From assembly GCA_004010535.1 (NCBI GenBank), contig RQYE01000003.1, positions 62,001 through 126,000 of the forward strand: a stretch of 64,000 nucleotides of DNA, given 5' to 3'. Every line of letters begins with the position of its first letter. Position 1 is the first letter of the stretch. Both the position numbers and the translations under genes were made by a program. Under the pieces are notes generated by a model. The model ran no database searches. It was given only the letters and a program-made list of their open reading frames with translations, and was not told the DNA's origin. The DNA comes from Coriobacteriales bacterium OH1046 (GTDB lineage: Bacteria > Actinomycetota > Coriobacteriia > Coriobacteriales > Atopobiaceae). Shown here one piece after another: positions 1 to 64,000 of the stretch.

Positions 1-417
1 CAGGACGACTTCCAAGTGGTCGCGTCCTCAGAGCTCGGCCTCATGCAGCACAATCCCTTCTCGTGGGAGGTTGAGGGGAAGGAGTTCAAGCTGGCCGACG
101 GCCTCTCGTTCGGTGCGCGTCACGTGGACCGCAGCCTCAACGATTGGCTCGCGGGCCTCTCCCGTGCCAAGCGCGAGGAATTCGTCGAGACGCTCTTCGC
201 AATCTTCGAGGCGTCGGGCGAGCATACCTTCGCCGGGCTCGGCAGCAACTGGATGACCACCGTTCCCGCCATGCTCGACTATATCAACAAGATGCCGGAG
301 GAGACGCGCGACCGGTTCCTCGAGGTCGTGAACGCCCTCTTTCGCGAGCTCGTGCCCGATTTCTCGCTGAGAGGGATCGCAGGGTCGCTCGAGGAGGGTG
401 GCCTCCTGCCGCGCTAG
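1..417 (+). CDS. DUF2974 (Mbeg1-like) alpha/beta-hydrolase, 3' part only
   Basis: The reading frame is open from the first base of the window, so only the C-terminal ~138 residues are visible. They match the C-terminal part of the neighbouring gene at 1018-2214: LMQHNPFSWEVEGKEF here corresponds to LLQHAPFSWEIEGTDF there. A shared segment on surviving a FVE(T/I)L.. helix, EHTFAGL versus EVTFSGL, and the MP/MS-EE/DD-R tail follow in the same order. This makes it a paralogue of the Mbeg1-like (DUF2974) family, putative serine hydrolases of unknown substrate. The catalytic part lies upstream of the window. Family assignment rests on this internal comparison. Confidence 0.75.
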   Translation, partial: QDDFQVVASSELGLMQHNPFSWEVEGKEFKLADGLSFGARHVDRSLNDWLAGLSRAKREEFVETLFAIFEASGEHTFAGLGSNWMTTVPAMLDYINKMPEETRDRFLEVVNALFRELVPDFSLRGIAGSLEEGGLLPR

Positions 418-526
418 GGGCTGCGCACGTGGCTCCGGGCCTTGGGTTCGCAGTCCTATCCGCATGCTTGCGCCAGAAGAAGCCGAGCTGACGGTTATCC
501 TGGCCAGACTATGAGGGGAGAAGGAT

Positions 527-913
527 ATGGTGTTGGTCGATGTCCGGAAAGAAGGATCCTGGCTCGTATCGACATGGCGGCTGACCTACCGGGTGGGATG
601 GGAGCAGATCTGCAAGGCAGCCCATACGATGTATGGCTTCTACCACGATGCGGAGATACTGGTGGATGGCAATCCGGTGGCGGTTGCACGCGAAGAAGAC
701 CTGATGGCACTCGATGAGGCTGCGAGGCTCGTCATCCGCGGCATCCCGGACATCATCAAGGCACCCCTGATGGTCACCTTCTACAATCAGCTGCAAACGG
801 TGGATGTGGCCGTTGCGCGCGCCGCCGAGGAATTCCAAGAGGCCGATTATCGGGAATTCAACCAGTCCCTGGGGCAGTTCCTGGACAGCGTGGAATTGGC
901 GATGCACCGGTAG
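527..913 (+). CDS. Hypothetical protein, 128 aa
   Basis: A short gene between two DUF2974 paralogues, preceded by a purine-rich ribosome binding site (AGGGGAGAAGG) just before the ATG. The product is small and soluble-looking, with no signal peptide, membrane segment or cysteine motif. It has an N-terminal stretch that reads as a strand-rich region (WLVSTWRLTYRVGWEQI) and an acidic helical C-terminal half. I do not recognise a family. Its position suggests only that it travels with the hydrolases. The antisense frame over the same bases is open too, but the plus frame has the better start signal. Confidence 0.6.
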   Translation: MVLVDVRKEGSWLVSTWRLTYRVGWEQICKAAHTMYGFYHDAEILVDGNPVAVAREEDLMALDEAARLVIRGIPDIIKAPLMVTFYNQLQTVDVAVARAAEEFQEADYREFNQSLGQFLDSVELAMHR

Positions 914-1017
914 TCTTGGCTGTGCGCCCTCCGGAAGGATCGACAGCCGGGGGTGCAGCCGTTCGCAGCCGTGCGGCTATGCTACGCTTTGTGCGTCGAG
1001 ATACCGAGGGGGATTCT

Positions 1018-2214
1018 ATGGCGAGCATCATCGATTATGTGCGCGGTACCACCGACTCCTTTGCCGAGCGCGGCCTGAGCCGCGTCGACAGCCTCATCTT
1101 CTCGTGGCTCGCCTACGTGCGCTATCCCGATGATTCGCCCGTGCGCAGCAGGGAGGGCCAACCGCTTCGCGAGGCCTTCGGCTTCGGTGGCCTCACGGGC
1201 ATGACCGCCCCGCTGCACGGCCCGCGCGAGACCGAGGCGCTGCTCGAAGCCCTTGCTGAGAGCCCGCGCTTCAAGGATGTCATCGCCAGCCTCCACTATG
1301 AGAAGTCCTCGAAGGTCGAAGAGCAGCAGTTCGCCGCGATCTGCTTCCTGCTGCCCGATGGCCTCGGCACCTATGTGGCCTATCGCGGTACCGACAACAC
1401 CCTCATCGGCTGGAAGGAGGACTTCAACATGGCTTTCTCGGCAGCTGTTCCCGCGCAGGTCACGGCGGGAGCCTATGTGCTGCTGGCAGCCGAGACGTTC
1501 GCCGGTCCGCTCTATGCGGGTGGCCATTCCAAGGGCGGTAACCTCGCCGTTTACGCCACGCTCAAATGCGGCGATGGGGTGCGTTCGCGTATCGTGAGGT
1601 GCTTCTCGCACGACGGTCCCGGCCTGAGCGAGGCCTGCACGGCCGATCCCGCGTGGCCTGCGACCGCCGCGCTCGTCGACAAGACCGTGCCCGAGGAGTC
1701 CATCATCGGCCTCATCTTCGAGGGACGCGAGATCCCGCTCGTCATCGTCCGCAGCTCCAACCCGGGTCTGCTGCAGCATGCGCCGTTCTCGTGGGAGATC
1801 GAAGGCACGGACTTCGACATCCAGCGCGCCGTCTCCTACGACGCCTACAAGACGGGCAAGCGCATAAACTCTTGGCTCAAGACCATGGACGGAGCCGGCC
1901 GCGAGCGCTTCGTCGAGATCCTCTACAAGCTCGTGCAGGCAAGCGGCGAGGTCACGTTCTCAGGTCTCAGCAGCAGTCTCGAGAACGGCTCGCTGTCGCT
2001 CATGCTGCAGAAGCTCGATAACATGTCCGACGAGGATAGGGGGTTCTTCACGGACAGGCTCTCCGATCTCGTGGCCACGATCCTTCTGGGGCCTGCACCC
2101 AAGAAGGCCGTGACGCCTGCCGAGAAGGTCGCGGCCGCAAGCGACAGGATCGACGATGCCACGGCGCGGTTCAACGATCGCTTGGCCGAGATCGATCGTC
2201 TCGCAGGGCTGTAG
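1018..2214 (+). CDS. DUF2974 (Mbeg1-like) alpha/beta-hydrolase
   Basis: A 398-residue member of the Mbeg1-like DUF2974 family. The nucleophile elbow is visible as GGHSKGGNLA with serine near residue 171, and the preceding strand reads FLLPDGLGTYVAYRGTDNTLIGWKEDF, typical of this family and related to class-3 lipase folds. The ATG at 1018 was chosen because it follows a GAGGGGG ribosome binding site, rather than the upstream start at 916 which has none. No signal peptide is seen, so a cytoplasmic hydrolase is likely; substrate unknown. It is a tandem paralogue of the truncated gene at the start of the window. The C-terminal tail (residues 355-398) is charged and probably helical. Confidence 0.8.
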   Translation: MASIIDYVRGTTDSFAERGLSRVDSLIFSWLAYVRYPDDSPVRSREGQPLREAFGFGGLTGMTAPLHGPRETEALLEALAESPRFKDVIASLHYEKSSKVEEQQFAAICFLLPDGLGTYVAYRGTDNTLIGWKEDFNMAFSAAVPAQVTAGAYVLLAAETFAGPLYAGGHSKGGNLAVYATLKCGDGVRSRIVRCFSHDGPGLSEACTADPAWPATAALVDKTVPEESIIGLIFEGREIPLVIVRSSNPGLLQHAPFSWEIEGTDFDIQRAVSYDAYKTGKRINSWLKTMDGAGRERFVEILYKLVQASGEVTFSGLSSSLENGSLSLMLQKLDNMSDEDRGFFTDRLSDLVATILLGPAPKKAVTPAEKVAAASDRIDDATARFNDRLAEIDRLAGL

Positions 2215-2233
2215 GCTGCCCGAACAGCCTCCT

Positions 2234-3910
2234 TCACGATGCGCTACTAGCGTGACAGGGTGACAGGTCATTCGTCACCCTGTCACGGCGCGGTGCTGCC
2301 ACGGCGATGAGCGCTTCGGCGGCGCGGATGCCGTCGACGGCGGCGCTCATGATGCCCCCTGCGTATCCTGCGCCCTCGCCGATGGGCATAAGGCCCGCGC
2401 AATTGGTGCTTGCAAGATCGTCGCCGCGCGTGACGCGCACGGGAGAGCTCGAGCGGGTTTCCACGCCCGTGAGCACGGCGTCCGCCGCATCGAAGCCCTT
2501 GAGCTGCCGCGCGAGGAGCGGGATTGCCGTGCGGAGCGCCGCGATGACATAGGGAGGCAGGCAGCCATCGAGGGCGGTCCAAGCTACGCCGCGCGGATAG
2601 GTGGGGGTGATACGACCCGGCCCGACCGAGGGCGTCCCCGCGAGAAAATCGCCCACGAGCTGGGCGGGGGCGGCGTATGAGCCACCGCCTGCGGCGTATG
2701 CCGCGCGCTCGCACGAGCGCTGCAGCTCGATGCCCGCAAGCGCATCGCCGCCGGGCAGGTCGTCGGGAAAGACGTTCACGAGCAGGCCGGCATTGGCGTT
2801 CTTTCCCGCGCGGCCGGAGCAGCTCATGCCGTTGGTGCAGACGCCGTCCGCCTCGCTTGCTGCCGAGACCACGTACCCGCCGGGGCACATGCAGAAGCTG
2901 AACACGCCGCGCCCGTTGCCGAGGTGGCAGGAAAGCTTGTAGGGGGCTGCCCCGAGCAGGGGGTTGCCGGCTGAGGAGCCGTACAGCGCACGGTCGATGT
3001 CTTCCTGGAGATGCTCGATGCGCACGCCCATGGCGAAGGCCTTGCGCTCGAGCGTTATGCCGCGCTCGGCGAGCAGGGTATAGACGTCGCGTGCCGAATG
3101 CCCGGTCGCGAGGATGACATGGCGGGAGGAAAGGACCTCTTCGCGTGCTCCGCTCAGCACACGGATGCCGCATACGGCGCTGTTCTCTAGAAGCAGGTCG
3201 GTCATGCGGGTGCGGAAGCGCACCTCACCGCCCGCCCCCTCGATCATGGCGACGATGCGGCCGACCACGGCGGGCAGCATATCGCTTCCCACATGCGGTT
3301 TCGCATCGGAGAGGATGGCAGGGGACGCTCCTGCGCCCACGAAGGTCTCGAGGATGAAGCGATGCGCGGGGCTCCTGGTCCCCGTGGCGAGCTTGCCGTC
3401 CGAGAAGGTCCCGGCTCCGCCTGCTCCGAACTGGATGTTGCATTCGGGGTCGAGCACGCCCGTCTCGTTATGCGCCGCGATCACCGCCGTGCGCCGCACG
3501 GCATCGTCGCCGCGCTCGATGAGCAGCGGCTCCAATCCGGCTCGTGCCAGCGTGAGCGCGCAGAAGAGGCCGGCGCAACCGGCGCCGACCACGATCGGCC
3601 GCTCTTCGAGAGGCGATACCGTCCGGGTGGGGAAGGTCTTCGCCGCGCCTTCGACTATGCGCACGTTCCTCCCCTGCGCGGCAAGGCTCGTCTCGAGCGA
3701 TGCGTCGAGGGCGAGGCGCGCGGTGTACGTGATGGCGATCCTGTCGCGCTTGCGGGCATCGATGGATCGTTTACGCAGCTCGAAGCCTTTGATGGAGCGC
3801 TTCTCGAGCTTGAGCCCGCGCATGCAGGCGTGCATGAGCGCCGTCCGCTCGTCCTCGGGCGAGGTTCCGAGCCGCGCAAGCGGTATGCGGATATTCGAGA
3901 GCTCGATCAT
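2234..3910 (-). CDS. FAD-dependent oxidoreductase (NAD(FAD)-utilising dehydrogenase, COG2509 type)
   Basis: A 558-residue flavoprotein. The FAD-binding motif PIVVGAGCAGLFCALTLARAG is near residue 105, preceded by the ~100-residue N-terminal domain typical of COG2509 proteins, which begins IELSNIRIPL. Later motifs include FGAGGAGTFSDGKL, ILATGHSARD, CMCPGGYVVSA and a C-terminal GEGAGYAGGIMSAAVDGIRAAE. The ATG at 3910 is preferred over the upstream extension because it overlaps the end of the preceding gene by four bases (ATGA coupling) and matches the family start. The last residues (VTNDLSPCHASSAS) are read out of a REP-like repeat and look acquired. Substrate unknown. Confidence 0.85.
   Translation of the reverse strand: MIELSNIRIPLARLGTSPEDERTALMHACMRGLKLEKRSIKGFELRKRSIDARKRDRIAITYTARLALDASLETSLAAQGRNVRIVEGAAKTFPTRTVSPLEERPIVVGAGCAGLFCALTLARAGLEPLLIERGDDAVRRTAVIAAHNETGVLDPECNIQFGAGGAGTFSDGKLATGTRSPAHRFILETFVGAGASPAILSDAKPHVGSDMLPAVVGRIVAMIEGAGGEVRFRTRMTDLLLENSAVCGIRVLSGAREEVLSSRHVILATGHSARDVYTLLAERGITLERKAFAMGVRIEHLQEDIDRALYGSSAGNPLLGAAPYKLSCHLGNGRGVFSFCMCPGGYVVSAASEADGVCTNGMSCSGRAGKNANAGLLVNVFPDDLPGGDALAGIELQRSCERAAYAAGGGSYAAPAQLVGDFLAGTPSVGPGRITPTYPRGVAWTALDGCLPPYVIAALRTAIPLLARQLKGFDAADAVLTGVETRSSSPVRVTRGDDLASTNCAGLMPIGEGAGYAGGIMSAAVDGIRAAEALIAVAAPRRDRVTNDLSPCHASSAS
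2251..2287. repeat. REP-like palindrome (variant copy) between convergent genes
   Basis: A perfect inverted repeat with 14-nt arms (CGTGACAGGGTGAC and its complement) around a 9-nt loop AGGTCATTC. It is a diverged relative of the 27-nt REP found at 33419, 56135, 58280 and 59174. It lies between convergent genes, where it could act as a bidirectional transcription stop, and it encodes the last residues of the flavoprotein on the minus strand. Confidence 0.8.
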
Positions 3911-5037
3911 GCGCCGGCCTTCGCGTATGCCGCGGCGGCCGTGCCGGCAATCTGGCCGGAGCGCCATGCCCACGAGAGGTTGTAGCCTCCGCATGGGCCG
4001 TCGATATCGATGACCTCGCCGGCGGCGAAGAGGCCGGGGCGGTCGCGCACCATGAGGGTGGCGGGGTCGAATTGCCCCGTGACGAGCCCGCCGCGGCGTA
4101 CCTGCGCATGCTCGGTCTGGGCGAGGCCCGAGACCGTGCAGGAGACGTGCTTCTCATCGCCCAGCACATCCACGATGACGGGGTCGACGATACCTGCGGC
4201 ATTTCCGGCGGACGATACGAGCTTGGCGAACGAGCTATCGTCAAGGCCCGGTGCGAGGTCGAGCTCCACGGTATCGCCCCGCCGGGCGAAGCGCGAGAGA
4301 TTGAAGATCACGATGCCCGAGAGGCCGTAGCTGCGGAACAGCACCTCGCCGTATTCGTCGAGGACGGTCTTCCCGTCGCGCAGGAGCGTGACCCGCGCGT
4401 GCACGCGCCGCCCGTCGAGCTCATCGAACGGAAGGCCCTCGCAGGCGACGGGGCAGAGCAGGGGGGAGAACGGCACGGCATCGAGGCCTGCGGGGACGAA
4501 TCCGTCGCGGCCGGCAAGCACGATGGCCTTCGCACGGAGGGAGTGCTCCCCGTCGGAGAAGAGCTCGCGGAACAAGACGCTGTCCCCACCGATACCCCCC
4601 ACCTCGCGAGCGCATGCGAGGATAACCCCCGCACGCCGCGCGCGGCCGAGCAGGACCTCCCGCACGGATGATGCCCGATCGCTCAGAGGGTAGATGCGCG
4701 TATCCCCCTCGCTCTCGAAGGAGGTGGCGAGACCGCATGCATCGAAGAAGCCGAGCACGTCGGTCGAGAAGAGCGGGCCGCAGACGGCGTCGATGAACGC
4801 CGGGTCGTTGTATGCCCGCGCATCGAGATCGAGACGTGTCAGGTTGCAGCGGCCGCCGCCTGTGGCGAGGATGGAGCGCCCGCATGAGAAGTCGCGCTCG
4901 AGCACGGCGGTCGAGGCGCCCGCCTCGGCGGCGCTGATCGCGGCGACGAGTCCCGCGGCCCCGCCTCCGCAGACGCATACGTCGACAGCCGAGGGAAGCG
5001 TCGCACGCGCAGCCTCGTCTAGAAGCTGCCCGCGCAT
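3907..5037 (-). CDS. HI0933-family flavoprotein (BaiN-like NAD(P)/FAD oxidoreductase)
   Basis: A 376-residue flavoprotein with the N-terminal dinucleotide motif VCVCGGGAAGLVAAISAAEAG and the signature SILATGGGRCNLT, diagnostic of the HI0933/COG2081 family. The C-terminal FAD contact GLFAAGEVIDIDGPCGGYNLSWAWRSG is also intact. Members include BaiN, implicated in bile-acid 7-dehydroxylation in clostridia, but most have no known substrate and none is inferred here. The start at 5037 was chosen because the upstream open frame reads as an arginine-rich shadow of the Mrp gene. It overlaps the next flavoprotein gene by four bases and lies 38 bases after mrp, so the set is probably one operon. Confidence 0.85.
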   Translation of the reverse strand: MRGQLLDEAARATLPSAVDVCVCGGGAAGLVAAISAAEAGASTAVLERDFSCGRSILATGGGRCNLTRLDLDARAYNDPAFIDAVCGPLFSTDVLGFFDACGLATSFESEGDTRIYPLSDRASSVREVLLGRARRAGVILACAREVGGIGGDSVLFRELFSDGEHSLRAKAIVLAGRDGFVPAGLDAVPFSPLLCPVACEGLPFDELDGRRVHARVTLLRDGKTVLDEYGEVLFRSYGLSGIVIFNLSRFARRGDTVELDLAPGLDDSSFAKLVSSAGNAAGIVDPVIVDVLGDEKHVSCTVSGLAQTEHAQVRRGGLVTGQFDPATLMVRDRPGLFAAGEVIDIDGPCGGYNLSWAWRSGQIAGTAAAAYAKAGA

Positions 5038-5075
5038 GCGGGCACGCGAGGGTCTTTTCGCACCCTTGCCCACTG

Positions 5076-5951
5076 CTAGTGGATGCCCCCGGCGCCGTCG
5101 CAGTAGGCGGCGACGGTCTCGATCATCCTGACGGCATCGGGAAGCAGATTCTCGGGAAGCGCCTGCTCGATGGTGCCCGTATCGCATATCTCGGTATAGG
5201 CGCCCGTCATGGGCAGCCGGCCCAAGATATCGATGCCGTAGAGCGCTGCGGTCTCGGCGAGCTTGCTCGTCCCGAACGGCTCGATCCTCTCGCCGCAGTT
5301 CGGGCACTCGATATAGCTCATGTTCTCGATGATGCCGATGACGGGGATGTCCATCATGGCGGCCATCTTGACGGCCTTGCCGACGACCATCTGCACGAGG
5401 TCCTGCGGGGTGGAGACGATGACCACGCCCTCGATGGGGAAGGATTGGAAGACGGTGAGGGCGACGTCGCTCGTTCCGGGGGGCATGTCGATGAGCAGAT
5501 AGTCGAGATCGCCCCACGCGCACTGGCTCCAGAACTGCTGGAGGGCGCCGGCGACGACGGGACCGCGCCAGATCACCGGGTCGGTCTCGTTGTCGAGCAC
5601 GAGGTTCGCGCTCATGACCTTGATGCCGCCCGAGGTCTCGACGGGGATCATCAGGTTGTCGTAGGCAGTGGCGTGCACGCCCGAGAGGCCGAATATCTTG
5701 GGGATCGACGGGCCGGTGACGTCGGCGTCGAGGATTCCCACGCGGGCACCGCGCCGGGCGAGCTCGACGGCGATCATGCCGCAGACGAGCGACTTGCCCA
5801 CGCCCCCTTTGCCCGAGACCACGCCGATAACATGCCGTACGTTCGACATCGGGCTCTGCTCGAAGATCTGCGGGCCCGCATCCTGCGGCTTCCTGTGGCC
5901 GAGCACCTCGTCCATCTCCTCGCGGATGGCCTGCTCATCGACTTCTGCCAT
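5076..5951 (-). CDS. mrp: Mrp/NBP35-family iron-sulfur cluster carrier ATPase
   Basis: A 291-residue P-loop ATPase of the Mrp/ApbC type, which binds and transfers iron-sulfur clusters to apoproteins. It shows the deviant Walker A GVVSGKGGVGKS near residue 40, DADVTGPSIPKIFG, the switch-like DYLLIDMPPGTSDVALT, and a C-terminal IECPNCGERI containing the CxxC pair that binds the bridging cluster. The start at 5951 (MAEVDEQ) is the first methionine of the conserved part and is preceded by a purine-rich site on the minus strand. The gene is sandwiched between flavoprotein genes, which suggests linked redox functions. Confidence 0.92.
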   Translation of the reverse strand: MAEVDEQAIREEMDEVLGHRKPQDAGPQIFEQSPMSNVRHVIGVVSGKGGVGKSLVCGMIAVELARRGARVGILDADVTGPSIPKIFGLSGVHATAYDNLMIPVETSGGIKVMSANLVLDNETDPVIWRGPVVAGALQQFWSQCAWGDLDYLLIDMPPGTSDVALTVFQSFPIEGVVIVSTPQDLVQMVVGKAVKMAAMMDIPVIGIIENMSYIECPNCGERIEPFGTSKLAETAALYGIDILGRLPMTGAYTEICDTGTIEQALPENLLPDAVRMIETVAAYCDGAGGIH

Positions 5952-5994
5952 AGATGTTCCTCTCCTGGGGGGATCTCTGTTCCAAGCAAGCATT

Positions 5995-7578
5995 CTACCT
6001 GTAAACGACGGGCTCGATGTGCAGCATGCCCTCGGATGTCAGGGAAACTGCGAGCGGGCGCGCCTGCGCGGGATCGCTTCCGGGAAAATCCGCGCGGTAG
6101 TGCGCGCCGCGGCTCTCGGTGCGGGCGCGCATCGCGGCGACGAGGGCGCGGGCGGAAAGGATGCGCTGGCGCGCGAGGAGGGGGAACCGCCCGCCGCGCT
6201 CCAGATTCTCGAGTTCCCGCCCTGCTTCCATAAGCCCTTCTCCTGTCCGTATGATCAATGCATGCTCATCGAGTATTCTGCCGAGTACGCGATCGGCGGC
6301 ACGTGCCTCCTCGCCTGTGCCCGGATCGAACGCCACGCTGAATCGCCGCTGCTCACGACCATGTTCACGGGCGTAGATACCCGCGCTCCGTCCGGCCCTG
6401 CGCCCGAAGACGAGGGCGCTTGCGCTGGCAAGGCCGCCGATGCGGTCTGCTCCATGCATGCCGCCCGTGCACTCGCCTGCGGCGAACAGGCCCGGGAGCC
6501 TACCGCTGCCCTCCCCATCGATGAGGATACCTCCGTTGCTCGCATGGGCGCAGGCGACGAGCTCGACGGGCGCTTCGAGTGCGAGCCCCGTGGCCCCCTC
6601 GTACCAATCGCGATAGATGGCGATGAACTCAGGTGCGGGCTCGGGCAGCCGATCGACGCTTGCCGTCACGGGCTCGGATGACTGCGTGATGGCGAGGTCC
6701 ACATCACGTGAGGCGAGGCGGGAGGTGAAGGGACCGTGCATTGAGCGCCTGTCGAGCAGGTCCCGATCGATCCCGATCGAGAGTTCCGCATAGCGGAAGC
6801 ACTTCTCGTTGAAGACGACGGGGCTCTTGGGTGCGAGGACCGTGGGCATGATCTGCAAGAACTCGATGTTCACAAGCTCCTCGCCATGTGCGAGGGCGAT
6901 TGCCTGGGCATTCCCCAGGCAATCGCCGCGTGTGAGGCGGTGGCCCCAGAGTCCTCCGAGGCCGCCCGTTGCGAGCACGATAGCCGCTGCGTCCACGGCG
7001 ATCACGCGCGTTTCCGAGCTATCGTAGAGCACGGCGCCAGCGACACGGCTATGCGTGCCGATGGGCTCGCCAACCTGCGCCTGACCTTCCTCGATGATAT
7101 CGATGAGGGCGCAGCTGGAAAGCAGGGTCACGCCCCGCTCGGCCAGCCCGCGCGCGAAGACGCTCTCGAGCGATGCCCGTTCGAGCCCGCGCCAGACGCG
7201 ATGCGCATGGTCGAAGCAGGGGATGTATTCGCGCTCGGCGGCAGCATCCGGCATCCTCAGCGCGACGCCCCGCCTCTCAAGATCCGCGAGGGCGTCCGGG
7301 ATGCCGCCCACGAAGGTGCGGGCGAGCCGCTCGTCGGCCATGCCGCAGCCGACATCCACGATGGTCCGGACGAGATCTTCCGCCATCTCGGGGCCATCGG
7401 GTGCGATGCAGCCCACGCCCCAGGTACCCTCGAAGAAGCTCGAACCCGAGAAGAGGGGGCCGGTGCTGGCAAGGCAGACGCGCGCACCCATCTCGGCTGC
7501 CTCGAGCGCTGCCATGCATCCCGCAAGGCCCGTGCCTATGACGCACACATCGCAGTGCAGGGCTGGGATCAGCTCCAT
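5995..7578 (-). CDS. Fumarate reductase/L-aspartate oxidase-family flavoprotein
   Basis: A 527-residue member of the FRD/SDH/NadB flavoprotein superfamily. It begins with the FAD motif CDVCVIGTGLAGCMAALEAAEMGA, then has ATGGLGGLWG, ASNGGILIDGEG, GLFAAGECTGGMHGADRIGG, and near the C-terminus ESRGAHYRADFP, a segment very like L-aspartate oxidase. No quinolinate synthase or nadC is nearby, so a NadB role is not proven; other members reduce fumarate-like acids. No Tat signal or FMN-binding domain is seen, so the protein is presumably cytoplasmic. It is the first gene of the minus-strand block that includes mrp and two more flavoproteins, and is divergent from uvrA. Confidence 0.8.
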   Translation of the reverse strand: MELIPALHCDVCVIGTGLAGCMAALEAAEMGARVCLASTGPLFSGSSFFEGTWGVGCIAPDGPEMAEDLVRTIVDVGCGMADERLARTFVGGIPDALADLERRGVALRMPDAAAEREYIPCFDHAHRVWRGLERASLESVFARGLAERGVTLLSSCALIDIIEEGQAQVGEPIGTHSRVAGAVLYDSSETRVIAVDAAAIVLATGGLGGLWGHRLTRGDCLGNAQAIALAHGEELVNIEFLQIMPTVLAPKSPVVFNEKCFRYAELSIGIDRDLLDRRSMHGPFTSRLASRDVDLAITQSSEPVTASVDRLPEPAPEFIAIYRDWYEGATGLALEAPVELVACAHASNGGILIDGEGSGRLPGLFAAGECTGGMHGADRIGGLASASALVFGRRAGRSAGIYAREHGREQRRFSVAFDPGTGEEARAADRVLGRILDEHALIIRTGEGLMEAGRELENLERGGRFPLLARQRILSARALVAAMRARTESRGAHYRADFPGSDPAQARPLAVSLTSEGMLHIEPVVYR

Positions 7579-7633
7579 GACCCTCCTCCCAGAGATGACA
7601 TCCCCATGATACGTGTCCTTGTCAGGTACAGCA

Positions 7634-7797
7634 GCAGCGCATACCTATGAGCAAATCGGACTTGTAGGAAGATTTGTCGCATGCGCATCGCATGTTCGAG
7701 GAATGTTGCCGCGTTTTCCCAGATAAAGTATCCGGTAAGAACAGGATCCGCCTGGGAATCTTCCTACAAGTCCGATTTGCTCATAGGTATGCGCTGC
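7634..7797. repeat. Perfect 41-bp inverted repeat with 82-nt spacer (MITE-like)
   Basis: Two perfectly complementary 41-nt arms, 7634-7674 and 7757-7797, enclose 82 bases. The arms begin GCAGCGCATACCTATGAGCA. The element occupies most of the 363-nt gap between the divergent flavoprotein and uvrA genes. It contains no convincing gene. No obvious target-site duplication flanks it. It could be a miniature inverted-repeat element, or a structured leader or regulatory region for uvrA. The rest of the gap (7798-7941) carries the uvrA upstream region. Confidence 0.85.
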
Positions 7798-7941
7798 AAC
7801 ACGCGCACAAACGGCAAGATGATGGAGCGTACATGTGTTCTATACATGGATGTTGTCTGATACGGGCATGGCGGGATTGTTCTCGGCTACACTGATAAGT
7901 TGCGAAAAAGAACCATCCTGCAATCGGGGGAGGGAAGCCCC

Positions 7942-10818
<2,877 letters not shown>

Positions 10819-10821
10819 GCG

Positions 10822-11328
10822 ATGGCGCGCGGCGCCCGCATAGCCAAGACGAACGCCCTGCGCGAGCTCGACGCTGCGGGTATCGCCTATACGGCCGAGA
10901 CCTACCCGGCCGATGATGGCATGCCCGCACGCGATTACGGTGTCCATGTCGCCGAGCTGCTCGGCCACGATCCCGCCTCGTCTTTCAAGACGCTCGTTGC
11001 CGTCACGCCGCACGGTGATCCTGTGGTCTGCTGCATTCCCGCTGCTGCAGAGCTCGACCTCAAGAAGGCGGCGGCTGCAGCGGGAGAGAAGAGCCTCGCC
11101 CTGCTGCACGTCCGCGACCTCGAGCCCGTATGCGGCTATGCGCGCGGTGCCTGCTCGCCCATCGGCATGAGGAAGCGCTTCCCCACCCTCATCGACGAGA
11201 CGGCCCTGCTCTTCGACGAGATGGGGATTTCGGGTGGCAGGAGGGGGCTTGCGCTCCGTCTCTCTCCGGATGACGTGGTATCGTTTCTAGATGCAACGCT
11301 GTCCGATATCTGCCGTGAGGAGGTGTAG
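10822..11328 (+). CDS. ybaK: YbaK/EbsC-family Cys-tRNA(Pro) deacylase
   Basis: A 168-residue protein of the YbaK branch of the INS/ProX editing-domain superfamily, which hydrolyses mischarged Cys-tRNA(Pro). Family features are the N-terminal TNALRELDAAGIAYTAETY, the strand-loop SSFKTLVAV with the catalytic-region lysine, and the C-terminal GACSPIGMRKRFPTLIDE followed by ISGGRRGLALRLSPDDV. The length matches the family. It starts three bases after uvrA ends, with murJ beginning directly after its stop codon, so the three genes probably share a transcript. Confidence 0.9.
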   Translation: MARGARIAKTNALRELDAAGIAYTAETYPADDGMPARDYGVHVAELLGHDPASSFKTLVAVTPHGDPVVCCIPAAAELDLKKAAAAAGEKSLALLHVRDLEPVCGYARGACSPIGMRKRFPTLIDETALLFDEMGISGGRRGLALRLSPDDVVSFLDATLSDICREEV

Positions 11329-12957
11329 GTGGCCGGAGAGGTGGACAAGGCCGTCGAGACGGATGCCGCCGCCCACGAGCGGCAGATGGCTTCCGCAGGA
11401 AGATCAGCCGTGCTCATGAGCTCGCTCGTCATCGTGAGCCGCATCACCGGCTTCGTCCGCACGTGGGCGCAAGCCTACGCCATCGGCGCCACCATCCTCG
11501 CGAGCTGCTATGCGGTCGCCAACAACCTCCCCACCCAGATCTACGAGATCGTCACGGCGGGCATGCTCGTCACCGCGTTTCTGCCGGTCTACATGTCGGT
11601 CAAGAAGCGCCTCGGGCAGGCGGCCGCGAGCGGCTATGTCTCCAACCTCGCCTCCATCGTCTTCATCCTCACGGCGGCGGTCACGCTCCTCTCGGTCGTC
11701 TTCGCGGTCGAGCTCGTCTGGACGCAGTCCTTCTCGGCTGCGGAGGGTTTCGACTCCGACCTTGCAGCGTGGTTCTTCCGCTTCTTCGCCATCGAGATCG
11801 TGCTCTACGCGCTCTCGACCATCTTCTCGGGCGTGGTGAACGCTGAGCGCGACTACCTGTGGTCGTCGATCGCGCCCATCTTCAACAACGTGGTCACCAT
11901 CTCGTCGTTTCTGCTCTACGCCCTGCTGGCCGATAGCAGCCCCGGCCTCGCCCTCGTCATCCTCGCCCTCGGCAATCCCATCGGCGTCTTCGTGCAGATG
12001 GCGCTCCAGATCCCCTCGATGCGCCGCCACGGCATCCGCGTGCGCTTCCGCATCGACCTCTCGGATCCGGCGCTCAAGGACACGCTCAAGATAGGCGTGC
12101 CCTCCATCGTCATCCTCATCACCTCGTTCGTGACGGCGTCCATCCAGATGAACGCCACCCTCAGCTTCACGCCGATCGGTGCGTCCGTGGCCGATTACGC
12201 CCACCCGTGGTTCACGCTGCCCTATGCCGTCCTCTGTGTGCCCATCATGACGACGCTCTTCACCGAGCTTTCCGACGAGTATGCGCGCGGGCGCGTTGAG
12301 GATTTCTGCCGCACGGTCTCGACGGGATCCACGCAGATCTTCTTCTTCCTGATCCCCTTCGCGCTCTACCTCATGGTGTTCGCCACGCCGCTCATCTCCA
12401 TCTTCGGCACGCGCTTCTCGGAGGAGGCCATCGTGCTCGCCTCGGTCTACCTCGCCGCGCGCGCGCCCTCGCTTCCCGTGTACGGCGTGGGCATGTACCT
12501 GCAGAAGGTCTTCTCGTCCACGCGCAAGATGGGGCTGTTCGCCTTCGCCAACATGTTGGGCTCGGCGCTCCAGGTCGCGCTGCTGCTCTTCGCGGCCCCG
12601 CGCATCGGCCTCTGGTTCGTGCCCTTCACCTCGTTCATCTTCTTCGCATTCTTCGATGCGCTCATGTTCGTGCTCCTGAAGCGCGACTATCCCTCCATCG
12701 CCCTCCGCCCGATCTTCGCGGGCATCCTCCGCTCGATCGCCTTGGGCGCTCTAGGCGCTGCGGCGGGCTGGATCATCCTGCACTTCGCCACACCCCTCTT
12801 CGCAGCGCGTTTCTCGCTGCTCGTCCGTTCGATCCTGCTCTGCGCGGTTGCGGGTATCCCGTCCGTCGTCGTGACCTATGGGACGGCGCTCGCCCTCAAG
12901 GTTCCCGAGGCCGGCGTCATCTCCGTCTTGATCGGCCGCCTCCGCAGGCGGAGCTAG
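11329..12957 (+). CDS. murJ: MurJ/MviN-family lipid II flippase
   Basis: A 542-residue polytopic membrane protein of the MurJ (MviN) family in the MOP superfamily, which moves lipid II across the membrane for peptidoglycan synthesis. The conserved N-terminal stretch SSLVIVSRITGFVRTWAQAYAIGA is present, followed by around 14 hydrophobic segments and the mid-region YDLPYAVLCVPIMTTLFTELSDE-like sequence (here FTLPYAVLCVPIMTTLF). The start is a GTG immediately after the ybaK stop, with GAGGAGG seven bases upstream. It is followed by a peptidoglycan-bridge enzyme, which fits a cell-wall role. Confidence 0.92.
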   Translation: MAGEVDKAVETDAAAHERQMASAGRSAVLMSSLVIVSRITGFVRTWAQAYAIGATILASCYAVANNLPTQIYEIVTAGMLVTAFLPVYMSVKKRLGQAAASGYVSNLASIVFILTAAVTLLSVVFAVELVWTQSFSAAEGFDSDLAAWFFRFFAIEIVLYALSTIFSGVVNAERDYLWSSIAPIFNNVVTISSFLLYALLADSSPGLALVILALGNPIGVFVQMALQIPSMRRHGIRVRFRIDLSDPALKDTLKIGVPSIVILITSFVTASIQMNATLSFTPIGASVADYAHPWFTLPYAVLCVPIMTTLFTELSDEYARGRVEDFCRTVSTGSTQIFFFLIPFALYLMVFATPLISIFGTRFSEEAIVLASVYLAARAPSLPVYGVGMYLQKVFSSTRKMGLFAFANMLGSALQVALLLFAAPRIGLWFVPFTSFIFFAFFDALMFVLLKRDYPSIALRPIFAGILRSIALGALGAAAGWIILHFATPLFAARFSLLVRSILLCAVAGIPSVVVTYGTALALKVPEAGVISVLIGRLRRRS

Positions 12958-12968
12958 AGGAGGAATCC

Positions 12969-15221
12969 ATGCAGCTCGTCAAGCTCTCGTTTTCCGAATT
13001 CGAAGACCGTGCCGCCGAACTCGGGGTGGAGCTTCCGATCGAGCAGACCGCGGCATGGGCGCGTTTCGAGTCCGCTGTGGAGGGACGCCGATCTTGGGGC
13101 TCCTTCGCCATCGTGGACGGGGGGAAGGCCATCGCGCTCATCTCGTTCATGGACTACGAGACCCACGGCTACCACTACCTGCGCGCCCATCATGGTCCCG
13201 TCTGGGTCGAAACATGCACGTACGAACTCGAGGAGCGCGTGCTCGCGGCCATCGCCGCCCATGTCCGCGCCCACGACCGCCGCGTGGCGTTCTGCCGCCT
13301 CCCCGTCTCCTTCGAGCACGCCATCTGCGAGGAGGTCCTTTCCACGGTGCCCTACGACGAGACGGTCGTCATCGACCTCTCCGGCACGCCCGAGGACATC
13401 CTCGCACGCATGAAGGCACGCGGCAGGCGCGATGTGCGCAAATCGCTGCGCGAGAGCCCGGCCGTCTATGCCGACGAAACCGGCAATGCCTGCAGCTCCT
13501 TCGACGAGTTCTATAAGATCATGCTCGAGACGGGCGAGCGCGATGGCTTCACGCCGGCACCGCGATCCGACTACGAGGCGATGATGCGCGAACTGGGCGG
13601 GGAGCGCTGCCGCGTCTTCGGCGGACGCATCGATGGGCGCCTTGTCAACTGGGATATGGTCACCATCGCGGGCACGCGGGCAAGCCGCTACTACGGCGCG
13701 TCGCGCACCGATGTCGAGAAGCGCAATCTTCTGACCGATGGGCTCATCTACTTCGAGAGCTGCGCGCTTTCCCAGCGCGGCTGCACGAGCTTCGACCAGA
13801 TGGGCGTGGGTTCCGCAGCCTATCCCGGCCTGTCATCGCTCAATACCTTCAAGTCCAAGTTCGCCGAGAAGACCACCCCTGTCGCCCCCGATCGCGACCT
13901 CGTGGTGAAGCCCGCCTTCTACAAGGCGCTCCAAGCCGCCAAGGCGCTCCGCGCAAGGTTGCGCGGACTCCGCAGGCCCGCCCGCGAGGAGCCCGCAGCC
14001 TCGCGCGAGGACATCCTGCCCGTGCTCTTGGGCGGCGACCTTTCCATCTACGCGCTCGGCCGCCAGTTCCACGAGGCCTACGGCGTCAGATCCATCGCGC
14101 TCCACCAGGCATTCATCGCCGCCATCGAGCGCTCGTCCATCTTCAAGCTCCGTGCGGTTCCCTCCACAGACGATACGGCCATCCGCGCCGAGGTCGCCGC
14201 CATCGCCGCCGCGCATCCCGACAAGCGCGTCATCCTCATGGCGAACACCGATCCCCAGATCGAGCAGCTCTCCCGCATCCAAGCGGAGCTGCCGGCCAAC
14301 GTCATCTGCCCGATTCCCTCCGCAGAGATCCTCGCGCTCGTCTCCGACAAGGCCGCCTTCGGCGAGCTCGCAGCCAAGCACGGCCTCAGGGTGCCCATGT
14401 CCCAGGTCATCGATCTCACGGGTACCGAACGCGTTGTATCCTCGATCGCATTTCCGATCGTGGCCAAACCCGCTCGCTCCGCCCGCTTCATGGCCTACTA
14501 CGAGCAGGGCTTCAAGAAGGTCTATGCGCTCGATTCCCAGGATGAGCTCGATGCGCTCGTGGCCCGCTTGCGCGCCGCGGGCTATGCGGACCCCTTCATC
14601 TTGCAGGAGCGCATCGACGGCGACGACAGCTGCATGGGTGCCATCACCTGCTATCTGGATGCCGACGGGGCGATGCGCCTCTGGAGCGGCGCGCAGGCCC
14701 TGCTCGAGGATCATGCGCCCACCATGCGCGGCAATTCGGTCGCCCTGCTCACGCGCCCGATGAAGGAACTGCGCAAACCGGTCGGGGAGCTGCTCGCCTC
14801 CATCGGCTACACGGGCTTTGTGGAGATCGACGTCAAGCGCGACCCCGCATCGGGGGAGTATCTCTTCTTCGAGGTCAATCCCCGCATCGGCCGCAACTCC
14901 TCTATCGCGGCCTGCGGCGGTGTGAATCCCGTGCGCGTGATGGTGGACGATCTCGTGGATAGGAAGCCGGCGCGCTTGCTCGTTGCCGATGAGCCCGCGC
15001 TCTACACGCTCATCCCGCTTCCGCTGCTGTACCGCTATATCGCCGATCCCGTCCTGCTCGCCGAGGTCAAGGGCCTTGTCAAGGAGAAGCGCGTCTTCAA
15101 TCCGCAGCACTATGGTGCCGAGAAGGATCTTGTCCGCGCGTTCCTCGTGCGTGCGACCGAGCTCAACCAGATCCGCAAGTTCGTCCGCTTCTATCCCAAG
15201 CCTACCTCGAGCTCGTTCTAG
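12969..15221 (+). CDS. FemAB aminoacyltransferase fused to ATP-grasp ligase
   Basis: A 750-residue two-domain protein. Residues ~1-330 resemble FemA/FemB/FemX aminoacyltransferases, which use aminoacyl-tRNA to add residues to the lipid II stem peptide: GYHYLRAHHGPVW, ILARMKARGRRDVRKSLRES, then ASRYYGASRTDVEKRNLLTDGLIYFE. After a basic linker, residues ~357-750 form an ATP-grasp ligase with FPIVAKPARSARFM, PFILQERIDGDDSCMGA and the metal-binding VEIDVKRD..LFFEVNPRIGRNSS. ATP-grasp enzymes such as D-aspartate ligase also build bridge residues. The gene lies 11 bases after murJ with an AGGAGGA site, supporting a wall function. The exact residues added cannot be read from sequence. Confidence 0.82.
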   Translation: MQLVKLSFSEFEDRAAELGVELPIEQTAAWARFESAVEGRRSWGSFAIVDGGKAIALISFMDYETHGYHYLRAHHGPVWVETCTYELEERVLAAIAAHVRAHDRRVAFCRLPVSFEHAICEEVLSTVPYDETVVIDLSGTPEDILARMKARGRRDVRKSLRESPAVYADETGNACSSFDEFYKIMLETGERDGFTPAPRSDYEAMMRELGGERCRVFGGRIDGRLVNWDMVTIAGTRASRYYGASRTDVEKRNLLTDGLIYFESCALSQRGCTSFDQMGVGSAAYPGLSSLNTFKSKFAEKTTPVAPDRDLVVKPAFYKALQAAKALRARLRGLRRPAREEPAASREDILPVLLGGDLSIYALGRQFHEAYGVRSIALHQAFIAAIERSSIFKLRAVPSTDDTAIRAEVAAIAAAHPDKRVILMANTDPQIEQLSRIQAELPANVICPIPSAEILALVSDKAAFGELAAKHGLRVPMSQVIDLTGTERVVSSIAFPIVAKPARSARFMAYYEQGFKKVYALDSQDELDALVARLRAAGYADPFILQERIDGDDSCMGAITCYLDADGAMRLWSGAQALLEDHAPTMRGNSVALLTRPMKELRKPVGELLASIGYTGFVEIDVKRDPASGEYLFFEVNPRIGRNSSIAACGGVNPVRVMVDDLVDRKPARLLVADEPALYTLIPLPLLYRYIADPVLLAEVKGLVKEKRVFNPQHYGAEKDLVRAFLVRATELNQIRKFVRFYPKPTSSSF

Positions 15222-15224
15222 GCC

Positions 15225-17138
15225 ATGGCTGCCGATACGCTGACAGAGCGGCTCGAATCCCTGGCGGCCGAGGTTGCCCAGGTTCCCCAAGAGCCGGGTT
15301 GCTATCTCTGGAAAGACGCCTCGGATACCGTCATCTACGTGGGCAAGGCGAAGAATCTGCGCGCCCGCATGCGCCACTACGTCACGCTCTCCGACGAGCG
15401 TGCGAAGATCCCCCTCATGATGGAGACCGTGCGCTCCTTCGATTACGTGGTCGTGGAGAGCGAGCACGAGGCCTTGGTGCTCGAGCGCAACCTCATCGCC
15501 CAATACCATCCCTACTACAACGTCGATTTCAAGGACGATAAGAGCTATCCCTTCATCGCCATCACCGAGGGCGATGTGTTCCCCGCGATCAAATACACCC
15601 GCGAGCGCCACCGGAAGGGCACGCGTTACTTCGGGCCCTATACCGATGCGCGCGCAGCTAAGAAGACCATCGAGACGCTCCGCAAGGTCGTGCCCGTCTG
15701 CACGGGCGCCTGCGCCGAGTGGAAGCGCGCCATCCGCCTGCTCGAGAGACATCCCGAAGATGCCGCCGTGGCCAATCTCGTCCTTGCGGGCACGGGAAAG
15801 CCCTGCTTCGACTACCACGTGGGCAAGGGACCGGGCGTGTGCGTGGGCGCTATCGGCACCGTCGAGTATGCGCGCCATATCGCCCAAGTCGAGGGATTCC
15901 TACGGGGCGAGCGCGCGAGCATCGTCGCCGAGGTTGCCGAGCAGATGCGCGAGGCTGCCGCCGACCTCGACTTCGAGAAGGCCGCTCGCCTGAAGGCGCG
16001 CCTCGATGCCATCGCCGCGCTCGAGGATCGCCAGCAGGTAGAGCTCTCCGCCTCGATCAATGCCGATCTCATCGGCATCTACCGCGAGGAGACCATCAGC
16101 TGCGCCTGCGTCTTCGTCGTGCGCGAGGGCATCACCGTGCGTTCGGTCGAGTTCATCCTCGACAAGGGCCTCGATATCTCCGAGGAAGAGCTCGTCGAGG
16201 GTTTCGTCAAGCGCTACTACGAGGAGACGGAGGACATACCCGCCGAGGTCGAGCTTGCCGTCGAGCTTGCCGATGCCGACCTCATCGAGGGCTGGCTTGC
16301 CGACAAGCGCGGCCATAAGGTCCGGCTGCATGTTCCCCAGCGCGGCGGCAAGCGCCATCTCCTCGAGAAAGCCGCAGCCAATGCCCGTCATGCCCTCATG
16401 CGCTACATGATGCGCACGGGCTACGCCGACGACCGCACCAACGTGGCGCTCCGCGAGCTCGAGAGCGCGTTGGCGCTCGATGCCCCGCCGCTGCGCATCG
16501 AGTGCTTCGACATCTCCACGCTCCATGGGCAGTTCACGGTCGCCTCGATGGTGGTCTTCACCGACGGACGCCCCGACAAGGGACAGTACCGTCGCTTCAA
16601 GGTGCGTGCGGAGCTCGACGAGGCCAACGACGTCCTCTCGATGTCGGAGGTGCTGGGCAGGCGCTATGCCCCCGAGCGCATGGCCGACGGGCGTTTCGGG
16701 AGCAGACCCGACCTACTCGTGGTAGACGGCGGCAAGCCGCAGCTCACGGCTGCCATAAGCCAGCTCGCCGGCCTCGGGCTCGACATCCCCGTGTGCGGGT
16801 TGGCCAAGTCCGATGAGGAGCTGTTCGTCCCTTGGGATGATGCGCCCATTGTGCTGCCGAGCGGCTCGGCCTCGCTCTATCTCATCAAGCAGGTGCGCGA
16901 TGAGAGCCACCGCTTCGCCATCACCTTTCATCGGCAGCTGCGCGACAAGGCCATGACCGTCTCGATCCTCGACGAGATCGAGGGCGTCGGACCCAAGCGC
17001 AAGCGGCTGCTCATGCGCGCATTCGGCTCGATGAGGCGCTTGAAGGCGGCGACGCTGGATGAGATAGCCGCAGTCGACGGCATTCCCGGGAATGTGGCGG
17101 AGGCTATTCACGCCGGCATCCATGTGCTCGACCGGTGA
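15225..17138 (+). CDS. uvrC: Excinuclease ABC subunit C
   Basis: A 637-residue UvrC, which makes the dual incisions of nucleotide excision repair. The N-terminal GIY-YIG nuclease is recognisable (PQEPGCYLWKD..VIYVGKAKNLRARMRHY), then a UvrB-interacting segment (ADLDFEKAARLKARLDAIAALE), the RNase H-like endonuclease region (IECFDISTLHGQFTVASMVVFTDG, DLLVVDGGKPQLTAA) and C-terminal helix-hairpin-helix motifs (LDEIEGVGPKRKRLLMRAFGS, IAAVDGIPGNVAEAI). Its stop codon TGA falls inside a half copy of the REP core (GGTGACAAGGGGA). Confidence 0.97.
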   Translation: MAADTLTERLESLAAEVAQVPQEPGCYLWKDASDTVIYVGKAKNLRARMRHYVTLSDERAKIPLMMETVRSFDYVVVESEHEALVLERNLIAQYHPYYNVDFKDDKSYPFIAITEGDVFPAIKYTRERHRKGTRYFGPYTDARAAKKTIETLRKVVPVCTGACAEWKRAIRLLERHPEDAAVANLVLAGTGKPCFDYHVGKGPGVCVGAIGTVEYARHIAQVEGFLRGERASIVAEVAEQMREAAADLDFEKAARLKARLDAIAALEDRQQVELSASINADLIGIYREETISCACVFVVREGITVRSVEFILDKGLDISEEELVEGFVKRYYEETEDIPAEVELAVELADADLIEGWLADKRGHKVRLHVPQRGGKRHLLEKAAANARHALMRYMMRTGYADDRTNVALRELESALALDAPPLRIECFDISTLHGQFTVASMVVFTDGRPDKGQYRRFKVRAELDEANDVLSMSEVLGRRYAPERMADGRFGSRPDLLVVDGGKPQLTAAISQLAGLGLDIPVCGLAKSDEELFVPWDDAPIVLPSGSASLYLIKQVRDESHRFAITFHRQLRDKAMTVSILDEIEGVGPKRKRLLMRAFGSMRRLKAATLDEIAAVDGIPGNVAEAIHAGIHVLDR

Positions 17139-17146
17139 CAAGGGGA
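17135..17146. repeat. Half REP core at the uvrC stop codon
   Basis: The sequence GTGACAAGGGGA equals the first 12 bases of the REP unit seen complete at 58280. No complementary arm follows. The TGA of uvrC is inside it, as is the TGA of pepF in the copy at 56135. It may be a decayed REP or chance similarity. Confidence 0.45.
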
Positions 17147-17327
17147 GGGGGTGCCCATCGCGCAGGGGAGGGGCCGCTGGTCATATGCCGAGGGGACCGG
17201 TCACATACCACGCACAATACCTGCAAGTTTTATCAATAGCGTATTTCTTCCAGCGAGTCAACCCATGGTCCTCAGGCCTTCCGCGTGCGAACGTATCTGC
17301 ACCGCCTGTCGGCATGGGCTTTATGCA

Positions 17328-17357
17328 TTCGGATATTCAAAATATTCTATATACAAT
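17328..17357 (+). promoter_or_regulatory. Possible promoter of the SBP/sialic-acid operon
   Basis: Within the 267-nt gap after uvrC an AT-rich patch carries TACAAT (17352-17357, five of six matches to the -10 consensus), with only a weak -35 (TTCGGA, 17328). Transcription from here would give a leader of about 40 nt before the ATG at 17406. I see no clear operator. Confidence 0.4.
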
Positions 17358-17405
17358 CTATGGCTGCAATGGGAGCAGCCAGCAGGAAGGAAGAAAGAGG
17401 CAACC

Positions 17406-19016
17406 ATGAACGAAAAGCTTACGCGTCGCGCGTTCCTCGGCGCTGCCGGTGGCGCAGCACTTGCGCTCGCCGCCTGCAACGATGGCGGAGAAGGTGGCGG
17501 CGGAGGCGACGAAGGCGGGTCCGAGGGCGGGTCCGAGTCCACCACGGGTGGCGCTGTCCTTACCGTGGGTTCTGCATACGGTCCCAGCTCCTTCGATCCC
17601 GCCAACTGCTCCTCGGCGTTCTGCCTGAGCGCCAACATGAACGTCATGGAGGGCATCTACGATATCGATTTCCATGACTACAGCACCCGCGATGGCCTCT
17701 GCGTCGGCGATCCCGCGTGGGTTGACGACACCCACTCCGAGATCACCCTGCGCGACGGCGCCGCCTTCTCCGACGGCACCCCCGTCACACCCGAGGACGT
17801 CATCTTCTCGTACGAGCGCGCCACTGCCGAGGGCGGCATGTACGTCTCGTTCCTCACCATGATCACCGGTATCGAGAAGAAGGACGACAAGACCCTTACC
17901 GTCACGGTCACCATCCCCAAGTTCTCGCTGCTCAAGGAGCGTCTCGGCATCATTAAGGTCATGCCGCAGACCCTCACTGTAGATGAGGCCGCCGCCAAGC
18001 CCGTCGGTACCGGACCTTGGATGTACGACGAGGTTTCCGACACCTATGTCGTCATGGTCCCCAACCCCAACTACAACGGCGCCCATCCCGCCCAGGATAC
18101 CCAGCTCCGCATCGATTCGATGACCGACCCGACCGCCCGCGTGACGGCCCAGTCCGAGGGCACCACCCTCATCTCCGAGTCCGTCCCGCCCGACAGCATC
18201 GCCCAGGTCGAGGGCGCCGGCTGCCGCGTCGACCAGGTCAACGGCTTCGGCACCCGCTTCATCATGTTCAACGTCAAGAAGGCCCCATGGGATGACGTCA
18301 AGGTCCGTCAAGCCGTCATGTATGCCCTCAACACCGACAACATGATCGCCAACGCCTTCTCCGGCCTCGCGAACAAGCCCAGCTGCTACCTGCCGAGCAC
18401 CTTCACCAACTACCACAAGGCCTCCACGGTCTACGAGTACGATCTCGATAAGGCCACCGCGCTCCTTACCGAGTCCGGCGTCACCCCCGGCACCATCGAG
18501 CTCCGCACCACCGACAACGCCCAGGTCGTCTCCATGGGTACCCAGGCCCAGCAGGATCTTCAGGCGCTCGGTTTCACGGTGAACCTGACCTCCGACCAGT
18601 CCCCGGCAACCTACGCTGCCATCGACCAGGCCGACGACTCCTGGGACATCCTCATCGCCCCCGGCGATCCGTCCTGTTTCGGCGGCGACACCGACCTGCT
18701 GCTCAATTGGTGGTACGGTGACAACATCTGGATGAAGACCCGTTGCGCATGGAACGGCAGCGATGAGTGGAAGCGCGTCAACGAGCTCATGGCCCAGGCC
18801 CTCGGACAGTCCGGTGCCGATCAACAGAACAGCTGGAACGAGGTGTTCGACATCCTCGCCGACAACTGCGTGCTCTATCCTATCCTCCAGGTCGTCACCC
18901 CGACGGCTTCTTGGATCGAGAATGCCAGCCCCGCTGGCCAGAAGGTCACCTCCAATTTCGCCGGCATCGGCACCACGGGAGTCTCCCTCACCGATGTCGC
19001 CACGGTCAACGGCTAG
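17406..19016 (+). CDS. SBP_bac_5-family substrate-binding lipoprotein (probable sialic acid transporter SatA type)
   Basis: A 536-residue extracytoplasmic solute receptor of the peptide/nickel (DppA, SBP_bac_5) family. The N-terminus has twin arginines (TRRAFLG), a hydrophobic core and a lipobox ending LAAC at about residue 24, so it is a Tat-type lipoprotein, followed by a glycine/glutamate-rich linker. Family motifs include SFDPANCSS, LRDGAAFSDGTPVTPEDVIFSYERA and VKVRQAVMYALNTDNMI. The ATG at 17406 follows AGGAAGGAAG. It is the first gene of a four-gene ABC transporter feeding into nan catabolic genes; SatABCD of Haemophilus ducreyi, a sialic-acid transporter, belongs to this same receptor family. 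Substrate is inferred from context. Confidence 0.82.
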   Translation: MNEKLTRRAFLGAAGGAALALAACNDGGEGGGGGDEGGSEGGSESTTGGAVLTVGSAYGPSSFDPANCSSAFCLSANMNVMEGIYDIDFHDYSTRDGLCVGDPAWVDDTHSEITLRDGAAFSDGTPVTPEDVIFSYERATAEGGMYVSFLTMITGIEKKDDKTLTVTVTIPKFSLLKERLGIIKVMPQTLTVDEAAAKPVGTGPWMYDEVSDTYVVMVPNPNYNGAHPAQDTQLRIDSMTDPTARVTAQSEGTTLISESVPPDSIAQVEGAGCRVDQVNGFGTRFIMFNVKKAPWDDVKVRQAVMYALNTDNMIANAFSGLANKPSCYLPSTFTNYHKASTVYEYDLDKATALLTESGVTPGTIELRTTDNAQVVSMGTQAQQDLQALGFTVNLTSDQSPATYAAIDQADDSWDILIAPGDPSCFGGDTDLLLNWWYGDNIWMKTRCAWNGSDEWKRVNELMAQALGQSGADQQNSWNEVFDILADNCVLYPILQVVTPTASWIENASPAGQKVTSNFAGIGTTGVSLTDVATVNG

Positions 19017-19066
19017 AGCGCGGAGGTTGCAGCTCGCTCTAACTGCTGATATGCAGTAGATGGGAG

Positions 19067-19091
19067 GCTCGGACGATTCTATCGTCCGAGC
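19067..19091 (+). promoter_or_regulatory. Intercistronic hairpin between receptor and permease genes
   Basis: A perfect 10-bp stem (GCTCGGACGA / TCGTCCGAGC) with loop TTCTA lies in the 131-nt gap. There is no T-run after it, so it is more likely a 3'-end stabiliser or partial terminator that keeps receptor mRNA above permease mRNA. Confidence 0.6.
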
Positions 19092-19147
19092 TTCTCCGCT
19101 GAATGGACAAACTTGCTCTGTCGGATTCTATCTCAGGAGGAGAACAC

Positions 19148-20104
19148 GTGAACAACCTCTTGCGCCTCGTCGGGCGCCGCATCATCGCGCTTCCGATCAT
19201 GGCAATCGGCGTGAGCTTCCTGATCTTCTTCCTTATGTCGTTCTCGCCCATCGACCCCGCCTACAAGGCGCTGGGCGAGGCTGCGACACCGGAGCAGATC
19301 CAGAAGTATCACGAGGATTTCGGCTTGGATGATCCTTGGCCGATCCGCTACGTTCGTTATATGGGCGATCTCGTGCGCGGGGAGCTCGGTACCTATAGCG
19401 CCCGGCGCCGCCCGGTATCAGATCGCATCGCCACCGCGCTCCCCGTCACCATGCAGCTCACCTTCTTCGGCCTGTTCTTGGGGACGATCATCTCATTCAC
19501 CTTGGGTATCCTCGCGGCCCTCTACCGCGACGGATGGCCGGATCAGGTCATCCGGATACTATCGATCGCCGGTCTCGCCACGCCCTCGTTCTGGTTGGCG
19601 GTCCTGCTCATCCTCGTCTTCTCGTCCTTTCTGCATCTCCTGCCCGCCTCGGGACCGCTTCCCAATCCCGCCACCGACTTCGGCGGCTACATGGCACGCA
19701 TGATCATGCCCGCCGTATCGCTTGCGGTGCCGCTCACCGGCCAGATGACGCGTATCGTGCGCACCGCGATGGTCGAGGAGCTCGATAAGGACTACGTGCG
19801 CACGGCGAAGGGCTCCGGACTTCCCAAAGGTGTCATCATCGCCAGGAACGTGCTGCGCAACGCCCTCATCACCCCGGTTACCACGCTCGGTATGAAGATC
19901 GGCTACCTCATGGGCGGCGCCGTCGTCATCGAGGTCATCTTCAACCTGCCCGGCATGGGCATGGCGATTCTGGATGGCGTCTCCGGCAACGAGCCCATGC
20001 TCGTCATGGGCGTCGTCATCGTCGTGGCGCTCTCCTTCATCGTCATCAACATCGTTGTCGACATGCTCTATCTCCTCATCAACCCCAGGATAAGGAGCGT
20101 GTAG
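19148..20104 (+). CDS. ABC transporter permease, DppB type
   Basis: A 318-residue inner-membrane permease of the binding-protein-dependent family, with about six membrane segments. The N-terminal LRLVGRRIIALPIMAIGVSFLIFFLM and the EAA-loop region ELDKDYVRTAKGSGLPKGVIIARNVLRNALITPVTTLG, which docks to the ATPase, are typical of DppB/OppB. The GTG at 19148 is used because it follows a strong AGGAGG at 19135-19140; an upstream in-frame start at 19103 lacks a site. It pairs with the permease half of the next gene. Confidence 0.9.
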   Translation: MNNLLRLVGRRIIALPIMAIGVSFLIFFLMSFSPIDPAYKALGEAATPEQIQKYHEDFGLDDPWPIRYVRYMGDLVRGELGTYSARRRPVSDRIATALPVTMQLTFFGLFLGTIISFTLGILAALYRDGWPDQVIRILSIAGLATPSFWLAVLLILVFSSFLHLLPASGPLPNPATDFGGYMARMIMPAVSLAVPLTGQMTRIVRTAMVEELDKDYVRTAKGSGLPKGVIIARNVLRNALITPVTTLGMKIGYLMGGAVVIEVIFNLPGMGMAILDGVSGNEPMLVMGVVIVVALSFIVINIVVDMLYLLINPRIRSV

Positions 20105-20106
20105 CC

Positions 20107-22299
20107 GTGGCAACAAGAAAAGAGAATGCCGAGGAGCTCGAAGGCATGGCAACCAAGGGCCTCAAGCTCTCCGGTCTCAAGAACATGAGGACCACCTCCA
20201 AGATCGCCCTTGCGATCCTCGTGGTCGTTGTCCTGCTCTCCATTCTCGCCTCCGTGCTCGCACCCTTCGATCCCTACGGGATCAGCGTGGCGCGCCAGGC
20301 TCCCGATGCGCTGCACCTCTTCGGCACCGACGATAAGGGCCGCGACATCCTGTCGCGCATCCTCTACGGTGGCCGCATCTCGCTCGTCATCGGCTTCGGT
20401 TCCGTGCTGTTCGCACTCGTGACCGGCTCCATCGTCGGTGCCGCCGCCGCAGTTGCGCGCAAGAGCATATCCGAGGTCATCATGCGCATCCTCGACATCA
20501 TCATGTCGGTGCCGGGCATCGCGCTGGCAGCCGTGCTCGTCACCATCTTGGGCAAATCGGTTCCGGCGATCATCTTCGCCATCGGATTCATGTACATGCC
20601 CCAGATCGCACGCATCGTACGCGCCAACATCGTCTCCGAATACGGCGAGGATTATGTGCGCGCGGTCATCGTCTCGGGTGCCCGTGCCCCCTGGATCCTC
20701 ATGAGGCATGTGCTGCGCAACTGCGCTGCGCCCATCATGGTCTTCACCGTGACCCTCGTGGCCGATGCCATCATCTTCGAGGCGTCCCTCACGTTCCTCT
20801 CCGCAGGTATCGCCGAGCCTACGCCCACGTGGGGCAACATCCTCGCCGATGCCCGCAACGGCGTCCTCTCGGGTCGCTGGTGGCAGGCGCTCTTTCCGGG
20901 CATCATGATCATGCTCACCTGCCTCGCGCTCAACATCCTCTCCGAGGGCATCACCGACGCCATGGCGGCCGCCCCCTCCGCACCGGTCTCGGCCGTCAAC
21001 GCCGGGAGCCGCCGCGCAGCCGATCTGCTCGTGGCCGATCCCGTGCGCGCCTATGCCGTCCAAGCAGAGACGCTCGCCGAGCGGCTCGGGGCGCTGCGCA
21101 TGGTGGAGCTTGCGCGTAGGGACCGCAACGAACCCGATTACGCGGTCGAACCGATCCTCAAGGTCAAGAATCTCTGCATCGGTTTCCCGAACCACGGCGA
21201 TGTCGACGTGGTCGAGAACGTCAGCTTCGATGTGCGCCCCGGCCAGTGCATGGCCCTCGTCGGCGAGTCGGGCTGCGGCAAGTCCATCACCGCCAAGGTC
21301 ATCATGAATCTCACCGACCCCGGGGAGAAGATCAAGGGAGAGGTGCTCTACAAGAACGCCGACCTCCTGAAGCTTTCCGAGGAGGAGCACCGCAAACTCC
21401 TCGGCCGCGAGATCGCGATGGTCTACCAGGACTCGCTCTCCGCGCTCAACCCCTCCATGCTCATCTCCGCGCAGATGAGGCAGCTCACGAGCCGCGGAGG
21501 CACCCGCAGCGCCGAGGAGCTCCTCGAGCTCGTGGGCCTCGATCCCAAGCGCACGCTCGAATCCTATCCGCACGAGCTCTCCGGCGGCCAGTGCCAGCGC
21601 GTCGTCATCGCCATGGCGCTCACGCGCGATCCGTCGCTCGTCATCTGCGATGAGCCCACCACGGCGCTCGACGTCACGGTTCAGAAACAGGTCATCAAGC
21701 TGCTGAAGGATCTTCAGGCCAAGCTCGGCTTCGCCATGATCTTCGTATCGCACGACCTTGCGCTCGTCGCCGAGGTGGCCTCCGAGATCACGGTCATGTA
21801 TGCCGGCCAGGTCGTCGAAAGCGCACCCACGCGCGTGCTCCTCGCCGATCCGCGCCATGAGTACACCCAGGGTCTTTTGGGCTCGGTGCTCTCCATCGAG
21901 GCCCACGATGGCAAGCGGCTCCACCAGGTTCCCGGCTCGGTGCCCAGCCCTGCGGATTTCCCCACGGGCGATCGCTTCGCGCCGCGCTCGAGCCACCCCA
22001 CCGTGGGTCTCGACACCAAGCCCATCATGAAGCTCGTCGCCGGCACGACCGACCACTGGGTCTCCGAGCTGCCCGACGAGGTGCTCGAGGCCAACGGCAT
22101 CACCTCTCGTGCGGGTTACGATGACCCCGGCGCGGTCGATGCCGTGAACGAGGTCCTCACCGGCGCCCTGAGCGATGCCACCGATCTCATCCGCGCATCG
22201 ATGGAGACCGTCACCGGCGGTCCGGTCGATGCCATCGATGTGCTTGAGGAGCTGCACGAGCTCGCAGAAGATGCCATCCGGGAAGGAGGCGATGAGTAA
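20107..22299 (+). CDS. Fused ABC permease (DppC type) and ATPase (DppD type)
   Basis: A 730-residue fusion. Residues ~1-300 are a DppC-like permease (HLFGTDDKGRDILSRILYGGRISL, EAA loop YGEDYVRAVIVSGARAPWILMRHVLRN). After a linker, residues ~345-640 are an ATPase with Walker A GESGCGKSITAK, signature LSGGQCQRVVIAMAL and Walker B LVICDEPTTALDV. The C-terminal part contains an oligopeptide-type extension (PGSVPSPADFPTGDRFAPR) but with no cysteine in the usual CPxA iron-sulfur-like motif, then ~75 acidic residues. The GTG start lies two bases after the previous gene. A fused permease/ATPase with a separate second ATPase is the organisation reported for SatABCD-type sialic acid transporters. Confidence 0.88.
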   Translation: MATRKENAEELEGMATKGLKLSGLKNMRTTSKIALAILVVVVLLSILASVLAPFDPYGISVARQAPDALHLFGTDDKGRDILSRILYGGRISLVIGFGSVLFALVTGSIVGAAAAVARKSISEVIMRILDIIMSVPGIALAAVLVTILGKSVPAIIFAIGFMYMPQIARIVRANIVSEYGEDYVRAVIVSGARAPWILMRHVLRNCAAPIMVFTVTLVADAIIFEASLTFLSAGIAEPTPTWGNILADARNGVLSGRWWQALFPGIMIMLTCLALNILSEGITDAMAAAPSAPVSAVNAGSRRAADLLVADPVRAYAVQAETLAERLGALRMVELARRDRNEPDYAVEPILKVKNLCIGFPNHGDVDVVENVSFDVRPGQCMALVGESGCGKSITAKVIMNLTDPGEKIKGEVLYKNADLLKLSEEEHRKLLGREIAMVYQDSLSALNPSMLISAQMRQLTSRGGTRSAEELLELVGLDPKRTLESYPHELSGGQCQRVVIAMALTRDPSLVICDEPTTALDVTVQKQVIKLLKDLQAKLGFAMIFVSHDLALVAEVASEITVMYAGQVVESAPTRVLLADPRHEYTQGLLGSVLSIEAHDGKRLHQVPGSVPSPADFPTGDRFAPRSSHPTVGLDTKPIMKLVAGTTDHWVSELPDEVLEANGITSRAGYDDPGAVDAVNEVLTGALSDATDLIRASMETVTGGPVDAIDVLEELHELAEDAIREGGDE

Positions 22300-23111
22300 T
22301 GGACGAGACCACTCCCATCATCTTCCTCGATGACATCTCCGTCACCTTCCGCACCCGCACGGGATCGATCCTCCGTCCCAATCTGGTGCACGCCGTGAGC
22401 CACCTCACCCTGAAGCTCATGGCAGGAGAGACCATCGGCATCGTCGGCGAATCGGGTTGCGGCAAGTCCACCACCGCCAACGTCATGTGCGGCTTGCAGA
22501 GCCCGACCGAGGGCACGGTCTTCTTCAAAGGAGAGGACGTCACCAAGCGCACCGCCGATCTTCGCAAGAAGATCGGCCGCGTGGTATCGGTGGTCTTCCA
22601 GAACCCCGCCACGGCCCTCAACCCGCGCATGGCCGTCCACGATCAGCTGCTCGACCCGCTCGTCGTCCATGCCGTGGGCGGCGAGGATGAGCGCGAGGAG
22701 CGTATCCGCGAGCTCTTCGGCCTCGTCGGCCTTCCCAGCTCGGCCATGTACGTGCTGCCCGGCCAACTCTCGGGCGGGCAGCGCCAGCGCGTGGCCATCG
22801 CGCGCGCCCTCTCGCTCAACCCCGATGTCATCATCGCCGACGAGCCGACCTCGGCGCTCGACGTCTCGGTCCGAGCGCAGATCCTGAACCTCCTCACCGA
22901 CCTCAAGAGCGAGCTCGGCCTCGCCATGGTCTTCATCAGCCACGATATCCAGACGGAGCGCTACATCTCCGATCGCATCGTGGTCATGAACCATGGCCGG
23001 ATCATGGAGGAGGGTCCTGCGGAGCGGATCTTCTCCGATCCGCATGACGAGTACACCAAGACCCTGCTCGGGGCGGCGCCGTCGCTGCTCAATCCCAAAC
23101 TGGGCGCGTAG
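22299..23111 (+). CDS. ABC transporter ATPase, DppF/OppF type
   Basis: A 270-residue ATPase with Walker A GESGCGKSTTANVMCGL, Q-loop VVFQNPATALNPRM, signature LSGGQRQRVAIARALSL and Walker B VIIADEPTSALDVSVRAQ. It overlaps the preceding stop codon by one base (TAATG), implying translational coupling. With the fused ATPase it would form the heterodimeric motor of the importer. A GC-rich hairpin (arms 23134-23140 and 23151-23157) follows before the esterase gene. Confidence 0.92.
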   Translation: MDETTPIIFLDDISVTFRTRTGSILRPNLVHAVSHLTLKLMAGETIGIVGESGCGKSTTANVMCGLQSPTEGTVFFKGEDVTKRTADLRKKIGRVVSVVFQNPATALNPRMAVHDQLLDPLVVHAVGGEDEREERIRELFGLVGLPSSAMYVLPGQLSGGQRQRVAIARALSLNPDVIIADEPTSALDVSVRAQILNLLTDLKSELGLAMVFISHDIQTERYISDRIVVMNHGRIMEEGPAERIFSDPHDEYTKTLLGAAPSLLNPKLGA

Positions 23112-23174
23112 GGCATCATACTGCTTCCGCCACGGGCGCGTCCATGAGGGCGCGCCCTTGAAAGGATGGCACCT

Positions 23175-24692
23175 GTGGAGCGCCTCTATACAGGGCTTAC
23201 CCCTGTACCCGATGACTTCGACGCATTCTGGCAGGCCCGCATGGTCGAGGCGGACGCTGTTGATCTCGACTACGAGATCATGACTGCGGGTATCCCCGCC
23301 TACGGTCCGGTCGAATACCTCGACCTGCGTTTTGCGGGTATGGGAGGATCCGAACTCTATGCCAAGTACGTGAAGCCGCACTCCGACGGGCTGCTGCCGC
23401 TCGTGCTGCAGTTCCACGGCTACCCCGGTGCTTCCCGCAGCTGGTTCGAGCTGTCCTCCTTCGCGGGCAGGGGCTGCGCCCTCATCGCCCTCGACAACCC
23501 CGGGCAGGGCGGCAAGAGCCATGATGCGGGCGGGTATCGGGGGACGACCGTGTCGGGGCACCTCATCGCCGGCCTCGACGGTCCGCTCGAGGACATGTAC
23601 TACGTCCGCCTCTATCAGGATGTGCGCATCCTCTGCCGCATCGTCCGCGAGCTCGCGGGCATCGATTTGGAGCGTGTCTATGTCAATGGCGCCAGCCAAG
23701 GCGGCGGCATGGGCATCGCCTGCGCGGCGCTCAACCCCGATCTCATCGCCAAGGCATCCATCCTCTACCCCTTTTTGTCGGATTTCCGCCAGGTCTTCGC
23801 GCTGGGGGCCGATGAGAGCGCCTACGAGGGCCTCCGCTACTATGCGCGCTGGTTCGACGCAGACGGCACCCGCGCCGACGAGTGGTTCGGCAAGCTCGCC
23901 TATATCGATACGGCTTCCTTCGCCCACCTCGTGCGCTGTCCGGTGCTCTTCGGAACGGGCTCGGCGGATGCCGTCTGCCCGCCTCTCACCCAGGATGCGG
24001 TCTACAACCAGCTTTCCTGCGAGAAGGAGCGGCACGTCTTCGAGGGCTTCGGCCATGTCGAGATCCAAGATTTCGACGATATGATCCCGGCTTTCTACGG
24101 ATGCGCCAATGGCATCTGGGAGGAGGTATCCTTCGAGGCTGCAGATGGCGTCCTGCTCCGGGGCCGCTTCGCCGCGCCCGAAGGCCCTGCGCCCCGTCCG
24201 CTCGTGCTCCTGTTCCACGATCACGGCATCCAGCCGCGCGGCTGGCACCACATCACGCGCTATGCTGCGCTGGGGTACGGCGTGCTCGAGCTCGAGAATC
24301 GCGCGGAGGGGCTTGCCCTCGGGCAGGGGCTCGCCGATGCCCGTGCGGCATACGCCTACGCTGCGTCCTGCGCAGACGTGGATCCCGCGCGCATCATCGC
24401 CTTTGGCGAGGGCTTCGGCGGATCGCTGGCGCTCGGCGTAGCCGCAGAGGACCCCCTTGCCAAAGCAGCCGCCCTGAACCCGCTCCCGTATCCCGAACTC
24501 GTGGAGGAGGCTTCCTCCATCGGCTGTCCCGTCCTGCTCGGCACCGGGCGCATGGACGGGATCGCCTCGCCGCAGGGCCAGGACGAGCTGGCAGGGCGTA
24601 TCGCCTCCTGCGCGCACATCGATTATCCGAAATTCGGCCACGAGCGTATCAACGAATTCGAAAACGCGCTACTGTCTTTCATATACCTCTGA
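23175..24692 (+). CDS. Two-domain AXE1-family esterase, C-terminal domain lacking the nucleophile
   Basis: About 505 residues. The first domain (~1-320) is an acetyl-xylan esterase/cephalosporin-C deacetylase-type hydrolase: PLVLQFHGYPGASRSWFELSS, nucleophile elbow NGASQGGGMG, acid GTGSADAVCPP and histidine FEGFGHVEIQDF. The second (~320-505) repeats the fold (VLLFHDHGIQPRGWHH, GTGRMDGIASP, KFGHERINEF), but the elbow reads FGEGFGGSLA, with glycine where serine should be. Located between a probable sialate transporter and nanA, it may remove O-acetyl groups from sialic acids, as proposed for AXE1 proteins in streptococcal nan loci. The GTG at 23175 is preferred to the ATG at 23166, because the AAAGGA site abuts the latter. 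Confidence 0.8.
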   Translation: MERLYTGLTPVPDDFDAFWQARMVEADAVDLDYEIMTAGIPAYGPVEYLDLRFAGMGGSELYAKYVKPHSDGLLPLVLQFHGYPGASRSWFELSSFAGRGCALIALDNPGQGGKSHDAGGYRGTTVSGHLIAGLDGPLEDMYYVRLYQDVRILCRIVRELAGIDLERVYVNGASQGGGMGIACAALNPDLIAKASILYPFLSDFRQVFALGADESAYEGLRYYARWFDADGTRADEWFGKLAYIDTASFAHLVRCPVLFGTGSADAVCPPLTQDAVYNQLSCEKERHVFEGFGHVEIQDFDDMIPAFYGCANGIWEEVSFEAADGVLLRGRFAAPEGPAPRPLVLLFHDHGIQPRGWHHITRYAALGYGVLELENRAEGLALGQGLADARAAYAYAASCADVDPARIIAFGEGFGGSLALGVAAEDPLAKAAALNPLPYPELVEEASSIGCPVLLGTGRMDGIASPQGQDELAGRIASCAHIDYPKFGHERINEFENALLSFIYL

Positions 24693-24710
24693 GACAAAGG
24701 AGAGAGATCC

Positions 24711-25634
24711 ATGGGTGCAGATATGAGATTCCGGGGTGTCATCTCGCCCGTCGTCGTTCCCGATACCCCCGACCATAAGCTCGACATCCCCTCGTATGAG
24801 CGCAGCATCGACCGCATGGTCGATGCCGGCGTCGACGGCCTGTTCGTGCTGGGCTCCTCGGGCGAGGTGGTCTTCTCCACCGATGGGCGCCGCGACCAGA
24901 TCATCGCCGAGTCCCGACGCATCATCGACGGTCGCGTGCCGCTTCTGGTGGGTATCATCGACACCGAGACCGAGCGCGTGCTCGAGCATGGCCGCCGTGC
25001 CCTCGAGCTCGGTGCCGACGCCCTCGTCGCCACCGCGCCGTTCTATGCGCTCGGAGGACCCGCCGAGTGCGAGGAGCACTTCCGCATCCTCCGCGACGAG
25101 CTCGACGCACCGCTCTTCGCCTACGACATCCCCGTATGCACGCATACCAAGCTCAGCTGGCAGCTCCTCGCCAAGCTCGGACGCGAGGGCGTGCTCGCCG
25201 GTGTCAAGGACTCCTCGGGAGATGAAGCATCCTTCAGGATGCTCGTCATGGCGAACGCCGCAGATGGAGGCAACATGAGTATCCTCACCGGTCAGGAGCT
25301 CGTGGTCGATGGGGCCTATCTCTATGGTGCCGACGGCTCGGTGCCCGGCCTCGCCAACGTGGAGCCCTACGGCTATGTGCGCATGTGGCAGGCCGCCCAG
25401 GTCGGCGACTGGGCAACGGCCCGGGCTGAGCAGGAGCGCCTGAACAGGATCAGCCGCATCTTCAATGTCACGTCGGGCGTTGTTGGCTATGCCGGAGGCG
25501 TGGGCGCCTTCAAGACAGCCCTGTGGCTCATGGGCATCTTCAACTCCAACACCATGCCCCGTCCCGTGAAAGCGCTCGAAGGTGACAACGTGGATGCGAT
25601 CGAGGCCGTGCTCAAGGACAACGGCCTGCTGTAA
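24711..25634 (+). CDS. nanA: N-acetylneuraminate lyase (DHDPS/NAL family)
   Basis: A 307-residue class-I aldolase of the DapA/NanA family. It shows the GLFVLGSSGEVVFS carboxylate-binding motif, the catalytic tyrosine in FAYDIPVCTH and the Schiff-base lysine in AGVKDSSGDEASF. Alone the family would be ambiguous (dihydrodipicolinate synthase, KDG aldolase), but immediate linkage to a ROK kinase and NanE makes cleavage of N-acetylneuraminate to N-acetylmannosamine and pyruvate the best reading. An AAAGGAGAGAG site precedes the ATG. Confidence 0.82.
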   Translation: MGADMRFRGVISPVVVPDTPDHKLDIPSYERSIDRMVDAGVDGLFVLGSSGEVVFSTDGRRDQIIAESRRIIDGRVPLLVGIIDTETERVLEHGRRALELGADALVATAPFYALGGPAECEEHFRILRDELDAPLFAYDIPVCTHTKLSWQLLAKLGREGVLAGVKDSSGDEASFRMLVMANAADGGNMSILTGQELVVDGAYLYGADGSVPGLANVEPYGYVRMWQAAQVGDWATARAEQERLNRISRIFNVTSGVVGYAGGVGAFKTALWLMGIFNSNTMPRPVKALEGDNVDAIEAVLKDNGLL

Positions 25635-25647
25635 GCGAGGGAGTGCC

Positions 25648-26577
25648 ATGGACGTCATAGCAATCGACATCGGCGGCACCAAGATCGCGAGCGCGCTCGT
25701 CACGCTCGGCGACGGTATGCCTGCCATCGAGCACTACGAGAGCATCCCCACCGAGGCGAAACAGGGCGGGGATCATGTGCTCGCCCGCGTCATAGCCGCT
25801 GCGAGCCGCGTGCAGGGGCTGGCACCCGATGCCGAGGGAATCGGCGTTTCCACGGCGGGCGTGGTCGATCCGCGCACGGGCGATATCGTCTACGCCAACG
25901 AGATCATGCCCGGCTGGGGCGGTACCCATCTGGGATCCGAGCTCTCCGGTGCCTGCGGCCTTCCCGTGCGCGTCCTGAACGACGTGCATGCCCATGCACT
26001 CGGAGAGGCGCGGCATGGAGCTGGCACGGGGGCGGCGAGTTGCCTTTGCGTTGCCGTGGGCACCGGCATGAGCGGTGCGTTCATCGATCGCGGCTTCATA
26101 GTGCTCGGCGCCCATGACGTCGCCGGGCATATCGGCCATGTGGGCTGCACGCTCGCTGCCGGCCTTCCCTGCACCTGCGGAGCTACGGGCCACGTGGAGA
26201 CGGTTGCCGCCGGTCCGGCCATCGCCGCAGAGTATATCCGCTTGGGCGGGGACAGCGAGGATGGGGCCGAGATCGACCGCCGTGCACGTGCGGGCGACGA
26301 GGCCGCCCGTGCCGCCCAGGCCCGTGCGGGCCATGCTTTGGGCGAGGTGCTCGGATCGATGGCGAACGCCTTCGATCCCGAGGCCATCATCCTCTCGGGC
26401 TCCGTTGCGAATTGCGGCCATCACTGGTCCGATGCGCTCCGCGAATCATATGCCGCGCTCGCCATGAAGCCTGTTGCGAACACACCCATCCTGCCGGGCA
26501 CGCTCGGCGGCGACGCGCCCCTCATCGGCGCAGGCGAGCATTTCAAGGCTCCTGCCTACCGCGAACTTCTCGCCTAA
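25648..26577 (+). CDS. nanK: ROK-family kinase, probable N-acetylmannosamine kinase
   Basis: A 309-residue ROK kinase. The N-terminal phosphate loop VIAIDIGGTKIASALV, the sugar-binding GHIGHVGCTLAAGLPCTCGATGHVE region and the adenosine-side segment VLGSMANAFDPEAIILSGSVA are clear. In the usual zinc motif CxCGxxGCxE the last cysteine is histidine here. Placement between nanA and nanE suggests phosphorylation of N-acetylmannosamine to ManNAc-6-P. The ATG at 25648 follows GCGAGGGAG 13 bases after the nanA stop; an upstream in-frame start is inside nanA and was rejected. Confidence 0.82.
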   Translation: MDVIAIDIGGTKIASALVTLGDGMPAIEHYESIPTEAKQGGDHVLARVIAAASRVQGLAPDAEGIGVSTAGVVDPRTGDIVYANEIMPGWGGTHLGSELSGACGLPVRVLNDVHAHALGEARHGAGTGAASCLCVAVGTGMSGAFIDRGFIVLGAHDVAGHIGHVGCTLAAGLPCTCGATGHVETVAAGPAIAAEYIRLGGDSEDGAEIDRRARAGDEAARAAQARAGHALGEVLGSMANAFDPEAIILSGSVANCGHHWSDALRESYAALAMKPVANTPILPGTLGGDAPLIGAGEHFKAPAYRELLA

Positions 26578-26593
26578 TCGAAAGGAGATCCCC

Positions 26594-27283
26594 GTGGCCA
26601 TCCCCGCTCTCATCCAATCGCTCAAGGGGAAGCTCATCGTCAGCGTGCAGGCCTATCCGGGCGAGCCGCTGCGCACCCCCGAGATCATGGCCGCCATGGC
26701 GCGCGCCTGCGAGCTCGGAGGCGCTGCAGCCATCCGCTGCCAGGGCCTTTCCGATATCTCCGCCATCAAGGGCCGGGTCGAGGTACCCGTGATCGGCCTT
26801 TGGAAGGAGGGGCACGAGGGCGTCTACATCACGCCCACACTGCGCCATGCGCTCGCGTGCGTATGGGCCGGCGCCGATATCGTGGCGCTCGATGCCACCG
26901 ATCGCCCGCGCCCCGATGGCCGCAGCTTCGAGGAGACCGTCGCCGCCCTCCGTGCGCAGGCCGATACCCTCATCATGGCTGATTGCGCAGGTATTGAGGA
27001 TATACGCCGCGGTGTCGCTGCCGGATGCGATATCGTCTCGACCACGCTCAGCCACGGCAAGGCCGCCATCGACACCACGCTCGACGATGGGCCCGATATC
27101 GCCTTGCTCGCACAGGCTGCAGCCGAGTTCCCCGGCTTCCCCGTCATCTGCGAGGGCCATGTCCACACGCCGGCCGATGCCGCCCGGGCTGTCGCGGCAG
27201 GCGCATGGGCCGTGGTCGCGGGCACCGGCATCACCCATCCCACCTCCATCACCAGCTGGTTCAAGGCAGCACTGGAGGCCTAG
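26594..27283 (+). CDS. nanE: N-acetylmannosamine-6-phosphate 2-epimerase
   Basis: A 229-residue TIM-barrel enzyme converting ManNAc-6-P to GlcNAc-6-P. Family motifs include LKGKLIVSVQAYPGEPL at the start, PVIGLWKEGHEGVYITPT, VALDATDRPRPDGRSFEE, CDIVSTTLSHG and VICEGHVHTPADAARAVAAGAWAVVAGTGITHPTSIT. The GTG at 26594 is chosen for the AAAGGAG site seven bases upstream. Its stop codon is immediately followed by the rapZ start codon (TAGATG). No nagA or nagB is in the window, so the product must be handled elsewhere. Confidence 0.93.
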   Translation: MAIPALIQSLKGKLIVSVQAYPGEPLRTPEIMAAMARACELGGAAAIRCQGLSDISAIKGRVEVPVIGLWKEGHEGVYITPTLRHALACVWAGADIVALDATDRPRPDGRSFEETVAALRAQADTLIMADCAGIEDIRRGVAAGCDIVSTTLSHGKAAIDTTLDDGPDIALLAQAAAEFPGFPVICEGHVHTPADAARAVAAGAWAVVAGTGITHPTSITSWFKAALEA

Positions 27284-28162
27284 ATGGAGACCCCCGACAT
27301 CATCGTCCTCACCGGCATGTCGGGCTCGGGCCGCACGCAGGCCCTCCATGTCTTCGAGGATATGGGCTATTTCTGCATCGATAATCTGCCCCCGCGCCTG
27401 CTCGCGCAGCTTGCCGAGCTGGTGGGGATCAACGCCGGTGTGGGGCGTCATCTGGCGGTGACCTGCGACCTCAGGAGCCAGGGGCTCTTCGACGAGCTCT
27501 CCGATTCGCTCTCGAGCCTTGCCGACCACGAGCTCGGCTACGAGGTCGTCTTCCTCGACGCTTCCGACGAGGTGCTGGTGCGCCGCTACAACGAGAATCG
27601 ACGCCGCCATCCCATAGCATACGAGGGCGAGGACGTGCCCCATGCCGTCGCCCGCGAACGTGCGCTGCTCGCGGGCGTCAGGGAAGGCGCCGACCTCGTC
27701 ATCGACACCTCCGCGCTCAGGCCGCAGGATCTGCGCGCGCGCCTGCATCGGGCGTTCTCCGAGCTCACCGACCAGCAGCTCATGGATGTGCAGGTATTCT
27801 CGTTCGGCTTCAAGCACGGCATGCCCATCGAAGCCGATCTCCTGATCGACGTGCGCTTCCTACCCAACCCGTTCTATGAGCCAAAGCTCCGCGATCTCGA
27901 CGGCACCGATGATGCCGTGGCGCGGTATGTGCTCGACGATCCTGCAGCGGAGGGCTTCCTCGATGCGTGGGAGAAGCTCATCGACACCGTTCTGCCCGGG
28001 TATGTGGCAGAGGGGAAATCCCAGCTCTCGATCGCGGTGGGCTGCACGGGCGGCCAGCATCGCAGCGTCGTCATCGCCACGGTCACGGCGGACCACCTCC
28101 GCAAGCGGGGCTATCGCACGAGCCTCTCGCATCGCGATCTTTCCAAGGCGGTAAGGGGTTAG
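27284..28162 (+). CDS. rapZ: RapZ/YvcJ-family nucleotide-binding protein
   Basis: A 292-residue member of the RapZ (YvcJ) family. The N-terminal P-loop LTGMSGSGRTQALHVFEDMGYFCIDNLPP and the C-terminal domain motif AVGCTGGQHRSVVIATVTADHLRKRGY are intact. In E. coli RapZ senses glucosamine-6-phosphate and controls glmS mRNA; the actinobacterial and Bacillus homologues are less well defined. It is followed by yvcK and whiA, the standard order in Gram-positives. There is no space for its own ribosome site outside nanE (an ACTGGAGG lies within the nanE 3' end), suggesting coupling to the nan genes. Confidence 0.93.
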   Translation: METPDIIVLTGMSGSGRTQALHVFEDMGYFCIDNLPPRLLAQLAELVGINAGVGRHLAVTCDLRSQGLFDELSDSLSSLADHELGYEVVFLDASDEVLVRRYNENRRRHPIAYEGEDVPHAVARERALLAGVREGADLVIDTSALRPQDLRARLHRAFSELTDQQLMDVQVFSFGFKHGMPIEADLLIDVRFLPNPFYEPKLRDLDGTDDAVARYVLDDPAAEGFLDAWEKLIDTVLPGYVAEGKSQLSIAVGCTGGQHRSVVIATVTADHLRKRGYRTSLSHRDLSKAVRG

Positions 28163-28163
28163 C

Positions 28164-29231
28164 ATGCCCGGCCATCTGCGACAGCCCCTCGCGGTCTGCG
28201 TGGGAGGGGGCACGGGCCAGCCCCAGGTCCTCCGTGCGCTCCGCGGAAGGGGATGGGATCTCGCGGCCGTGGTCGCGATGGCCGATGATGGCGGATCCAC
28301 CGGCATCATCAGGCGTGCGATGGACGCGGTTCCCCCGGGGGATGTGCGCAACTGCCTCGTCGCCCTCGCCCTGGATCCCGATGCCCCCCTCGTCCGCTCC
28401 CTCCAGCGCCGTCTTCCCGTCGCCGCCAACCATCCGCTCGGCAACCTGCTGCTCGCAACGCTCGCCGAGGAGTGCGGCTCGTTCGTCGCGGCGGTCCGGA
28501 TCCTCGAGCGGATGCTCGGCTGCGTGGGGCACGTCCATCCCTCCACCACCGAGCGCCTCACGCTCCAGGGCATCACCAGGGATGGCAGGCGCATCTCGGG
28601 CGAGGAGATGATCGGCCACGGCCCCTGCACGCTCGCGCGCGTGTGGCTCGAGCCCGAGGCCCCCGTCGCCTGTCCCGATGCCGTCCAGGCCATCCGTGCC
28701 GCCGACCTCGTCATCCTCGGTCCGGGCTCGCTCTTCACCTCGATCATCCCCAATGTGCTGGTCCCCGGCATCGCGGAGGCGATCCGCGCGACGGATGCCC
28801 TGCGCATCTTCATCTGCCCGAAGGCGGATACCCAGTACGAGAGCTGGGGACTTGCCGCCGATGAGTACATCGGCGCCCTCTACGACCACGGCCTCGAGGG
28901 CTGCATCGACGCGGTGCTCGTCCACCGGGAGGAGACGGGCGGGGGCGCGGGCACGAAGATGTTCCGCGCGCTCACGCAGGGGGAGATCGCTGCGGATGCG
29001 GCGCGCCGCGCGTTCATGGAGACGCGGCGTTTCCCCCGCTCCGAGGACGTCCTTCCGCGCATACATCCCGTGCGTGCCGATAATGCGGTGCTCGCGCATC
29101 TGCGCGAGCTCGTCCCCACGGTCGAGGTGCGCGACTTCTCGCTCGCGGATGCCCCCACTGCTCATGATCCCCTCAAGCTCGCAGGAGCTATCGAGGGGGT
29201 GAGCGGATGGCATCGTTCACGGCGGAGGTGA
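28164..29231 (+). CDS. yvcK: YvcK/GlmR-type gluconeogenesis and wall-precursor regulator (CofD-like)
   Basis: A 355-residue protein of the YvcK (GlmR) family, structurally related to CofD. Motifs: VCVGGGTGQPQVLRALRG at the start, then VVAMADDGGSTGIIRR, VRNCLVAL, NLLLATLAEE and ILGPGSLFTSIIPNVLVPGI. YvcK proteins bind UDP-GlcNAc and stimulate GlmS or related steps to direct carbon into the wall. The start follows the rapZ stop by one base; the gene overlaps whiA by 25 bases. The C-terminal ~55 residues run longer than needed for the core fold. Confidence 0.92.
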   Translation: MPGHLRQPLAVCVGGGTGQPQVLRALRGRGWDLAAVVAMADDGGSTGIIRRAMDAVPPGDVRNCLVALALDPDAPLVRSLQRRLPVAANHPLGNLLLATLAEECGSFVAAVRILERMLGCVGHVHPSTTERLTLQGITRDGRRISGEEMIGHGPCTLARVWLEPEAPVACPDAVQAIRAADLVILGPGSLFTSIIPNVLVPGIAEAIRATDALRIFICPKADTQYESWGLAADEYIGALYDHGLEGCIDAVLVHREETGGGAGTKMFRALTQGEIAADAARRAFMETRRFPRSEDVLPRIHPVRADNAVLAHLRELVPTVEVRDFSLADAPTAHDPLKLAGAIEGVSGWHRSRRR

Positions 29232-30145
29232 AAGACGAGCTCTCGCGCGTCGAGGGAAGATGCGCCACCTGCGATCGCGCGCAGCTCTCGGCTCTCCTGA
29301 GGGTCTGCGGCACGCTGTCGTTCAAGGGTGCCGGCCGCTATTCGCTGCGCATCACCACTGAGACCGGTGCCGTGGCACGCACCATCATCAAGCTCACGCA
29401 TGAGCTCTTCGACCTCGACACCTCGCTTACCATCCGCCGTTCCGTGCTGCATAAGACCCGCAATTACCTCATCGAGATCGGCGAGCAGGAAGGCTTGGAG
29501 GACGCGCTCGTCGCACTCGGCATCCTCATGCCGGGCAAAGGCCTTGCCGGGGGTATTCCGCGAGGGCTCTTGCAGAAACGCTGTTGCCGCGAGGCCTTCA
29601 TCCGCGGGGCTTTCATGGCGGGCGGCTTCATCGCCGATCCGCGCGGCGACTTCCATCTTGAACTTGCCGTGACGGGGGAGGAGTTCGCCAACGAGCTCTC
29701 GATCCTCGTCAACTCGCTCGACGTGCGCACGCGCCTGAACCGCCGACGCGGCGCCTACGCCATCTACCTCAAGAGCTTCGACGATATCGTTTCCCTGCTG
29801 ATCGGTATGGGTGCCGCCCGCTACGCCCACACCATCGAGGGCATCCGCGCTATGAAATCGGTCAAGAACGACGTCAACCGCCGCGTCAACGCGGAGCTCG
29901 CCAACCAAGGCCGCGCGGGCGATGCGGCCGCCGGGCAGCTCGTGCTCATCGACGAGGCCGAAGACCTCATCGGTTTGGCCGCGCTCCCGAGGGCGGTGCG
30001 CGAGTTTTGCGAGCTGCGCCGCAGTAACCCCGAACTCTCGCTCGCCGAGCTCGGTCGGGAGCTTGCGCCCCCTGTCTCGAAATCCGCTATGTACCACCGG
30101 GTGCTCCGCCTCCAGGAGCTTGTCTACGAGGCGCGCCGGGGCTAG
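29207..30145 (+). CDS. whiA: WhiA-type DNA-binding regulator
   Basis: A 312-residue WhiA. The N-terminal two LAGLIDADG-type degenerate homing-endonuclease folds (SFTAEVKDELSRVE.., CCREAFIRGAFMAGGFIADPRGDFHLEL) are followed by a C-terminal helix-turn-helix region (VREFCELRRSNPELSLAELGRELAPPVSKSAMYHRVLRLQELV). WhiA controls sporulation septation in Streptomyces and is also found in non-sporulating Gram-positives, where it affects division and chromosome segregation. It is the last gene of the rapZ-yvcK-whiA block. A GCCCTGC/GCAGGGC hairpin (30153-30176) follows, without a T-run. Confidence 0.94.
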   Translation: MASFTAEVKDELSRVEGRCATCDRAQLSALLRVCGTLSFKGAGRYSLRITTETGAVARTIIKLTHELFDLDTSLTIRRSVLHKTRNYLIEIGEQEGLEDALVALGILMPGKGLAGGIPRGLLQKRCCREAFIRGAFMAGGFIADPRGDFHLELAVTGEEFANELSILVNSLDVRTRLNRRRGAYAIYLKSFDDIVSLLIGMGAARYAHTIEGIRAMKSVKNDVNRRVNAELANQGRAGDAAAGQLVLIDEAEDLIGLAALPRAVREFCELRRSNPELSLAELGRELAPPVSKSAMYHRVLRLQELVYEARRG

Positions 30146-30326
30146 GCCGGTCGCCCTGCTCCTTCCCGCGCAGGGCAGAAAAAGCTTACCGATGGGCAAC
30201 TGTCTCGCGTGCAGGGAAAGCGATAAGCGTTAAACTAGTAGAAAGTTAGGTTTTCTACCCTTGGTTCCGGCAATGTAGGCTTGGATGGGGAGAGGAACCA
30301 TCCGCCCCTTTCGAAAGGAGATTTGC

Positions 30327-31352
30327 ATGGCAGTTAAGGTTGCAATCAACGGTTTTGGCCGCATCGGCCGTCTTGCCTTCAGGCAGATGTTCGGCCACGA
30401 AGGCTCCGAGATCGTTGCCATCAACGACCTCACCGATCCCAAAATGCTCGCCCACTTGCTGAAGTATGATTCCTCGCAGGGCAACTATGCCCGCGACCAT
30501 GAGGTCACGGCCGGCGAGGATTGCATCACCGTCGACGGCAAGACCATCAAGATCTACAAGGAGGCCGACGCCAACAACCTGCCGTGGGGCGAGCTCGGCG
30601 TGGATGTCGTCCTCGAGTGCACCGGATTCTACACCTCCAAGGCCAAGTCCCAGGCCCATATCAACGCCGGCGCCAAGAAGGTCGTCATCTCGGCTCCTGC
30701 GGGCAATGACCTTCCCACCATCGTCTACAACGTCAACCACGAGACCCTCACGGCCGCCGATGACATCATCTCCGCCGCCTCCTGCACCACGAACTGCCTC
30801 GCCCCCATGGCCAAGGCCCTGAACGACTTCGCCCCCATCCAGAGCGGCATCATGTGCACCATCCACGCCTACACCGGCGACCAGATGCTCCTCGACGGCC
30901 CGCATCGCAAGGGCGATCTGCGTCGCGCCCGCGCGGCAGCCTGCAACATCGTCCCCAACTCCACCGGTGCCGCTAAGGCCATCGGCCTCGTGATCCCCGA
31001 GCTCAACGGCAAGCTCATCGGTGCCGCCCAGCGCGTCCCCACGCCCACCGGCTCCACCACTATGCTCTTCGCGGTCGTCAAGTACGATGGCGAGCTCACC
31101 GCCGACGCCATCAACGCTGCCATGAAGGCCGCCTCCGATCCCGAGACCTTCGGCTACAACGAGGACCAGATCGTCTCCTCCGATATCATCGGCATGACCT
31201 ACGGCTCGCTCTTCGACGCCACCCAGACCATGGTCTCCAAGGTCGCCGATGGCCTCTATGAGGTCCAGGTCGTCTCTTGGTACGACAACGAGAACTCCTA
31301 CACCTCCCAGATGGTCCGCACCATCAAGTACTTCGAGAAGTTCGTCGCCTAA
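30327..31352 (+). CDS. gap: Glyceraldehyde-3-phosphate dehydrogenase, type I
   Basis: A 341-residue GAPDH for glycolysis. Nucleotide-binding [17 protein letters not shown] begins at residue 6, the catalytic site [15 protein letters not shown] carries the nucleophilic cysteine, and [19 protein letters not shown] closes the protein. The ATG at 30327 follows AAAGGAG. The 181-nt upstream gap contains a small inverted repeat (GTAGAAA / TTTCTAC, 30239-30259) next to a possible -10 (TAAACT, 30232), which could be a promoter with an operator-like element; this is weak. It is followed by pgk. Confidence 0.97.
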
Positions 31353-31392
31353 ATCCTGCGGGCTTCGGCTCTCGCCCGAATCAAACGGAGTA

Positions 31393-31425
31393 GGGCGCGG
31401 CTGCGCTATGCGTGCAGCCGCGCCC
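31393..31425 (+). promoter_or_regulatory. gap-pgk intercistronic hairpin
   Basis: A perfect 12-bp stem (GGGCGCGGCTGC / GCAGCCGCGCCC) with a 9-nt loop in the 95-nt gap between gap and pgk. There is no uridine tract, so it is a stability element or partial terminator, consistent with gap being made in excess over pgk. Confidence 0.6.
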
Positions 31426-31447
31426 CTAGTCTTGGAAGGAGTGAGAT

Positions 31448-32641
31448 ATGGCGTTCACTAAGAAGACCGTCCGCGACATCGATGTCTCCGGCAAGAAGGT
31501 CCTCATGCGCGTCGATTTCAACGTCCCCTTGAAGGATGGCGTCGTCACCGACGATACGCGCATCCGCGCGGCCATCCCCACCATCACCTACCTCAAGGAG
31601 CAGGGTGCCGGCATCATCCTCATGAGCCACCTCGGTCGTCCCAAGGGCGACGGCCCCGAGCCCGAGCTCACGCTCAAGCCTGCCGCCGACAAGCTCGCCG
31701 AGCTCACCGGCTACGACATCAAGTTCGTCGACGATACCTATGGCGAGAAGGCCGCCGAGGCCTGCGCGGCCGTCGAGCCGGGTGACATCCTCGTCCTCGA
31801 GAACGTCCGCTTCCTCAAGGCCGAGAAGAAGAACGATCCCGAGATCGCCAAGAAGCTCGCCTCCTACGCCGATATCTTCGTGCTCGACGCCTTCGGCACC
31901 GCGCACCGCGCCCAGGGCTCGGTCGTGGGCCCCGCCGCCTATATCCCGGCGGTTGCCGGCTTCCTGCTCGAGAAGGAGGTCGACACCCTGACCTCCATCT
32001 TCGCCGATCCCGCTCGCCCGTTCGTGGCCATCGTGGGTGGCTCCAAGGTCTCATCCAAGATCGGCGTGCTCGACCATCTCATCGATTCCGCCGATACCCT
32101 CATCATCGGCGGGGGCATGGCCTACACTTTCTTCCTCGCCAAGGGCTATACCGTGGGCACCAGCCTGCAGGAGCCCGATTGGGTCGAGGCTGCGGGCAAG
32201 ATGCTCGAGAAGGCCGAGGCCAAGGGCGTCAAGATCCTGCTTCCCATCGATAACGTCGTGACCGACCACTTCGGCGAGGATGCCGTGGGCGAGGTCGTCG
32301 ATTCCGACCGGATTCCCGATGATCGCATGGGTATGGATATCGGTCCCAAGACCGAGGCGCTCTACGCCGAGGCCATCGCCGGTGCCGCCACCATCTTCTG
32401 GAACGGCCCCATGGGCGTCTTCGAGATCGATCAGTTCGCGCATGGAACCAAGGTCGTCGCGGAGGCCGTCGCAGCCAACGAGGCCTGCACCTCCATCATC
32501 GGCGGCGGCGATTCCGTGGCGGCTGTCAACAAATTCGACCTTGCCGACAAGATGAGCTGGATATCCACGGGCGGCGGCGCCTCGATGGAGCTCGTCGAGG
32601 GCAAGGCCCTACCTGGAGTGGAGGCGCTTCTCGATGCGTAA
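31448..32641 (+). CDS. pgk: Phosphoglycerate kinase
   Basis: A 397-residue PGK that makes ATP from 1,3-bisphosphoglycerate. N-terminal VLMRVDFNVPLKDGVVTDDTRI, substrate-contact LMSHLGRPKGDGPE, hinge/nucleotide segments FVAIVGGSKVSSKIGVLDHL, FWNGPMGVFEIDQFAHGT and the C-terminal TSIIGGGDSVAAVNKF are all present. GGAAGGAG precedes the ATG. Its end overlaps tpiA by eight bases (ATGCGTAA), implying coupling. Confidence 0.97.
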   Translation: MAFTKKTVRDIDVSGKKVLMRVDFNVPLKDGVVTDDTRIRAAIPTITYLKEQGAGIILMSHLGRPKGDGPEPELTLKPAADKLAELTGYDIKFVDDTYGEKAAEACAAVEPGDILVLENVRFLKAEKKNDPEIAKKLASYADIFVLDAFGTAHRAQGSVVGPAAYIPAVAGFLLEKEVDTLTSIFADPARPFVAIVGGSKVSSKIGVLDHLIDSADTLIIGGGMAYTFFLAKGYTVGTSLQEPDWVEAAGKMLEKAEAKGVKILLPIDNVVTDHFGEDAVGEVVDSDRIPDDRMGMDIGPKTEALYAEAIAGAATIFWNGPMGVFEIDQFAHGTKVVAEAVAANEACTSIIGGGDSVAAVNKFDLADKMSWISTGGGASMELVEGKALPGVEALLDA

Positions 32642-33401
32642 CAGGATGATCGCCGGCAACTGGAAGATGAACAAGACCTTCAGCGAGGGTGTCGAGCTCG
32701 CCCTCGGCCTCGTGGAGGAGCTCGCCGACGGCACCGGCTCCGTCGACGTCGTCGTGTGCCCGCCCGCCATCGACCTCAAGGGCGTCGCCGAGGTCATCGA
32801 GCAGAGCAGCGCCCCGTTCGCGCTGGGCGGCCAGAACGTGTATTGGGAGGAGTCCGGTGCCTATACCGGCGAGACCGCTCCCGGCATGCTCGAGGCGGTG
32901 GGTGCCGCCTATTGCATCATCGGCCACTCCGAGCGCCGCAGCTACTTCGGCGAGACCGATGAGGATGTCAACAAGAAGGCCAAGGCCCTTCTCGCCCACG
33001 GCATCGTGCCCATCTCCTGCTGCGGCGAGAGCCTCGAGATCCGCCAGGCCGGCGAGCATGTGGCCTTCGTCGTCGATCAGGTCAGGAAGGACACCGAGGG
33101 CCTCGAGTTCGACGATCCCGCCCGATATGTCATCGCGTACGAGCCCATTTGGGCCATCGGCACCGGCATGAACGCCACCGCCGATGACGCCCAGGAGATC
33201 TGCGGCGCCATCCGCGCCACGCTCGTCGAGGTTTTCGGCGAGGAGAAGGCCGCCGGTATCCGTATCCTCTACGGCGGGTCCGCCAAGCCCGAGAACGTGG
33301 GCGGCTATCTGTCGATGCCCGATGTCGATGGTGCCCTCGTGGGCGGCGCCTCCCTCAAGGCGGACAGCTTCGCCGCCATGGTCAAGAGCGCCATGGCGTA
33401 A
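32634..33401 (+). CDS. tpiA: Triosephosphate isomerase
   Basis: A 255-residue TIM. It has IAGNWKMNKTFSE at the start with the substrate lysine, the catalytic histidine in CIIGHSERRSYFGET, and the catalytic glutamate with the mobile loop in VIAYEPIWAIGTG, followed by ILYGGSAKPENVGGYLSMPDVDGALVGGASL. Overlaps pgk and is immediately followed by a REP palindrome whose extended stem could terminate the gap-pgk-tpiA transcript. Confidence 0.97.
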   Translation: MRNRMIAGNWKMNKTFSEGVELALGLVEELADGTGSVDVVVCPPAIDLKGVAEVIEQSSAPFALGGQNVYWEESGAYTGETAPGMLEAVGAAYCIIGHSERRSYFGETDEDVNKKAKALLAHGIVPISCCGESLEIRQAGEHVAFVVDQVRKDTEGLEFDDPARYVIAYEPIWAIGTGMNATADDAQEICGAIRATLVEVFGEEKAAGIRILYGGSAKPENVGGYLSMPDVDGALVGGASLKADSFAAMVKSAMA

Positions 33402-33410
33402 GGCCCGGCC

Positions 33411-33453
33411 ATCCCGGCGTGACAAGTGACCTGTCCCCTTGTCACGCCGGGAT
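33411..33453. repeat. REP copy with extended 16-bp stem after tpiA
   Basis: The 27-nt REP core (33419-33445; GTGACAAGTGACC then TGTCCCCTTGTCAC) is flanked by complementary ATCCCGGC/GCCGGGAT, giving perfect 16-nt arms around an 11-nt loop. It lies ten bases after the tpiA stop. Together they could act as a factor-dependent terminator; no T-run follows. Confidence 0.8.
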
Positions 33454-33781
33454 CGGGCATTTGGCACTGGAGAAAAATAGAGTTTGTACTTTGCGCACGC
33501 GTGAGTACAAACTCAAGCAGTGCCTTCTATGGCACAACTGGGGAACATCATCGGCATGCCGTCCGAGTTTGCATTGTATGCATAAGCCTGCTCTGAAAAA
33601 AACAAACTCGAGCATCAGACGAGCTCTCGAGTTTTGGAAAGCCCCTATAACTGGAATCGCCTGCCTCCTGTGCTTTGGCAAAATACGATGCGGTGCCCAC
33701 AGTGCCATTCCGCTCATACGGGTTGGGGAGGGCGGCTCGTACAACGCTCGATGTACTTCTCATGCAGGAAAAACTCTGTGC
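33454..33781. other. Gene-free, lower-GC region upstream of secG with GAGTTT inverted repeats
   Basis: About 330 bases of visibly lower GC than the flanks and no convincing gene. A perfect 11-nt inverted repeat GAGTTTGTACT / AGTACAAACTC (near 33480-33514) is followed by further GAGTTTG...CAAACTC and CGAGCTCTCGAG sequences within 150 bases. These could be operator sites, remnants of an element, or RNA structure. Two small open frames here have no ribosome sites. Confidence 0.5.
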
Positions 33782-33787
33782 TATACT
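33757..33787 (+). promoter_or_regulatory. Possible secG promoter
   Basis: TATACT (33782-33787, five of six matches) lies 36 bases before the secG start codon. An upstream TTCTCA (33757) is a weak -35 at 19-nt spacing. Confidence 0.45.
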
Positions 33788-33822
33788 TAACAATCGCTGG
33801 ATACCCGACCCAAGGAGATCTC

Positions 33823-34083
33823 GTGGGTGTTTTGAATGTGCTTCTGCTTATCGTTCTGTTCCTCTCGGGGCTTGCGACGGTGTTTCTAGTGCTTATGCAT
33901 TCGGGCAAGGGAACGGGCCTTTCCGAGATGCTCTCCGCCTCGATCGTCCCCTCAAGCGCAGGCACGGGCGTCATCGAGAAGAATCTCGATCGCCTCACGA
34001 TCATCACATCGGTGGTGTTCATCGTGTGTATCTGCATCCTTGCGCTTACGTTCCCCGTCGGGACCATCGGGATAGGTTCGTAA
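33823..34083 (+). CDS. secG: Preprotein translocase subunit SecG
   Basis: An 86-residue membrane protein with two hydrophobic segments (VLNVLLLIVLFLSGLATVFLVLMH and LTIITSVVFIVCICILALTFP) separated by the conserved SGKGTGLSEMLSAS loop, the SecG signature. It is an accessory subunit of SecYEG. The GTG at 33823 follows AAGGAGAT; the longer open frame upstream lacks a site. Its place after tpiA is a common Gram-positive arrangement. Confidence 0.92.
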   Translation: MGVLNVLLLIVLFLSGLATVFLVLMHSGKGTGLSEMLSASIVPSSAGTGVIEKNLDRLTIITSVVFIVCICILALTFPVGTIGIGS

Positions 34084-34138
34084 TCGGGGTAATTTCGGGC
34101 TTGCATATCCGTCAAATGTGCTATGCTCTTTAAGCCAT

Positions 34139-34228
34139 GTCGGAGTGGCGGAATTGGCAGACGCGCTAGCTTGAGGTGCTAGTGGCCACACAACGGTCGT
34201 GCGGGTTCAAGTCCCGCCTCCGACACCA
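34139..34228 (+). tRNA. tRNA-Leu (GAG)
   Basis: A 90-nt class II tRNA. Acceptor GTCGGAG pairs with CTCCGAC, discriminator A and an encoded CCA. Anticodon stem CTAGC/GCTAG with loop TTGAGGT gives anticodon GAG; a long variable arm and the T-loop GGTTCAAGTCC are present. A TATGCT -10-like element (34122) lies just upstream. Confidence 0.95.
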
Positions 34229-34235
34229 GACGAAC

Positions 34236-34271
34236 AAAACGCGAACCCACCGTTGGGTTCGCGTTTTTTAT
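34236..34271 (+). terminator. Rho-independent terminator after tRNA-Leu
   Basis: A 14-bp stem AAAACGCGAACCCA / TGGGTTCGCGTTTT with loop CCGT, running into a T-rich tail (TTTTTTAT). Confidence 0.88.
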
Positions 34272-34315
34272 CAGGGCGTTCGTTAGGATATGGAGATGGA
34301 CGGGAGGGGAGGGCC

Positions 34316-36148
34316 ATGGCCGCATCGCCATACGATGCCGATCGCATCCGCGAGCTCGAGTCGCAGCTCGCCCAGCTTGCCCGTGCGAACAAGCGTCTCT
34401 CGGGCGCGCTCTCCATCGTGCTCGAGACGCTCGACTCAGAGAACGTGGCCACGCTCTTCGATCGTGTCCTCGACCGACTCACCAGCACCTTCGGCGCAGA
34501 CGGCACATTGGTTTACTTCGCTGCTGCGGATGGCTTCCATCTGCGTGGCGCAACCGAGTCGCTGCGTGCCGCCAGCATTCCCGGATTCATGGGGTTCGGC
34601 CGCGCTATCGAGACCCTCGCTGCACATGAGGGGCATGCCCTGCGCCTCAAGGTCAACCCGCCGAATGCGGAAGCCCTGCGCACCGGCACCCTCACCGAGC
34701 GCGAGGTCACGCGTGAGGATACCCGCGAGACCTATGCGATCGAAGCGGGCCTCCTGCCCCCGTTCACCTCGTTCATCTGCGTGCCGGTGTGGTTCGGCGG
34801 CCATGTCATCTCCATCATCGAGGTTGGCTGGCGCCGTGCGCATGTCATGCTCGAGGACGATGCCCTCCTGCTCGATGCGGTCGCACGCTATCTCGCGGTC
34901 CAGCTCATAGGCGCCTTCACGGCTATGCGCACACAGCATGCCGACAGGCTCCTGCGGCTGGGGAGCGAGCTGCGCGAGAAACTCATGTCGGTTACCGAGG
35001 GTGACAATCTCGGAGTCCTCGAGAACCTCGAGGAGATCTGGCAGCGTGCTGCAGACGGTCTTGCCGCGCACCTTCTCCCTGTCCACGAGAATTCCCATCA
35101 GGGACATGCCCTGCTCGAGCTTCCGGGAGACGATGCACGCACCCTGCCCTGCGGCTTGGATCGTCTGACCGAGAAGCATCGCCAGGAAAATGTCGCACTC
35201 GTCCTCATCGAAGAGGATTCCGAGCTGGGTATCTGGCTTGCCGACCAAGGCGAGCCCGCTGTCGGGGCGCTCGTGGATCTGGGCGCCGTCAACGGCGCTC
35301 GGCGCAGCTTCATGCTCCTGCGTCCTCAGGGTGCCGAGCCCTTCGATAGCGATGAGCGGGCCTTCATCATGCGCTTGGCGCAGGATTCCTATGAGATCGC
35401 CCTCGGCGAGGTCGCCCGCGAACAGGACAAGCGCATCGCCCAAGCCCTCATGAGCGGCATGAAGAGCGAGCTCCAGACCGTGGAGGGCATCTCCGCGCGC
35501 GGCATCTATTCCTCTGCGACGGCATCCGCCTTCGTCGGCGGCGACTTCTACGACCTCATCCGCCTGCCCGAGCGGCGCGCCTGCGTCATCATGGGCGATG
35601 TTTCGGGCAAGGGCGTGGAAGCTGCGTCCGTCTCCGCAGCGGTGCGCACGGCGCTCGGTGCCTATGCGTGGGAGGGACGTTCCCCCGCGCGCATGGTGCG
35701 CACCTTGAATGACTTCCTCTTGGGTTTCTCGCGCATAGAGACCTTCGCGACGCTCTTCGTGGGTCTGATCGATCTTAAGACGGGCACGCTTACCTACTGT
35801 TCGGCAGGCCATCCTCCTGCACTCTTCGTACACGCGGGCGTGCTCTCCACGCTCGATGTGCAGTCGGGCGTGGTGGGCGCCTTCGCGGACATCTCCTATC
35901 GCGATGGCATGCAGGTGCTCGACGAGGACGATCTGCTTCTGCTCTACACCGACGGCACGACCGAGGCGCGGAGCAAGAGGGGGGACTTCTTCGGCGAGGA
36001 TGGCTTGGCGGATGCGGTCATGGCGGAGATTCCCTGCGGCTTCAACGGGCTGCTCGACCGCCTGCTGGGAAGGCTCGACGCCTTCACCGAGCAGAACCTC
36101 GAGGACGATGTGGCCCTCGTCGCGCTCCGCTTCGACAAAATAGGCTAA
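34316..36148 (+). CDS. GAF-domain PP2C/SpoIIE-type serine phosphatase
   Basis: A 610-residue cytoplasmic protein. After a short N-terminal coiled coil (RIRELESQLAQLARANKRL) comes a GAF-like sensor (~45-200), a second weakly conserved sensor-like region (~240-380), and a C-terminal SpoIIE/PP2C phosphatase (~400-610). The phosphatase shows metal-site motifs FVGGDFYDLIRL, VIMGDVSGKGVEAASV, YCSAGHPPALFV and LLLLYTDGTTEARS. Such phosphatases dephosphorylate STAS-domain anti-anti-sigma factors. The next gene encodes a STAS-kinase fusion 42 bases downstream, its likely substrate. The ATG at 34316 has GGGAGGGGAGGG upstream. Signal sensed is unknown. Confidence 0.9.
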   Translation: MAASPYDADRIRELESQLAQLARANKRLSGALSIVLETLDSENVATLFDRVLDRLTSTFGADGTLVYFAAADGFHLRGATESLRAASIPGFMGFGRAIETLAAHEGHALRLKVNPPNAEALRTGTLTEREVTREDTRETYAIEAGLLPPFTSFICVPVWFGGHVISIIEVGWRRAHVMLEDDALLLDAVARYLAVQLIGAFTAMRTQHADRLLRLGSELREKLMSVTEGDNLGVLENLEEIWQRAADGLAAHLLPVHENSHQGHALLELPGDDARTLPCGLDRLTEKHRQENVALVLIEEDSELGIWLADQGEPAVGALVDLGAVNGARRSFMLLRPQGAEPFDSDERAFIMRLAQDSYEIALGEVAREQDKRIAQALMSGMKSELQTVEGISARGIYSSATASAFVGGDFYDLIRLPERRACVIMGDVSGKGVEAASVSAAVRTALGAYAWEGRSPARMVRTLNDFLLGFSRIETFATLFVGLIDLKTGTLTYCSAGHPPALFVHAGVLSTLDVQSGVVGAFADISYRDGMQVLDEDDLLLLYTDGTTEARSKRGDFFGEDGLADAVMAEIPCGFNGLLDRLLGRLDAFTEQNLEDDVALVALRFDKIG

Positions 36149-36190
36149 ATTACCTGCTTAAACCTGTCGCTACGTGGGAACAATCCCTAT

Positions 36191-36940
36191 ATGCCCGAGA
36201 CTGCCCGCATAGCCGTACTGCCCCTCGAATCCGACCTCGATGCGAGTTCGGCCGACCATGTCCGCAGCGAGATCGAGCGGCTTATCGATGGGGGATGCAG
36301 GCGCATCATCCTGAGCATGGCCAACGCTTCCCATATCGATTCCTACGGTATGGGGATGCTCTTCTTCGAGCTCAGACACATGCGTCAGCTGGGCGGGCTC
36401 ATCTCGCTCACAAGCGTATCTCCCGAGGTCTACCGTGCCTTGAAGATCCTGAGGCTGGTCGATATCATGCCCGTCTCCGAGGCGGGCGCGCATACGGATA
36501 TCCCAGCTCTCGCTGTCGGGCAGGCTCCGCTTTGGCACGCTTCGTTCCCGGTTGCGCCCGACGCCCTTGCTGCGGCGCGCAACCGTATCGAAGAGCTCAT
36601 CTCATCTCTCGATCTCCGTGCCGACGAGGTGTTCGATCTCAAGCTCGCCGCCGGGGAGGCGCTGGGAAACGCTATCGATCACACGTGCGCGCAGGGCGTG
36701 CTGGCAAGCGTCGCCGCATTCTCCGACCGCGTGATCATCGAGGTGAGCGATTGCGGCGAGGGTTTCTGTCCCGATGATGTGGGAGCTCCCTCGCCATCAT
36801 CCGAACGCGGTCGCGGCATCGCCCTTATGAGGCTGCTCGCCGATGCGGTGTCCATTGCGCCCAAACCCGGTGGCACGGGCATGGTCGTGCGTATCGTCAA
36901 GCAGTATTCCCCTGTCGGCAGGGACCTCAGACGCAGTTAG
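36191..36940 (+). CDS. STAS-domain/anti-sigma kinase fusion (RsbV-RsbW-like)
   Basis: A 249-residue fusion of two partner-switching proteins. Residues 1-105 are a STAS domain with the phosphorylatable serine context NASHIDSYGMGMLFFELR. Residues ~118-249 are a GHKL/RsbW-type ATPase: N-box LAAGEALGNAIDHTCAQG, VSDCGEGFCPDD (G1 box) and GRGIALMRLLADAV (G2 box). Normally the kinase phosphorylates a separate STAS protein and otherwise binds a sigma factor. No sigma-B/F-type gene is nearby, so the output is unknown. The PP2C phosphatase immediately upstream completes a cycle. Confidence 0.85.
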   Translation: MPETARIAVLPLESDLDASSADHVRSEIERLIDGGCRRIILSMANASHIDSYGMGMLFFELRHMRQLGGLISLTSVSPEVYRALKILRLVDIMPVSEAGAHTDIPALAVGQAPLWHASFPVAPDALAAARNRIEELISSLDLRADEVFDLKLAAGEALGNAIDHTCAQGVLASVAAFSDRVIIEVSDCGEGFCPDDVGAPSPSSERGRGIALMRLLADAVSIAPKPGGTGMVVRIVKQYSPVGRDLRRS

Positions 36941-37184
36941 GATCTCCTCCTGCCTCCGCTGAGGGGAGATGAGTGGGGAGGGGTGGCGGAAACCCGCCAT
37001 TAAGGCAGGTCCCTGTCCTTCGGGATATCCTGCTCGCTGCCGACTGCTGGCCGGATCGTGCGGGTCGGGTCTTGCCGACGCGGTGCCGCAGCTTGCTCAC
37101 GGGTTCTCTTCACGAGCTGCCTGTTGGGGGATGCGGCCGGGCCTGTTTAGCCGCAGTTCCCAGTCGACTCAGATCCAAGCTAAT
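36941..37184. other. Gene-free region before the tRNA pair
   Basis: About 240 bases without a convincing gene. It contains a TGGCGG/CCGCCA hairpin (36984-36999) shortly after the STAS-kinase stop codon, and several GC-rich imperfect stems. I could not match it to tmRNA, RNase P, SRP or 6S RNA. Nothing else is recognised. Confidence 0.4.
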
Positions 37185-37206
37185 GAAAAGGCACCCGAAG
37201 GTGCCC
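37185..37206 (-). terminator. Terminator of the tRNA-Gly/tRNA-Cys transcript
   Basis: On the minus strand GGCACC-TTCG-GGTGCC forms a hairpin with a stable tetraloop followed by TTTTC, just beyond the tRNA-Cys 3' end. Confidence 0.75.
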
Positions 37207-37216
37207 GGTGCTTACA

Positions 37217-37290
37217 TGGAGGCGACGCCCAGATTCGAACTGGGGGTAAAGGCTTTGCAGGCCTCTGCCTTACCACTTGGCCACGTCGCC
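37217..37290 (-). tRNA. tRNA-Cys (GCA)
   Basis: A 74-nt tRNA on the minus strand. Acceptor GGCGACG pairs with CGTCGCC, followed by T and CCA. Anticodon loop CTGCAAA gives GCA; T-arm AGTTCGAATCT is canonical. It is downstream of tRNA-Gly in the same transcript. Confidence 0.95.
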
Positions 37291-37331
37291 GTAGTAAAAA
37301 GGCCGATCCAAAAACCGGCCCCGTAGATACC

Positions 37332-37407
37332 TGGAGCGGGCTACGGGGTTCGAACCCGCGACCTCAACCTTGGCAAGGTTGCGCGCTACCAACTGCGCTA
37401 AGCCCGC
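37332..37407 (-). tRNA. tRNA-Gly (GCC)
   Basis: A 76-nt minus-strand tRNA. Acceptor GCGGGCT pairs with AGCCCGC, then T and CCA. Anticodon stem CAACC...GGTTG with TTGCCAA-type loop gives GCC; GGTTCGAACCCC is the T-arm. Confidence 0.95.
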
Positions 37408-37420
37408 GAACGCGTAGTTA

Positions 37421-37449
37421 AATATAGTCGACTTATATCCAAGATGCAA
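37421..37449 (-). promoter_or_regulatory. Promoter of the tRNA-Gly/Cys pair
   Basis: On the minus strand TTGCAT (37444-37449) and TATATT (37421-37426) are separated by exactly 17 bases, a good housekeeping-sigma promoter, ending 13 bases before the tRNA-Gly 5' end. Confidence 0.75.
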
Positions 37450-37482
37450 GGCACTTTTCCAAAATAGCGTATCCTTGTATCC

Positions 37483-38661
37483 ATGGATGCGGTGGGCAGG
37501 ACAATCTACCTCGACTACGGTGCGGCGACGCCGCTCGATGCACGTGTGCGCACGGCGATGGAGCCCTATGGGAGCGAGCTGTTCTTCAATCCCTCGGCTG
37601 CCTATGATGAGGCGCGGAGGGTACGCGCGGATATCGAGCGTGCCCGCCAAACGATCGCCCACCTTATGGGGGCGCGTGCGGATAACCTCGTCTTCACGGC
37701 AGGTGCCACCGAGGCGAATAACCTCGCCTTCGCCGCGCTGTCGGATGATGCCCATGTGGTGAGCGATGCCATCGAGCACGAGAGCATCCTTGCCTGCGTC
37801 GAGCGCCACGCGCATGCGATCGTGGACGTGGCCGGTGATGGGCGCATCGATCCCGCTGACGTTGCAGAAGCCGTCACGCCTGCTACGGAACTCGTTTCGG
37901 TTGGCCTCGCCAATGGCGAGATCGGTACCGTCCAGCCCCTGCGTGCGCTTGCCCGCGTGGTTGCGCAAGAACGGGCGCGCAGGCTCTCGGCAGGGGAGGG
38001 GCGCCCCATCTGGCTCCACACCGATGCCTCCCAAGCGGCCACTGCGCTCTCCATCAACGTCTCATCGCTCGGCGTGGATCTGATGACCCTCTCGGCCGCC
38101 AAGATGTACGGGCCGAAGCAGGTCGGCCTGCTCTGGGCTGACGATGGCATCGTGCTCGCGCCGCTCATCGCAGGCGGTGGGCAAGAGCGGGGGTTGCGTT
38201 CGGGTACCGAGAACGTCGCGGGCATCATCGGGTTCGCCCATGCGTTCGAGCTGGCCAGTCAGCTGCGCGCATCGGAGATGAGGCGTCTCGAGGAACTGCG
38301 CCTCCGCTTGGTGCGCCCGCTCACGTCGGCCTTTCCCAACGCCGTCATCGCTGGGCCGAGAAACGTCCGCTTGCGTCTTCCCGGGCTCCTGCACCTATCG
38401 TTTCCCGGCGTGGAGGCGCGCCGCCTGGTGCTGCTGCTGGGCAACGAGGGCGTGCTCGTCGCCACGGGTAGCGCCTGTGCTGCAAGCAAGATGCGCATCT
38501 CCCACGTGCTTTCCGCCATCGGCATGGATGAGCAGACCGCTGCGGGATCCCTGCGTATGACGCTCGGCCGCCCGACCACGGCCGACGAGGTCGATGCGGC
38601 CGCCGGGACCATCATCCGTGTGGTCGCCGCCGAGTACGGGCGCTTGGGGATCCGGCCATGA
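37483..38661 (+). CDS. Cysteine desulfurase (NifS/IscS family)
   Basis: A 392-residue PLP enzyme that releases sulfur from cysteine onto its own cysteine. PLP and catalytic features: YLDYGAATPLD, FTAGATEANNLAF, the PLP lysine in LSAAKMYGPKQVGLLW (the usual histidine before the lysine is alanine), RSGTENVAGIIGFA, and the sulfur-accepting cysteine in VATGSACAASKMRISHVL. It overlaps mnmA by four bases (ATGA), so its persulfide probably feeds tRNA 2-thiouridine synthesis; in this phylum one desulfurase may also serve iron-sulfur assembly. No clear ribosome site precedes the ATG. Confidence 0.9.
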   Translation: MDAVGRTIYLDYGAATPLDARVRTAMEPYGSELFFNPSAAYDEARRVRADIERARQTIAHLMGARADNLVFTAGATEANNLAFAALSDDAHVVSDAIEHESILACVERHAHAIVDVAGDGRIDPADVAEAVTPATELVSVGLANGEIGTVQPLRALARVVAQERARRLSAGEGRPIWLHTDASQAATALSINVSSLGVDLMTLSAAKMYGPKQVGLLWADDGIVLAPLIAGGGQERGLRSGTENVAGIIGFAHAFELASQLRASEMRRLEELRLRLVRPLTSAFPNAVIAGPRNVRLRLPGLLHLSFPGVEARRLVLLLGNEGVLVATGSACAASKMRISHVLSAIGMDEQTAAGSLRMTLGRPTTADEVDAAAGTIIRVVAAEYGRLGIRP

Positions 38662-39767
38662 GCGGGCGCGTGTTCGTCGGGCTCTCGGGGGGCGTGGACT
38701 CCGCCCTGTGCGCTGCCCTCCTCGCCGAGCAGGGCTATGGGGTCACCTGCGTCTACATGCGCAACTGGTCGCGCGATCTGCCGGGCTTCACCTGCCCCTG
38801 GGCGGACGAGCTGGCAGATGCGGAACGCGTCGCCGTGTCGCTCGGCCTCGATCTTGCGGTCTGGGATTGCGAGCAGGCATATAAGGAGACGGTCGTAGAC
38901 TATCTGGTCGACGCCTATGCACGTGGCTTCACGCCCAACCCCGATGTGATGTGCAATCAGACCGTGAAGTTCGGCACCTTCGCCGAGCGGGCCTTCGCCG
39001 AGGGTGCCGACTTCATCGCAACAGGCCATTACGCCGCTGTCGAGCATACTGCAGCCGGTCCGGCAACGCTTCTGCGTGCGGCAGATGAGCGCAAGGATCA
39101 GACCTATTTCCTCTGGCGTGTTTCGGGGGCGGTCTTGAACCGCGTCCTCTTCCCGATAGGCTCCGTGCCCTCGAAAGCTGGTGTGCGCGAGATGTGCCGC
39201 GCGCGCGGGCTCCCGATCGCCGACAAGCCCGATTCCGACGGCATCTGCTTCATCGGTCCGGTGGGGCTGCGCACCTTCCTGCTCGATAGCCTCGAGCGGA
39301 AGGCGGGGGATATCGTGGAGTGGGAGACGGGACGCGTGCTCGGACACCACGACGGAGCGTTCCTCTTCACGGTGGGCCAGCGCAGGGGCCTTGATCTGGG
39401 CGGTGGCCCCGCGCGCTATGTGGTCGCCACGGATACCGGCAAGAACACGGTCTCTGTGACGGCCGATCCCAAGTGCCCCGGCCTCTGGACCGCAGAGGAT
39501 GTGCTCGAGGACGTCCACTGGATTGCAGGCTCCGCACCTGATGCAGGGGAATATCTCGTGCGCACCCGCCATACGGGGACATTGCGGCCCGCCCATGTGG
39601 AACCCCGTGCCGACGGCACGGTGCGCGTCTTCTGGCCCGAGGAGGTGCGTACCGTGGCACCCGGCCAATCGGCGGTCATCTACGATGGGCGCATCTGCTT
39701 GGGCGGCGGTATCATCGGCAGGCACGTTGTTCCGGCATGCCGCACATCACCGTTGAGAAAGTTCTGA
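38658..39767 (+). CDS. mnmA: tRNA-specific 2-thiouridylase MnmA
   Basis: A 369-residue MnmA, which thiolates U34 of tRNAs for Glu, Gln and Lys. The PP-loop FVGLSGGVDSALCAALL, the nucleophilic cysteine in NPDVMCNQTVKFG, the second catalytic cysteine in KPDSDGICFIG, and the C-terminal FTVGQRRGLDLGGGPARYVV region are intact. Translationally coupled to the cysteine desulfurase that would supply the sulfur. Confidence 0.95.
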   Translation: MSGRVFVGLSGGVDSALCAALLAEQGYGVTCVYMRNWSRDLPGFTCPWADELADAERVAVSLGLDLAVWDCEQAYKETVVDYLVDAYARGFTPNPDVMCNQTVKFGTFAERAFAEGADFIATGHYAAVEHTAAGPATLLRAADERKDQTYFLWRVSGAVLNRVLFPIGSVPSKAGVREMCRARGLPIADKPDSDGICFIGPVGLRTFLLDSLERKAGDIVEWETGRVLGHHDGAFLFTVGQRRGLDLGGGPARYVVATDTGKNTVSVTADPKCPGLWTAEDVLEDVHWIAGSAPDAGEYLVRTRHTGTLRPAHVEPRADGTVRVFWPEEVRTVAPGQSAVIYDGRICLGGGIIGRHVVPACRTSPLRKF

Positions 39768-39785
39768 GGTCACCGAGGTTCGAGC

Positions 39786-39814
39786 TTGCGCTTTGCGGTA
39801 AGTTCGCGTAAGAT
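39786..39814 (+). promoter_or_regulatory. Promoter of tRNA-Val
   Basis: TTGCGC (39786-39791) and TAAGAT (39809-39814) are 17 bases apart; transcription would begin some 30 bases before the tRNA. Confidence 0.5.
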
Positions 39815-39854
39815 AGCTAGCGCGCTGCGCAGCTCCGCGCGCAGCAACATGTCC

Positions 39855-39929
39855 GGGCGCTTAGCTCAGGGGGAGAGCGCTTCCCTGACACGGAAGAGGC
39901 CACAAGTTCAAATCTTGTAGCGCCCACCA
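39855..39929 (+). tRNA. tRNA-Val (GAC)
   Basis: A 75-nt tRNA. Acceptor GGGCGCT pairs with AGCGCCC, then A and CCA. Anticodon stem CTTCC/GGAAG with loop CTGACAC gives GAC. The T-arm is AAGTTCAAATCTT. Confidence 0.95.
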
Positions 39930-39937
39930 CAAAATAG

Positions 39938-39974
39938 CAGGTCAGAGGATTGGTCTTCTGGCCTGTTTCGTTTT
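39938..39974 (+). terminator. Terminator after tRNA-Val
   Basis: A 12-bp stem with two G-U pairs (CAGGTCAGAGGA / TCTTCTGGCCTG), loop TTGG, followed by TTTCGTTTT. The remaining ~195 bases before the ABC gene show nothing clear. Confidence 0.75.
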
Positions 39975-40170
39975 GTTGCAGGAGCCAGCACTGAATAGAG
40001 CTTCTCGAGTCGACCCTCCAGCTTGTACGATGCTCCTTCCCTCTGCCCATATTTTCCCGTACGTGGCCTCTGAGCTTCGGTGCGCACCGGGCTGGCAATC
40101 GGTGAGGGAGAGCGCGGCCGCAACAACTGCGTGCGTGCTAGCATGGGGAGTAACTTTGGAAGGAGCTTCC

Positions 40171-40818
40171 ATGACTATGCTGCTGGAGGCACGGAACCTG
40201 TGCTTCTCCTACCCCCGGAAATCGATTTGGAAAGATCTCGACCTGTCGCTCGGACGTGGCGAGATCGTGTTTCTGCGCGGGGTGAACGGCTCGGGCAAAT
40301 CGACCCTTCTGCGCTGCCTCGCAGGGCAGCTGAGGCCGCGCGAAGGCGAGATCCGCTTCCTGGGAACGCCCCTGTTCTCGCTCGCCCGCAAGGATCTCGC
40401 CGGCCTTTCCTTGGTGCCGGATGTGCCCGCGTTCTACGATGACCTCACCGGTCGCGAGCACTTCGAGCTGGTCTCGCGGGCCAACGGCGATGACGAGGCG
40501 GAGCGGCGCGCCCTCGCCCTTGCGGACGCGTTCCGTTTGTCGGGCGCATTGGATGCGCTCCCCTCGGCGCTCTCGCGGGGGATGCGCTACAAGCTGGCGT
40601 TGTCGCTTGCGCTCGCCATGCGTCCGCAGGTGCTGCTCCTCGACGAACCCTTCGCGCCTATCGATGCCGACGCAGCTCGGGCGCTCGGCGAGGAGCTGGG
40701 TAAACTCTCCGCCGAGGGCTCCGCAGTGCTGCTCAGCATCCATGGGAGCGTGCCGACGTGCGTTCCTACCCGTACCGTCCTCTTGGGTGAAGGCGGCCTG
40801 CACGAGGAGGTTGCGTGA
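40171..40818 (+). CDS. ABC transporter ATPase of an exporter-like pair
   Basis: A 215-residue ATPase with Walker A VNGSGKSTLLRCLAG, a variant signature ALSRGMRYKLALSLALAM and Walker B VLLLDEPFAPIDADAA. The RG version of the signature is common in BcrA/CcmA-like single-substrate exporters. A GGAAGGAG site precedes ATG 40171. The following gene encodes its membrane partner. Substrate unknown; the small size fits a heteromeric exporter rather than a solute importer, and no binding protein is nearby. Confidence 0.85.
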   Translation: MTMLLEARNLCFSYPRKSIWKDLDLSLGRGEIVFLRGVNGSGKSTLLRCLAGQLRPREGEIRFLGTPLFSLARKDLAGLSLVPDVPAFYDDLTGREHFELVSRANGDDEAERRALALADAFRLSGALDALPSALSRGMRYKLALSLALAMRPQVLLLDEPFAPIDADAARALGEELGKLSAEGSAVLLSIHGSVPTCVPTRTVLLGEGGLHEEVA

Positions 40819-42293
40819 TGGATGGGCGCGTCATGGCGGCGCTCCGCATACGGGCACGGCATCTGCGCCGGGATCTCGACTGGCTGCTGTGGGTGGTCGG
40901 CACGAGCACCGATGACGCGAGGAGCTTCCTGGGAGCCTGGTATCTGGCCTATGTAGTGGCGGTCGGCGTGGCATGGGCGGTGCTCTCGTGGGCCGCGCTT
41001 GAGCATTTCGCTGCGGGATTGCTGGCATCTTTACCTGCAGTACTCACGCTCATGCCGCTCGGACTCGCGCTGGGAGCATGGTGTGCGGCGGCGCTCGTCC
41101 GCGCGCTGCAGGCGCTGCGGAGATCGCCCTTCCGCCTGCTGGCGTCAGACATCTCGTGGCTGTCGGGGAGCAGATCGGCGCTTGCGGCCATGATGGTCTC
41201 GGATGTCGTTTCGAGGTGCGCGGGCGCCTGCGCGCTCGGGGTGTTGGCGGGACTCCTTGCCACGAGCGGCATGGTATTCGAGTTGCGCACGTGGGCGACG
41301 GCGCTCTCCGCTCTCGCGGGCCTCTGCACGGCGCTCCTTCCCTGCGTGATCGCCGAGGCCAGGCTCGTGCGCGAGAAGGCGGATGCATCCCCAGCGGGTG
41401 CCCTGCTGCTGGCGGTTGTCGCTGCGTGCGCGCTGGCCGCATCGGCGGTGCTGCTGCGAGTGCCCGCCGTGCCGGAGGCGGTGCTCTTCTCCTTGGCACT
41501 CTCGCTGGTCGCATCCTTCGTCATCCTCGGGCGGAATGTCTGCATGCCCGCTCTTGCGTGCGAGGCGGTCTTGGGCACGGAGCCGTCGACGATGCGCTGG
41601 CTGCGTCTCACGAATCGCGCGCTGCATCGCGAGCTTGTCCGGAGCTCCCGCCTCGAGCGGAGGGGCATCCTCTTCAAACTGCCGTTGGGAGGTTGCGGCT
41701 GGAGGGCGCTTGTGTCGCGTGCCGTCCTCGTCCACCTGCGGCGGTTCGAGGGTTTGGCAGATATCCTGCTCTTCGCCGGCGTTTACGTGCCCCTGCTCGG
41801 CGCGCTGTGCTTGGGAGCGTTGGGCAGGGAGCTGCTGGTGCCCGGTGCCGCCCTGCTGCTCAGGAATTACCACAGCGCACGGGAGCTCGTCCGCGTTTTC
41901 GATGCGGACGAGGACAACCGTCTCATCCGACCGTTCCTGCCCTTCGGGACGCTTCGGCTCCTCGTGGCGGACTCCCTGCCCGCGCTGCTTCTTTCGATGC
42001 TGGTGTCGTGTCTCATGTGCGTTGCGGTGTTGGGACGCGGGGGCCTCGCTCCGCAGGCATGCGTCATCTGCGCACTGATCGACGTCGCTGCGGTCGTATG
42101 CGGCGGGATCTCCCGCGTCGTGCTGCCCGGGGTGTACCGGCGCATGAGCTTCGAGCTCACGCTCTTTGCCGTGGTTGCCGCGACCTGCCTCGTCTCCCTT
42201 ACGGGGGAGTGGCTGGCCGTTGCCGCAGTGCTTGCAGCCTTCGTGCTGATCGGCGGCGCGGCGGTCTTCTTGGGACACGACGTGCCTCTGTGA
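40818..42293 (+). CDS. Polytopic membrane protein, ABC permease partner
   Basis: A 491-residue protein with about ten or more hydrophobic segments and a basic N-terminus (RIRARHLRRDLDWLL). A central cytoplasmic loop (WLRLTNRALHRELVRSSRLERRGILFKLP) separates two membrane halves. Its start overlaps the ATPase stop (TGATG), so it is almost certainly the membrane component of that transporter. I recognise no specific family. A GTG three bases upstream is an alternative start. Confidence 0.75.
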   Translation: MDGRVMAALRIRARHLRRDLDWLLWVVGTSTDDARSFLGAWYLAYVVAVGVAWAVLSWAALEHFAAGLLASLPAVLTLMPLGLALGAWCAAALVRALQALRRSPFRLLASDISWLSGSRSALAAMMVSDVVSRCAGACALGVLAGLLATSGMVFELRTWATALSALAGLCTALLPCVIAEARLVREKADASPAGALLLAVVAACALAASAVLLRVPAVPEAVLFSLALSLVASFVILGRNVCMPALACEAVLGTEPSTMRWLRLTNRALHRELVRSSRLERRGILFKLPLGGCGWRALVSRAVLVHLRRFEGLADILLFAGVYVPLLGALCLGALGRELLVPGAALLLRNYHSARELVRVFDADEDNRLIRPFLPFGTLRLLVADSLPALLLSMLVSCLMCVAVLGRGGLAPQACVICALIDVAAVVCGGISRVVLPGVYRRMSFELTLFAVVAATCLVSLTGEWLAVAAVLAAFVLIGGAAVFLGHDVPL

Positions 42294-42403
42294 GGATGGG
42301 CCCGCGCGGCTCCGCCCCTCGGGTTGGATGCCGGCGGTCGGGGATAAGGATGTCTCCGCCTAGGAGCTTCCCGACATGGGAGCACGGTGATGCGCCGCTC
42401 TGC

Positions 42404-43276
42404 TCACCGCTGCTGCATGCGGCCCTCGCCGACGATCTCATCCATCCAGCGCAGGCATTTCCGATAGACCTCGGGTCCGGCGGGATTGGAGGTGTCGCGG
42501 TCGAAATCGTGGTCGAGACCGTAGACGGTGACGATATGCGCCTTGAGGCGCCGCGCAAGGCTCTTCGATACTGCGTAGGGGACGTCGTTGTCTCCCGTGG
42601 AGGCGGCGTAGAAGACGGGCGGCATGGCGGCGATCTGCCCGTTGCTAAGCGAGAAGCGCTCGATGTCGCCCGCGCCGACCCCGAGCATTTTGAGCCAGGA
42701 ACCCGTCTGCCTGGCATGGACGTACAGGGCGTATCGGGTGGCCTGCGGCCCGCATGTGGGCGGGGAGTCCGAGATCAGCCCCCGGACGGTCGATGCGCCT
42801 ACCGGGGGGAAGGATCGGTAGTATGCTGAGGGCGTTTCGAGAAAACCATCGGCGAGGCTGCCGTAGCCGTACAAATCGATCACGCCGGAGGGTTCGAACG
42901 CATCGGGCGCCTGCGCGAGCCGCCCCGCCAAGGTGAGGGCGAGATAGGCGCCGGCAGATCTTCCGAACAGGAACGCCGCGTTGGTGCCGAGCCCGGGCAT
43001 CAGGGTGCTCGCGAACCACTCCCAGAGCGCATCGAGGTACTGGTGGATCCGGGGCAGCGCCGTCTCGGGTGCAAGCGGGTAATCGGCGCATGCAAGCGTG
43101 TAGCCCGCATCCGTCAGCAGCTCACGGTACATCGGGGGAAGGTCATCCCGCATGCCGTAGAGGAGCCCTCCGCCATGAAGATACAGAATGCAGGTGCCGC
43201 GCGACGTGTCGGGACGGGGGCCGAACACGCTGATCCCGCAGCCCATCCGATCCCATTCGAACAGTTCCTCAATCAT
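42404..43276 (-). CDS. Alpha/beta-hydrolase, HSL/carboxylesterase type
   Basis: A 290-residue hydrolase with the oxyanion-hole motif LYLHGGGLLYG, nucleophile elbow FLFGRSAGAYLAL, acid region FYAASTGDNDVPYA and histidine YGLDHDFD, the arrangement of the hormone-sensitive-lipase group. No signal peptide is seen. It lies 20 bases after the PucR-type regulator on the same strand and is probably cotranscribed. Its link to the ureido-acid cluster is positional; it could hydrolyse an ester or amide precursor, but no substrate can be read from sequence. The ribosome site is weak. Confidence 0.8.
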   Translation of the reverse strand: MIEELFEWDRMGCGISVFGPRPDTSRGTCILYLHGGGLLYGMRDDLPPMYRELLTDAGYTLACADYPLAPETALPRIHQYLDALWEWFASTLMPGLGTNAAFLFGRSAGAYLALTLAGRLAQAPDAFEPSGVIDLYGYGSLADGFLETPSAYYRSFPPVGASTVRGLISDSPPTCGPQATRYALYVHARQTGSWLKMLGVGAGDIERFSLSNGQIAAMPPVFYAASTGDNDVPYAVSKSLARRLKAHIVTVYGLDHDFDRDTSNPAGPEVYRKCLRWMDEIVGEGRMQQR

Positions 43277-43296
43277 GATCAGTCCCCGTGCCCCTC

Positions 43297-44931
43297 TCAG
43301 CAGGATTCGAGCAGGTACGCGAGTTTGCCGGCCATCAGGATCTGCGCCATATCGTTCGAGTCATGGACATCGATCCCGTATCGCTCCCTGATACGGTTGA
43401 CGCGGTAATGGATCGTTTTGGGATGGACATACAAGCGCCGTGCCGTCTCGTTGAAGTCGCCGTTGCATTCGCAGAGCAGTGCGAGTGTTTTGAACCCCTC
43501 GGGATTGTCGCGCTCGAGTTGCTGGAGGCGGGGATCGACGTAGGTGGCGAGATACGAGAGATCCCCCGCCTCGATCAGGAATTTGAATATCCCCAGCTCA
43601 CCATAGCTGATGCAGCGATTCGCAAGATGATCGGCATCGAAGAGCCTGTTGATTCCCATTACCTGGCCGTAGATCTTCTCGATCGAATAGCGATCCGTGC
43701 TATCGGACAGCGCGATGAGGTACGTGAAGGGCGCGAGCGCCGGATCCGCCTGCATATCCGAGAGGACGCCCGTCACGGCAGCGCGGTCGAAGCCGACGGA
43801 TCTCGAGGTGTGGTTCCGCAGGAAGGCTATCCGGTCCCCGCTCTCGGAGAACACGGCGTTCTTGTAGAGCTGCTTGATCCTTCGGCTGAATGTCGAGAAG
43901 AGGTCGTGGGTCTGATTGGAACGGCTCGAATCGGTGATCGCCACGCGCAGCAGCATCACCTGGTAGTGCCTGTGCGCATCGATTGACAGCTTCCTGACCG
44001 CATCATCGATCTCATCGTGCGAGGAGTAGCGATTCTGCAGGAGATCGTGCACGACCATGTTATTCCTGCTGAAGAGCTCTTGATCGATGGCCTCCTGCTT
44101 GAGGAGCTCCATCAGCATGAGGCTCGCATAATTCTCTATGACCATCCGGTCGATCTCGGAGACCTCGGCGGGCGGTTTATGGACGATCACATATGACGGT
44201 GCCCCCGATTGCAATGTCACGAGCAGTGCTATGGCATCCTCCTCGTCTCCGCTCTCGTGCATGATTCGCGCATTGAAATAATGGAAGCCCTGATAGTGGG
44301 GGTAGTAGAATTCCTCGAAGCGGATCGACTCGAAACGATTCCGCTTCGGATCGGTGCTGATGCGCACGTTGCCCGTGCGATCGAAGTACGTGATGTCGTA
44401 TCCCGTTTGCGCCTTCAGGCGGACCGTGATCTCATGGATGCTCGGCTGTTCGACAGCGAGTTTGATCGTCTTCCGATGGATATCGTAGAAGGTGTTGAGA
44501 AGGGAGAAGTTCGCATCGATCACGGTGCCCATGACGTCCATGAGCACCGCCTCATAGGTGATGGACGAGTCCATTTGGATGACGGCGATGCCGGCGCGGT
44601 CGCAGATGGCGAGGTACGTATCGATCGCGTCCGACACCAACCTGCCGGGTTTGTAGATGATGCCCGCGATATCGATTTCCTGGAGCTTCTGGAAGAATCC
44701 CCTGCGGTCATCCTCCCCGAGAGGCTCCAAGGCGAAGAAGCTCGTGATGAGCACGAGGCCGGGTTTGGCCCATTTCTCGACGTCGGGGCCCTCGATGATC
44801 ATGGCATTGGTCACCCCGTGATCGAGTCCCGAGATCCCCGCGATCACGTTCGATCCCTTCAGCGAGGGCAGGCGCATGATCTCGCGCATCGTGAGCGGCT
44901 GGATATGCCTTCCGGCGTTCTTCTTGACCAT
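43297..44931 (-). CDS. PucR-family transcriptional regulator
   Basis: A 544-residue regulator. The N-terminal PucR domain (PF07905 type) begins MREIMRLPSLKGSNVIAGISGLDHGVTNAMIIEGPD; a central region (~140-330) looks like a ligand-sensing domain; the C-terminus has the PucR helix-turn-helix LLCECNGDFNETARRLYVHPKTIHYRVNRIRERYGID. In Bacillus, PucR controls purine and allantoin catabolism. It is divergent from the FdrA-YlbE gene cluster, so it is the obvious candidate regulator of oxalurate metabolism. A GAGGGG site precedes the ATG. Confidence 0.9.
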   Translation of the reverse strand: MVKKNAGRHIQPLTMREIMRLPSLKGSNVIAGISGLDHGVTNAMIIEGPDVEKWAKPGLVLITSFFALEPLGEDDRRGFFQKLQEIDIAGIIYKPGRLVSDAIDTYLAICDRAGIAVIQMDSSITYEAVLMDVMGTVIDANFSLLNTFYDIHRKTIKLAVEQPSIHEITVRLKAQTGYDITYFDRTGNVRISTDPKRNRFESIRFEEFYYPHYQGFHYFNARIMHESGDEEDAIALLVTLQSGAPSYVIVHKPPAEVSEIDRMVIENYASLMLMELLKQEAIDQELFSRNNMVVHDLLQNRYSSHDEIDDAVRKLSIDAHRHYQVMLLRVAITDSSRSNQTHDLFSTFSRRIKQLYKNAVFSESGDRIAFLRNHTSRSVGFDRAAVTGVLSDMQADPALAPFTYLIALSDSTDRYSIEKIYGQVMGINRLFDADHLANRCISYGELGIFKFLIEAGDLSYLATYVDPRLQQLERDNPEGFKTLALLCECNGDFNETARRLYVHPKTIHYRVNRIRERYGIDVHDSNDMAQILMAGKLAYLLESC

Positions 44932-45167
44932 GTCATCCCCTCATCTTCCGCCATGCAATGGTACGGAGCGGTTGGAAATCCATTTCCGCGATGGATAAAA
45001 AAACACAGTATCTGCTTCCCTCCAATCTAACGACAAAATGCGCCGCCGGCAAGAGAATTGAATTGTTTCAAGCCGATGCTGGGGGATCCGGTCGGCGTTG
45101 GGGCCGTGGCATGCAGCGGCCGCAGGTCCTTTCCGGCAGCCATGCGACAGAGAGAAAGGCGGATTGA
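44932..45167. promoter_or_regulatory. Divergent control region of pucR-type gene and fdrA cluster
   Basis: A 236-nt region between the divergent starts. It contains an inverted repeat GGAAAT-CC-ATTTCC (44974-44987), overlapping ATCCAT/ATGGAT, and an A-rich run at 44996-45003. A TTGAA/TTCAA pair lies near 45056-45072. These are candidate PucR-type regulator sites. No strong -10/-35 pair could be fixed. Confidence 0.45.
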
Positions 45168-48100
45168 ATGCTCAGAACGGTTATCAAGAAGAACAGCTAT
45201 CAGGACTCGATCAACCTCATGCTGCTCACCAACGAGGTCAACGCCCTTGCCGGCGTCAACAAGAGCCAGATCATGATGGGCACCGATGCGAACAAGGATA
45301 TCTTCCGCAACTCGGGCCTCCTCACCGCAGAGGCGGAAGCTGCAGACCCGTCCGACATGGTCCTCGTCGTCGATACCGACGATGAGGAGATCATCGGCAA
45401 GGTTCTCGGGATCGCCGAGAAATTCCTCTCCGACCTCTCGACGAAGAAGGAGGCCTCGGGTATCCAGGAGGCGACCACGTGGGAGGAAGCCTATGCCATG
45501 CTCCCCGATGCTGACCTCGCCCTCTTCTCCACGCCCGGCGAGTATACCGCGCCCGAGATCGAGAAAGCCCTGAACCACGGCCTGCATGTGTTCTCGTTCT
45601 CCGACAACGTCTCGCTCGAGGATGAGGTCCGCCTGAAGAAGCTCGCACATGAGAAGGGCCTCATGCTCATGGGTCCCGATTGCGGCACCGGCGTCATCTC
45701 CTCCATCCCCGTCGCCTTCACCAACGTCTCCAAGCCCGGCAATATCGGCATCGTCGGAGCCTCCGGTACGGGTATCCAGGAGGTCGCCGCCATCATCGAT
45801 CGTCTCGGCGGGGGCCTGATCCATGCCATCGGCACCGGTGGCCGCGATCTCAACGAGGCGGTCGGCGCCATCACCGTCAAGGATGCCATCATCGGCCTCG
45901 AGAACCATGAGCCCACCGATGTCATCTGCGTCATCTCCAAACCGCCCGCGCCCGCCGTGCGCGACGAGGTCGTCGATCTGCTCGAGAAGTGCACCAAGCC
46001 CGTCGTCGCCATCTTCCTGGGCGAGAAGCCCGAGGCGCATCAGGGCAAGGTCTACCTGGCCCATACCCTCGAGGAGACGGCGAAGATCGCGGTCGATCTC
46101 GCCAAGGGCAGCGAGGTCAAGAAGAACTATCTCGAGCCGCTTGATTTTTCCTGCGAGAACCCGCTCGGCGACGACAAGACCGTCATCGGCCTGTACTCGG
46201 GCGGCACGCTCGCCAACGAGGCCGGCATGCTCATCTCCGAGGCGCTCGATCTGGGCGGCGTGGTCAAGGAGGAGGGCTTCATCCTCCACTCGCAAGGCTA
46301 CGATGTGATCGACCTCGGCGATGACATCTACACCCAGGGCAAGCCGCATCCCATGATCGATCCCGAGGTGCGCATCGACTACATCAAGAAGTACGGCGCC
46401 ATGGGGTCCACCGGCGTGATCCTCTTCGACTGCATGCTGGGCTACGGCTGCCATCCCGATATGGCCGCCGCGCTCGCCCCCGTTATCAAAGAGCAGCTCG
46501 AGCATGCCAAGGCTACCGGTCGCGAGCTCTATTTCGTGGGCTCCGTAACAGGCACCGAGAACGATCCGCAGGACTATCGCAAATCCTTTGCAACCCTGCG
46601 CGAGGCCGGCGCCATCATGGAGACCTCCAACGCCCGCGCCATCCGCCTTGCCCTCGAGATCAAGGGCATCCACTTCACCGAGGAGGACCGCGAGGTCGTT
46701 CCCTACAAGATCAAGGACCCGAGCCCCCTGCCCCAGCCTTCCGAGCAGGTCATGGAGCTTCTCAACACCACGCCGCGTATCATCAATGTGGGCGTTGAGA
46801 GCTTCAACGATTCCCTTAGGGCGTATGGTGCGCAGTCGGTCCAGTTCTCTTGGAGACCCCTCGCCGGGGGCAACAAGCGCATGATCCACCTGCTCAACGA
46901 ACTCGAGAAGATCGAGGGCATCGATGAGGCCAACGAGCGCATCTGCGATCGCTTCAAGGAGTCGCAGCCCTTCCTCGTGGATATCGTCCCCGCCAAGACC
47001 GTCATCCCCGAGCTCGCCCGCGAGCAGAAGACCCTGCTCCATGCCGGTCCTCCCATCGTCTGGGAGAACATGATGGGCCCGATGAGGGGTTCCTGCATCG
47101 GCGCGGCGCTCTTCGAGGGCTGGGCGGAGACCGAGGAGGAGGCGCTCGCGCTTCTCGAGGCCGGCGAGGTGGAGTTCATCCCCTGCCACCACTGCCATGC
47201 CGTAGGCCCCATGGGGGGCATCACCTCCGCCAACATGGCCGTCCTCGTGGTGCACAACATGGCCGATGACACCGTCGCCTACTGCACCATGAACGAGGGT
47301 ATCGGCAAGGTCCTGCGCTTCGGGGCCTACAGCCAGGAGGTCGTCGACCGCCTGCACTGGATGGCCGATGAGCTCGGACCCGTGCTGGCAAAGGCCCTCA
47401 AGCTGAAAGAGGGCGGTATCAACCTCAGCGTCCTCATGGCCCGCGCCATCACCCAGGGCGACGAGTTCCACCAGCGCAACATGGCCGCTTCGCTCAACTT
47501 CCTCAAGGAGGTGGCGCCGCTCATCATCCAGACCGATGCCGATGATGCCGCCAAGCAGCGCGTCATCCAGTTCCTTGCCGACACTGACCAATTCTTCCTG
47601 AACGTCATGATGGCCACCGGCAAGGCGATCGTGGACTATGCCCGTAAGGACAAGGAGGGATGCATCGTCTCCACGATGACCCGCAACGGCTACGACTTCG
47701 GCATCCGCATCGCCGCCCTCGGCGACGAGTGGTTCACCGCGCCGGTCAACACCCCCATCGGCCTCTATTTCACCGGCTTCACCGCCGAGGATGGCTGCCC
47801 GGATAACGGCGATTCCGCTATCTGCGAGACGGTGGGCGTGGGCGGCATGGCGATGGTCGCCGCTCCCGGCGTCACGCGCTTCGTCGGGGCGGGCGGCTTC
47901 GAGGATGCGCTCAACATCTCCAACGAGATGGAGAGGATCTGCGTCACCCATAACCCCAACTGGTCGATTCCCACATGGGATTTCAAGGGCACCTGTCTCG
48001 GCATCGATATCCGCAAGGTCGTCGCCACGGGCATCACCCCGATCATCAACACCGGCATCGCCCACCGCGAGGCGGGCATCGGCCAGGTCGGTGCCGGTAC

Positions 48101-48170
48101 CGTCCGCGCCCCGCTCGCCTGCTTCGAGAAGGCTCTCGAGGCTTACTGTGCGAGCCTCGGCATCGAGTAG
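45168..48170 (+). CDS. Fused FdrA-YlbE (AllF-AllG) oxamate carbamoyltransferase subunits
   Basis: A 1000-residue protein joining two normally separate families. Residues ~1-530 are FdrA-like (AllF), related to succinyl-CoA synthetase alpha/beta: MGPDCGTGVISSIPVAF, GNIGIVGASGTGIQEVAAIIDRLGG, FDCMLGYGCHPD. Residues ~535-1000 are a DUF1116/YlbE domain (AllG), starting PRIINVGVESF, with GPMRGSCIGAALFEGWAE, PCHHCHAVGPMGGITSANMAV and NTGIAHREAGIGQVGAG. FdrA, YlbE and YlbF form oxamate carbamoyltransferase, which phosphorolyses oxalurate to oxamate and carbamoyl phosphate. E. coli proteins are ~555 and ~419 residues, so both domains are full length. GAGAAAGG precedes the ATG. Cytoplasmic. Confidence 0.88.
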   Translation: MLRTVIKKNSYQDSINLMLLTNEVNALAGVNKSQIMMGTDANKDIFRNSGLLTAEAEAADPSDMVLVVDTDDEEIIGKVLGIAEKFLSDLSTKKEASGIQEATTWEEAYAMLPDADLALFSTPGEYTAPEIEKALNHGLHVFSFSDNVSLEDEVRLKKLAHEKGLMLMGPDCGTGVISSIPVAFTNVSKPGNIGIVGASGTGIQEVAAIIDRLGGGLIHAIGTGGRDLNEAVGAITVKDAIIGLENHEPTDVICVISKPPAPAVRDEVVDLLEKCTKPVVAIFLGEKPEAHQGKVYLAHTLEETAKIAVDLAKGSEVKKNYLEPLDFSCENPLGDDKTVIGLYSGGTLANEAGMLISEALDLGGVVKEEGFILHSQGYDVIDLGDDIYTQGKPHPMIDPEVRIDYIKKYGAMGSTGVILFDCMLGYGCHPDMAAALAPVIKEQLEHAKATGRELYFVGSVTGTENDPQDYRKSFATLREAGAIMETSNARAIRLALEIKGIHFTEEDREVVPYKIKDPSPLPQPSEQVMELLNTTPRIINVGVESFNDSLRAYGAQSVQFSWRPLAGGNKRMIHLLNELEKIEGIDEANERICDRFKESQPFLVDIVPAKTVIPELAREQKTLLHAGPPIVWENMMGPMRGSCIGAALFEGWAETEEEALALLEAGEVEFIPCHHCHAVGPMGGITSANMAVLVVHNMADDTVAYCTMNEGIGKVLRFGAYSQEVVDRLHWMADELGPVLAKALKLKEGGINLSVLMARAITQGDEFHQRNMAASLNFLKEVAPLIIQTDADDAAKQRVIQFLADTDQFFLNVMMATGKAIVDYARKDKEGCIVSTMTRNGYDFGIRIAALGDEWFTAPVNTPIGLYFTGFTAEDGCPDNGDSAICETVGVGGMAMVAAPGVTRFVGAGGFEDALNISNEMERICVTHNPNWSIPTWDFKGTCLGIDIRKVVATGITPIINTGIAHREAGIGQVGAGTVRAPLACFEKALEAYCASLGIE

Positions 48171-48188
48171 GCAGAGGAAGCACCGGAT

Positions 48189-49064
48189 ATGGCGAAGGAG
48201 GGAGCTGTCAGCAGTTACGTGCTGGCCCAAGAGCTGGAAGGGGCGCGTGGGAGCGTCCACTCCACCTTCCGCTCGAGCATGAACGTGCAGGCCGACGGCT
48301 TCCTCCTCCATATCGGCAGCATCGTCGATCCGCTGTCCTGCCTTGGGATCGCTATTCCCGAGGCCGAGATGGGAACCCTTCTCGGGACGGCCCGGCGAGG
48401 AGATCTTGCGTTCTTCGATAAGGGAGTTCTGAGGATCTATACCAGGACGGGCGTCACGAGGATTGCGTATGGGGATTTCGAGCCCGTGGATACCGCCATC
48501 CCTTCTCTTGGGGATGACTGGTGTGCAGATGTCCTGCGTAGCGCCATCGCACCTATCGACTTTCGGGAGGAAATGGGGCTCCCTCCTTCCCAAGACCTCG
48601 CGCGGGCTCTGCACGGCCTCTCCTGCGCATCCTTCGGAGTCGAGGACGTCGAATCGGTGCGGGCGGCAGTACGGTTCCTGGTCGGCCGGGGACTCGGCCT
48701 CACTCCCTCGGGGGACGATCTCCTCGCCGGGTACGGTACCGCCCTGTGGGCACGGTCCCGAGACGACCTGCTTGCCGAGCTCCACATGGATAGGTTGCCC
48801 GCATGCACCACCGACGTGAGCGCAGCCTATCTGCGCGCTATGGCGGAAGGACATGCCAACACGGGCTTCATCGATCTCGTGCGCTCGCTGCGCGCAGGCG
48901 ATGGGAGCCTTTGCCGGGGAGCAGTCGACGAGATATGCTCCATCGGCCACACCTCCGGCCACGACAGCCTCCTGGGTTTTGTCGTGGGAATGGGTCTGCT
49001 CGAATCCATCGGCGGGCCCGAGTGCTTTTCCTGCGAGAGCAGGACCGGTCGTATCGCGTCGTAA
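48189..49064 (+). CDS. DUF2877 protein (AllH/YlbF-like), third oxamate carbamoyltransferase subunit
   Basis: A 291-residue DUF2877 protein. Its best-conserved stretches are GLTPSGDDLLAGYGTALW and CSIGHTSGHDSLLGFVVGMG, both typical of the family. YlbF (AllH) is required with FdrA and YlbE for oxamate carbamoyltransferase activity. It follows the fused gene by 18 bases with a GAGGAAG site. The protein has no membrane segment or signal. Confidence 0.85.
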   Translation: MAKEGAVSSYVLAQELEGARGSVHSTFRSSMNVQADGFLLHIGSIVDPLSCLGIAIPEAEMGTLLGTARRGDLAFFDKGVLRIYTRTGVTRIAYGDFEPVDTAIPSLGDDWCADVLRSAIAPIDFREEMGLPPSQDLARALHGLSCASFGVEDVESVRAAVRFLVGRGLGLTPSGDDLLAGYGTALWARSRDDLLAELHMDRLPACTTDVSAAYLRAMAEGHANTGFIDLVRSLRAGDGSLCRGAVDEICSIGHTSGHDSLLGFVVGMGLLESIGGPECFSCESRTGRIAS

Positions 49065-49090
49065 TGCAGTCAGAGAGAAAGGAACGCCAA

Positions 49091-50341
49091 ATGGCAGAAG
49101 CAGCGGCCGCACCCAAGAAGAAGGGGCTCAGCAGCGGAATGCAGATCCTCATCGCGATGGTGGCGGCAATCCTCGCCGGCATCTTCTTCGGCGAGACCAT
49201 GAAGCAGATCGAGTTCATCGGCTCGATCTTCTTCCGCCTCATCCAGATGGGCATCTTCCCGTTCGTCATGTGCACCATCATCACCTCCGTCGGCAGCCTC
49301 ACCCCGCAGCAGCTTTCGGGCAACGGTCTCAAAGGCATCCTGGTCTTCGTGGTGACCTCCGGCATCGCCGCCGCAGTGGGGATCTTCGTTGCATTGGTCA
49401 TGCAGCCTGGTGCCGGCCTTGAGAATTCCAAGCTAGTCCAGGAGGCGGTGTTCGAGGCCGAGGCCTCCACGGTCACGTTGCAAGACACGCTCCTGAGCTT
49501 CTTCGGCAACAACATCGTCAATTCCATGAGCAGCGGCTCGATGATCCAGTGCATCGTCTTCTCGGTCGCCCTCGGCCTGGTCATCTCCAGCTGGCGCAAC
49601 TCCCACGACGGCAACTGCATCGTGTACGATTTCTGCTCCCAGCTCGCCGAGCTCCTCATCCGCATCATCCGTGCCGTCATGACCTTCGCTCCCGTGGGCA
49701 TCTTCTGCTATGTCTCGTCGATGATCGGCAACCTCGGACCCGAGATCCTCATCCCGCTCGCGAAGTTCCTGCTCGCCATGGCGGTCGGCATGATCATCAT
49801 GTTCATCGGCTACTTCATCGTCATCAGCATCCGGTGCAAGCTGAACCCGTTCAGGCTCGTCGCCAAGATGCTCAACATGACCGTCATCGCCTTCGGCACC
49901 ATCTCCTCCGCCGTCACCCTGCCCATCGCCATGGAAGATACCAAGAAGAAGATCGGCTGCGATCCCGACATCGCCGATCTGCTCCTCCCGTTGGGCATGC
50001 CCCTCAACTCCAATGGCGTCGCCGTCCACCTCGCCGTGACCGCGCTCACCATCGCCCAGATGTACGGCATCGCCTTCGGTACCGGCCAGCTCATCAACGT
50101 CTGGCTCATCTCCTTCATGCTGTCCTTCTGCAATGCCGTGTCCCCTGGCGCGTCCCTGCTCTCCATGACCATGCTCATTCCCGCCCTCAACCTTCCGATG
50201 GCATCCATCGGCATCTTCGGCGGCCTCGAGTATCCCACCGGTGCCATCCGCACCACGCTCAATGTCGATGGCGACGTTTTCGCCGCCCTGCTCGTCGCCG
50301 GTGCCGACGGTATCGACCACGAGGTATTCGACGCTGATTAA
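49091..50341 (+). CDS. SDF-family (DAACS) carboxylate:cation symporter 1
   Basis: A 416-residue, eight-helix-type symporter of the dicarboxylate/amino acid:cation family (PF00375). The hairpin motif ISSAVTLPIAMED and the helix-7 region LPLGMPLNSNGVAVHL replace the usual serine-rich hairpin and NMDGT. In helix 8 GAIRTTLNVDGDVF retains the carboxylate-binding arginine and sodium-site aspartate, but has glycine where glutamate/aspartate transporters carry the aspartate that holds the amino group. This predicts a carboxylate substrate without a free alpha-amino group. In the ureido-acid cluster it likely imports ureidoglycolate, oxalurate or a related acid. The ATG at 49091 follows GAGAGAAAGGA. 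Confidence 0.85.
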   Translation: MAEAAAAPKKKGLSSGMQILIAMVAAILAGIFFGETMKQIEFIGSIFFRLIQMGIFPFVMCTIITSVGSLTPQQLSGNGLKGILVFVVTSGIAAAVGIFVALVMQPGAGLENSKLVQEAVFEAEASTVTLQDTLLSFFGNNIVNSMSSGSMIQCIVFSVALGLVISSWRNSHDGNCIVYDFCSQLAELLIRIIRAVMTFAPVGIFCYVSSMIGNLGPEILIPLAKFLLAMAVGMIIMFIGYFIVISIRCKLNPFRLVAKMLNMTVIAFGTISSAVTLPIAMEDTKKKIGCDPDIADLLLPLGMPLNSNGVAVHLAVTALTIAQMYGIAFGTGQLINVWLISFMLSFCNAVSPGASLLSMTMLIPALNLPMASIGIFGGLEYPTGAIRTTLNVDGDVFAALLVAGADGIDHEVFDAD

Positions 50342-50352
50342 GCATCCGTGTG

Positions 50353-50383
50353 CGCAGGATCGGGCGTCCTGTCCGATCCTGCG
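50353..50383 (+). promoter_or_regulatory. Hairpin between the two symporter genes
   Basis: A perfect 11-bp stem (CGCAGGATCGG / CCGATCCTGCG) with a 9-nt loop in the 106-nt gap. No T-run follows, so it is likely a stability or attenuation element rather than the operon end. Confidence 0.55.
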
Positions 50384-50447
50384 TCGCCCTTGCATGTGGG
50401 CGCATCTATTGGCGAGAGGCTCCCTCTCATGAGAGAACGGACTCGAG

Positions 50448-51716
50448 ATGCCTACAGCACCTGAGAAGAAGTTCACGTACAACCCCACTATCGGCATCAT
50501 CATCGCGATGATTTTGGGTATCGCCGCCGGCCTCCTCGTGGGCAAGCCCATGGGCGAGGTCAAGTTCATCGGCGATGCGTTCTTCCGTCTGATCCAGATG
50601 AACATGATCCTGTTCGTCGTGACTCAGATCGTCGATGCGGTGGGAGGTCTTTCCGGTGAGGAGCTCAGCTCCATCGGCCTCAAGACCATAGCCGCCTTCC
50701 TCATCTCCTCGCTCCTCGCCTCTGCATGGGGCATCGCCTGCGCCGTCATCGCACGACCCGGCGCGGGCCTCGAGAACAGCGAGCTGGTCCTCAATGCCAC
50801 GACCGATCTGACGGCTACGACCACGACGGTCCAGGATACCATCCTCGGTTTCCTTCCCACCAATGCGGTCAGCGCCATGGCAAACGGCATGATGGTTCCA
50901 TCCATCGTGTTCTCGGTATTCCTAGGCGTCGCCATCACCATCTACCGCCAGCACCACGGTGGCCAGAGCAAGATGCTCGACCTTGTCCGCGAGCTCGGCG
51001 ACCTGCTCCTCACCATCATCCGCCTCGTCATGAACGTCGCGCCGATCGGCATCTTCTGCTATGTTTCCGCCTCAATCGGCACGCTGGGCCTCGAGATCCT
51101 CATCCCCATCGGGAAATACATTCTGGTCCTGCTCGTCGGCACCCTCATCTTCACCATCGTGTGGCTCATCGTCGTGAGCGTGCGCTGCGAACTTCCGATC
51201 GGCGCGCTCTTCAAGAAGATGATCCCCATGACCGTCATGGCGGCCGCCACGATCTCCTCGGCGGTCACCCTGCCGCTGGAGATGGACGATGCCAAGAGGA
51301 AGATCGGGCTGCGCGACAAGATCGCCGACCTCGCCCTGCCGCTCGGCATGCCGCTGAACTCCAACGGCTCCGCCCTGCACATGGCCGTGACCGCCATCTT
51401 CGTCGCCCAGATGTACGGCGTCGAATTCCAGGGCGGCGCGCTCGCCTACGTGTGCGTCATCGCCCTCATGCTCTCGCTTGCCAATGCCGTTGCACCGGGC
51501 GCCACGCTCATCTCCCTCACCATGCTCATCCCGGCTCTCGGCCTACCGCTCGAGGCGGTCGCGATCCTCGGCGGCCTCGAGTATATCGTCGCAGCCATCC
51601 GCACCACCCTCAACGTCAATTCCGATGTGTTCTGCGCGCTGCTCGTGGCCAAGAGCGAGGACGGCATCGACTACGACATCTTCTATGGCAGGAAAGAATA
51701 TCAAGAAGCTGCATAG
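50448..51716 (+). CDS. SDF-family (DAACS) carboxylate:cation symporter 2
   Basis: A 422-residue paralogue of the preceding gene in tandem. It shows the same deviations: ISSAVTLPLEMDD, LPLGMPLNSNGSALHM, and AAIRTTLNVNSDVF in helix 8, with alanine at the amino-group position and the arginine retained. The N-terminus FTYNPTIGIIIAMILGIAAGLLVG is the first helix. Two tandem symporters could divide uptake of related ureido acids and export of oxamate. The first start codon, ATG 50448, has GAGAGAACGGAC upstream. Confidence 0.85.
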   Translation: MPTAPEKKFTYNPTIGIIIAMILGIAAGLLVGKPMGEVKFIGDAFFRLIQMNMILFVVTQIVDAVGGLSGEELSSIGLKTIAAFLISSLLASAWGIACAVIARPGAGLENSELVLNATTDLTATTTTVQDTILGFLPTNAVSAMANGMMVPSIVFSVFLGVAITIYRQHHGGQSKMLDLVRELGDLLLTIIRLVMNVAPIGIFCYVSASIGTLGLEILIPIGKYILVLLVGTLIFTIVWLIVVSVRCELPIGALFKKMIPMTVMAAATISSAVTLPLEMDDAKRKIGLRDKIADLALPLGMPLNSNGSALHMAVTAIFVAQMYGVEFQGGALAYVCVIALMLSLANAVAPGATLISLTMLIPALGLPLEAVAILGGLEYIVAAIRTTLNVNSDVFCALLVAKSEDGIDYDIFYGRKEYQEAA

Positions 51717-51772
51717 GCTGCTTGAAATAGGAGCCGGAAACCCAACCGGCACCGATTACGAAAGGAGAATCC

Positions 51773-52825
51773 ATGCTTGTTCCGCGTGAAGAGCTCAAAG
51801 AGCTCATGAAGAGGAAGTTCATGGCCGCCGGCATGCACGATGATGACGCCGACGCCCAGGCGGAGGTCCTGACCTGGTCCTCCGAGCGCGGTCTCCACAG
51901 CCATGGAGAGGTGCGCGTCGAGTACTACACCGAGCGCATCTCCAAGGGCGGCATGACGGTCGATCCCCAGTGGACGTGGACGCAGACCGGTCCCTGCACC
52001 GGCATCCTCGACGGTGACAACGGCTGCGGCTATCCCATGGCTATCCGCGGTATGGAGAAGGCCATCGAGCTGGCCAAGGAGAGCGGCATCGGCGTTGTGG
52101 GCGTCGCCAACGTGAGCCATACCGGTGCCATCGGCTACTATACCGAGATGGCCGCCAAGGCCGGTATGATCGGCCTGTCCTGCACCCAGTCCGATCCGAT
52201 GGTCATCCCCTATGGCGGCGCTGAGCCCTTCTACGGCACCAACCCCATCGCTCTGGCCGCTCCTACGGCTGACGAGCGCATCGTGAGCTTCGACATGGCG
52301 ACCACGGTCCAGGCATGGGGCAAGATCCTCGATGCCAAGTCTGCCGGCCGCTCCATCCCCGAGGGCTGGGCGGTCGACGAGGATGGCCTGCCCGTCACCG
52401 ACCCCAAGCTGGTCAACGCCCTTGTCGCCATCGCCGGCCCCAAGGGCTACGGCCTCATGATGATGGTGGACATCCTATCAGGCGTCCTGCTCGGCGTGCC
52501 TGCCGGAAAGAACGTCAGCTCTATGTACCATGATCTTTCCGAAGGCCGCAGGCTCGGGCACCTCAATGTTGCGATCAACCCCGAGTTCTTCTGCGGGGAC
52601 GCCGCTTTCCGCGCTCACATGTCCGAGGTGCTCGATGAGCTCGGTGCCGTCAAGCCGGGTGTCGGCTTCGACAAGGTGTACTACCCCGGAGAGCGTGCGC
52701 AGATGCGCATCAAGGCGACGGCCGAGGCAGGCGGTATCGAGGTCGTCGACGATATCTACGATTATCTTGTGAGCGATGATCTGTATCGCAGGAGCTGGGA
52801 TCACAAGAACCGCTTCGCGGAGTAG
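51773..52825 (+). CDS. allD: Ureidoglycolate dehydrogenase-like (Ldh_2/AllD family)
   Basis: A 350-residue NAD(P)-dependent oxidoreductase of the malate/L-sulfolactate/ureidoglycolate dehydrogenase family. The N-terminal segment ERGLHSHGEVRVEYYTERISKGG closely resembles AllD; further motifs are VANVSHTGAIGYYTEMAA with the catalytic histidine, YGTNPIALAAPT, MATTVQAWGKI and KGYGLMMMVDILSGVL. It would oxidise ureidoglycolate to oxalurate, the substrate of the enzyme encoded upstream. Other family members use malate or lactate, but the neighbourhood is that of allantoin catabolism. An AAAGGAG site precedes the ATG. Confidence 0.85.
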   Translation: MLVPREELKELMKRKFMAAGMHDDDADAQAEVLTWSSERGLHSHGEVRVEYYTERISKGGMTVDPQWTWTQTGPCTGILDGDNGCGYPMAIRGMEKAIELAKESGIGVVGVANVSHTGAIGYYTEMAAKAGMIGLSCTQSDPMVIPYGGAEPFYGTNPIALAAPTADERIVSFDMATTVQAWGKILDAKSAGRSIPEGWAVDEDGLPVTDPKLVNALVAIAGPKGYGLMMMVDILSGVLLGVPAGKNVSSMYHDLSEGRRLGHLNVAINPEFFCGDAAFRAHMSEVLDELGAVKPGVGFDKVYYPGERAQMRIKATAEAGGIEVVDDIYDYLVSDDLYRRSWDHKNRFAE

Positions 52826-52848
52826 GGTGCAGCCCTCACGGGAGGCGG

Positions 52849-52898
52849 GCGTTCGGCAGCGGGATGCCCCGAGCACGGAGATCCGTGCTGCCGAACGC
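52849..52898 (+). promoter_or_regulatory. Hairpin between allD-like and carbamate kinase genes
   Basis: A perfect 12-bp outer stem (GCGTTCGGCAGC / GCTGCCGAACGC) encloses a competing inner stem GCACGG-AGAT-CCGTGC. It is in the 138-nt gap with no T-run, so it is an attenuator or stability element. Confidence 0.55.
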
Positions 52899-52963
52899 GC
52901 GAACAAGGGATTTCGATAGGGGGTCCGCCGAGAGGCCTCGATACGGATAGTTGGGAGAGAAGC

Positions 52964-53932
52964 ATGGCTAAATCTGCTGCGGCAAGCAATCGCGTCGTGA
53001 TCGCCTTGGGAGGCAACGCCCTCGGCAATACCCCGGAGGAGCAGATCGCGCGCGTGCGCGCTGCCGCGCCCGCGCTGCTCGAGGTGATCGGCTTGGGCAA
53101 CGAGATCATCATCACCCATGGCAACGGTCCCCAGGTCGGCATGATCCAAGACGCCTTCGCTGCTGCCAACACGCTTGATTCCGGGAAGTACCCCGCAATC
53201 GACCTTCCCGAGTGCGGGGCCATGAGCCAGGGCTACATCGGTTACCACCTCCAGCAGGCCATCGGCGTCGCCATGCACAAGGCCTACAAGCGCTGGCACG
53301 TGGCGACCGTCGTCACCCAGATCGAGGTCGATCCCGACGATCCCGCATTCTCGAGCCCCACCAAGCCTATCGGCGCCTTCATGACCGAGGAACAGGCCAA
53401 GGCGGAGCTCGTCGAGCATCCCGACTGGACGGTCGTGGAGGACTCCGGACGCGGATGGCGCCGCGTCGTCGCGTCGCCCGAACCCAAGAAGATCGTGGAG
53501 TGCGAGAGCATCCTCAACCTGCTCGACAACGAGTTCATCGTCATCGCCTGCGGCGGCGGCGGTATCCCCGTCGTCCGCGATTACGCCGACAAGGGCGCCT
53601 ATCGCGGTATCGCGGCCGTCATCGATAAGGATATGGGCGGCGAGCTTCTCGCCGAGGACTGCCATGCCGATACGCTCGTGCTTCTCACGGCCGTCGATCA
53701 CGTGGCCATCAACTTCGGCAAGCCCGACCAAACGGATCTCGAGGATATCACCACGGAGGAGGCCAAGCGCTATCTCGCGGAGGGGCAGTTCGGCAAGGGC
53801 TCCATGGAGCCCAAGGTGCGTGCCGCCGTGAAGTTCGCCGAGTCGCGTCCCGGCCGCACCTGCATCATCGGGAGCCTCGAGAGGGCGGCCGAGGCCATGG
53901 CGGGCCTCTCCGGGACGCGCATACATGCGTGA
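52964..53932 (+). CDS. arcC: Carbamate kinase
   Basis: A 322-residue amino-acid-kinase-fold enzyme. Motifs: VVIALGGNALGN, IITHGNGPQVGMI, ECGAMSQGYIGYHLQQAI, FIVIACGGGGIPVV and AVIDKDMGGELLAEDCHADTLVLLTAVDHVAINFG. It converts carbamoyl phosphate and ADP to ATP, CO2 and ammonia. No arginine deiminase or ornithine carbamoyltransferase gene is nearby; carbamoyl phosphate is expected to come from the oxamate carbamoyltransferase encoded in the same cluster. GGGAGAG precedes the ATG. Last gene of the cluster; a palindrome-rich region follows. Confidence 0.95.
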   Translation: MAKSAAASNRVVIALGGNALGNTPEEQIARVRAAAPALLEVIGLGNEIIITHGNGPQVGMIQDAFAAANTLDSGKYPAIDLPECGAMSQGYIGYHLQQAIGVAMHKAYKRWHVATVVTQIEVDPDDPAFSSPTKPIGAFMTEEQAKAELVEHPDWTVVEDSGRGWRRVVASPEPKKIVECESILNLLDNEFIVIACGGGGIPVVRDYADKGAYRGIAAVIDKDMGGELLAEDCHADTLVLLTAVDHVAINFGKPDQTDLEDITTEEAKRYLAEGQFGKGSMEPKVRAAVKFAESRPGRTCIIGSLERAAEAMAGLSGTRIHA

Positions 53933-53981
53933 TGGGGGCCATCCGGCTCCTCTCCTCACGAACGAACCGTACGGTTTTTTC

Positions 53982-54023
53982 AGCCCGTTTCGCGAAACGT
54001 GCACACGTTTCGCGAAACGGGCT
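53982..54023. repeat. 42-nt near-perfect palindrome
   Basis: Two perfectly complementary 20-nt arms (left AGCCCGTTTCGCGAAACGTG) separated by CA. Each arm contains CGTTTCGCGAAACG, itself a 14-nt palindrome, so the site offers two identical dyads 16 bases apart. Confidence 0.9.
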
Positions 54024-54044
54024 CTCCTGTTCCCGCCGTTTCCG

Positions 54045-54088
54045 CAGCAAGGGCCCCGGCGACTGCACAGTCGATAGGGGCCTTGCTG
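54045..54088. repeat. 44-nt hairpin unit, copy A
   Basis: CAGCAAGG-type outer arm pairs with CCTTGCTG; an inner CGACT-GCAC-AGTCG hairpin sits at the tip. By eye 36 of 44 bases match copy B, 95 bases downstream. Confidence 0.75.
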
Positions 54089-54139
54089 GGAAAACGTGTC
54101 GGGAGGGATATGCGCGCGGGGCCCCGGAGGGCGTTTGCC

Positions 54140-54183
54140 CAGCATGCCCCCCGTCGGCTGTACAGTCGATAGGAGCCGTGCTG
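54140..54183. repeat. 44-nt hairpin unit, copy B
   Basis: A diverged copy of the unit at 54045. ACAGTCGATAGG is conserved; the outer CAGCA/TGCTG pairing is kept while the middle of the stem has changed. Confidence 0.75.
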
Positions 54184-54381
54184 GGGAGATGCGCATCACC
54201 GCGCGCGCCCGCACGGACATCCCCATCGGAACGCGAACATCCCCGGGGTGTTCGCGAACACCTGCGGGATGTTCCAGAGACCGGGATGTTCGCGGCCGGG
54301 GCCGGAAACCCCGCCTGAATAGGGGAGACGGCCCATCTTTTGGCAAGCACATGCCCCGCAAGCGCATCGGCGGATAAGCGC

Positions 54382-54387
54382 TACACT
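54382..54387 (+). promoter_or_regulatory. Possible -10 element of pepF
   Basis: TACACT is preceded by GCGGATAAGCGC. Transcription would start near 54394, leaving ~32 nt before the GTG at 54426. No good -35 is seen. Confidence 0.35.
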
Positions 54388-54425
54388 GGTAGATGCTGAA
54401 AATGCCGATGCAGAAGGAGAAACCC

Positions 54426-56138
54426 GTGGAGAAGCTCAAATTCAAGGATATGCCCTACGAGCGTCCGGACCTTACGGCGACCTGCGCCCGGATCGACGGC
54501 CTGACCGCACGCCTGAAGGCCGCGCAGAGCTATGCCGGGGCCAAGGCCGCCTTCCTCGAGAAGGAGGATCTCGAGAAGGAGATCGATACCCTGGCGAACC
54601 TCGCCTTCATCCGCCATTCCATCGATACGCGCGATGCGTTCTACGAGGCCGAGCGGGAGTTCTGGAACGAGAACCTGCCCCTTTTGCAGGCACCCAAGCA
54701 AGCGTGGACCTACGCCCTGCTCGAAAGCCCCTTCCGCCCGGACTTCGAGGCCGAGTACGGCACCCTCATGTTCCTGAACGCCGAGCTCGAAGCACGCGCC
54801 TTCTCCGAAGCCATCATTCCCGAGATGCAGGACGAGAACAAGCTCACCACCGAGTATGCCAAGCTCATCGCCTCCGCGCAGATTCCCTTCCAGGGCTCGA
54901 CCTACACCCTCTCGCAGCTCACGCCCTTCAAGACCGATGCCGACGATGCCGTGCGCCTAGCCGCCTGGAAGGCCGAGGGCGGCTGGTACAAGGAGCACCA
55001 GGCCGATCTCGACCGCATCTACGACGAGCTCACGCACCTGCGCGATACCATGGGCAAAAAACTCGGCCACGGAGGCTACACGCCGCTCGGCTACGACCGC
55101 ATGCAGCGCACCTGCTACGACAAAGGGGATATCGAGAAGTTCCGTTCCGCCGTGGTGAGCTATCTCGTGCCGCTCTGCGATGATATCTACCGCGCGCAGG
55201 CCAAGCGCCTCGGCGTGGCGTACCCGCTCTCCTTCGCCGATGCGGCCCTCATGTTCCGCTCGGGCAATCCGCGCCCGCAGGGCACGTCCGATGACATCAT
55301 CGCCAACGGCAAGAAGTTCTATGACGAGCTTTCCCCCGAGACCAGCGAGTTCTTCAACATCATGCTCGACCAGGAGCTCATGGACGTGCTTTCCACCGAG
55401 GGTAAGGAGGGCGGCGGCTACTGCACGGGATTGCTCGCATACGGGGTCCCCTTCATCTTCGCCAACTTCAACGGCACGCAGGGCGATGTCGAGGTCATCA
55501 CCCACGAGGCGGGCCATGCGTTCGAGGCTTACATGAACCGCACGCGCATCCCCATCTCCTATATCTGGGGCGGCATGGAGTCCTGCGAGGTCCACTCCAT
55601 GTCCATGGAGTTCTTCGCATGGCCGTGGTGCGAGGGCTTCTTCGGTCCCGATACCCGCAAGTACCTCTACAGCCATCTCGCCAGCGGCGTCACCTTCATC
55701 CCCTACGGCACGATGGTCGATCACTTCCAGCATATCGTCTACGAGAAGCCGGAGATGACGCCCGCAGAGCGCCACGCCGCCTGGAAGGAGCTCCTCGGCA
55801 CCTATATGCCCTGGATGCGCCTCGACGGCGACATCCCCTTCTATGCGGAGGGGGAGGGCTGGCAGCGCCAGAGCCACATCTACGAGAGCCCCTTCTACTA
55901 CATCGACTACTGCCTCGCGCAAACCGTGGCGCTCGAGTTCTGGGCCCTGATCCAAGATGATCAGAGGGATGCTTGGGAGCATTACATGGCCTACACGCTC
56001 CAAGGCGGCAGCCGCGTCTTCACCGAGCTGCTCGCCAACGCCGGTCTTGCGAGCCCCTTCGATGAGGCGTGCCTGCGCGGCGTCTGCGAGAAGGCCAAGG
56101 CTTGGCTCGAGAATTACGATCTGACCGGCATCGCGTGA
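54426..56138 (+). CDS. pepF: M3-family oligoendopeptidase (PepF type)
   Basis: A 570-residue cytoplasmic zinc metallopeptidase that cleaves short peptides. The HExxH zinc motif is in VITHEAGHAFEAYMNRTR, with the downstream glutamate in GGMESCEVHSMSMEFFAWPW. HIYESPFYYIDYCLAQTVALEFW near the C-terminus is typical of the family. The GTG at 54426 is chosen because AAGGAGA lies eight bases upstream and a -10-like element sits just before the alternative ATG at 54393. The stop codon TGA lies within a REP copy. Probably processes imported peptides. Confidence 0.92.
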   Translation: MEKLKFKDMPYERPDLTATCARIDGLTARLKAAQSYAGAKAAFLEKEDLEKEIDTLANLAFIRHSIDTRDAFYEAEREFWNENLPLLQAPKQAWTYALLESPFRPDFEAEYGTLMFLNAELEARAFSEAIIPEMQDENKLTTEYAKLIASAQIPFQGSTYTLSQLTPFKTDADDAVRLAAWKAEGGWYKEHQADLDRIYDELTHLRDTMGKKLGHGGYTPLGYDRMQRTCYDKGDIEKFRSAVVSYLVPLCDDIYRAQAKRLGVAYPLSFADAALMFRSGNPRPQGTSDDIIANGKKFYDELSPETSEFFNIMLDQELMDVLSTEGKEGGGYCTGLLAYGVPFIFANFNGTQGDVEVITHEAGHAFEAYMNRTRIPISYIWGGMESCEVHSMSMEFFAWPWCEGFFGPDTRKYLYSHLASGVTFIPYGTMVDHFQHIVYEKPEMTPAERHAAWKELLGTYMPWMRLDGDIPFYAEGEGWQRQSHIYESPFYYIDYCLAQTVALEFWALIQDDQRDAWEHYMAYTLQGGSRVFTELLANAGLASPFDEACLRGVCEKAKAWLENYDLTGIA

Positions 56139-56163
56139 CAAGGGGACAGGTCGCTTGTCACGC
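56133..56163. repeat. REP copy at the pepF stop codon
   Basis: The 27-nt core (56135-56161) reads GTGACAAGGGGACAGG then TCGCTTGTCAC. Arms GCGTGACAAG/CTTGTCACGC pair perfectly. The pepF stop TGA (56136-56138) is inside the left arm. Confidence 0.85.
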
Positions 56164-56183
56164 TTCGGGAGGCTGGTAGGTTT

Positions 56184-56723
56184 ATGGGCAGGCGCGATCA
56201 TCTCAAAGACTACGTGCCGACCGGAGACGGCGGTTACGAGTATGCGGGCGCGCGTTGGCGCTGGCCCAGCGTCGAGATCCGCACATCGTTTCTCAAGGAT
56301 GCGCGACAGCTGCTCATCGCATCGATCGTCTGCCTCATCGGTGCGGGCTGCATCCCGGCACCGGGGAGCTTCGGGGCCTTCTACGTGGTCATCCCCTTTG
56401 CGATCGGTGCGATAGGCACCGCTTCGGCCGCCGCCGCCCTATTCCGGCTTTCCCGCGAACAGGATCCGATGCGGGGCCATGTCTACACCGCGAGCATCCC
56501 GGCGCTTCCAACGAAGCTCCTCGCGGGCGCGGTGGGGGATGCCGTGTGCGGTGCTGCCGCGCTCGTCCATGGGCTTGCGCTGCCGTTTACGGCAGGCGAT
56601 GGGGGAGCGCCCCTGCTCTCCGTGTCATTCGCGCTGATCATGCTCCTCGCTGCGGTCTGCCTCTGGCGCATCCGCTCCGATCTTGCAGAGATCGTGTTCA
56701 CCCGCGAAAAGGGCGCGGCATAG
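56184..56723 (+). CDS. Small membrane protein of unknown function
   Basis: A 179-residue protein with four probable membrane helices: LLIASIVCLIGAGCI, FYVVIPFAIGAIGTASAAAALF, LLAGAVGDAVCGAAALVHGLAL and VSFALIMLLAAVCLW. A soluble N-terminus (~40 residues, GRRDHLKDYVPTGDGGYEYAGARW) precedes the first helix. It is separated from pepF by a REP and has only a modest ribosome site. No family recognised; nothing in the context suggests a substrate. Confidence 0.7.
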   Translation: MGRRDHLKDYVPTGDGGYEYAGARWRWPSVEIRTSFLKDARQLLIASIVCLIGAGCIPAPGSFGAFYVVIPFAIGAIGTASAAAALFRLSREQDPMRGHVYTASIPALPTKLLAGAVGDAVCGAAALVHGLALPFTAGDGGAPLLSVSFALIMLLAAVCLWRIRSDLAEIVFTREKGAA

Positions 56724-56809
56724 GGAAGCTTCTCGGTGCCGGGGGAATCGGGAATCATCCTCCGAGGGCGCTTATGGGTCGCATGCCTTCCTCGTCAGCC
56801 CGCGTGTGC

Positions 56810-56815
56810 TATACT
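56810..56815 (+). promoter_or_regulatory. Possible -10 element upstream of the MFS gene
   Basis: TATACT in GTGCTATACTGATCC; a -35 is poor. About 140 nt of leader follows, including a short frame MDRVRS (56854-56874) with AAGGG before it. Nothing else is clear in 56724-56961. Confidence 0.4.
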
Positions 56816-56961
56816 GATCCGGTCACCGGCACTATCCAAGAAGGGTCGAGGTCATGGACAGGGTCCGCAGCTAACCAGATCGCCCACGCACGCCCCTGCA
56901 AGGCAGCTGCGGGATGCCGCTTGCGCATCCTCCTGCCACGATCCTGCCGGAGGAACCTTCC

Positions 56962-58229
56962 ATGGAACCCACCTCGCTCGGGGAGACCGAATCTTCCCAA
57001 CACGCTGAGCCGAAACTCTGAACGCGTGACTTCACGCTGGTCACCGCAGCTTCCGCCCTCGGTGCCGCCGGCCTTATCGCCGGTCGGTTCGCGCTCTCGT
57101 TCTTCGTCTTCGACGAGACGGGCTCCACGTTGGCTTCGGCCCTCATCATCGCCGTCGAGCTCGTGCCCTACGTGTTCGTACCCCTCATCATCTCGCCCGT
57201 CATGGACCGTTTGCCCAGGAAGGCCTTCCTCGTGGCGGGCGATGCCGCCTGCGGCATCGCCTATGCGCTCCTGGGCCTCTACCTCATGTTCTTCGAGTTC
57301 TCCTATGTCGGATACCTGGTCGTGTCTCTTTTGCTCGCCTGCCTCGAGGCAGTGGACGAGCTCGCATGGACGAGCATCTACCCCGAGGTCATACCCTTGG
57401 GCGCCGAGCAGAAGGGCAACGCCGTCTCGTCGATGCTCTATACCACCCTCACGGTCATCATGGCGCCGCTCGGTGCGCTGCTGCTCGACGCTATCGGCGT
57501 GACCATGATCCTCGTCATCCAGGGCGGTCTTGCGATCGCAGCATCGGGTATCGAGAGCCGTATCAACGTGGAGCCCCGCGAGCGCGGGGAGGAAGGAGCC
57601 TACACGCTCTCCTCATGGATCTCGGATATCCGCGAGATGGCCTCCTACCTGAAAGGCGAGCGGGGACTGCGGGGGCTCTTCGGCTATATGGCCTTCTCTA
57701 GCGGCCTCGCCACCGGCTACACGCCCATCCTCATCGCGTTCTTCCGTACCGCCCCGGTTTCTCCGCAGCCATGTACGCGCTCTTCTCGGGCGCGGAATTC
57801 GCGGGCCGCTCCCTTGGCAGCGCCCTCCAATACAAGGTCAAGATCCCGCGCGAGAAGCGCTTCGGCCTCTGCTTCTTCGTCTACCTGTTCTACGACCTCA
57901 TGGACGCCTGCCTTCTGTGGCTCTCGTTTCCCCTGATGCTCGCCAATCGGGCCGCGTGCGGGCTTCTCGCCAGCAACAGCATCATCCTGCGCTCGTCCGG
58001 CATGCAGCGCTACATACCCGAGCATATGCGCTCGCGCGTGAACGCTTTCCAGGTCGCGTACTCCACGGCGGTCTGCAGCGTGTTCGCCGTGGGTGTGGGG
58101 GCCCTCGGCGAGCTGCTCGACTATCGCGCCTGCATCACCGTCTGCGGCCTTGCCGCGATCATCACGAGCATCTTGTTCATCTGGGTGCGCCGCGAGCACG
58201 TGCGGAAGATCTTCGAGGCCGCCGAATAG
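56962..58229 (+). pseudogene. MFS transporter, disrupted by a nonsense codon and a frameshift
   Basis: A major-facilitator protein of about 420 residues, split into pieces. From ATG 56962 (GGAGGAAC upstream) the frame reads MEPTSLGETE..EPKL, then TGA at 57019, then TRDFTLVTAASALGAAGLIAGRF. The stop sits exactly where relatives read LW-x-RDF, consistent with a TGG-to-TGA change. Helices continue to ~57752 (PVMDRLPRKAFLVAGDAACG), where a one-base deletion in CCCCGG shifts the frame. Restoring one G joins LIAFFRTAPGFSAA to MYALFSGAEFAGRSLGS and runs to 58229. Function (efflux?) cannot be assigned. The frameshift could be a sequencing error. Confidence 0.8.
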
Positions 58230-58257
58230 CACGGCGCAAGGACGAGCTGCCTGCTGG

Positions 58258-58306
58258 ACCGTGACAAGGGGACAGGACCGTGACAAGGGGACAGGTCATT
58301 TGTCAC
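58258..58306. repeat. REP array, RAYT 3' side (tandem half-unit plus full unit)
   Basis: A 19-nt unit ACCGTGACAAGGGGACAGG occurs twice in direct tandem (58258-58276 and 58277-58295). The second continues into a complete 27-nt REP (58280-58306) ending TCATTTGTCAC. The RAYT stop codon is inside it. Confidence 0.9.
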
Positions 58307-59066
58307 GCTTTGCCCACGCCCTTGCAATGGAGCCCCTTCCTATCCCAGTCAAACGCTCGATCTGCCTGATGGAAAGACCCTCCTCCATCAGCATGCAAAG
58401 CAGCGCATTCCTGTGGGTGCGCTCCAAGGACTTGATGCTTGCGGTCGCGACATCGCCGAGAGCCCTCGAAGCTATCCCAAGGGCAACGGCATCCGGCATG
58501 GAGCGGGTCGCGTTTCTCAGCCTGCCGGTCTCGAGGCACTCATCGGCGCGGACATATCCTTCATGGAAGGCCCTATAATCCTGCGGTCCGGCGAAGAGGC
58601 TCTCGACGTCATCGATAGAGCAGTATCGTGGCGAGCCGAGGTATTCTCCGTAGCTCGACCATGCGTATTCGTTGAAATCTGCGATAGCCGCCTCGCTGGG
58701 ATTGAGGTGGATATAACGGATCACCGTCAACAGATACCCATCATTCTCCACCGGCTCGCTTTTGAAGCGCTCTTGGAACAGGTGCCCCACACGCCCGTAC
58801 TTCTCGTTGAAATAGCGGGCGTAACCGCCGCACAGCAGCCTCATGCACTCTGAGATGCGCTCCAAGGGGGCACGTATGAGCAGATGGAAGTGGTTTCCCA
58901 TGAGGCACCATGCGTACAGCTCGGCGTCCGTACGCACCAGGGAATCCTCCATGATGGAGAGGAACTCTCTGCGATCGGCGTCGTCTTCGAAGATGAGCTG
59001 CCGCCCCGTTCCGCGTGCGAGGACATGATAGATGTCGGCCTCGCTCTGCCTGCGTGCGATTCTCAT
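58296..59066 (-). CDS. REP-associated tyrosine transposase (RAYT, Y1_Tnp family)
   Basis: A 256-residue Y1/HUH transposase related to IS200 TnpA. The HUH motif is CLMGNHFHLLIRAP near residue 60; the conserved helix is LLTVIRYIHLNPSEAAIADF, which in this family carries the catalytic tyrosine. N-terminal YHVLARGTGRQLIFED and a YARYFNEKYGRVGHLFQERFKS segment are characteristic. A C-terminal helix-turn-helix-like region reads LSIRQIERLTGIGRGSIARAWAK. RAYTs are domesticated relatives of IS200 that act on REP palindromes. This gene is bracketed by inverted identical REP units. GGGGTGG precedes the ATG at 59066. Confidence 0.93.
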   Translation of the reverse strand: MRIARRQSEADIYHVLARGTGRQLIFEDDADRREFLSIMEDSLVRTDAELYAWCLMGNHFHLLIRAPLERISECMRLLCGGYARYFNEKYGRVGHLFQERFKSEPVENDGYLLTVIRYIHLNPSEAAIADFNEYAWSSYGEYLGSPRYCSIDDVESLFAGPQDYRAFHEGYVRADECLETGRLRNATRSMPDAVALGIASRALGDVATASIKSLERTHRNALLCMLMEEGLSIRQIERLTGIGRGSIARAWAKRDK

Positions 59067-59171
59067 GGCTCCACCCCTTCAAAAAATAGCTAATGCTCCT
59101 ATTCTATGGGGAGCGGGCAGCGATTGTAGGACGACGCGGCGAGCGGTGGAGAGGAGTGGCAAGCGAGCGGA

Positions 59172-59232
59172 GCGTGACAAATGACCTGTCCCCTTGTCAC
59201 GCGCCCTTGTCACGCGTGTCCCCTTGTCACGC
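59172..59232. repeat. REP array, RAYT 5' side
   Basis: A full 27-nt REP (59174-59200; GTGACAAATGACC then TGTCCCCTTGTCAC) is the exact reverse complement of the unit at 58280. It is followed by two partial right arms (CCCTTGTCACGCG at ~59204 and ~59221). Confidence 0.9.
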
Positions 59233-59405
59233 GATGGCGGTCCGCTCCTGCCGTGATCTCGTGTTTCGAGATTGTTTCCGTGCCCGCGTCGCCGACCCTC
59301 AAAAGGCCGTTCCCATTGTTGCGGGACCGCTTGCATGTTAAAGTCTCTTCATTAGGCAAAAGTGGTGTGCTTTTGTTTTCTCCTCAAGAAAGGAAGGAAA
59401 AGACG
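59233..59405 (+). promoter_or_regulatory. Upstream region of the second ABC operon with possible promoter
   Basis: TTGTTG (59316-59321) and TAAAGT (59339-59344) are 17 bases apart, an imperfect promoter match, leaving about 55 nt of leader. The rest between the REPs and this element shows nothing recognised. Confidence 0.35.
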
Positions 59406-61727
59406 ATGAAGGACCTGACCCGCAGGAATTTCCTCTTCGGTTCCCTTGCAACCGCCGGCATGACGCTCGCCGCCTGCAACAACCAGGGCGGCGGCTCCGA
59501 TGGCGGAGCCGATGGCGGCGACGGCGGCAGCGACACCCCGCTCGTGGTCGGCTACTCCAACTTCAGCTCCAAGTTCTCGCCGTTCTTCGCCGAGTCCGCC
59601 TACGATCAGGATGTGCAGTGGATAACCCAGCTCCTCATCTACCCCTTCGACCGTCTGGGCCAGGACGTCTACCATGGCATCCAGGGCGAGACCCGCGAGT
59701 ACAACGGCACCGATTACACCTACCAAGGCCCCGCCGACCTCGAGATCACCGAGAACGCCGACGGCACGGTCACCTACGACTTCACCCTGCGCGAGGACCT
59801 CGTGTTCTCCGATGGCGAGCCCGTCACCATCGACGACGCCATCTTCACGATGTACGTCTACTCCGACCCCACCTACGATGGTGCTGCCGTCCTGTATTCC
59901 CAGCCCATTGAGGGCATGGAGGCCTACCGCACCGGCATGAGCTCGCTGAGCACCCTCATCGTGGAGGCCGGCCCCGATAACACCGACTTCACCAACTGGA
60001 CCGAGGAGCAGCAGACCGCCTTCTGGACCAACGCCGATGCCGCCGCCAAGGCCATCGCGCAGGAGATCGTGGACTACTGCAAGGCCGCCGGCGTGAACGC
60101 CGAGGGTGACTCCGTGGCCGCCTGTGCAGCCAACTGGGGCTATACGCTCGATGAGGCCGCCACGGTCGATGACTTCGCAGCGACCATGATGGAGGCCTAC
60201 GGCAACGACATCGCCGCCCTCGTGGCCACCGAGAACGCCGGCTCCAGCATCGCCGACGTCTTCCCCGGATGGGACGAGTACACCATCGGCGTCAAGACCG
60301 GCGAGTCCGCCCCCAGCATCTCCGGCATCCAGAAGACCGGCGACTATTCCATGCGCATCGTCGCCACCCAGGTCGATGCCACGCTCATCAACAACCTCCA
60401 GATCCCCCTCGTGCCCCTGCACTATTACGGCGATGCCGCCCAGTACGATTACGACAACAACATGTTCGGCTTCCCCAAGGGCGACCTCTCGCTCGTCCGT
60501 GCGAAGACCACCCAGCCCCTCGGCGCCGGCCCCTACAAGTTCATCAAGTACGAGAACGGCGTCATCAACTACGAGGCCAACGAGAACTTCTTCCTCGGTG
60601 CCCCCAAGATCAAGTACATGAACTGGCGCGAGATGACCGATGCCGACAAGCTCAATGGCGTCGTCACCGGCACGGTCGACGTCACCGATCCGACTTTCTC
60701 GCTCGATAACCAGAACGCTATCAAGCAGGCCAACGGAGGCGAGATCTCAGGCTCCGTCATCACCACCTCCACGGTCGACAACCTCGGTTACGGTTATATC
60801 GGCATGAACGTCACCACCGTCAACGTCGGTGGCGACCCGGGCTCCGATGCCTCCAAGAACCTCCGCAGGGGCCTCGGCACCATCTTCTCCGTCTACCGCG
60901 ATGTCGCCATCGACTCCTACTACGGCGAGGGCGCCTCGGTCATCAACTACCCGATCTCCAACACCAGCTGGGCCGCCCCGCATGCCACCGACGATGGCTA
61001 CCAGGTCGCGTTCTCCGTCGATGCGGACGGCAACGGCATCTACACCTCCGACATGTCCTCAGATGACCGCTACGCCGCCGCCAAGACCGCCGCGCTCGGC
61101 TTCTTCGAGGCTGCCGGCTATACCGTTGCCGATGGCAAGGTAACCGCTGCCCCCGAGGGTGCCAAGCTTGAGTACGAGGCCATGATCCCCGCCGACGGCT
61201 CGGGCGACCACCCGGCATTCATGATCCTCACCGAGGCCAAGAACGCCTTCGCGGAGCTCGGCATCAACCTCATCGTCAACGACCTCTCCAACGGCGCCGA
61301 TCTGTGGACCAAGATCGAGGCCGGCCAGCACGAGATCTGGTGCGCGGCGTGGGGCGCTACGCGCGATCCGGATATGTACCAGATCTACTATTCCGACGCC
61401 GCCAACCCCGAGAAGGCCACCGGTTCCCGCGTCAATCCCAACGGCGGTGTGGACCAGGGCGGCTCCAACTACATGTACCGCATCACCGACCCCGAGCTCG
61501 ACGAGCTCATCATGGCGGGCCGCACCTCCACCGACCAGGCCTACCGCAAGCAGATCTACAAGGCCGCCCTCGACATCATCATCGGCTGGGCGTGCGAGAT
61601 CCCGACCTATCAGCGCCAGAACGCGGTCATCTTCTCCACCGAGCGCGTCAACGTCGCCACGGTCACCCCGGACATCACCACCTTCTACGGTTGGATGTAC
61701 GAGATCGAGAACACCGAGATGAACTAG
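59406..61727 (+). CDS. Large SBP_bac_5-family substrate-binding lipoprotein
   Basis: A 773-residue extracytoplasmic receptor of the peptide-binding family, over 200 residues longer than the paralogue at 17406. The leader has twin arginines (TRRNFLFG), hydrophobic core and lipobox LAAC near residue 22, then a Gly/Ser/Asp linker. Core motifs are LREDLVFSDGEPVTIDDAIFTMYVYSDP and WMYEIENTEMN at the end. The extra length lies mainly in ~residues 160-300, with an alanine-rich helical segment (EEQQTAFWTNADAAAKAIAQEIVDY). AAGGAAGGAAAAG precedes the ATG. It is the receptor for the permeases that follow; ligand probably an oligopeptide. Confidence 0.87.
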   Translation: MKDLTRRNFLFGSLATAGMTLAACNNQGGGSDGGADGGDGGSDTPLVVGYSNFSSKFSPFFAESAYDQDVQWITQLLIYPFDRLGQDVYHGIQGETREYNGTDYTYQGPADLEITENADGTVTYDFTLREDLVFSDGEPVTIDDAIFTMYVYSDPTYDGAAVLYSQPIEGMEAYRTGMSSLSTLIVEAGPDNTDFTNWTEEQQTAFWTNADAAAKAIAQEIVDYCKAAGVNAEGDSVAACAANWGYTLDEAATVDDFAATMMEAYGNDIAALVATENAGSSIADVFPGWDEYTIGVKTGESAPSISGIQKTGDYSMRIVATQVDATLINNLQIPLVPLHYYGDAAQYDYDNNMFGFPKGDLSLVRAKTTQPLGAGPYKFIKYENGVINYEANENFFLGAPKIKYMNWREMTDADKLNGVVTGTVDVTDPTFSLDNQNAIKQANGGEISGSVITTSTVDNLGYGYIGMNVTTVNVGGDPGSDASKNLRRGLGTIFSVYRDVAIDSYYGEGASVINYPISNTSWAAPHATDDGYQVAFSVDADGNGIYTSDMSSDDRYAAAKTAALGFFEAAGYTVADGKVTAAPEGAKLEYEAMIPADGSGDHPAFMILTEAKNAFAELGINLIVNDLSNGADLWTKIEAGQHEIWCAAWGATRDPDMYQIYYSDAANPEKATGSRVNPNGGVDQGGSNYMYRITDPELDELIMAGRTSTDQAYRKQIYKAALDIIIGWACEIPTYQRQNAVIFSTERVNVATVTPDITTFYGWMYEIENTEMN

Positions 61728-61768
61728 CACCGGTTTTTTCGTCCCTTGTATCCGCGAACACGGTAACG

Positions 61769-61806
61769 GCATCCGCTGCCGCCCCGAAAGGGGCGGTGGC
61801 GATGCC
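61769..61806 (+). promoter_or_regulatory. Hairpin between receptor and permease genes
   Basis: A CCGCCCC-GAAA-GGGGCGG stem with a GNRA tetraloop, extended by partial pairing of GCATC and GATGC. Same position in the operon as the hairpin at 19067. No T-run follows. Confidence 0.6.
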
Positions 61807-61830
61807 CGTACCCGGAGGGGGTGATCGTAG

Positions 61831-62817
61831 TTGAGGAAATACATCCTTAAGCGAATACTGATCTCGCTGGTCATCTTGGTATTCGTCGCGTTTATCATCT
61901 ATCTGCTCATGCGCTGCCTGCCCACGTCGTATCTCGAGCAGGTCGCGCGCGCGAAGTCCATGCAGCCCGGATCGAAGAGCTTCGAGGAGTGGATGGAGCA
62001 GCTCGCGGCCACCTACGGTATGGATCAGGGCATCATCCCCGGCTTCATCTCGTGGTGCGGTCGCGCTGTGCGGGGCGAGTTCGGCGACTCCTGGCTCTGG
62101 ACCGTCCCCGTCACCGAGAAGTTCGCCGATTCGGTGTGGATCTCCTTCACCATGGGTGCCATCGCGTTCTTCTTCGAGATCATCATCGCCATCCCGCTCG
62201 GCATCATCGCGGCGACCAAGCAGTACACCAAGGTCGACTACATCATCACGATCGTCGCCCTGGCGTGCTTCTCATTCCCCACGTTCTTCTTCGCATCGCT
62301 CCTGAAGCTGGTCTTCTCGGTCCACCTGCACTGGTTCGACCTCGGCGGCCTCATCGGACGCAACTACGAGCAGCTCTCGGCCATGGGGCAGCTCCTCGAC
62401 AAGGCCAACCACCTGGTCATGCCCATCGTGACCCTCGTGGTCATCTCCATCGGCTCGCTCATGCGCTACACCCGCACCAACATGCTCGAGGTGCTGAATG
62501 CCGACTATATCCGCACGGCGCGCGCGAAGGGCCTCTCGGAGAACAGGGTCATCTACCACCATGCATTCCGCAATACCCTGATCCCGCTCGTCACCATGCT
62601 CGGCGGCTCGCTGCCGGGCCTGTTCGCCGGGGCGCTCATCACCGAGACGCTCTTCTCCATCCAGGGCATCGGCTTCGTCTCCTACCAGTCCATGCGCTCG
62701 GGCGATATCCCGTTCGCCATGTTCTACCTGGTGTTCATGGCCATCCTCACCCTGCTCGGCAATCTCATCTCCGACATCCTCTACGCCGTGGTCGACCCGC
62801 GTGTGCGTATCGCATAA
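61831..62817 (+). CDS. ABC transporter permease, DppB/OppB type
   Basis: A 328-residue inner-membrane permease with six probable helices. The N-terminus LRKYILKRILISLVILVFVAFIIYLLM and the coupling loop NADYIRTARAKGLSENRVIYHHAFRNTLIPLVTMLGG are typical of OppB/DppB. The start is a TTG after CGGAGGGGGTGATCG. It is the second gene of the operon, followed 14 bases later by the second permease. Confidence 0.9.
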   Translation: MRKYILKRILISLVILVFVAFIIYLLMRCLPTSYLEQVARAKSMQPGSKSFEEWMEQLAATYGMDQGIIPGFISWCGRAVRGEFGDSWLWTVPVTEKFADSVWISFTMGAIAFFFEIIIAIPLGIIAATKQYTKVDYIITIVALACFSFPTFFFASLLKLVFSVHLHWFDLGGLIGRNYEQLSAMGQLLDKANHLVMPIVTLVVISIGSLMRYTRTNMLEVLNADYIRTARAKGLSENRVIYHHAFRNTLIPLVTMLGGSLPGLFAGALITETLFSIQGIGFVSYQSMRSGDIPFAMFYLVFMAILTLLGNLISDILYAVVDPRVRIA

Positions 62818-62831
62818 GGGAGGCGAGACTC

Positions 62832-64000
62832 ATGGCAGAACCCGATGAGAAGGCGCAGGCGGCGATCGACGAGGCGTTGGCCAGGGAGGCCGAGGCGCAG
62901 GCCGGAAGCGAGGAGTACTCCCTGAGCGACGACCGCCGCGTCAAAACGCTCTCTCCCACAGCCCTCGTCGTCAAGCGCTTCCTGCGCAACCGCGTGGCCA
63001 TGGCCGGCCTCATCATCCTCGCGTTCATGTTCATCTTCTCCTTCGTGGGCGGGGTGGTGAGCCCCTATCGCGAGGACCAGCTCTTCTACCGCTACGACGA
63101 CCAGAACAAGCAGTACGCGGGCGTCACCAGAAACACCGACTTCCGCTATATCACCGAGAACGACTCCGATTTCCCCAGCGTGGCACGCGCCAAGATCGTG
63201 CTCGCCCTCAAGAGCGGCGAGCCCACCTTCGAGGCCGGGGACATCACCTACCGCTATGAGGAGGTGGGCGAGGATTTCTACGCCATCTACGCGGGCGATG
63301 GGGACTATCCGGTTGCCCTCGCCACCTACAACACGGTGAGCAATTCGCTCTCGAACGACAAGCTCCCCTTCGCCTTCCAGTACGCCATCCTCTTGGCGGC
63401 CACCAATGGGAAGACCTCGTTCGAGTACGAGGGGAAGACCTACACCATCGACGAGGCGGGCTCGGTCATGGACGGCGCGACCGAGGTCGCCTATGCCAGC
63501 CGCTACGTCATCCGTGCCATCATGTCCGATGTCTTCCTCACCCGCATGTTCAAGGAGCAGCTGGTCGAGGCCATCGATGCCGGTGAAAGCGAGTTCCACT
63601 TCACCGACGAGGACGGTGTCACGGCCGGCTACACCATCTCCTTCGATTCCGCGACCCAGGGCTGGTCGGTCATGCGGTCCGCCTCCTCCAAGGTCTTCGA
63701 CACCTACTCACCGCCCAGCTGGGAGCACCCGCTGGGAACCGATCGCAACGGCATGGACATGCTCACGCGCCTCATGTACGGTGGCCGCGTGTCGCTCTAC
63801 ATCGGCTTCATCGTCGTCTTCATCGAGACTGCCATCGGCGTCATCTCAGGCGGCATCTCCGGCTACTTCGGCGGTTGGGTCGACAACCTCATCATGCGCA
63901 TCGTGGATGTGTTCTACTGCATCCCCTCCCTGCCGATCATCATCATCTTAGGCGCCGCCATGGATGCCCTGCGCGTCGATCCCCAGATCCGCATGGTCTA
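62832..64000 (+). CDS. ABC transporter permease, DppC/OppC type with large insertion (partial)
   Basis: The gene runs off the window end; ~389 residues are visible. A cytoplasmic acidic N-terminus (~45 residues) leads to the first helix (FLRNRVAMAGLIILAFMFIFSFVGGVVSP). Then about 220 polar residues (76-297) precede the standard DppC motif HPLGTDRNGMDMLTRLMYGGRVSLYIGF. In the paralogue at 20107 that gap is about 20 residues. By topology the insertion would be extracytoplasmic. The remainder shows membrane segments up to the edge. GGGAGGCGAG precedes the ATG. Confidence 0.85.
   Translation, partial: MAEPDEKAQAAIDEALAREAEAQAGSEEYSLSDDRRVKTLSPTALVVKRFLRNRVAMAGLIILAFMFIFSFVGGVVSPYREDQLFYRYDDQNKQYAGVTRNTDFRYITENDSDFPSVARAKIVLALKSGEPTFEAGDITYRYEEVGEDFYAIYAGDGDYPVALATYNTVSNSLSNDKLPFAFQYAILLAATNGKTSFEYEGKTYTIDEAGSVMDGATEVAYASRYVIRAIMSDVFLTRMFKEQLVEAIDAGESEFHFTDEDGVTAGYTISFDSATQGWSVMRSASSKVFDTYSPPSWEHPLGTDRNGMDMLTRLMYGGRVSLYIGFIVVFIETAIGVISGGISGYFGGWVDNLIMRIVDVFYCIPSLPIIIILGAAMDALRVDPQIRMV

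What the first reader, a model, noticed from the sequence alone, without database searches (positions are those of the whole stretch)
34316..36940. Two-gene partner-switching module with kinase fused to its own STAS substrate
A GAF-PP2C phosphatase is followed by a protein that fuses a STAS anti-anti-sigma domain, with its phosphorylatable serine, to an RsbW-type kinase. Usually these are separate so that they can exchange partners. A fused pair implies intramolecular phosphorylation and a different output, as no sigma factor gene is adjacent.
Basis: partly seen in the sequence, partly recalled or inferred. Interest (0 to 1): 0.6.

Follow-up and report, generated by a model that had tools for sequence, protein, structure and literature searches.

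The report
Stress-switch kinase fused to its substrate
In a class of mostly gut actinobacteria, a stress-signalling kinase is permanently fused to a copy of the small protein it modifies, and it probably works on an ordinary stress switch whose other parts, including a seemingly kinase-dead inhibitor, are encoded elsewhere in the genome.

Summary
A GAF-PP2C phosphatase gene (34316-36148) is followed after 42 nt by a STAS-RsbW fusion gene (36191-36940). The fusion is fixed in much of the class: 195 of 296 sampled genomes, and 90 of 90 aligned copies keep the phosphorylatable Ser and all kinase motifs. Outside the class, 17 of 17 full-length hits examined are adjacent separate rsbV-rsbW genes, so a fused operon is the likely origin.

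"Different output, no sigma adjacent" does not hold. The same genome encodes, unlinked, one SigB/F-type sigma, one free RsbV, and directly upstream of sigB an RsbW relative that lost the N-box Asn (55 of 55 loci). Fusion and sigma agree in 287 of 296 genomes. Most likely this is a dispersed SigB partner switch with divided labour: a kinase-dead anti-sigma holds SigB, free RsbV releases it, the STAS-kinase phosphorylates RsbV (and probably itself), and the PP2C reverses that.

Precedents: SipA of Actinoplanes (same architecture), Rv1364c, and RsbW1/RsbW2 of M. smegmatis. Verdict: new variant of a known kind. Activity, partners and direction of phosphorylation are inferred, not shown.

The parts
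34316..36148 (+). GAF-PP2C (SpoIIE/RsbU-type) phosphatase, 610 aa; GAF about 34448-34906, PP2C about 35570-36133
36191..36940 (+). STAS-RsbW fusion (STAS-kinase), 249 aa
   Evidence: AlphaFold2 mean pLDDT 89.1, pTM 0.77
36194..36478 (+). STAS (RsbV/SpoIIAA-like) domain, residues 2-96
   Evidence: PF01740 1.8e-16; PDB SpoIIAA 3.2e-20 with the ortholog profile
36341..36343 (+). codon of Ser51, the predicted phosphorylation site (D50-S51)
   Evidence: D50 and S51 in 90 of 90 orthologues; in a second, named set of 69 rows S 67, T 2
36479..36544 (+). inter-domain linker of nearly fixed length, with conserved P113 and W115
   Evidence: 20-24 residues in 90 of 90, 22 in 68; W115 in 84 of 90
36545..36901 (+). 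HATPase_c_2 (RsbW/SpoIIAB-like) kinase domain; N box E156/N160, G1 D187-G191, G2 G207-G209
   Evidence: PF13581 2.5e-18; E156, N160, D187, G189, G191, G207, R208, G209 invariant in 90 of 90
34139..34228 (+). tRNA-Leu(gag) just upstream, followed by what reads as an intrinsic terminator hairpin (about 34239-34269), so the pair is probably its own transcription unit
   Evidence: tRNA; hairpin read by eye, not scored by a tool

Best explanation
This is the input half of a dispersed SigB/SigF-type partner switch with divided labour. The STAS-RsbW fusion is the dedicated switch kinase. It phosphorylates the free RsbV encoded beside the tat genes, and probably Ser51 of its own STAS domain. RsbV-P cannot bind the anti-sigma. 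A separate kinase-dead RsbW relative, encoded directly upstream of sigB, holds SigB. When the GAF domain of the phosphatase senses its signal, the PP2C removes phosphate from RsbV (and the fused STAS), RsbV binds the dead RsbW, and SigB is released. Within the kinase, the unphosphorylated fused STAS may occupy the active site in cis and brake the kinase. Shown here: gene content, motifs, co-occurrence, and conserved gene order at each of the separate loci. Inferred: all activities, bindings and directions.
For: 1. Fusion: Ser and all kinase motifs invariant in 90 of 90. 2. It is the only RsbW-type kinase found in its genome: one full-length PF13581 hit at 8.6e-19; the five others match only part of the model inside 351-540 aa frames. 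Only one other STAS exists, a 104-aa RsbV-like protein with DSTGIG. 3. One SigB/F/G sigma. 4. Across the same 296 genomes: both 191, fusion only 4, sigma only 5, neither 96. 5. Free RsbV at E<=1e-17 in all 132 genomes of the three families of the order with the fusion. 6. RsbW-fold protein directly upstream of, usually overlapping, sigB in 55 of 55 sigma loci, with N-box Glu 55/55 but Asn 0/55. It matches PDB RsbW at 2.1e-12 and M. tuberculosis UsfX at 0.006, and NCBIfam RsbW models in 44 of 44. It is present in 11 of 38 chosen genomes, exactly those with the sigma. 7. M. smegmatis precedent: RsbW1 binds SigF without kinase activity on RsfB, RsbW2 phosphorylates RsfB without binding SigF (PMC7693655 passages). 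8. PP2C directly upstream of the fusion in most loci.
Against: No activity or binding was tested. Nine of 296 genomes disagree. G130 (98% complete, 2 contigs) keeps fusion and RsbV but lacks the sigma and the dead RsbW; G291 has sigma and RsbV but no fusion found. Genomes are related, so the Fisher P (6e-66) overstates the evidence; presence/absence follows families and I counted no independent losses on a tree. Inside the class the fusion was not found next to sigB: no sigma hit in the fusion loci, no fusion hit in the sigma loci. Chance motif matches (D.G.G, G.G) occur in 2 of 55 dead-RsbW sequences each. hhalign between the dead RsbW and the fusion kinase gives only 92.6% probability, and the member from this genome alone is weak (PF13581 0.039). 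Whether the fused STAS is phosphorylated in cis or trans is open.
Confidence: 0.6

Rival explanations
1. Classical RsbW role: the fusion's RsbW domain itself binds and inhibits SigB as well as phosphorylating STAS proteins; the RsbW-like protein in the sigB operon is auxiliary.
For: The kinase domain belongs to the RsbW/SpoIIAB fold, members of which bind sigma. Fusion and sigma co-occur in 191 genomes. Rv1364c, with a related kinase domain (3ke6, 2.1e-6), is reported to bind SigF in vitro.
Against: Another RsbW-fold protein is joined to sigB in 55 of 55 loci and tracks the sigma in 38 of 38 chosen genomes. In M. smegmatis the motif-intact kinase RsbW2 does not bind SigF.
Confidence: 0.17
2. 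SipA-like clamp: the two fused domains form a constitutive cis complex, and the RsbW domain sequesters another STAS-bearing partner by binding, with little or no kinase switching.
For: SipA of A. missouriensis has the same order and size (243 aa, STAS 6-103, RsbW-like 158-239); its domains bind each other and its RsbW domain binds the STAS of sigma SsdA (PMC10733313). The linker here has nearly fixed length.
Against: Here Ser51 and every kinase motif are invariant, and a PP2C is directly upstream in most loci, which a binding-only clamp does not need. No sigma-STAS fusion was seen in this genome: the only other STAS hit is the 104-aa protein.
Confidence: 0.13
3. Private circuit: kinase, fused STAS and PP2C act on a target unrelated to SigB.
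For: No sigma gene in the fusion loci searched. Partner switches with non-sigma outputs are known (SypA/SypE, seen as titles and abstracts). G130 keeps the fusion without the sigma.
Against: Joint presence or absence with the sigma in 287 of 296 genomes and, in a chosen 38, joint loss of the dead RsbW with the sigma; a free RsbV kept in 132 of 132.
Confidence: 0.1

Closest known systems
SipA of Actinoplanes missouriensis (PMC10733313; sections 6, 8, 9 and 14 read)
   Same: Small protein with N-terminal STAS and C-terminal RsbW-like domain (243 against 249 aa), in the same order.
   Different: SipA works with a sigma that carries its own STAS domain. Its authors report orthologues only in Micromonosporaceae and one Nonomuraea; no PP2C partner or phosphorylation of SipA came up in the sections read or the term search. 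Here the sigma is separate, a PP2C gene is adjacent, a free RsbV and a kinase-dead RsbW exist, and the fusion is spread through another class. SipA's sequence was not compared here.
Rv1364c of Mycobacterium tuberculosis (passages in PMC10950880, PMC7693655, PMC12143880)
   Same: Kinase and STAS substrate in one chain together with a PP2C; reported to auto(de)phosphorylate its STAS serine; the kinase domain is detectably related to this one (3ke6, 2.1e-6).
   Different: There the order is PAS-PP2C-kinase-STAS in one protein. Here phosphatase and kinase are separate genes and STAS precedes the kinase.
RsbW1/RsbW2 of M. smegmatis (PMC7693655 passages)
   Same: Division of labour between a kinase-less anti-sigma encoded with the sigma gene and a remote kinase for the free anti-anti-sigma.
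   Different: RsbW2 is an unfused 148-aa protein in an operon with rsfB. Here the kinase carries its own STAS domain and the free RsbV lies elsewhere.
RsbV-RsbW-SigB of Bacillus subtilis
   Same: Same domain families; the rsbV-like, rsbW-like, sigB order is seen in one related genome (L117).
   Different: In B. subtilis one RsbW is both kinase and anti-sigma (stated in PMC7693655). Here the roles appear split and the kinase is fused.

Membership tests
RsbW/SpoIIAB switch-kinase family | GHKL fold with N, G1 and G2 boxes | tested here: met
   PF13581 over cut-off; motifs invariant 90/90; Foldseek SpoIIAB 6.7e-08, RsbW 7.6e-08, UsfX 1.2e-07
RsbW/SpoIIAB switch-kinase family | Phosphorylates a STAS protein | not testable with these tools
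   needs a kinase assay
RsbW/SpoIIAB switch-kinase family | Binds a cognate sigma factor | not testable with these tools
   only co-occurrence tested; no sigma hit in the fusion loci
RsbV/SpoIIAA anti-anti-sigma (STAS) | STAS fold with phosphorylatable Ser/Thr in the DSxG-type loop | tested here: met
   PF01740, TIGR00377 over cut-off; S 90/90; S 67 and T 2 of 69
SipA-type STAS-RsbW fusion | N-STAS, C-RsbW in one ~245-aa chain | tested here: met
   SipA description
SipA-type STAS-RsbW fusion | Cognate sigma with its own C-terminal STAS domain | tested here: not met
   only two STAS domains in the genome: the fusion and a 104-aa protein; the SigB-type sigma has no STAS
Rv1364c-type single-chain regulator | Sensor, PP2C, kinase and STAS in one chain, STAS last | tested here: not met
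   two genes, STAS first
M. smegmatis-type divided partner switch | Anti-sigma gene beside the sigma gene, lacking kinase motifs | tested here: met
   RsbW-fold gene upstream of sigB in 55/55; Asn lost 55/55; E[ASG]..N in 0/55
M. smegmatis-type divided partner switch | The separate kinase, not the anti-sigma, phosphorylates the free RsbV | not testable with these tools
   needs an in vitro assay

The most novel reading that the evidence does not exclude
The fused STAS is a built-in brake. When the co-encoded PP2C dephosphorylates Ser51, the STAS domain closes over its own kinase and stops phosphorylation of free RsbV. The phosphatase would then control the switch by turning off the kinase rather than only by erasing its product, within a class-wide three-way split of the RsbW functions (dead anti-sigma, fused kinase, free RsbV).
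Probability: 0.3. Interest if true: 0.65.

Novelty: new variant of a known kind. Interest (0 to 1): 0.45.

Why it matters
Partner switching is usually taught as separate proteins that trade partners. A fusion held across a bacterial class, with the free substrate also kept and the sigma-linked RsbW apparently stripped of kinase function, would show how kinase and anti-sigma roles come apart, and offers a small two-gene system for testing cis regulation of a switch kinase. It also proposes how a SigB-type stress response may be wired in gut and oral Coriobacteriia, on which my literature searches found no paper (open-licence PubMed Central only).

Tried and rejected
1. Fusion as the only RsbW in the genome, hence the direct anti-sigma: my first model, dropped when an RsbW-fold protein was found joined to sigB. 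The PF13581 search of the own genome had not listed it; on its own it scores only 0.039 against that model.
2. Fusion widespread in the phylum: one search listed full-length hits outside the class; 17 were fetched and all 17 are two adjacent genes read through a stop, so rejected. More divergent fusions such as SipA would fall below the E<=1e-10 limit.
3. Chance match at G000:C16: no RsbW-like ORF there.
4. A longer phosphatase start at 34199 overlaps tRNA-Leu; 34316 is preferred, as in the two nearest relatives that align from residue 1.
6. Plasmid search: 8 records, none above 40% identity; two regions viewed added nothing.
7. Taxon names of the unnamed families (f1 Atopobiaceae-like, f2 Eggerthellaceae-like, f3 Collinsella-like) are my inference from the named loci and general knowledge.

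Full report
What is in the window. Two ORFs on the + strand match the finding exactly. P0001 (34316-36148) is a GAF-PP2C phosphatase; P0002 (36191-36940), 42 nt downstream, has an N-terminal STAS domain and a C-terminal HATPase_c_2 domain. A tRNA-Leu lies just upstream and is followed by what reads as a terminator hairpin (by eye), so the pair is probably its own unit. NCBIfam places the halves with anti-sigma factor antagonists (TIGR00377, over its cut-off) and with SpoIIAB/RsbW (below their equivalog cut-offs). The nearest named relatives are uncultured actinobacterial and coriobacterial bins, then Olsenella and Atopobium species.

The fusion is real, old and intact. Of 296 genomes drawn from the class, 201 match P0002 at E<=0.001; at a stricter 1e-19 I count 195: 78 of 79 in the own family, 52 of 52 and 1 of 1 in two others of the order, none of 81 in the remaining three families of the order, and 64 of 83 elsewhere in the class. 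Ninety orthologues were aligned. Asp50 and Ser51, the N-box Glu156 and Asn160, the G1 residues Asp187, Gly189 and Gly191, and the G2 residues Gly207, Arg208 and Gly209 are each identical in 90 of 90. In a second set of 69 rows (the window plus 68 of the 80 named loci; 12 left out as truncated, over-long or near-duplicate), position 51 is Ser in 67 and Thr in 2. The linker is 20-24 residues long in all 90, 22 in 68. The AlphaFold2 model is confident (pLDDT 89.1, pTM 0.77); Foldseek matches SpoIIAB, RsbW and UsfX to one half and SpoIIAA-type proteins to the other. Its two top hits, chains of entry 9qih (response regulator LvrC; named SenB), align over both halves only at rmsd near 20, so they are not the same arrangement.

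Where the fusion came from. A phylum-wide search of 396 genomes gave apparent full-length hits outside the class, most with a stop inside. I fetched 17. All 17 are two neighbouring genes in the same order, STAS then RsbW, almost touching, with a DS[ST]GL loop in all 17 STAS proteins. The simplest reading is that an rsbV-rsbW operon lost the stop between its genes near the base of this class. Not all of those 17 RsbW proteins keep the N-box Asn (14 of 17).

The sigma factor exists, but elsewhere. The own genome holds four sigma-70 region-2 proteins. One, P0003, is a SigB/SigF/SigG-family sigma (TIGR02980, 280 bits against a cut-off of 234). Only two STAS domains pass in the genome: the fusion and P0004, a 104-aa free RsbV with the loop YIDSTGIG, lying between a TPR-type gene and what reads as tatA. 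Searching the same 296 genomes for P0003 gives a clean split between true hits (E<1e-40) and primary-sigma cross-hits (weaker than 1e-28). Fusion and sigma are both present in 191, both absent in 96, fusion alone in 4 (G061, G121, G125, G130) and sigma alone in 5 (G017, G085, G107, G151, G291; the first four have a weak or partial fusion match). Free RsbV at E<=1e-17 is present in all 132 genomes of the three fusion-bearing families of the order. In 20 fetched RsbV loci the D-S pair is present in 20 of 20, though one of these (L279, 261 aa) is probably a fusion itself.

A second, apparently kinase-dead RsbW is joined to sigB. Inspecting the sigma loci showed a 117-aa ORF 1 nt upstream of sigB in the own genome. 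A profile of such ORFs finds one directly upstream of, and usually overlapping, sigB in 55 of 55 sigma loci; 53 fall within 250 nt by longest ORF, and the other two overlap further, probably because of an over-long sigma ORF. By sequence it is an RsbW relative: PDB RsbW 6m36 at 2.1e-12 and M. tuberculosis UsfX at 0.006, NCBIfam RsbW models in 44 of 44 members, PF13581 in 39 of 44 at E<=0.1, hhalign probability 92.6% against the fusion. The alignment A2 used for these holds 44 of the 55. The N-box Glu is kept in 55 of 55, but the Asn is replaced by Tyr, Phe, Leu or Trp in 55 of 55. Regular-expression forms of G1 and G2 occur in 2 of 55 each, against 90 of 90 in the fusion. In one distant genome (L117) the order is STAS, dead RsbW, sigB, the classical operon order. 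In 38 genomes that I chose, the dead RsbW is found in the 11 that have the sigma and in none of the 27 that lack it.

How it most likely works. The parts fit a divided partner switch: dead RsbW as SigB-binding anti-sigma, free RsbV as the exchangeable antagonist, the STAS-kinase as the kinase, and the GAF-PP2C as the signal-responsive phosphatase. The same division is demonstrated in M. smegmatis, where RsbW1 binds SigF and does not phosphorylate RsfB, while RsbW2, with intact N, G1 and G2 motifs, phosphorylates RsfB and does not bind SigF (PMC7693655, passages). What the fused STAS adds is open. Rv1364c is reported to phosphorylate and dephosphorylate its own STAS serine (PMC10950880, passages), so self-phosphorylation is plausible. 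In SipA the N-terminal STAS binds the C-terminal RsbW domain (PMC10733313). I therefore favour a cis brake or self-reporter role, since a free RsbV is always kept to act on the anti-sigma. This step is inference.

Against this reading. G130, nearly complete in two contigs, keeps fusion and RsbV without sigma or dead RsbW, so either the loss is recent or the fusion has a further role. The families that lack the system are blocks of related genomes, so the co-occurrence has fewer independent events than genomes. The fusion was not seen beside sigB in any locus I searched. Kinase death of the upstream RsbW is judged from motifs only.

Novelty. The architecture was reported in 2023 for SipA, whose authors knew of no similar protein and placed its orthologues in Micromonosporaceae and one Nonomuraea. 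Finding it fixed in a different class, with intact kinase and serine, an adjacent PP2C gene and a kinase-dead anti-sigma at sigB, is new as far as my ten searches of an open-licence library show. Whether SipA and this fusion share one fusion event was not tested. I file it as a new variant of a known kind.

Noticed in passing
L019:6732-7085 (-), own genome C1, and 54 other sigma loci: An RsbW-fold protein without the N-box Asn is joined to a SigB-type sigma gene in 55 of 55 loci. It may deserve its own study as a kinase-dead anti-sigma family.
   Followed up: partly
L018:5979-6293 (-) and loci L263-L282: The free RsbV gene lies beside a tatA-like gene in 19 of 20 loci and beside a TPR-type gene in 15 of 20. 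A stress-switch gene in a protein-export operon is unexplained.
   Followed up: partly
window 34316-34448 compared with L147-L222: Most relatives' phosphatases have about 125-190 extra N-terminal residues with weak PAS similarity. The window species and its nearest relatives (610 aa) lack them, which suggests loss of one sensor domain.
   Followed up: partly
L053-L071 (more distant families of the class): There the upstream phosphatase ORFs are mostly about 930-1170 aa (shorter where the contig is cut); one, in L057, has HAMP and tandem GAF domains, so the input looks much richer.
   Followed up: no
genome G130: Keeps the fusion and has four STAS-protein matches but has lost SigB and the dead RsbW: a natural test of whether the fusion has another output.
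   Followed up: no
L022 (own genome C4:19500-29500): A second PP2C-type phosphatase (matched by PF07228, reads as PrpC-like) with FHA-domain-like genes, and a Hanks-type kinase ORF at the other end of the fetched stretch; this reads as a separate Ser/Thr signalling cluster (names by eye).
   Followed up: no

Follow-up and report, generated by a model that had tools for sequence, protein, structure and literature searches.

A naturally fused AllF-AllG protein as a widespread variant of a probable oxamate carbamoyltransferase

Oxalurate is a purine breakdown product that Escherichia coli splits with three proteins to obtain nitrogen and energy. The E. coli enzyme was assigned in 2024 and was described as a three-gene system whose quaternary structure is unknown; the purified AllF-AllG-AllH enzyme turns oxamate and carbamoyl phosphate into oxalurate, for which each of the three genes is needed (PMC11326118). 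In the window, the 64,000-nucleotide stretch analyzed here from the genome of Coriobacteriales bacterium OH1046, a gut-type actinobacterium, counterparts of AllF and AllG appear in one open reading frame. This raises the questions of whether the join is real, whether the joined protein is still the enzyme known from E. coli, and how far such an arrangement extends beyond this organism.

The gene, allFG (45168..48170, + strand), was identified by ORF reading, profile matches, and alignment to E. coli, and comprises 1000 codons with no stop. Its AllF/FdrA part (residues 1-580; 45168..46907, +) has a succinyl-CoA-synthetase-alpha-like fold with CoA_binding and Ligase_CoA Pfam domains (PF02629, PF00549) and is matched by the FdrA profile NF004760 at residues 1-579, covering profile positions 1-554 of 555 with 642 bits (cut-off 433). 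The AllG/DUF1116 part (residues 581-1000; 46908..48167, +) contains the entire PF06545 profile (positions 1-215 of 215, at residues 668-883; 293 bits) and is about 420 residues long, compared to 419 in E. coli. Against a reference made by placing E. coli K-12 AllG (419 aa) directly after AllF (555 aa), both from NC_000913.3, the fused protein aligned globally from end to end, with 470 of 964 aligned residues identical (48.8%). As both outer ends lie inside this alignment, both domains are full length. A reading of the sequence alone (here, the sequence-only reading) had proposed a real fusion of two full-length domains in a single 1000-residue frame, followed 18 bases downstream by the third subunit, AllH (DUF2877); the stop-free frame, the profile search, and the alignment bear out the first two points, and a PF11392 match at 48189..49064 (+; 82 bits, cut-off 25) the third. 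On the opposite strand, an open frame of 1361 codons (45027-49112, -) shadows both allFG and allH, and most likely results from codon usage at high G+C.

The position of the join required correction. The sequence-only reading had put it at residues 530-535, but alignment to the separate E. coli proteins places it at about 580, with AllF ending opposite approximately residue 580 and AllG starting opposite approximately 581. The 45 residues before this point (536-580; 46773..46907, +) form a bridge segment with the pattern INxGxxSF...VxxxWxPxAGGNK, delimited by alignment and by an HMM scan of all the loci and of E. coli AllF, AllG, YahF, and YahG; in the window it reads INVGVESF...WRPLAGGNK. In the same scan, E. 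coli AllF and the AllF of 24 further split loci had the segment at the C terminus, but E. coli YahG and the AllG of 15 further split loci had it at the N terminus; 6 split loci yielded no hit to it on either partner, and the fused protein carries it once. Splits of the YahF/YahG type have their junction near residues 527-536. The split point therefore occurs in two places, and we infer that a shift of the gene boundary across the segment would be easiest through a fused intermediate. The idea that the segment folds only against AllG was unsupported: in a model restricted to AllF and the bridge (residues 1-582), it was confidently predicted (block pLDDT 80-96), and 3DMY could be aligned up to the last residue of the segment. 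The bridge thus probably forms part of the AllF fold, and in systems where AllG carries it, it would dock onto AllF.

How common the fusion might be was a question the sequence-only reading had left to later work, and the answer is that it is common. Searching 397 genomes of the window's order, the Coriobacteriales, with the whole protein returned a full match (residues 1-1000, or one residue short) with no internal stop in 22, the window's genome included; the other 21 proteins were 54-93% identical to that of the window. Among AllFG-type loci in the order, 22 of 23 were fused, leaving a single close split relative (G740). Two genomes of the window's own genus (L080 in G003 and L082 in G002) carry a divergent split AllF/AllG of about 43% identity and no fused gene. 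Sequencing or assembly error could join two neighboring genes, and the close split relative shows the separate arrangement within the order; however, the unbroken homologous frame recurs at these identities in 21 further Coriobacteriales genomes, as well as in many named Bacillota, which refutes an artifact as the source of the fusion and leaves it with a negligible probability.

The fusion is not peculiar to the window's lineage either, as the many fused loci of named genomes from Bacillota and further phyla make clear. ORF reading of the best 80 loci from a scan of named genomes found a single AllF-AllG frame in species of Clostridium, Enterococcus, Tetragenococcus, Streptococcus, Facklamia, Amphibacillus, Marinilactibacillus, Saccharibacillus, Dorea, Extibacter, and Hungatella, among others, as well as in two Chloroflexi MAGs, Propionivibrio, and one Candidatus Adiutrix MAG; beyond Bacillota, the fused form extends to members of Chloroflexota, Desulfobacterota, and Pseudomonadota. 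Enorma burkinafasonensis (L145) and a genome of the window's order (G593) encode identical proteins. In evenly drawn samples searched with the same query, our own reading of the match tables gave 3 fused and 18 split AllFG-type genomes in Bacilli (3/21 fused) and 3 fused and 1 split in Clostridia (3/4 fused), the fused center genome being counted in each. Further candidate fusions in these two classes came from open-frame lengths of 1016-1057 around separate matches; the three that were read directly, all in Bacilli, were separate genes, and none was counted. Operons in Enterococcus were seen on very large plasmids, the fused form on one of 748 kb in E. faecalis and the split form on one of 919 kb in E. 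gilvus (L177 and L183). The fused form is already present in RefSeq as E. faecalis WP_002355249.1, under the name 'acyl-CoA synthetase FdrA', and no description of it was found in the literature searched. The AllF-AllG fusion is therefore common and widespread in gut bacteria, and already in the databases.

A tree of 109 AllF+AllG rows with YahFG as the outgroup placed the window and E. coli AllFG together in one 75-row clade (support, 100) consisting of 60 fused and 15 split rows. Fused rows do not form a single group within this clade, where at least 4 changes are needed, and monophyly of all fused rows was rejected (AU p 8e-31). The tree is compatible both with several fusions and with one fusion followed by several re-splits, which may have occurred, for example, in G740, Listeria booriae, and Faecalicatena contorta. 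Two fused AllF-AllG-like proteins from Spirochaete MAGs (Sphaerochaeta and Treponema; L148 and L154) lie outside the AllFG clade and probably represent an independent fusion. A different join was seen in Listeria booriae (L110:11078-12847), where AllH and carbamate kinase share a single frame of 590 aa but AllF and AllG are encoded separately. Genome G017 carries a second AllG by itself (66% identity; L070:16352-17779) a few kilobases downstream of its fused gene.

An AlphaFold2 model of the 1000-residue protein, built with 61 sequences, had a mean pLDDT of 91.4 and a pTM of 0.80. The folds of its two halves are represented by 3CLQ, a DUF1116 protein of E. faecalis V583, and 3DMY, E. coli FdrA, each of which was solved alone; the 3CLQ chain starts past the bridge segment. 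Residues 578-998 of the model matched 3CLQ closely (Z 63.4; rmsd 1.6 Å over 418 residues). Residues 98-566 matched 3DMY with Z 38 and an rmsd of 19 Å over 423 residues, indicating that the lobes are placed differently in the model and in 3DMY, and residues 12-318 matched succinyl-CoA synthetase alpha (Z 17-19). Together with the CoA_binding and Ligase_CoA domains, this last match could be taken to support the RefSeq name and hence an acyl-CoA synthetase. In succinyl-CoA synthetase, the phosphohistidine sits in the stretch after the second Rossmann lobe of alpha; in the fused protein, the corresponding residues 280-340 hold no invariant His across 49 sequences, and H394 is the only histidine that is invariant in the AllF half. 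This agrees with a transcarbamylase that borrows the fold. Moreover, no ATP-grasp beta-like gene was recognized among the operon genes scanned, and in assays E. coli AllFGH acts as a transcarbamylase (PMC11326118). We thus consider an acyl-CoA synthetase highly improbable.

Gene context points in the same direction. Downstream of allFG and allH on the + strand lie two SDF-family carboxylate symporters (49091..50341 and 50448..51716, both PF00375; the ORF of the first opens at 48803, and its likely start at 49091 was read from the sequence), ureidoglycolate dehydrogenase AllD (51773..52825; TIGR03175, 516 bits, equivalog cut-off 496), and carbamate kinase (52964..53932; NF009007, 342 bits, cut-off 266). 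Divergent from allFG are a PucR-family regulator (43297..44931, -; PF07905, PF13556) and an alpha/beta-hydrolase with HGGG and GRSAGA motifs (42404..43276, -; PF07859; relatives 3H04 and 2QRU). A few kilobases downstream of the operon is an IS200-like (Y1) transposase (58296-59066, -). AllH here is only 32.5% identical to its E. coli counterpart. AllH, AllD, and carbamate kinase are kept in the operon across many fused loci, and AllH adjoins nearly every fused gene in the part of the clade that contains the window. Some Lachnospiraceae have AllH upstream of the fused gene on the opposite strand, and in others it was not seen within the stretch read around the fused gene.

Full-length AllF and AllG, an adjoining AllH, and an operon shared with AllD and carbamate kinase identify the enzyme as an oxamate carbamoyltransferase by homology and context. 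We therefore propose with good confidence that this is an ordinary oxamate carbamoyltransferase in which AllF and AllG come pre-joined, acting with AllH and feeding carbamate kinase. The low AllH identity, the different lobe placement in 3DMY, and the existence of genomes without AllC and AllE weigh against this reading. AllD would convert ureidoglycolate to oxalurate; AllFG with AllH would then, by analogy to the purified E. coli enzyme, convert oxalurate and Pi to oxamate and carbamoyl phosphate, AllH presumably being needed here as well; and carbamate kinase would use the carbamoyl phosphate and ADP to yield ATP, ammonia, and CO2. Fusion would make AllF and AllG a permanent 1:1 pair, with the chains joined across the 45-residue segment that belongs to either partner in split systems, a role that is likely to be structural. 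The 1:1 stoichiometry predicted by the sequence-only reading holds, although it follows trivially from the fusion, and equal amounts of AllF and AllG had already been deduced for the split E. coli enzyme by its authors from SDS-PAGE (PMC11326118). Nothing in the analysis speaks for the channeling between domains that had been predicted alongside it.

Where the substrate originates is a separate matter. No match to AllC or AllE was found in the window's genome (98.6% complete), although these searches detected the two genes in eight relatives. A further 14 Coriobacteriales genomes with the fusion likewise gave no match to either, and several Bacillota that share the gene arrangement lack AllC. 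An allantoinase (AllB) search of the window's genome gave only sub-cut-off amidohydrolase matches (227 bits versus 357.85), and the allantoicase search (PF03561) gave no match anywhere, control genomes included. Since neither AllC nor AllE is detectable, the window's organism probably imports ureidoglycolate or oxalurate instead of degrading allantoin, and from their context the two SDF symporters are candidate importers. It is conceivable that the physiological acceptor or donor of this kind of carbamoyltransferase is a different ureido or carbamoyl acid, above all in genomes without AllC and AllE, which make up 15 of the 23 tested; no AllD occurs in the stretch read around several fused operons (L071, L077, L087, and L088), and an extra alpha/beta-hydrolase is conserved near fused loci. 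However, AllD in the window operon scores above its equivalog cut-off, and the order's fused proteins with and without genomic AllC/AllE fall in one clade and are mostly at least 70% identical to the window's. We therefore regard another substrate as unlikely and retain oxalurate and oxamate as the probable reactants.

Relatives of the alpha/beta-hydrolase accompany 40 of 51 fused loci; for split loci, the counts are 5 of 22 for the E. coli type and 0 of 15 for the YahG type; one of them, 2QRU, is the solved structure of the hydrolase that neighbors the fused gene in E. faecalis. The alpha/beta-hydrolase is a conserved neighbor and putative partner of the operon that travels with the fusion. 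A broader and more doubtful proposal is that fused AllFG, AllH, PucR, the SDF symporters, and the GRSAGA-type hydrolase constitute a self-contained module for scavenging and energy supply in gut bacteria without allantoin degradation. In such a module, ureidoglycolate or oxalurate from neighbors might be imported and ATP gained through carbamate kinase, with the hydrolase perhaps performing a step that has no assigned gene (for example, acting on oxamate or making the ureido acid).

Compared to known systems, the E. coli AllF-AllG-AllH locus (PMC11326118) shares with the window its subunits and their order, the level of AllF+AllG identity given above, AllH as the next gene, clustered carbamate kinase and AllD, and membership of one clade. 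It differs in that AllF and AllG are one chain in the window, AllC and AllE were not found in the window's genome, the regulator at the cluster is PucR rather than AllR/AllS, and SDF symporters and the alpha/beta-hydrolase are added. The E. faecalis protein WP_002355249.1 (plasmid NZ_CP143580.1) has the same fusion at 68.9% identity, and its locus likewise contains the alpha/beta-hydrolase, PucR, DUF2877, carbamate kinase, a dicarboxylate symporter, and AllD, but with another gene order past AllH, an extra MFS transporter and amidohydrolases, and a single listed SDF symporter where the window has two. The paralogous E. coli set YahE-YahF-YahG-YahI similarly groups DUF2877, FdrA-like, DUF1116, and carbamate-kinase-like genes, but falls as the outgroup in the tree and carries the bridge segment on YahG, with none on YahF.

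The AllF-AllG join is thus a real fusion of a known enzyme in a widespread architecture, a variant and no new system. What this adds is modest: a two-chain form, not described in the papers searched, of an enzyme assigned only recently, a partner-switching bridge segment, and a hydrolase that travels with it. Natural fusion, together with a 45-residue segment that switches between AllF and AllG, points to a direct structural partnership of these two subunits, and fused AllFG would be a simpler, two-chain target for structural work. The current RefSeq name, acyl-CoA synthetase, would misdirect metabolic modeling of Enterococcus, Lachnospiraceae, and Coriobacteria.
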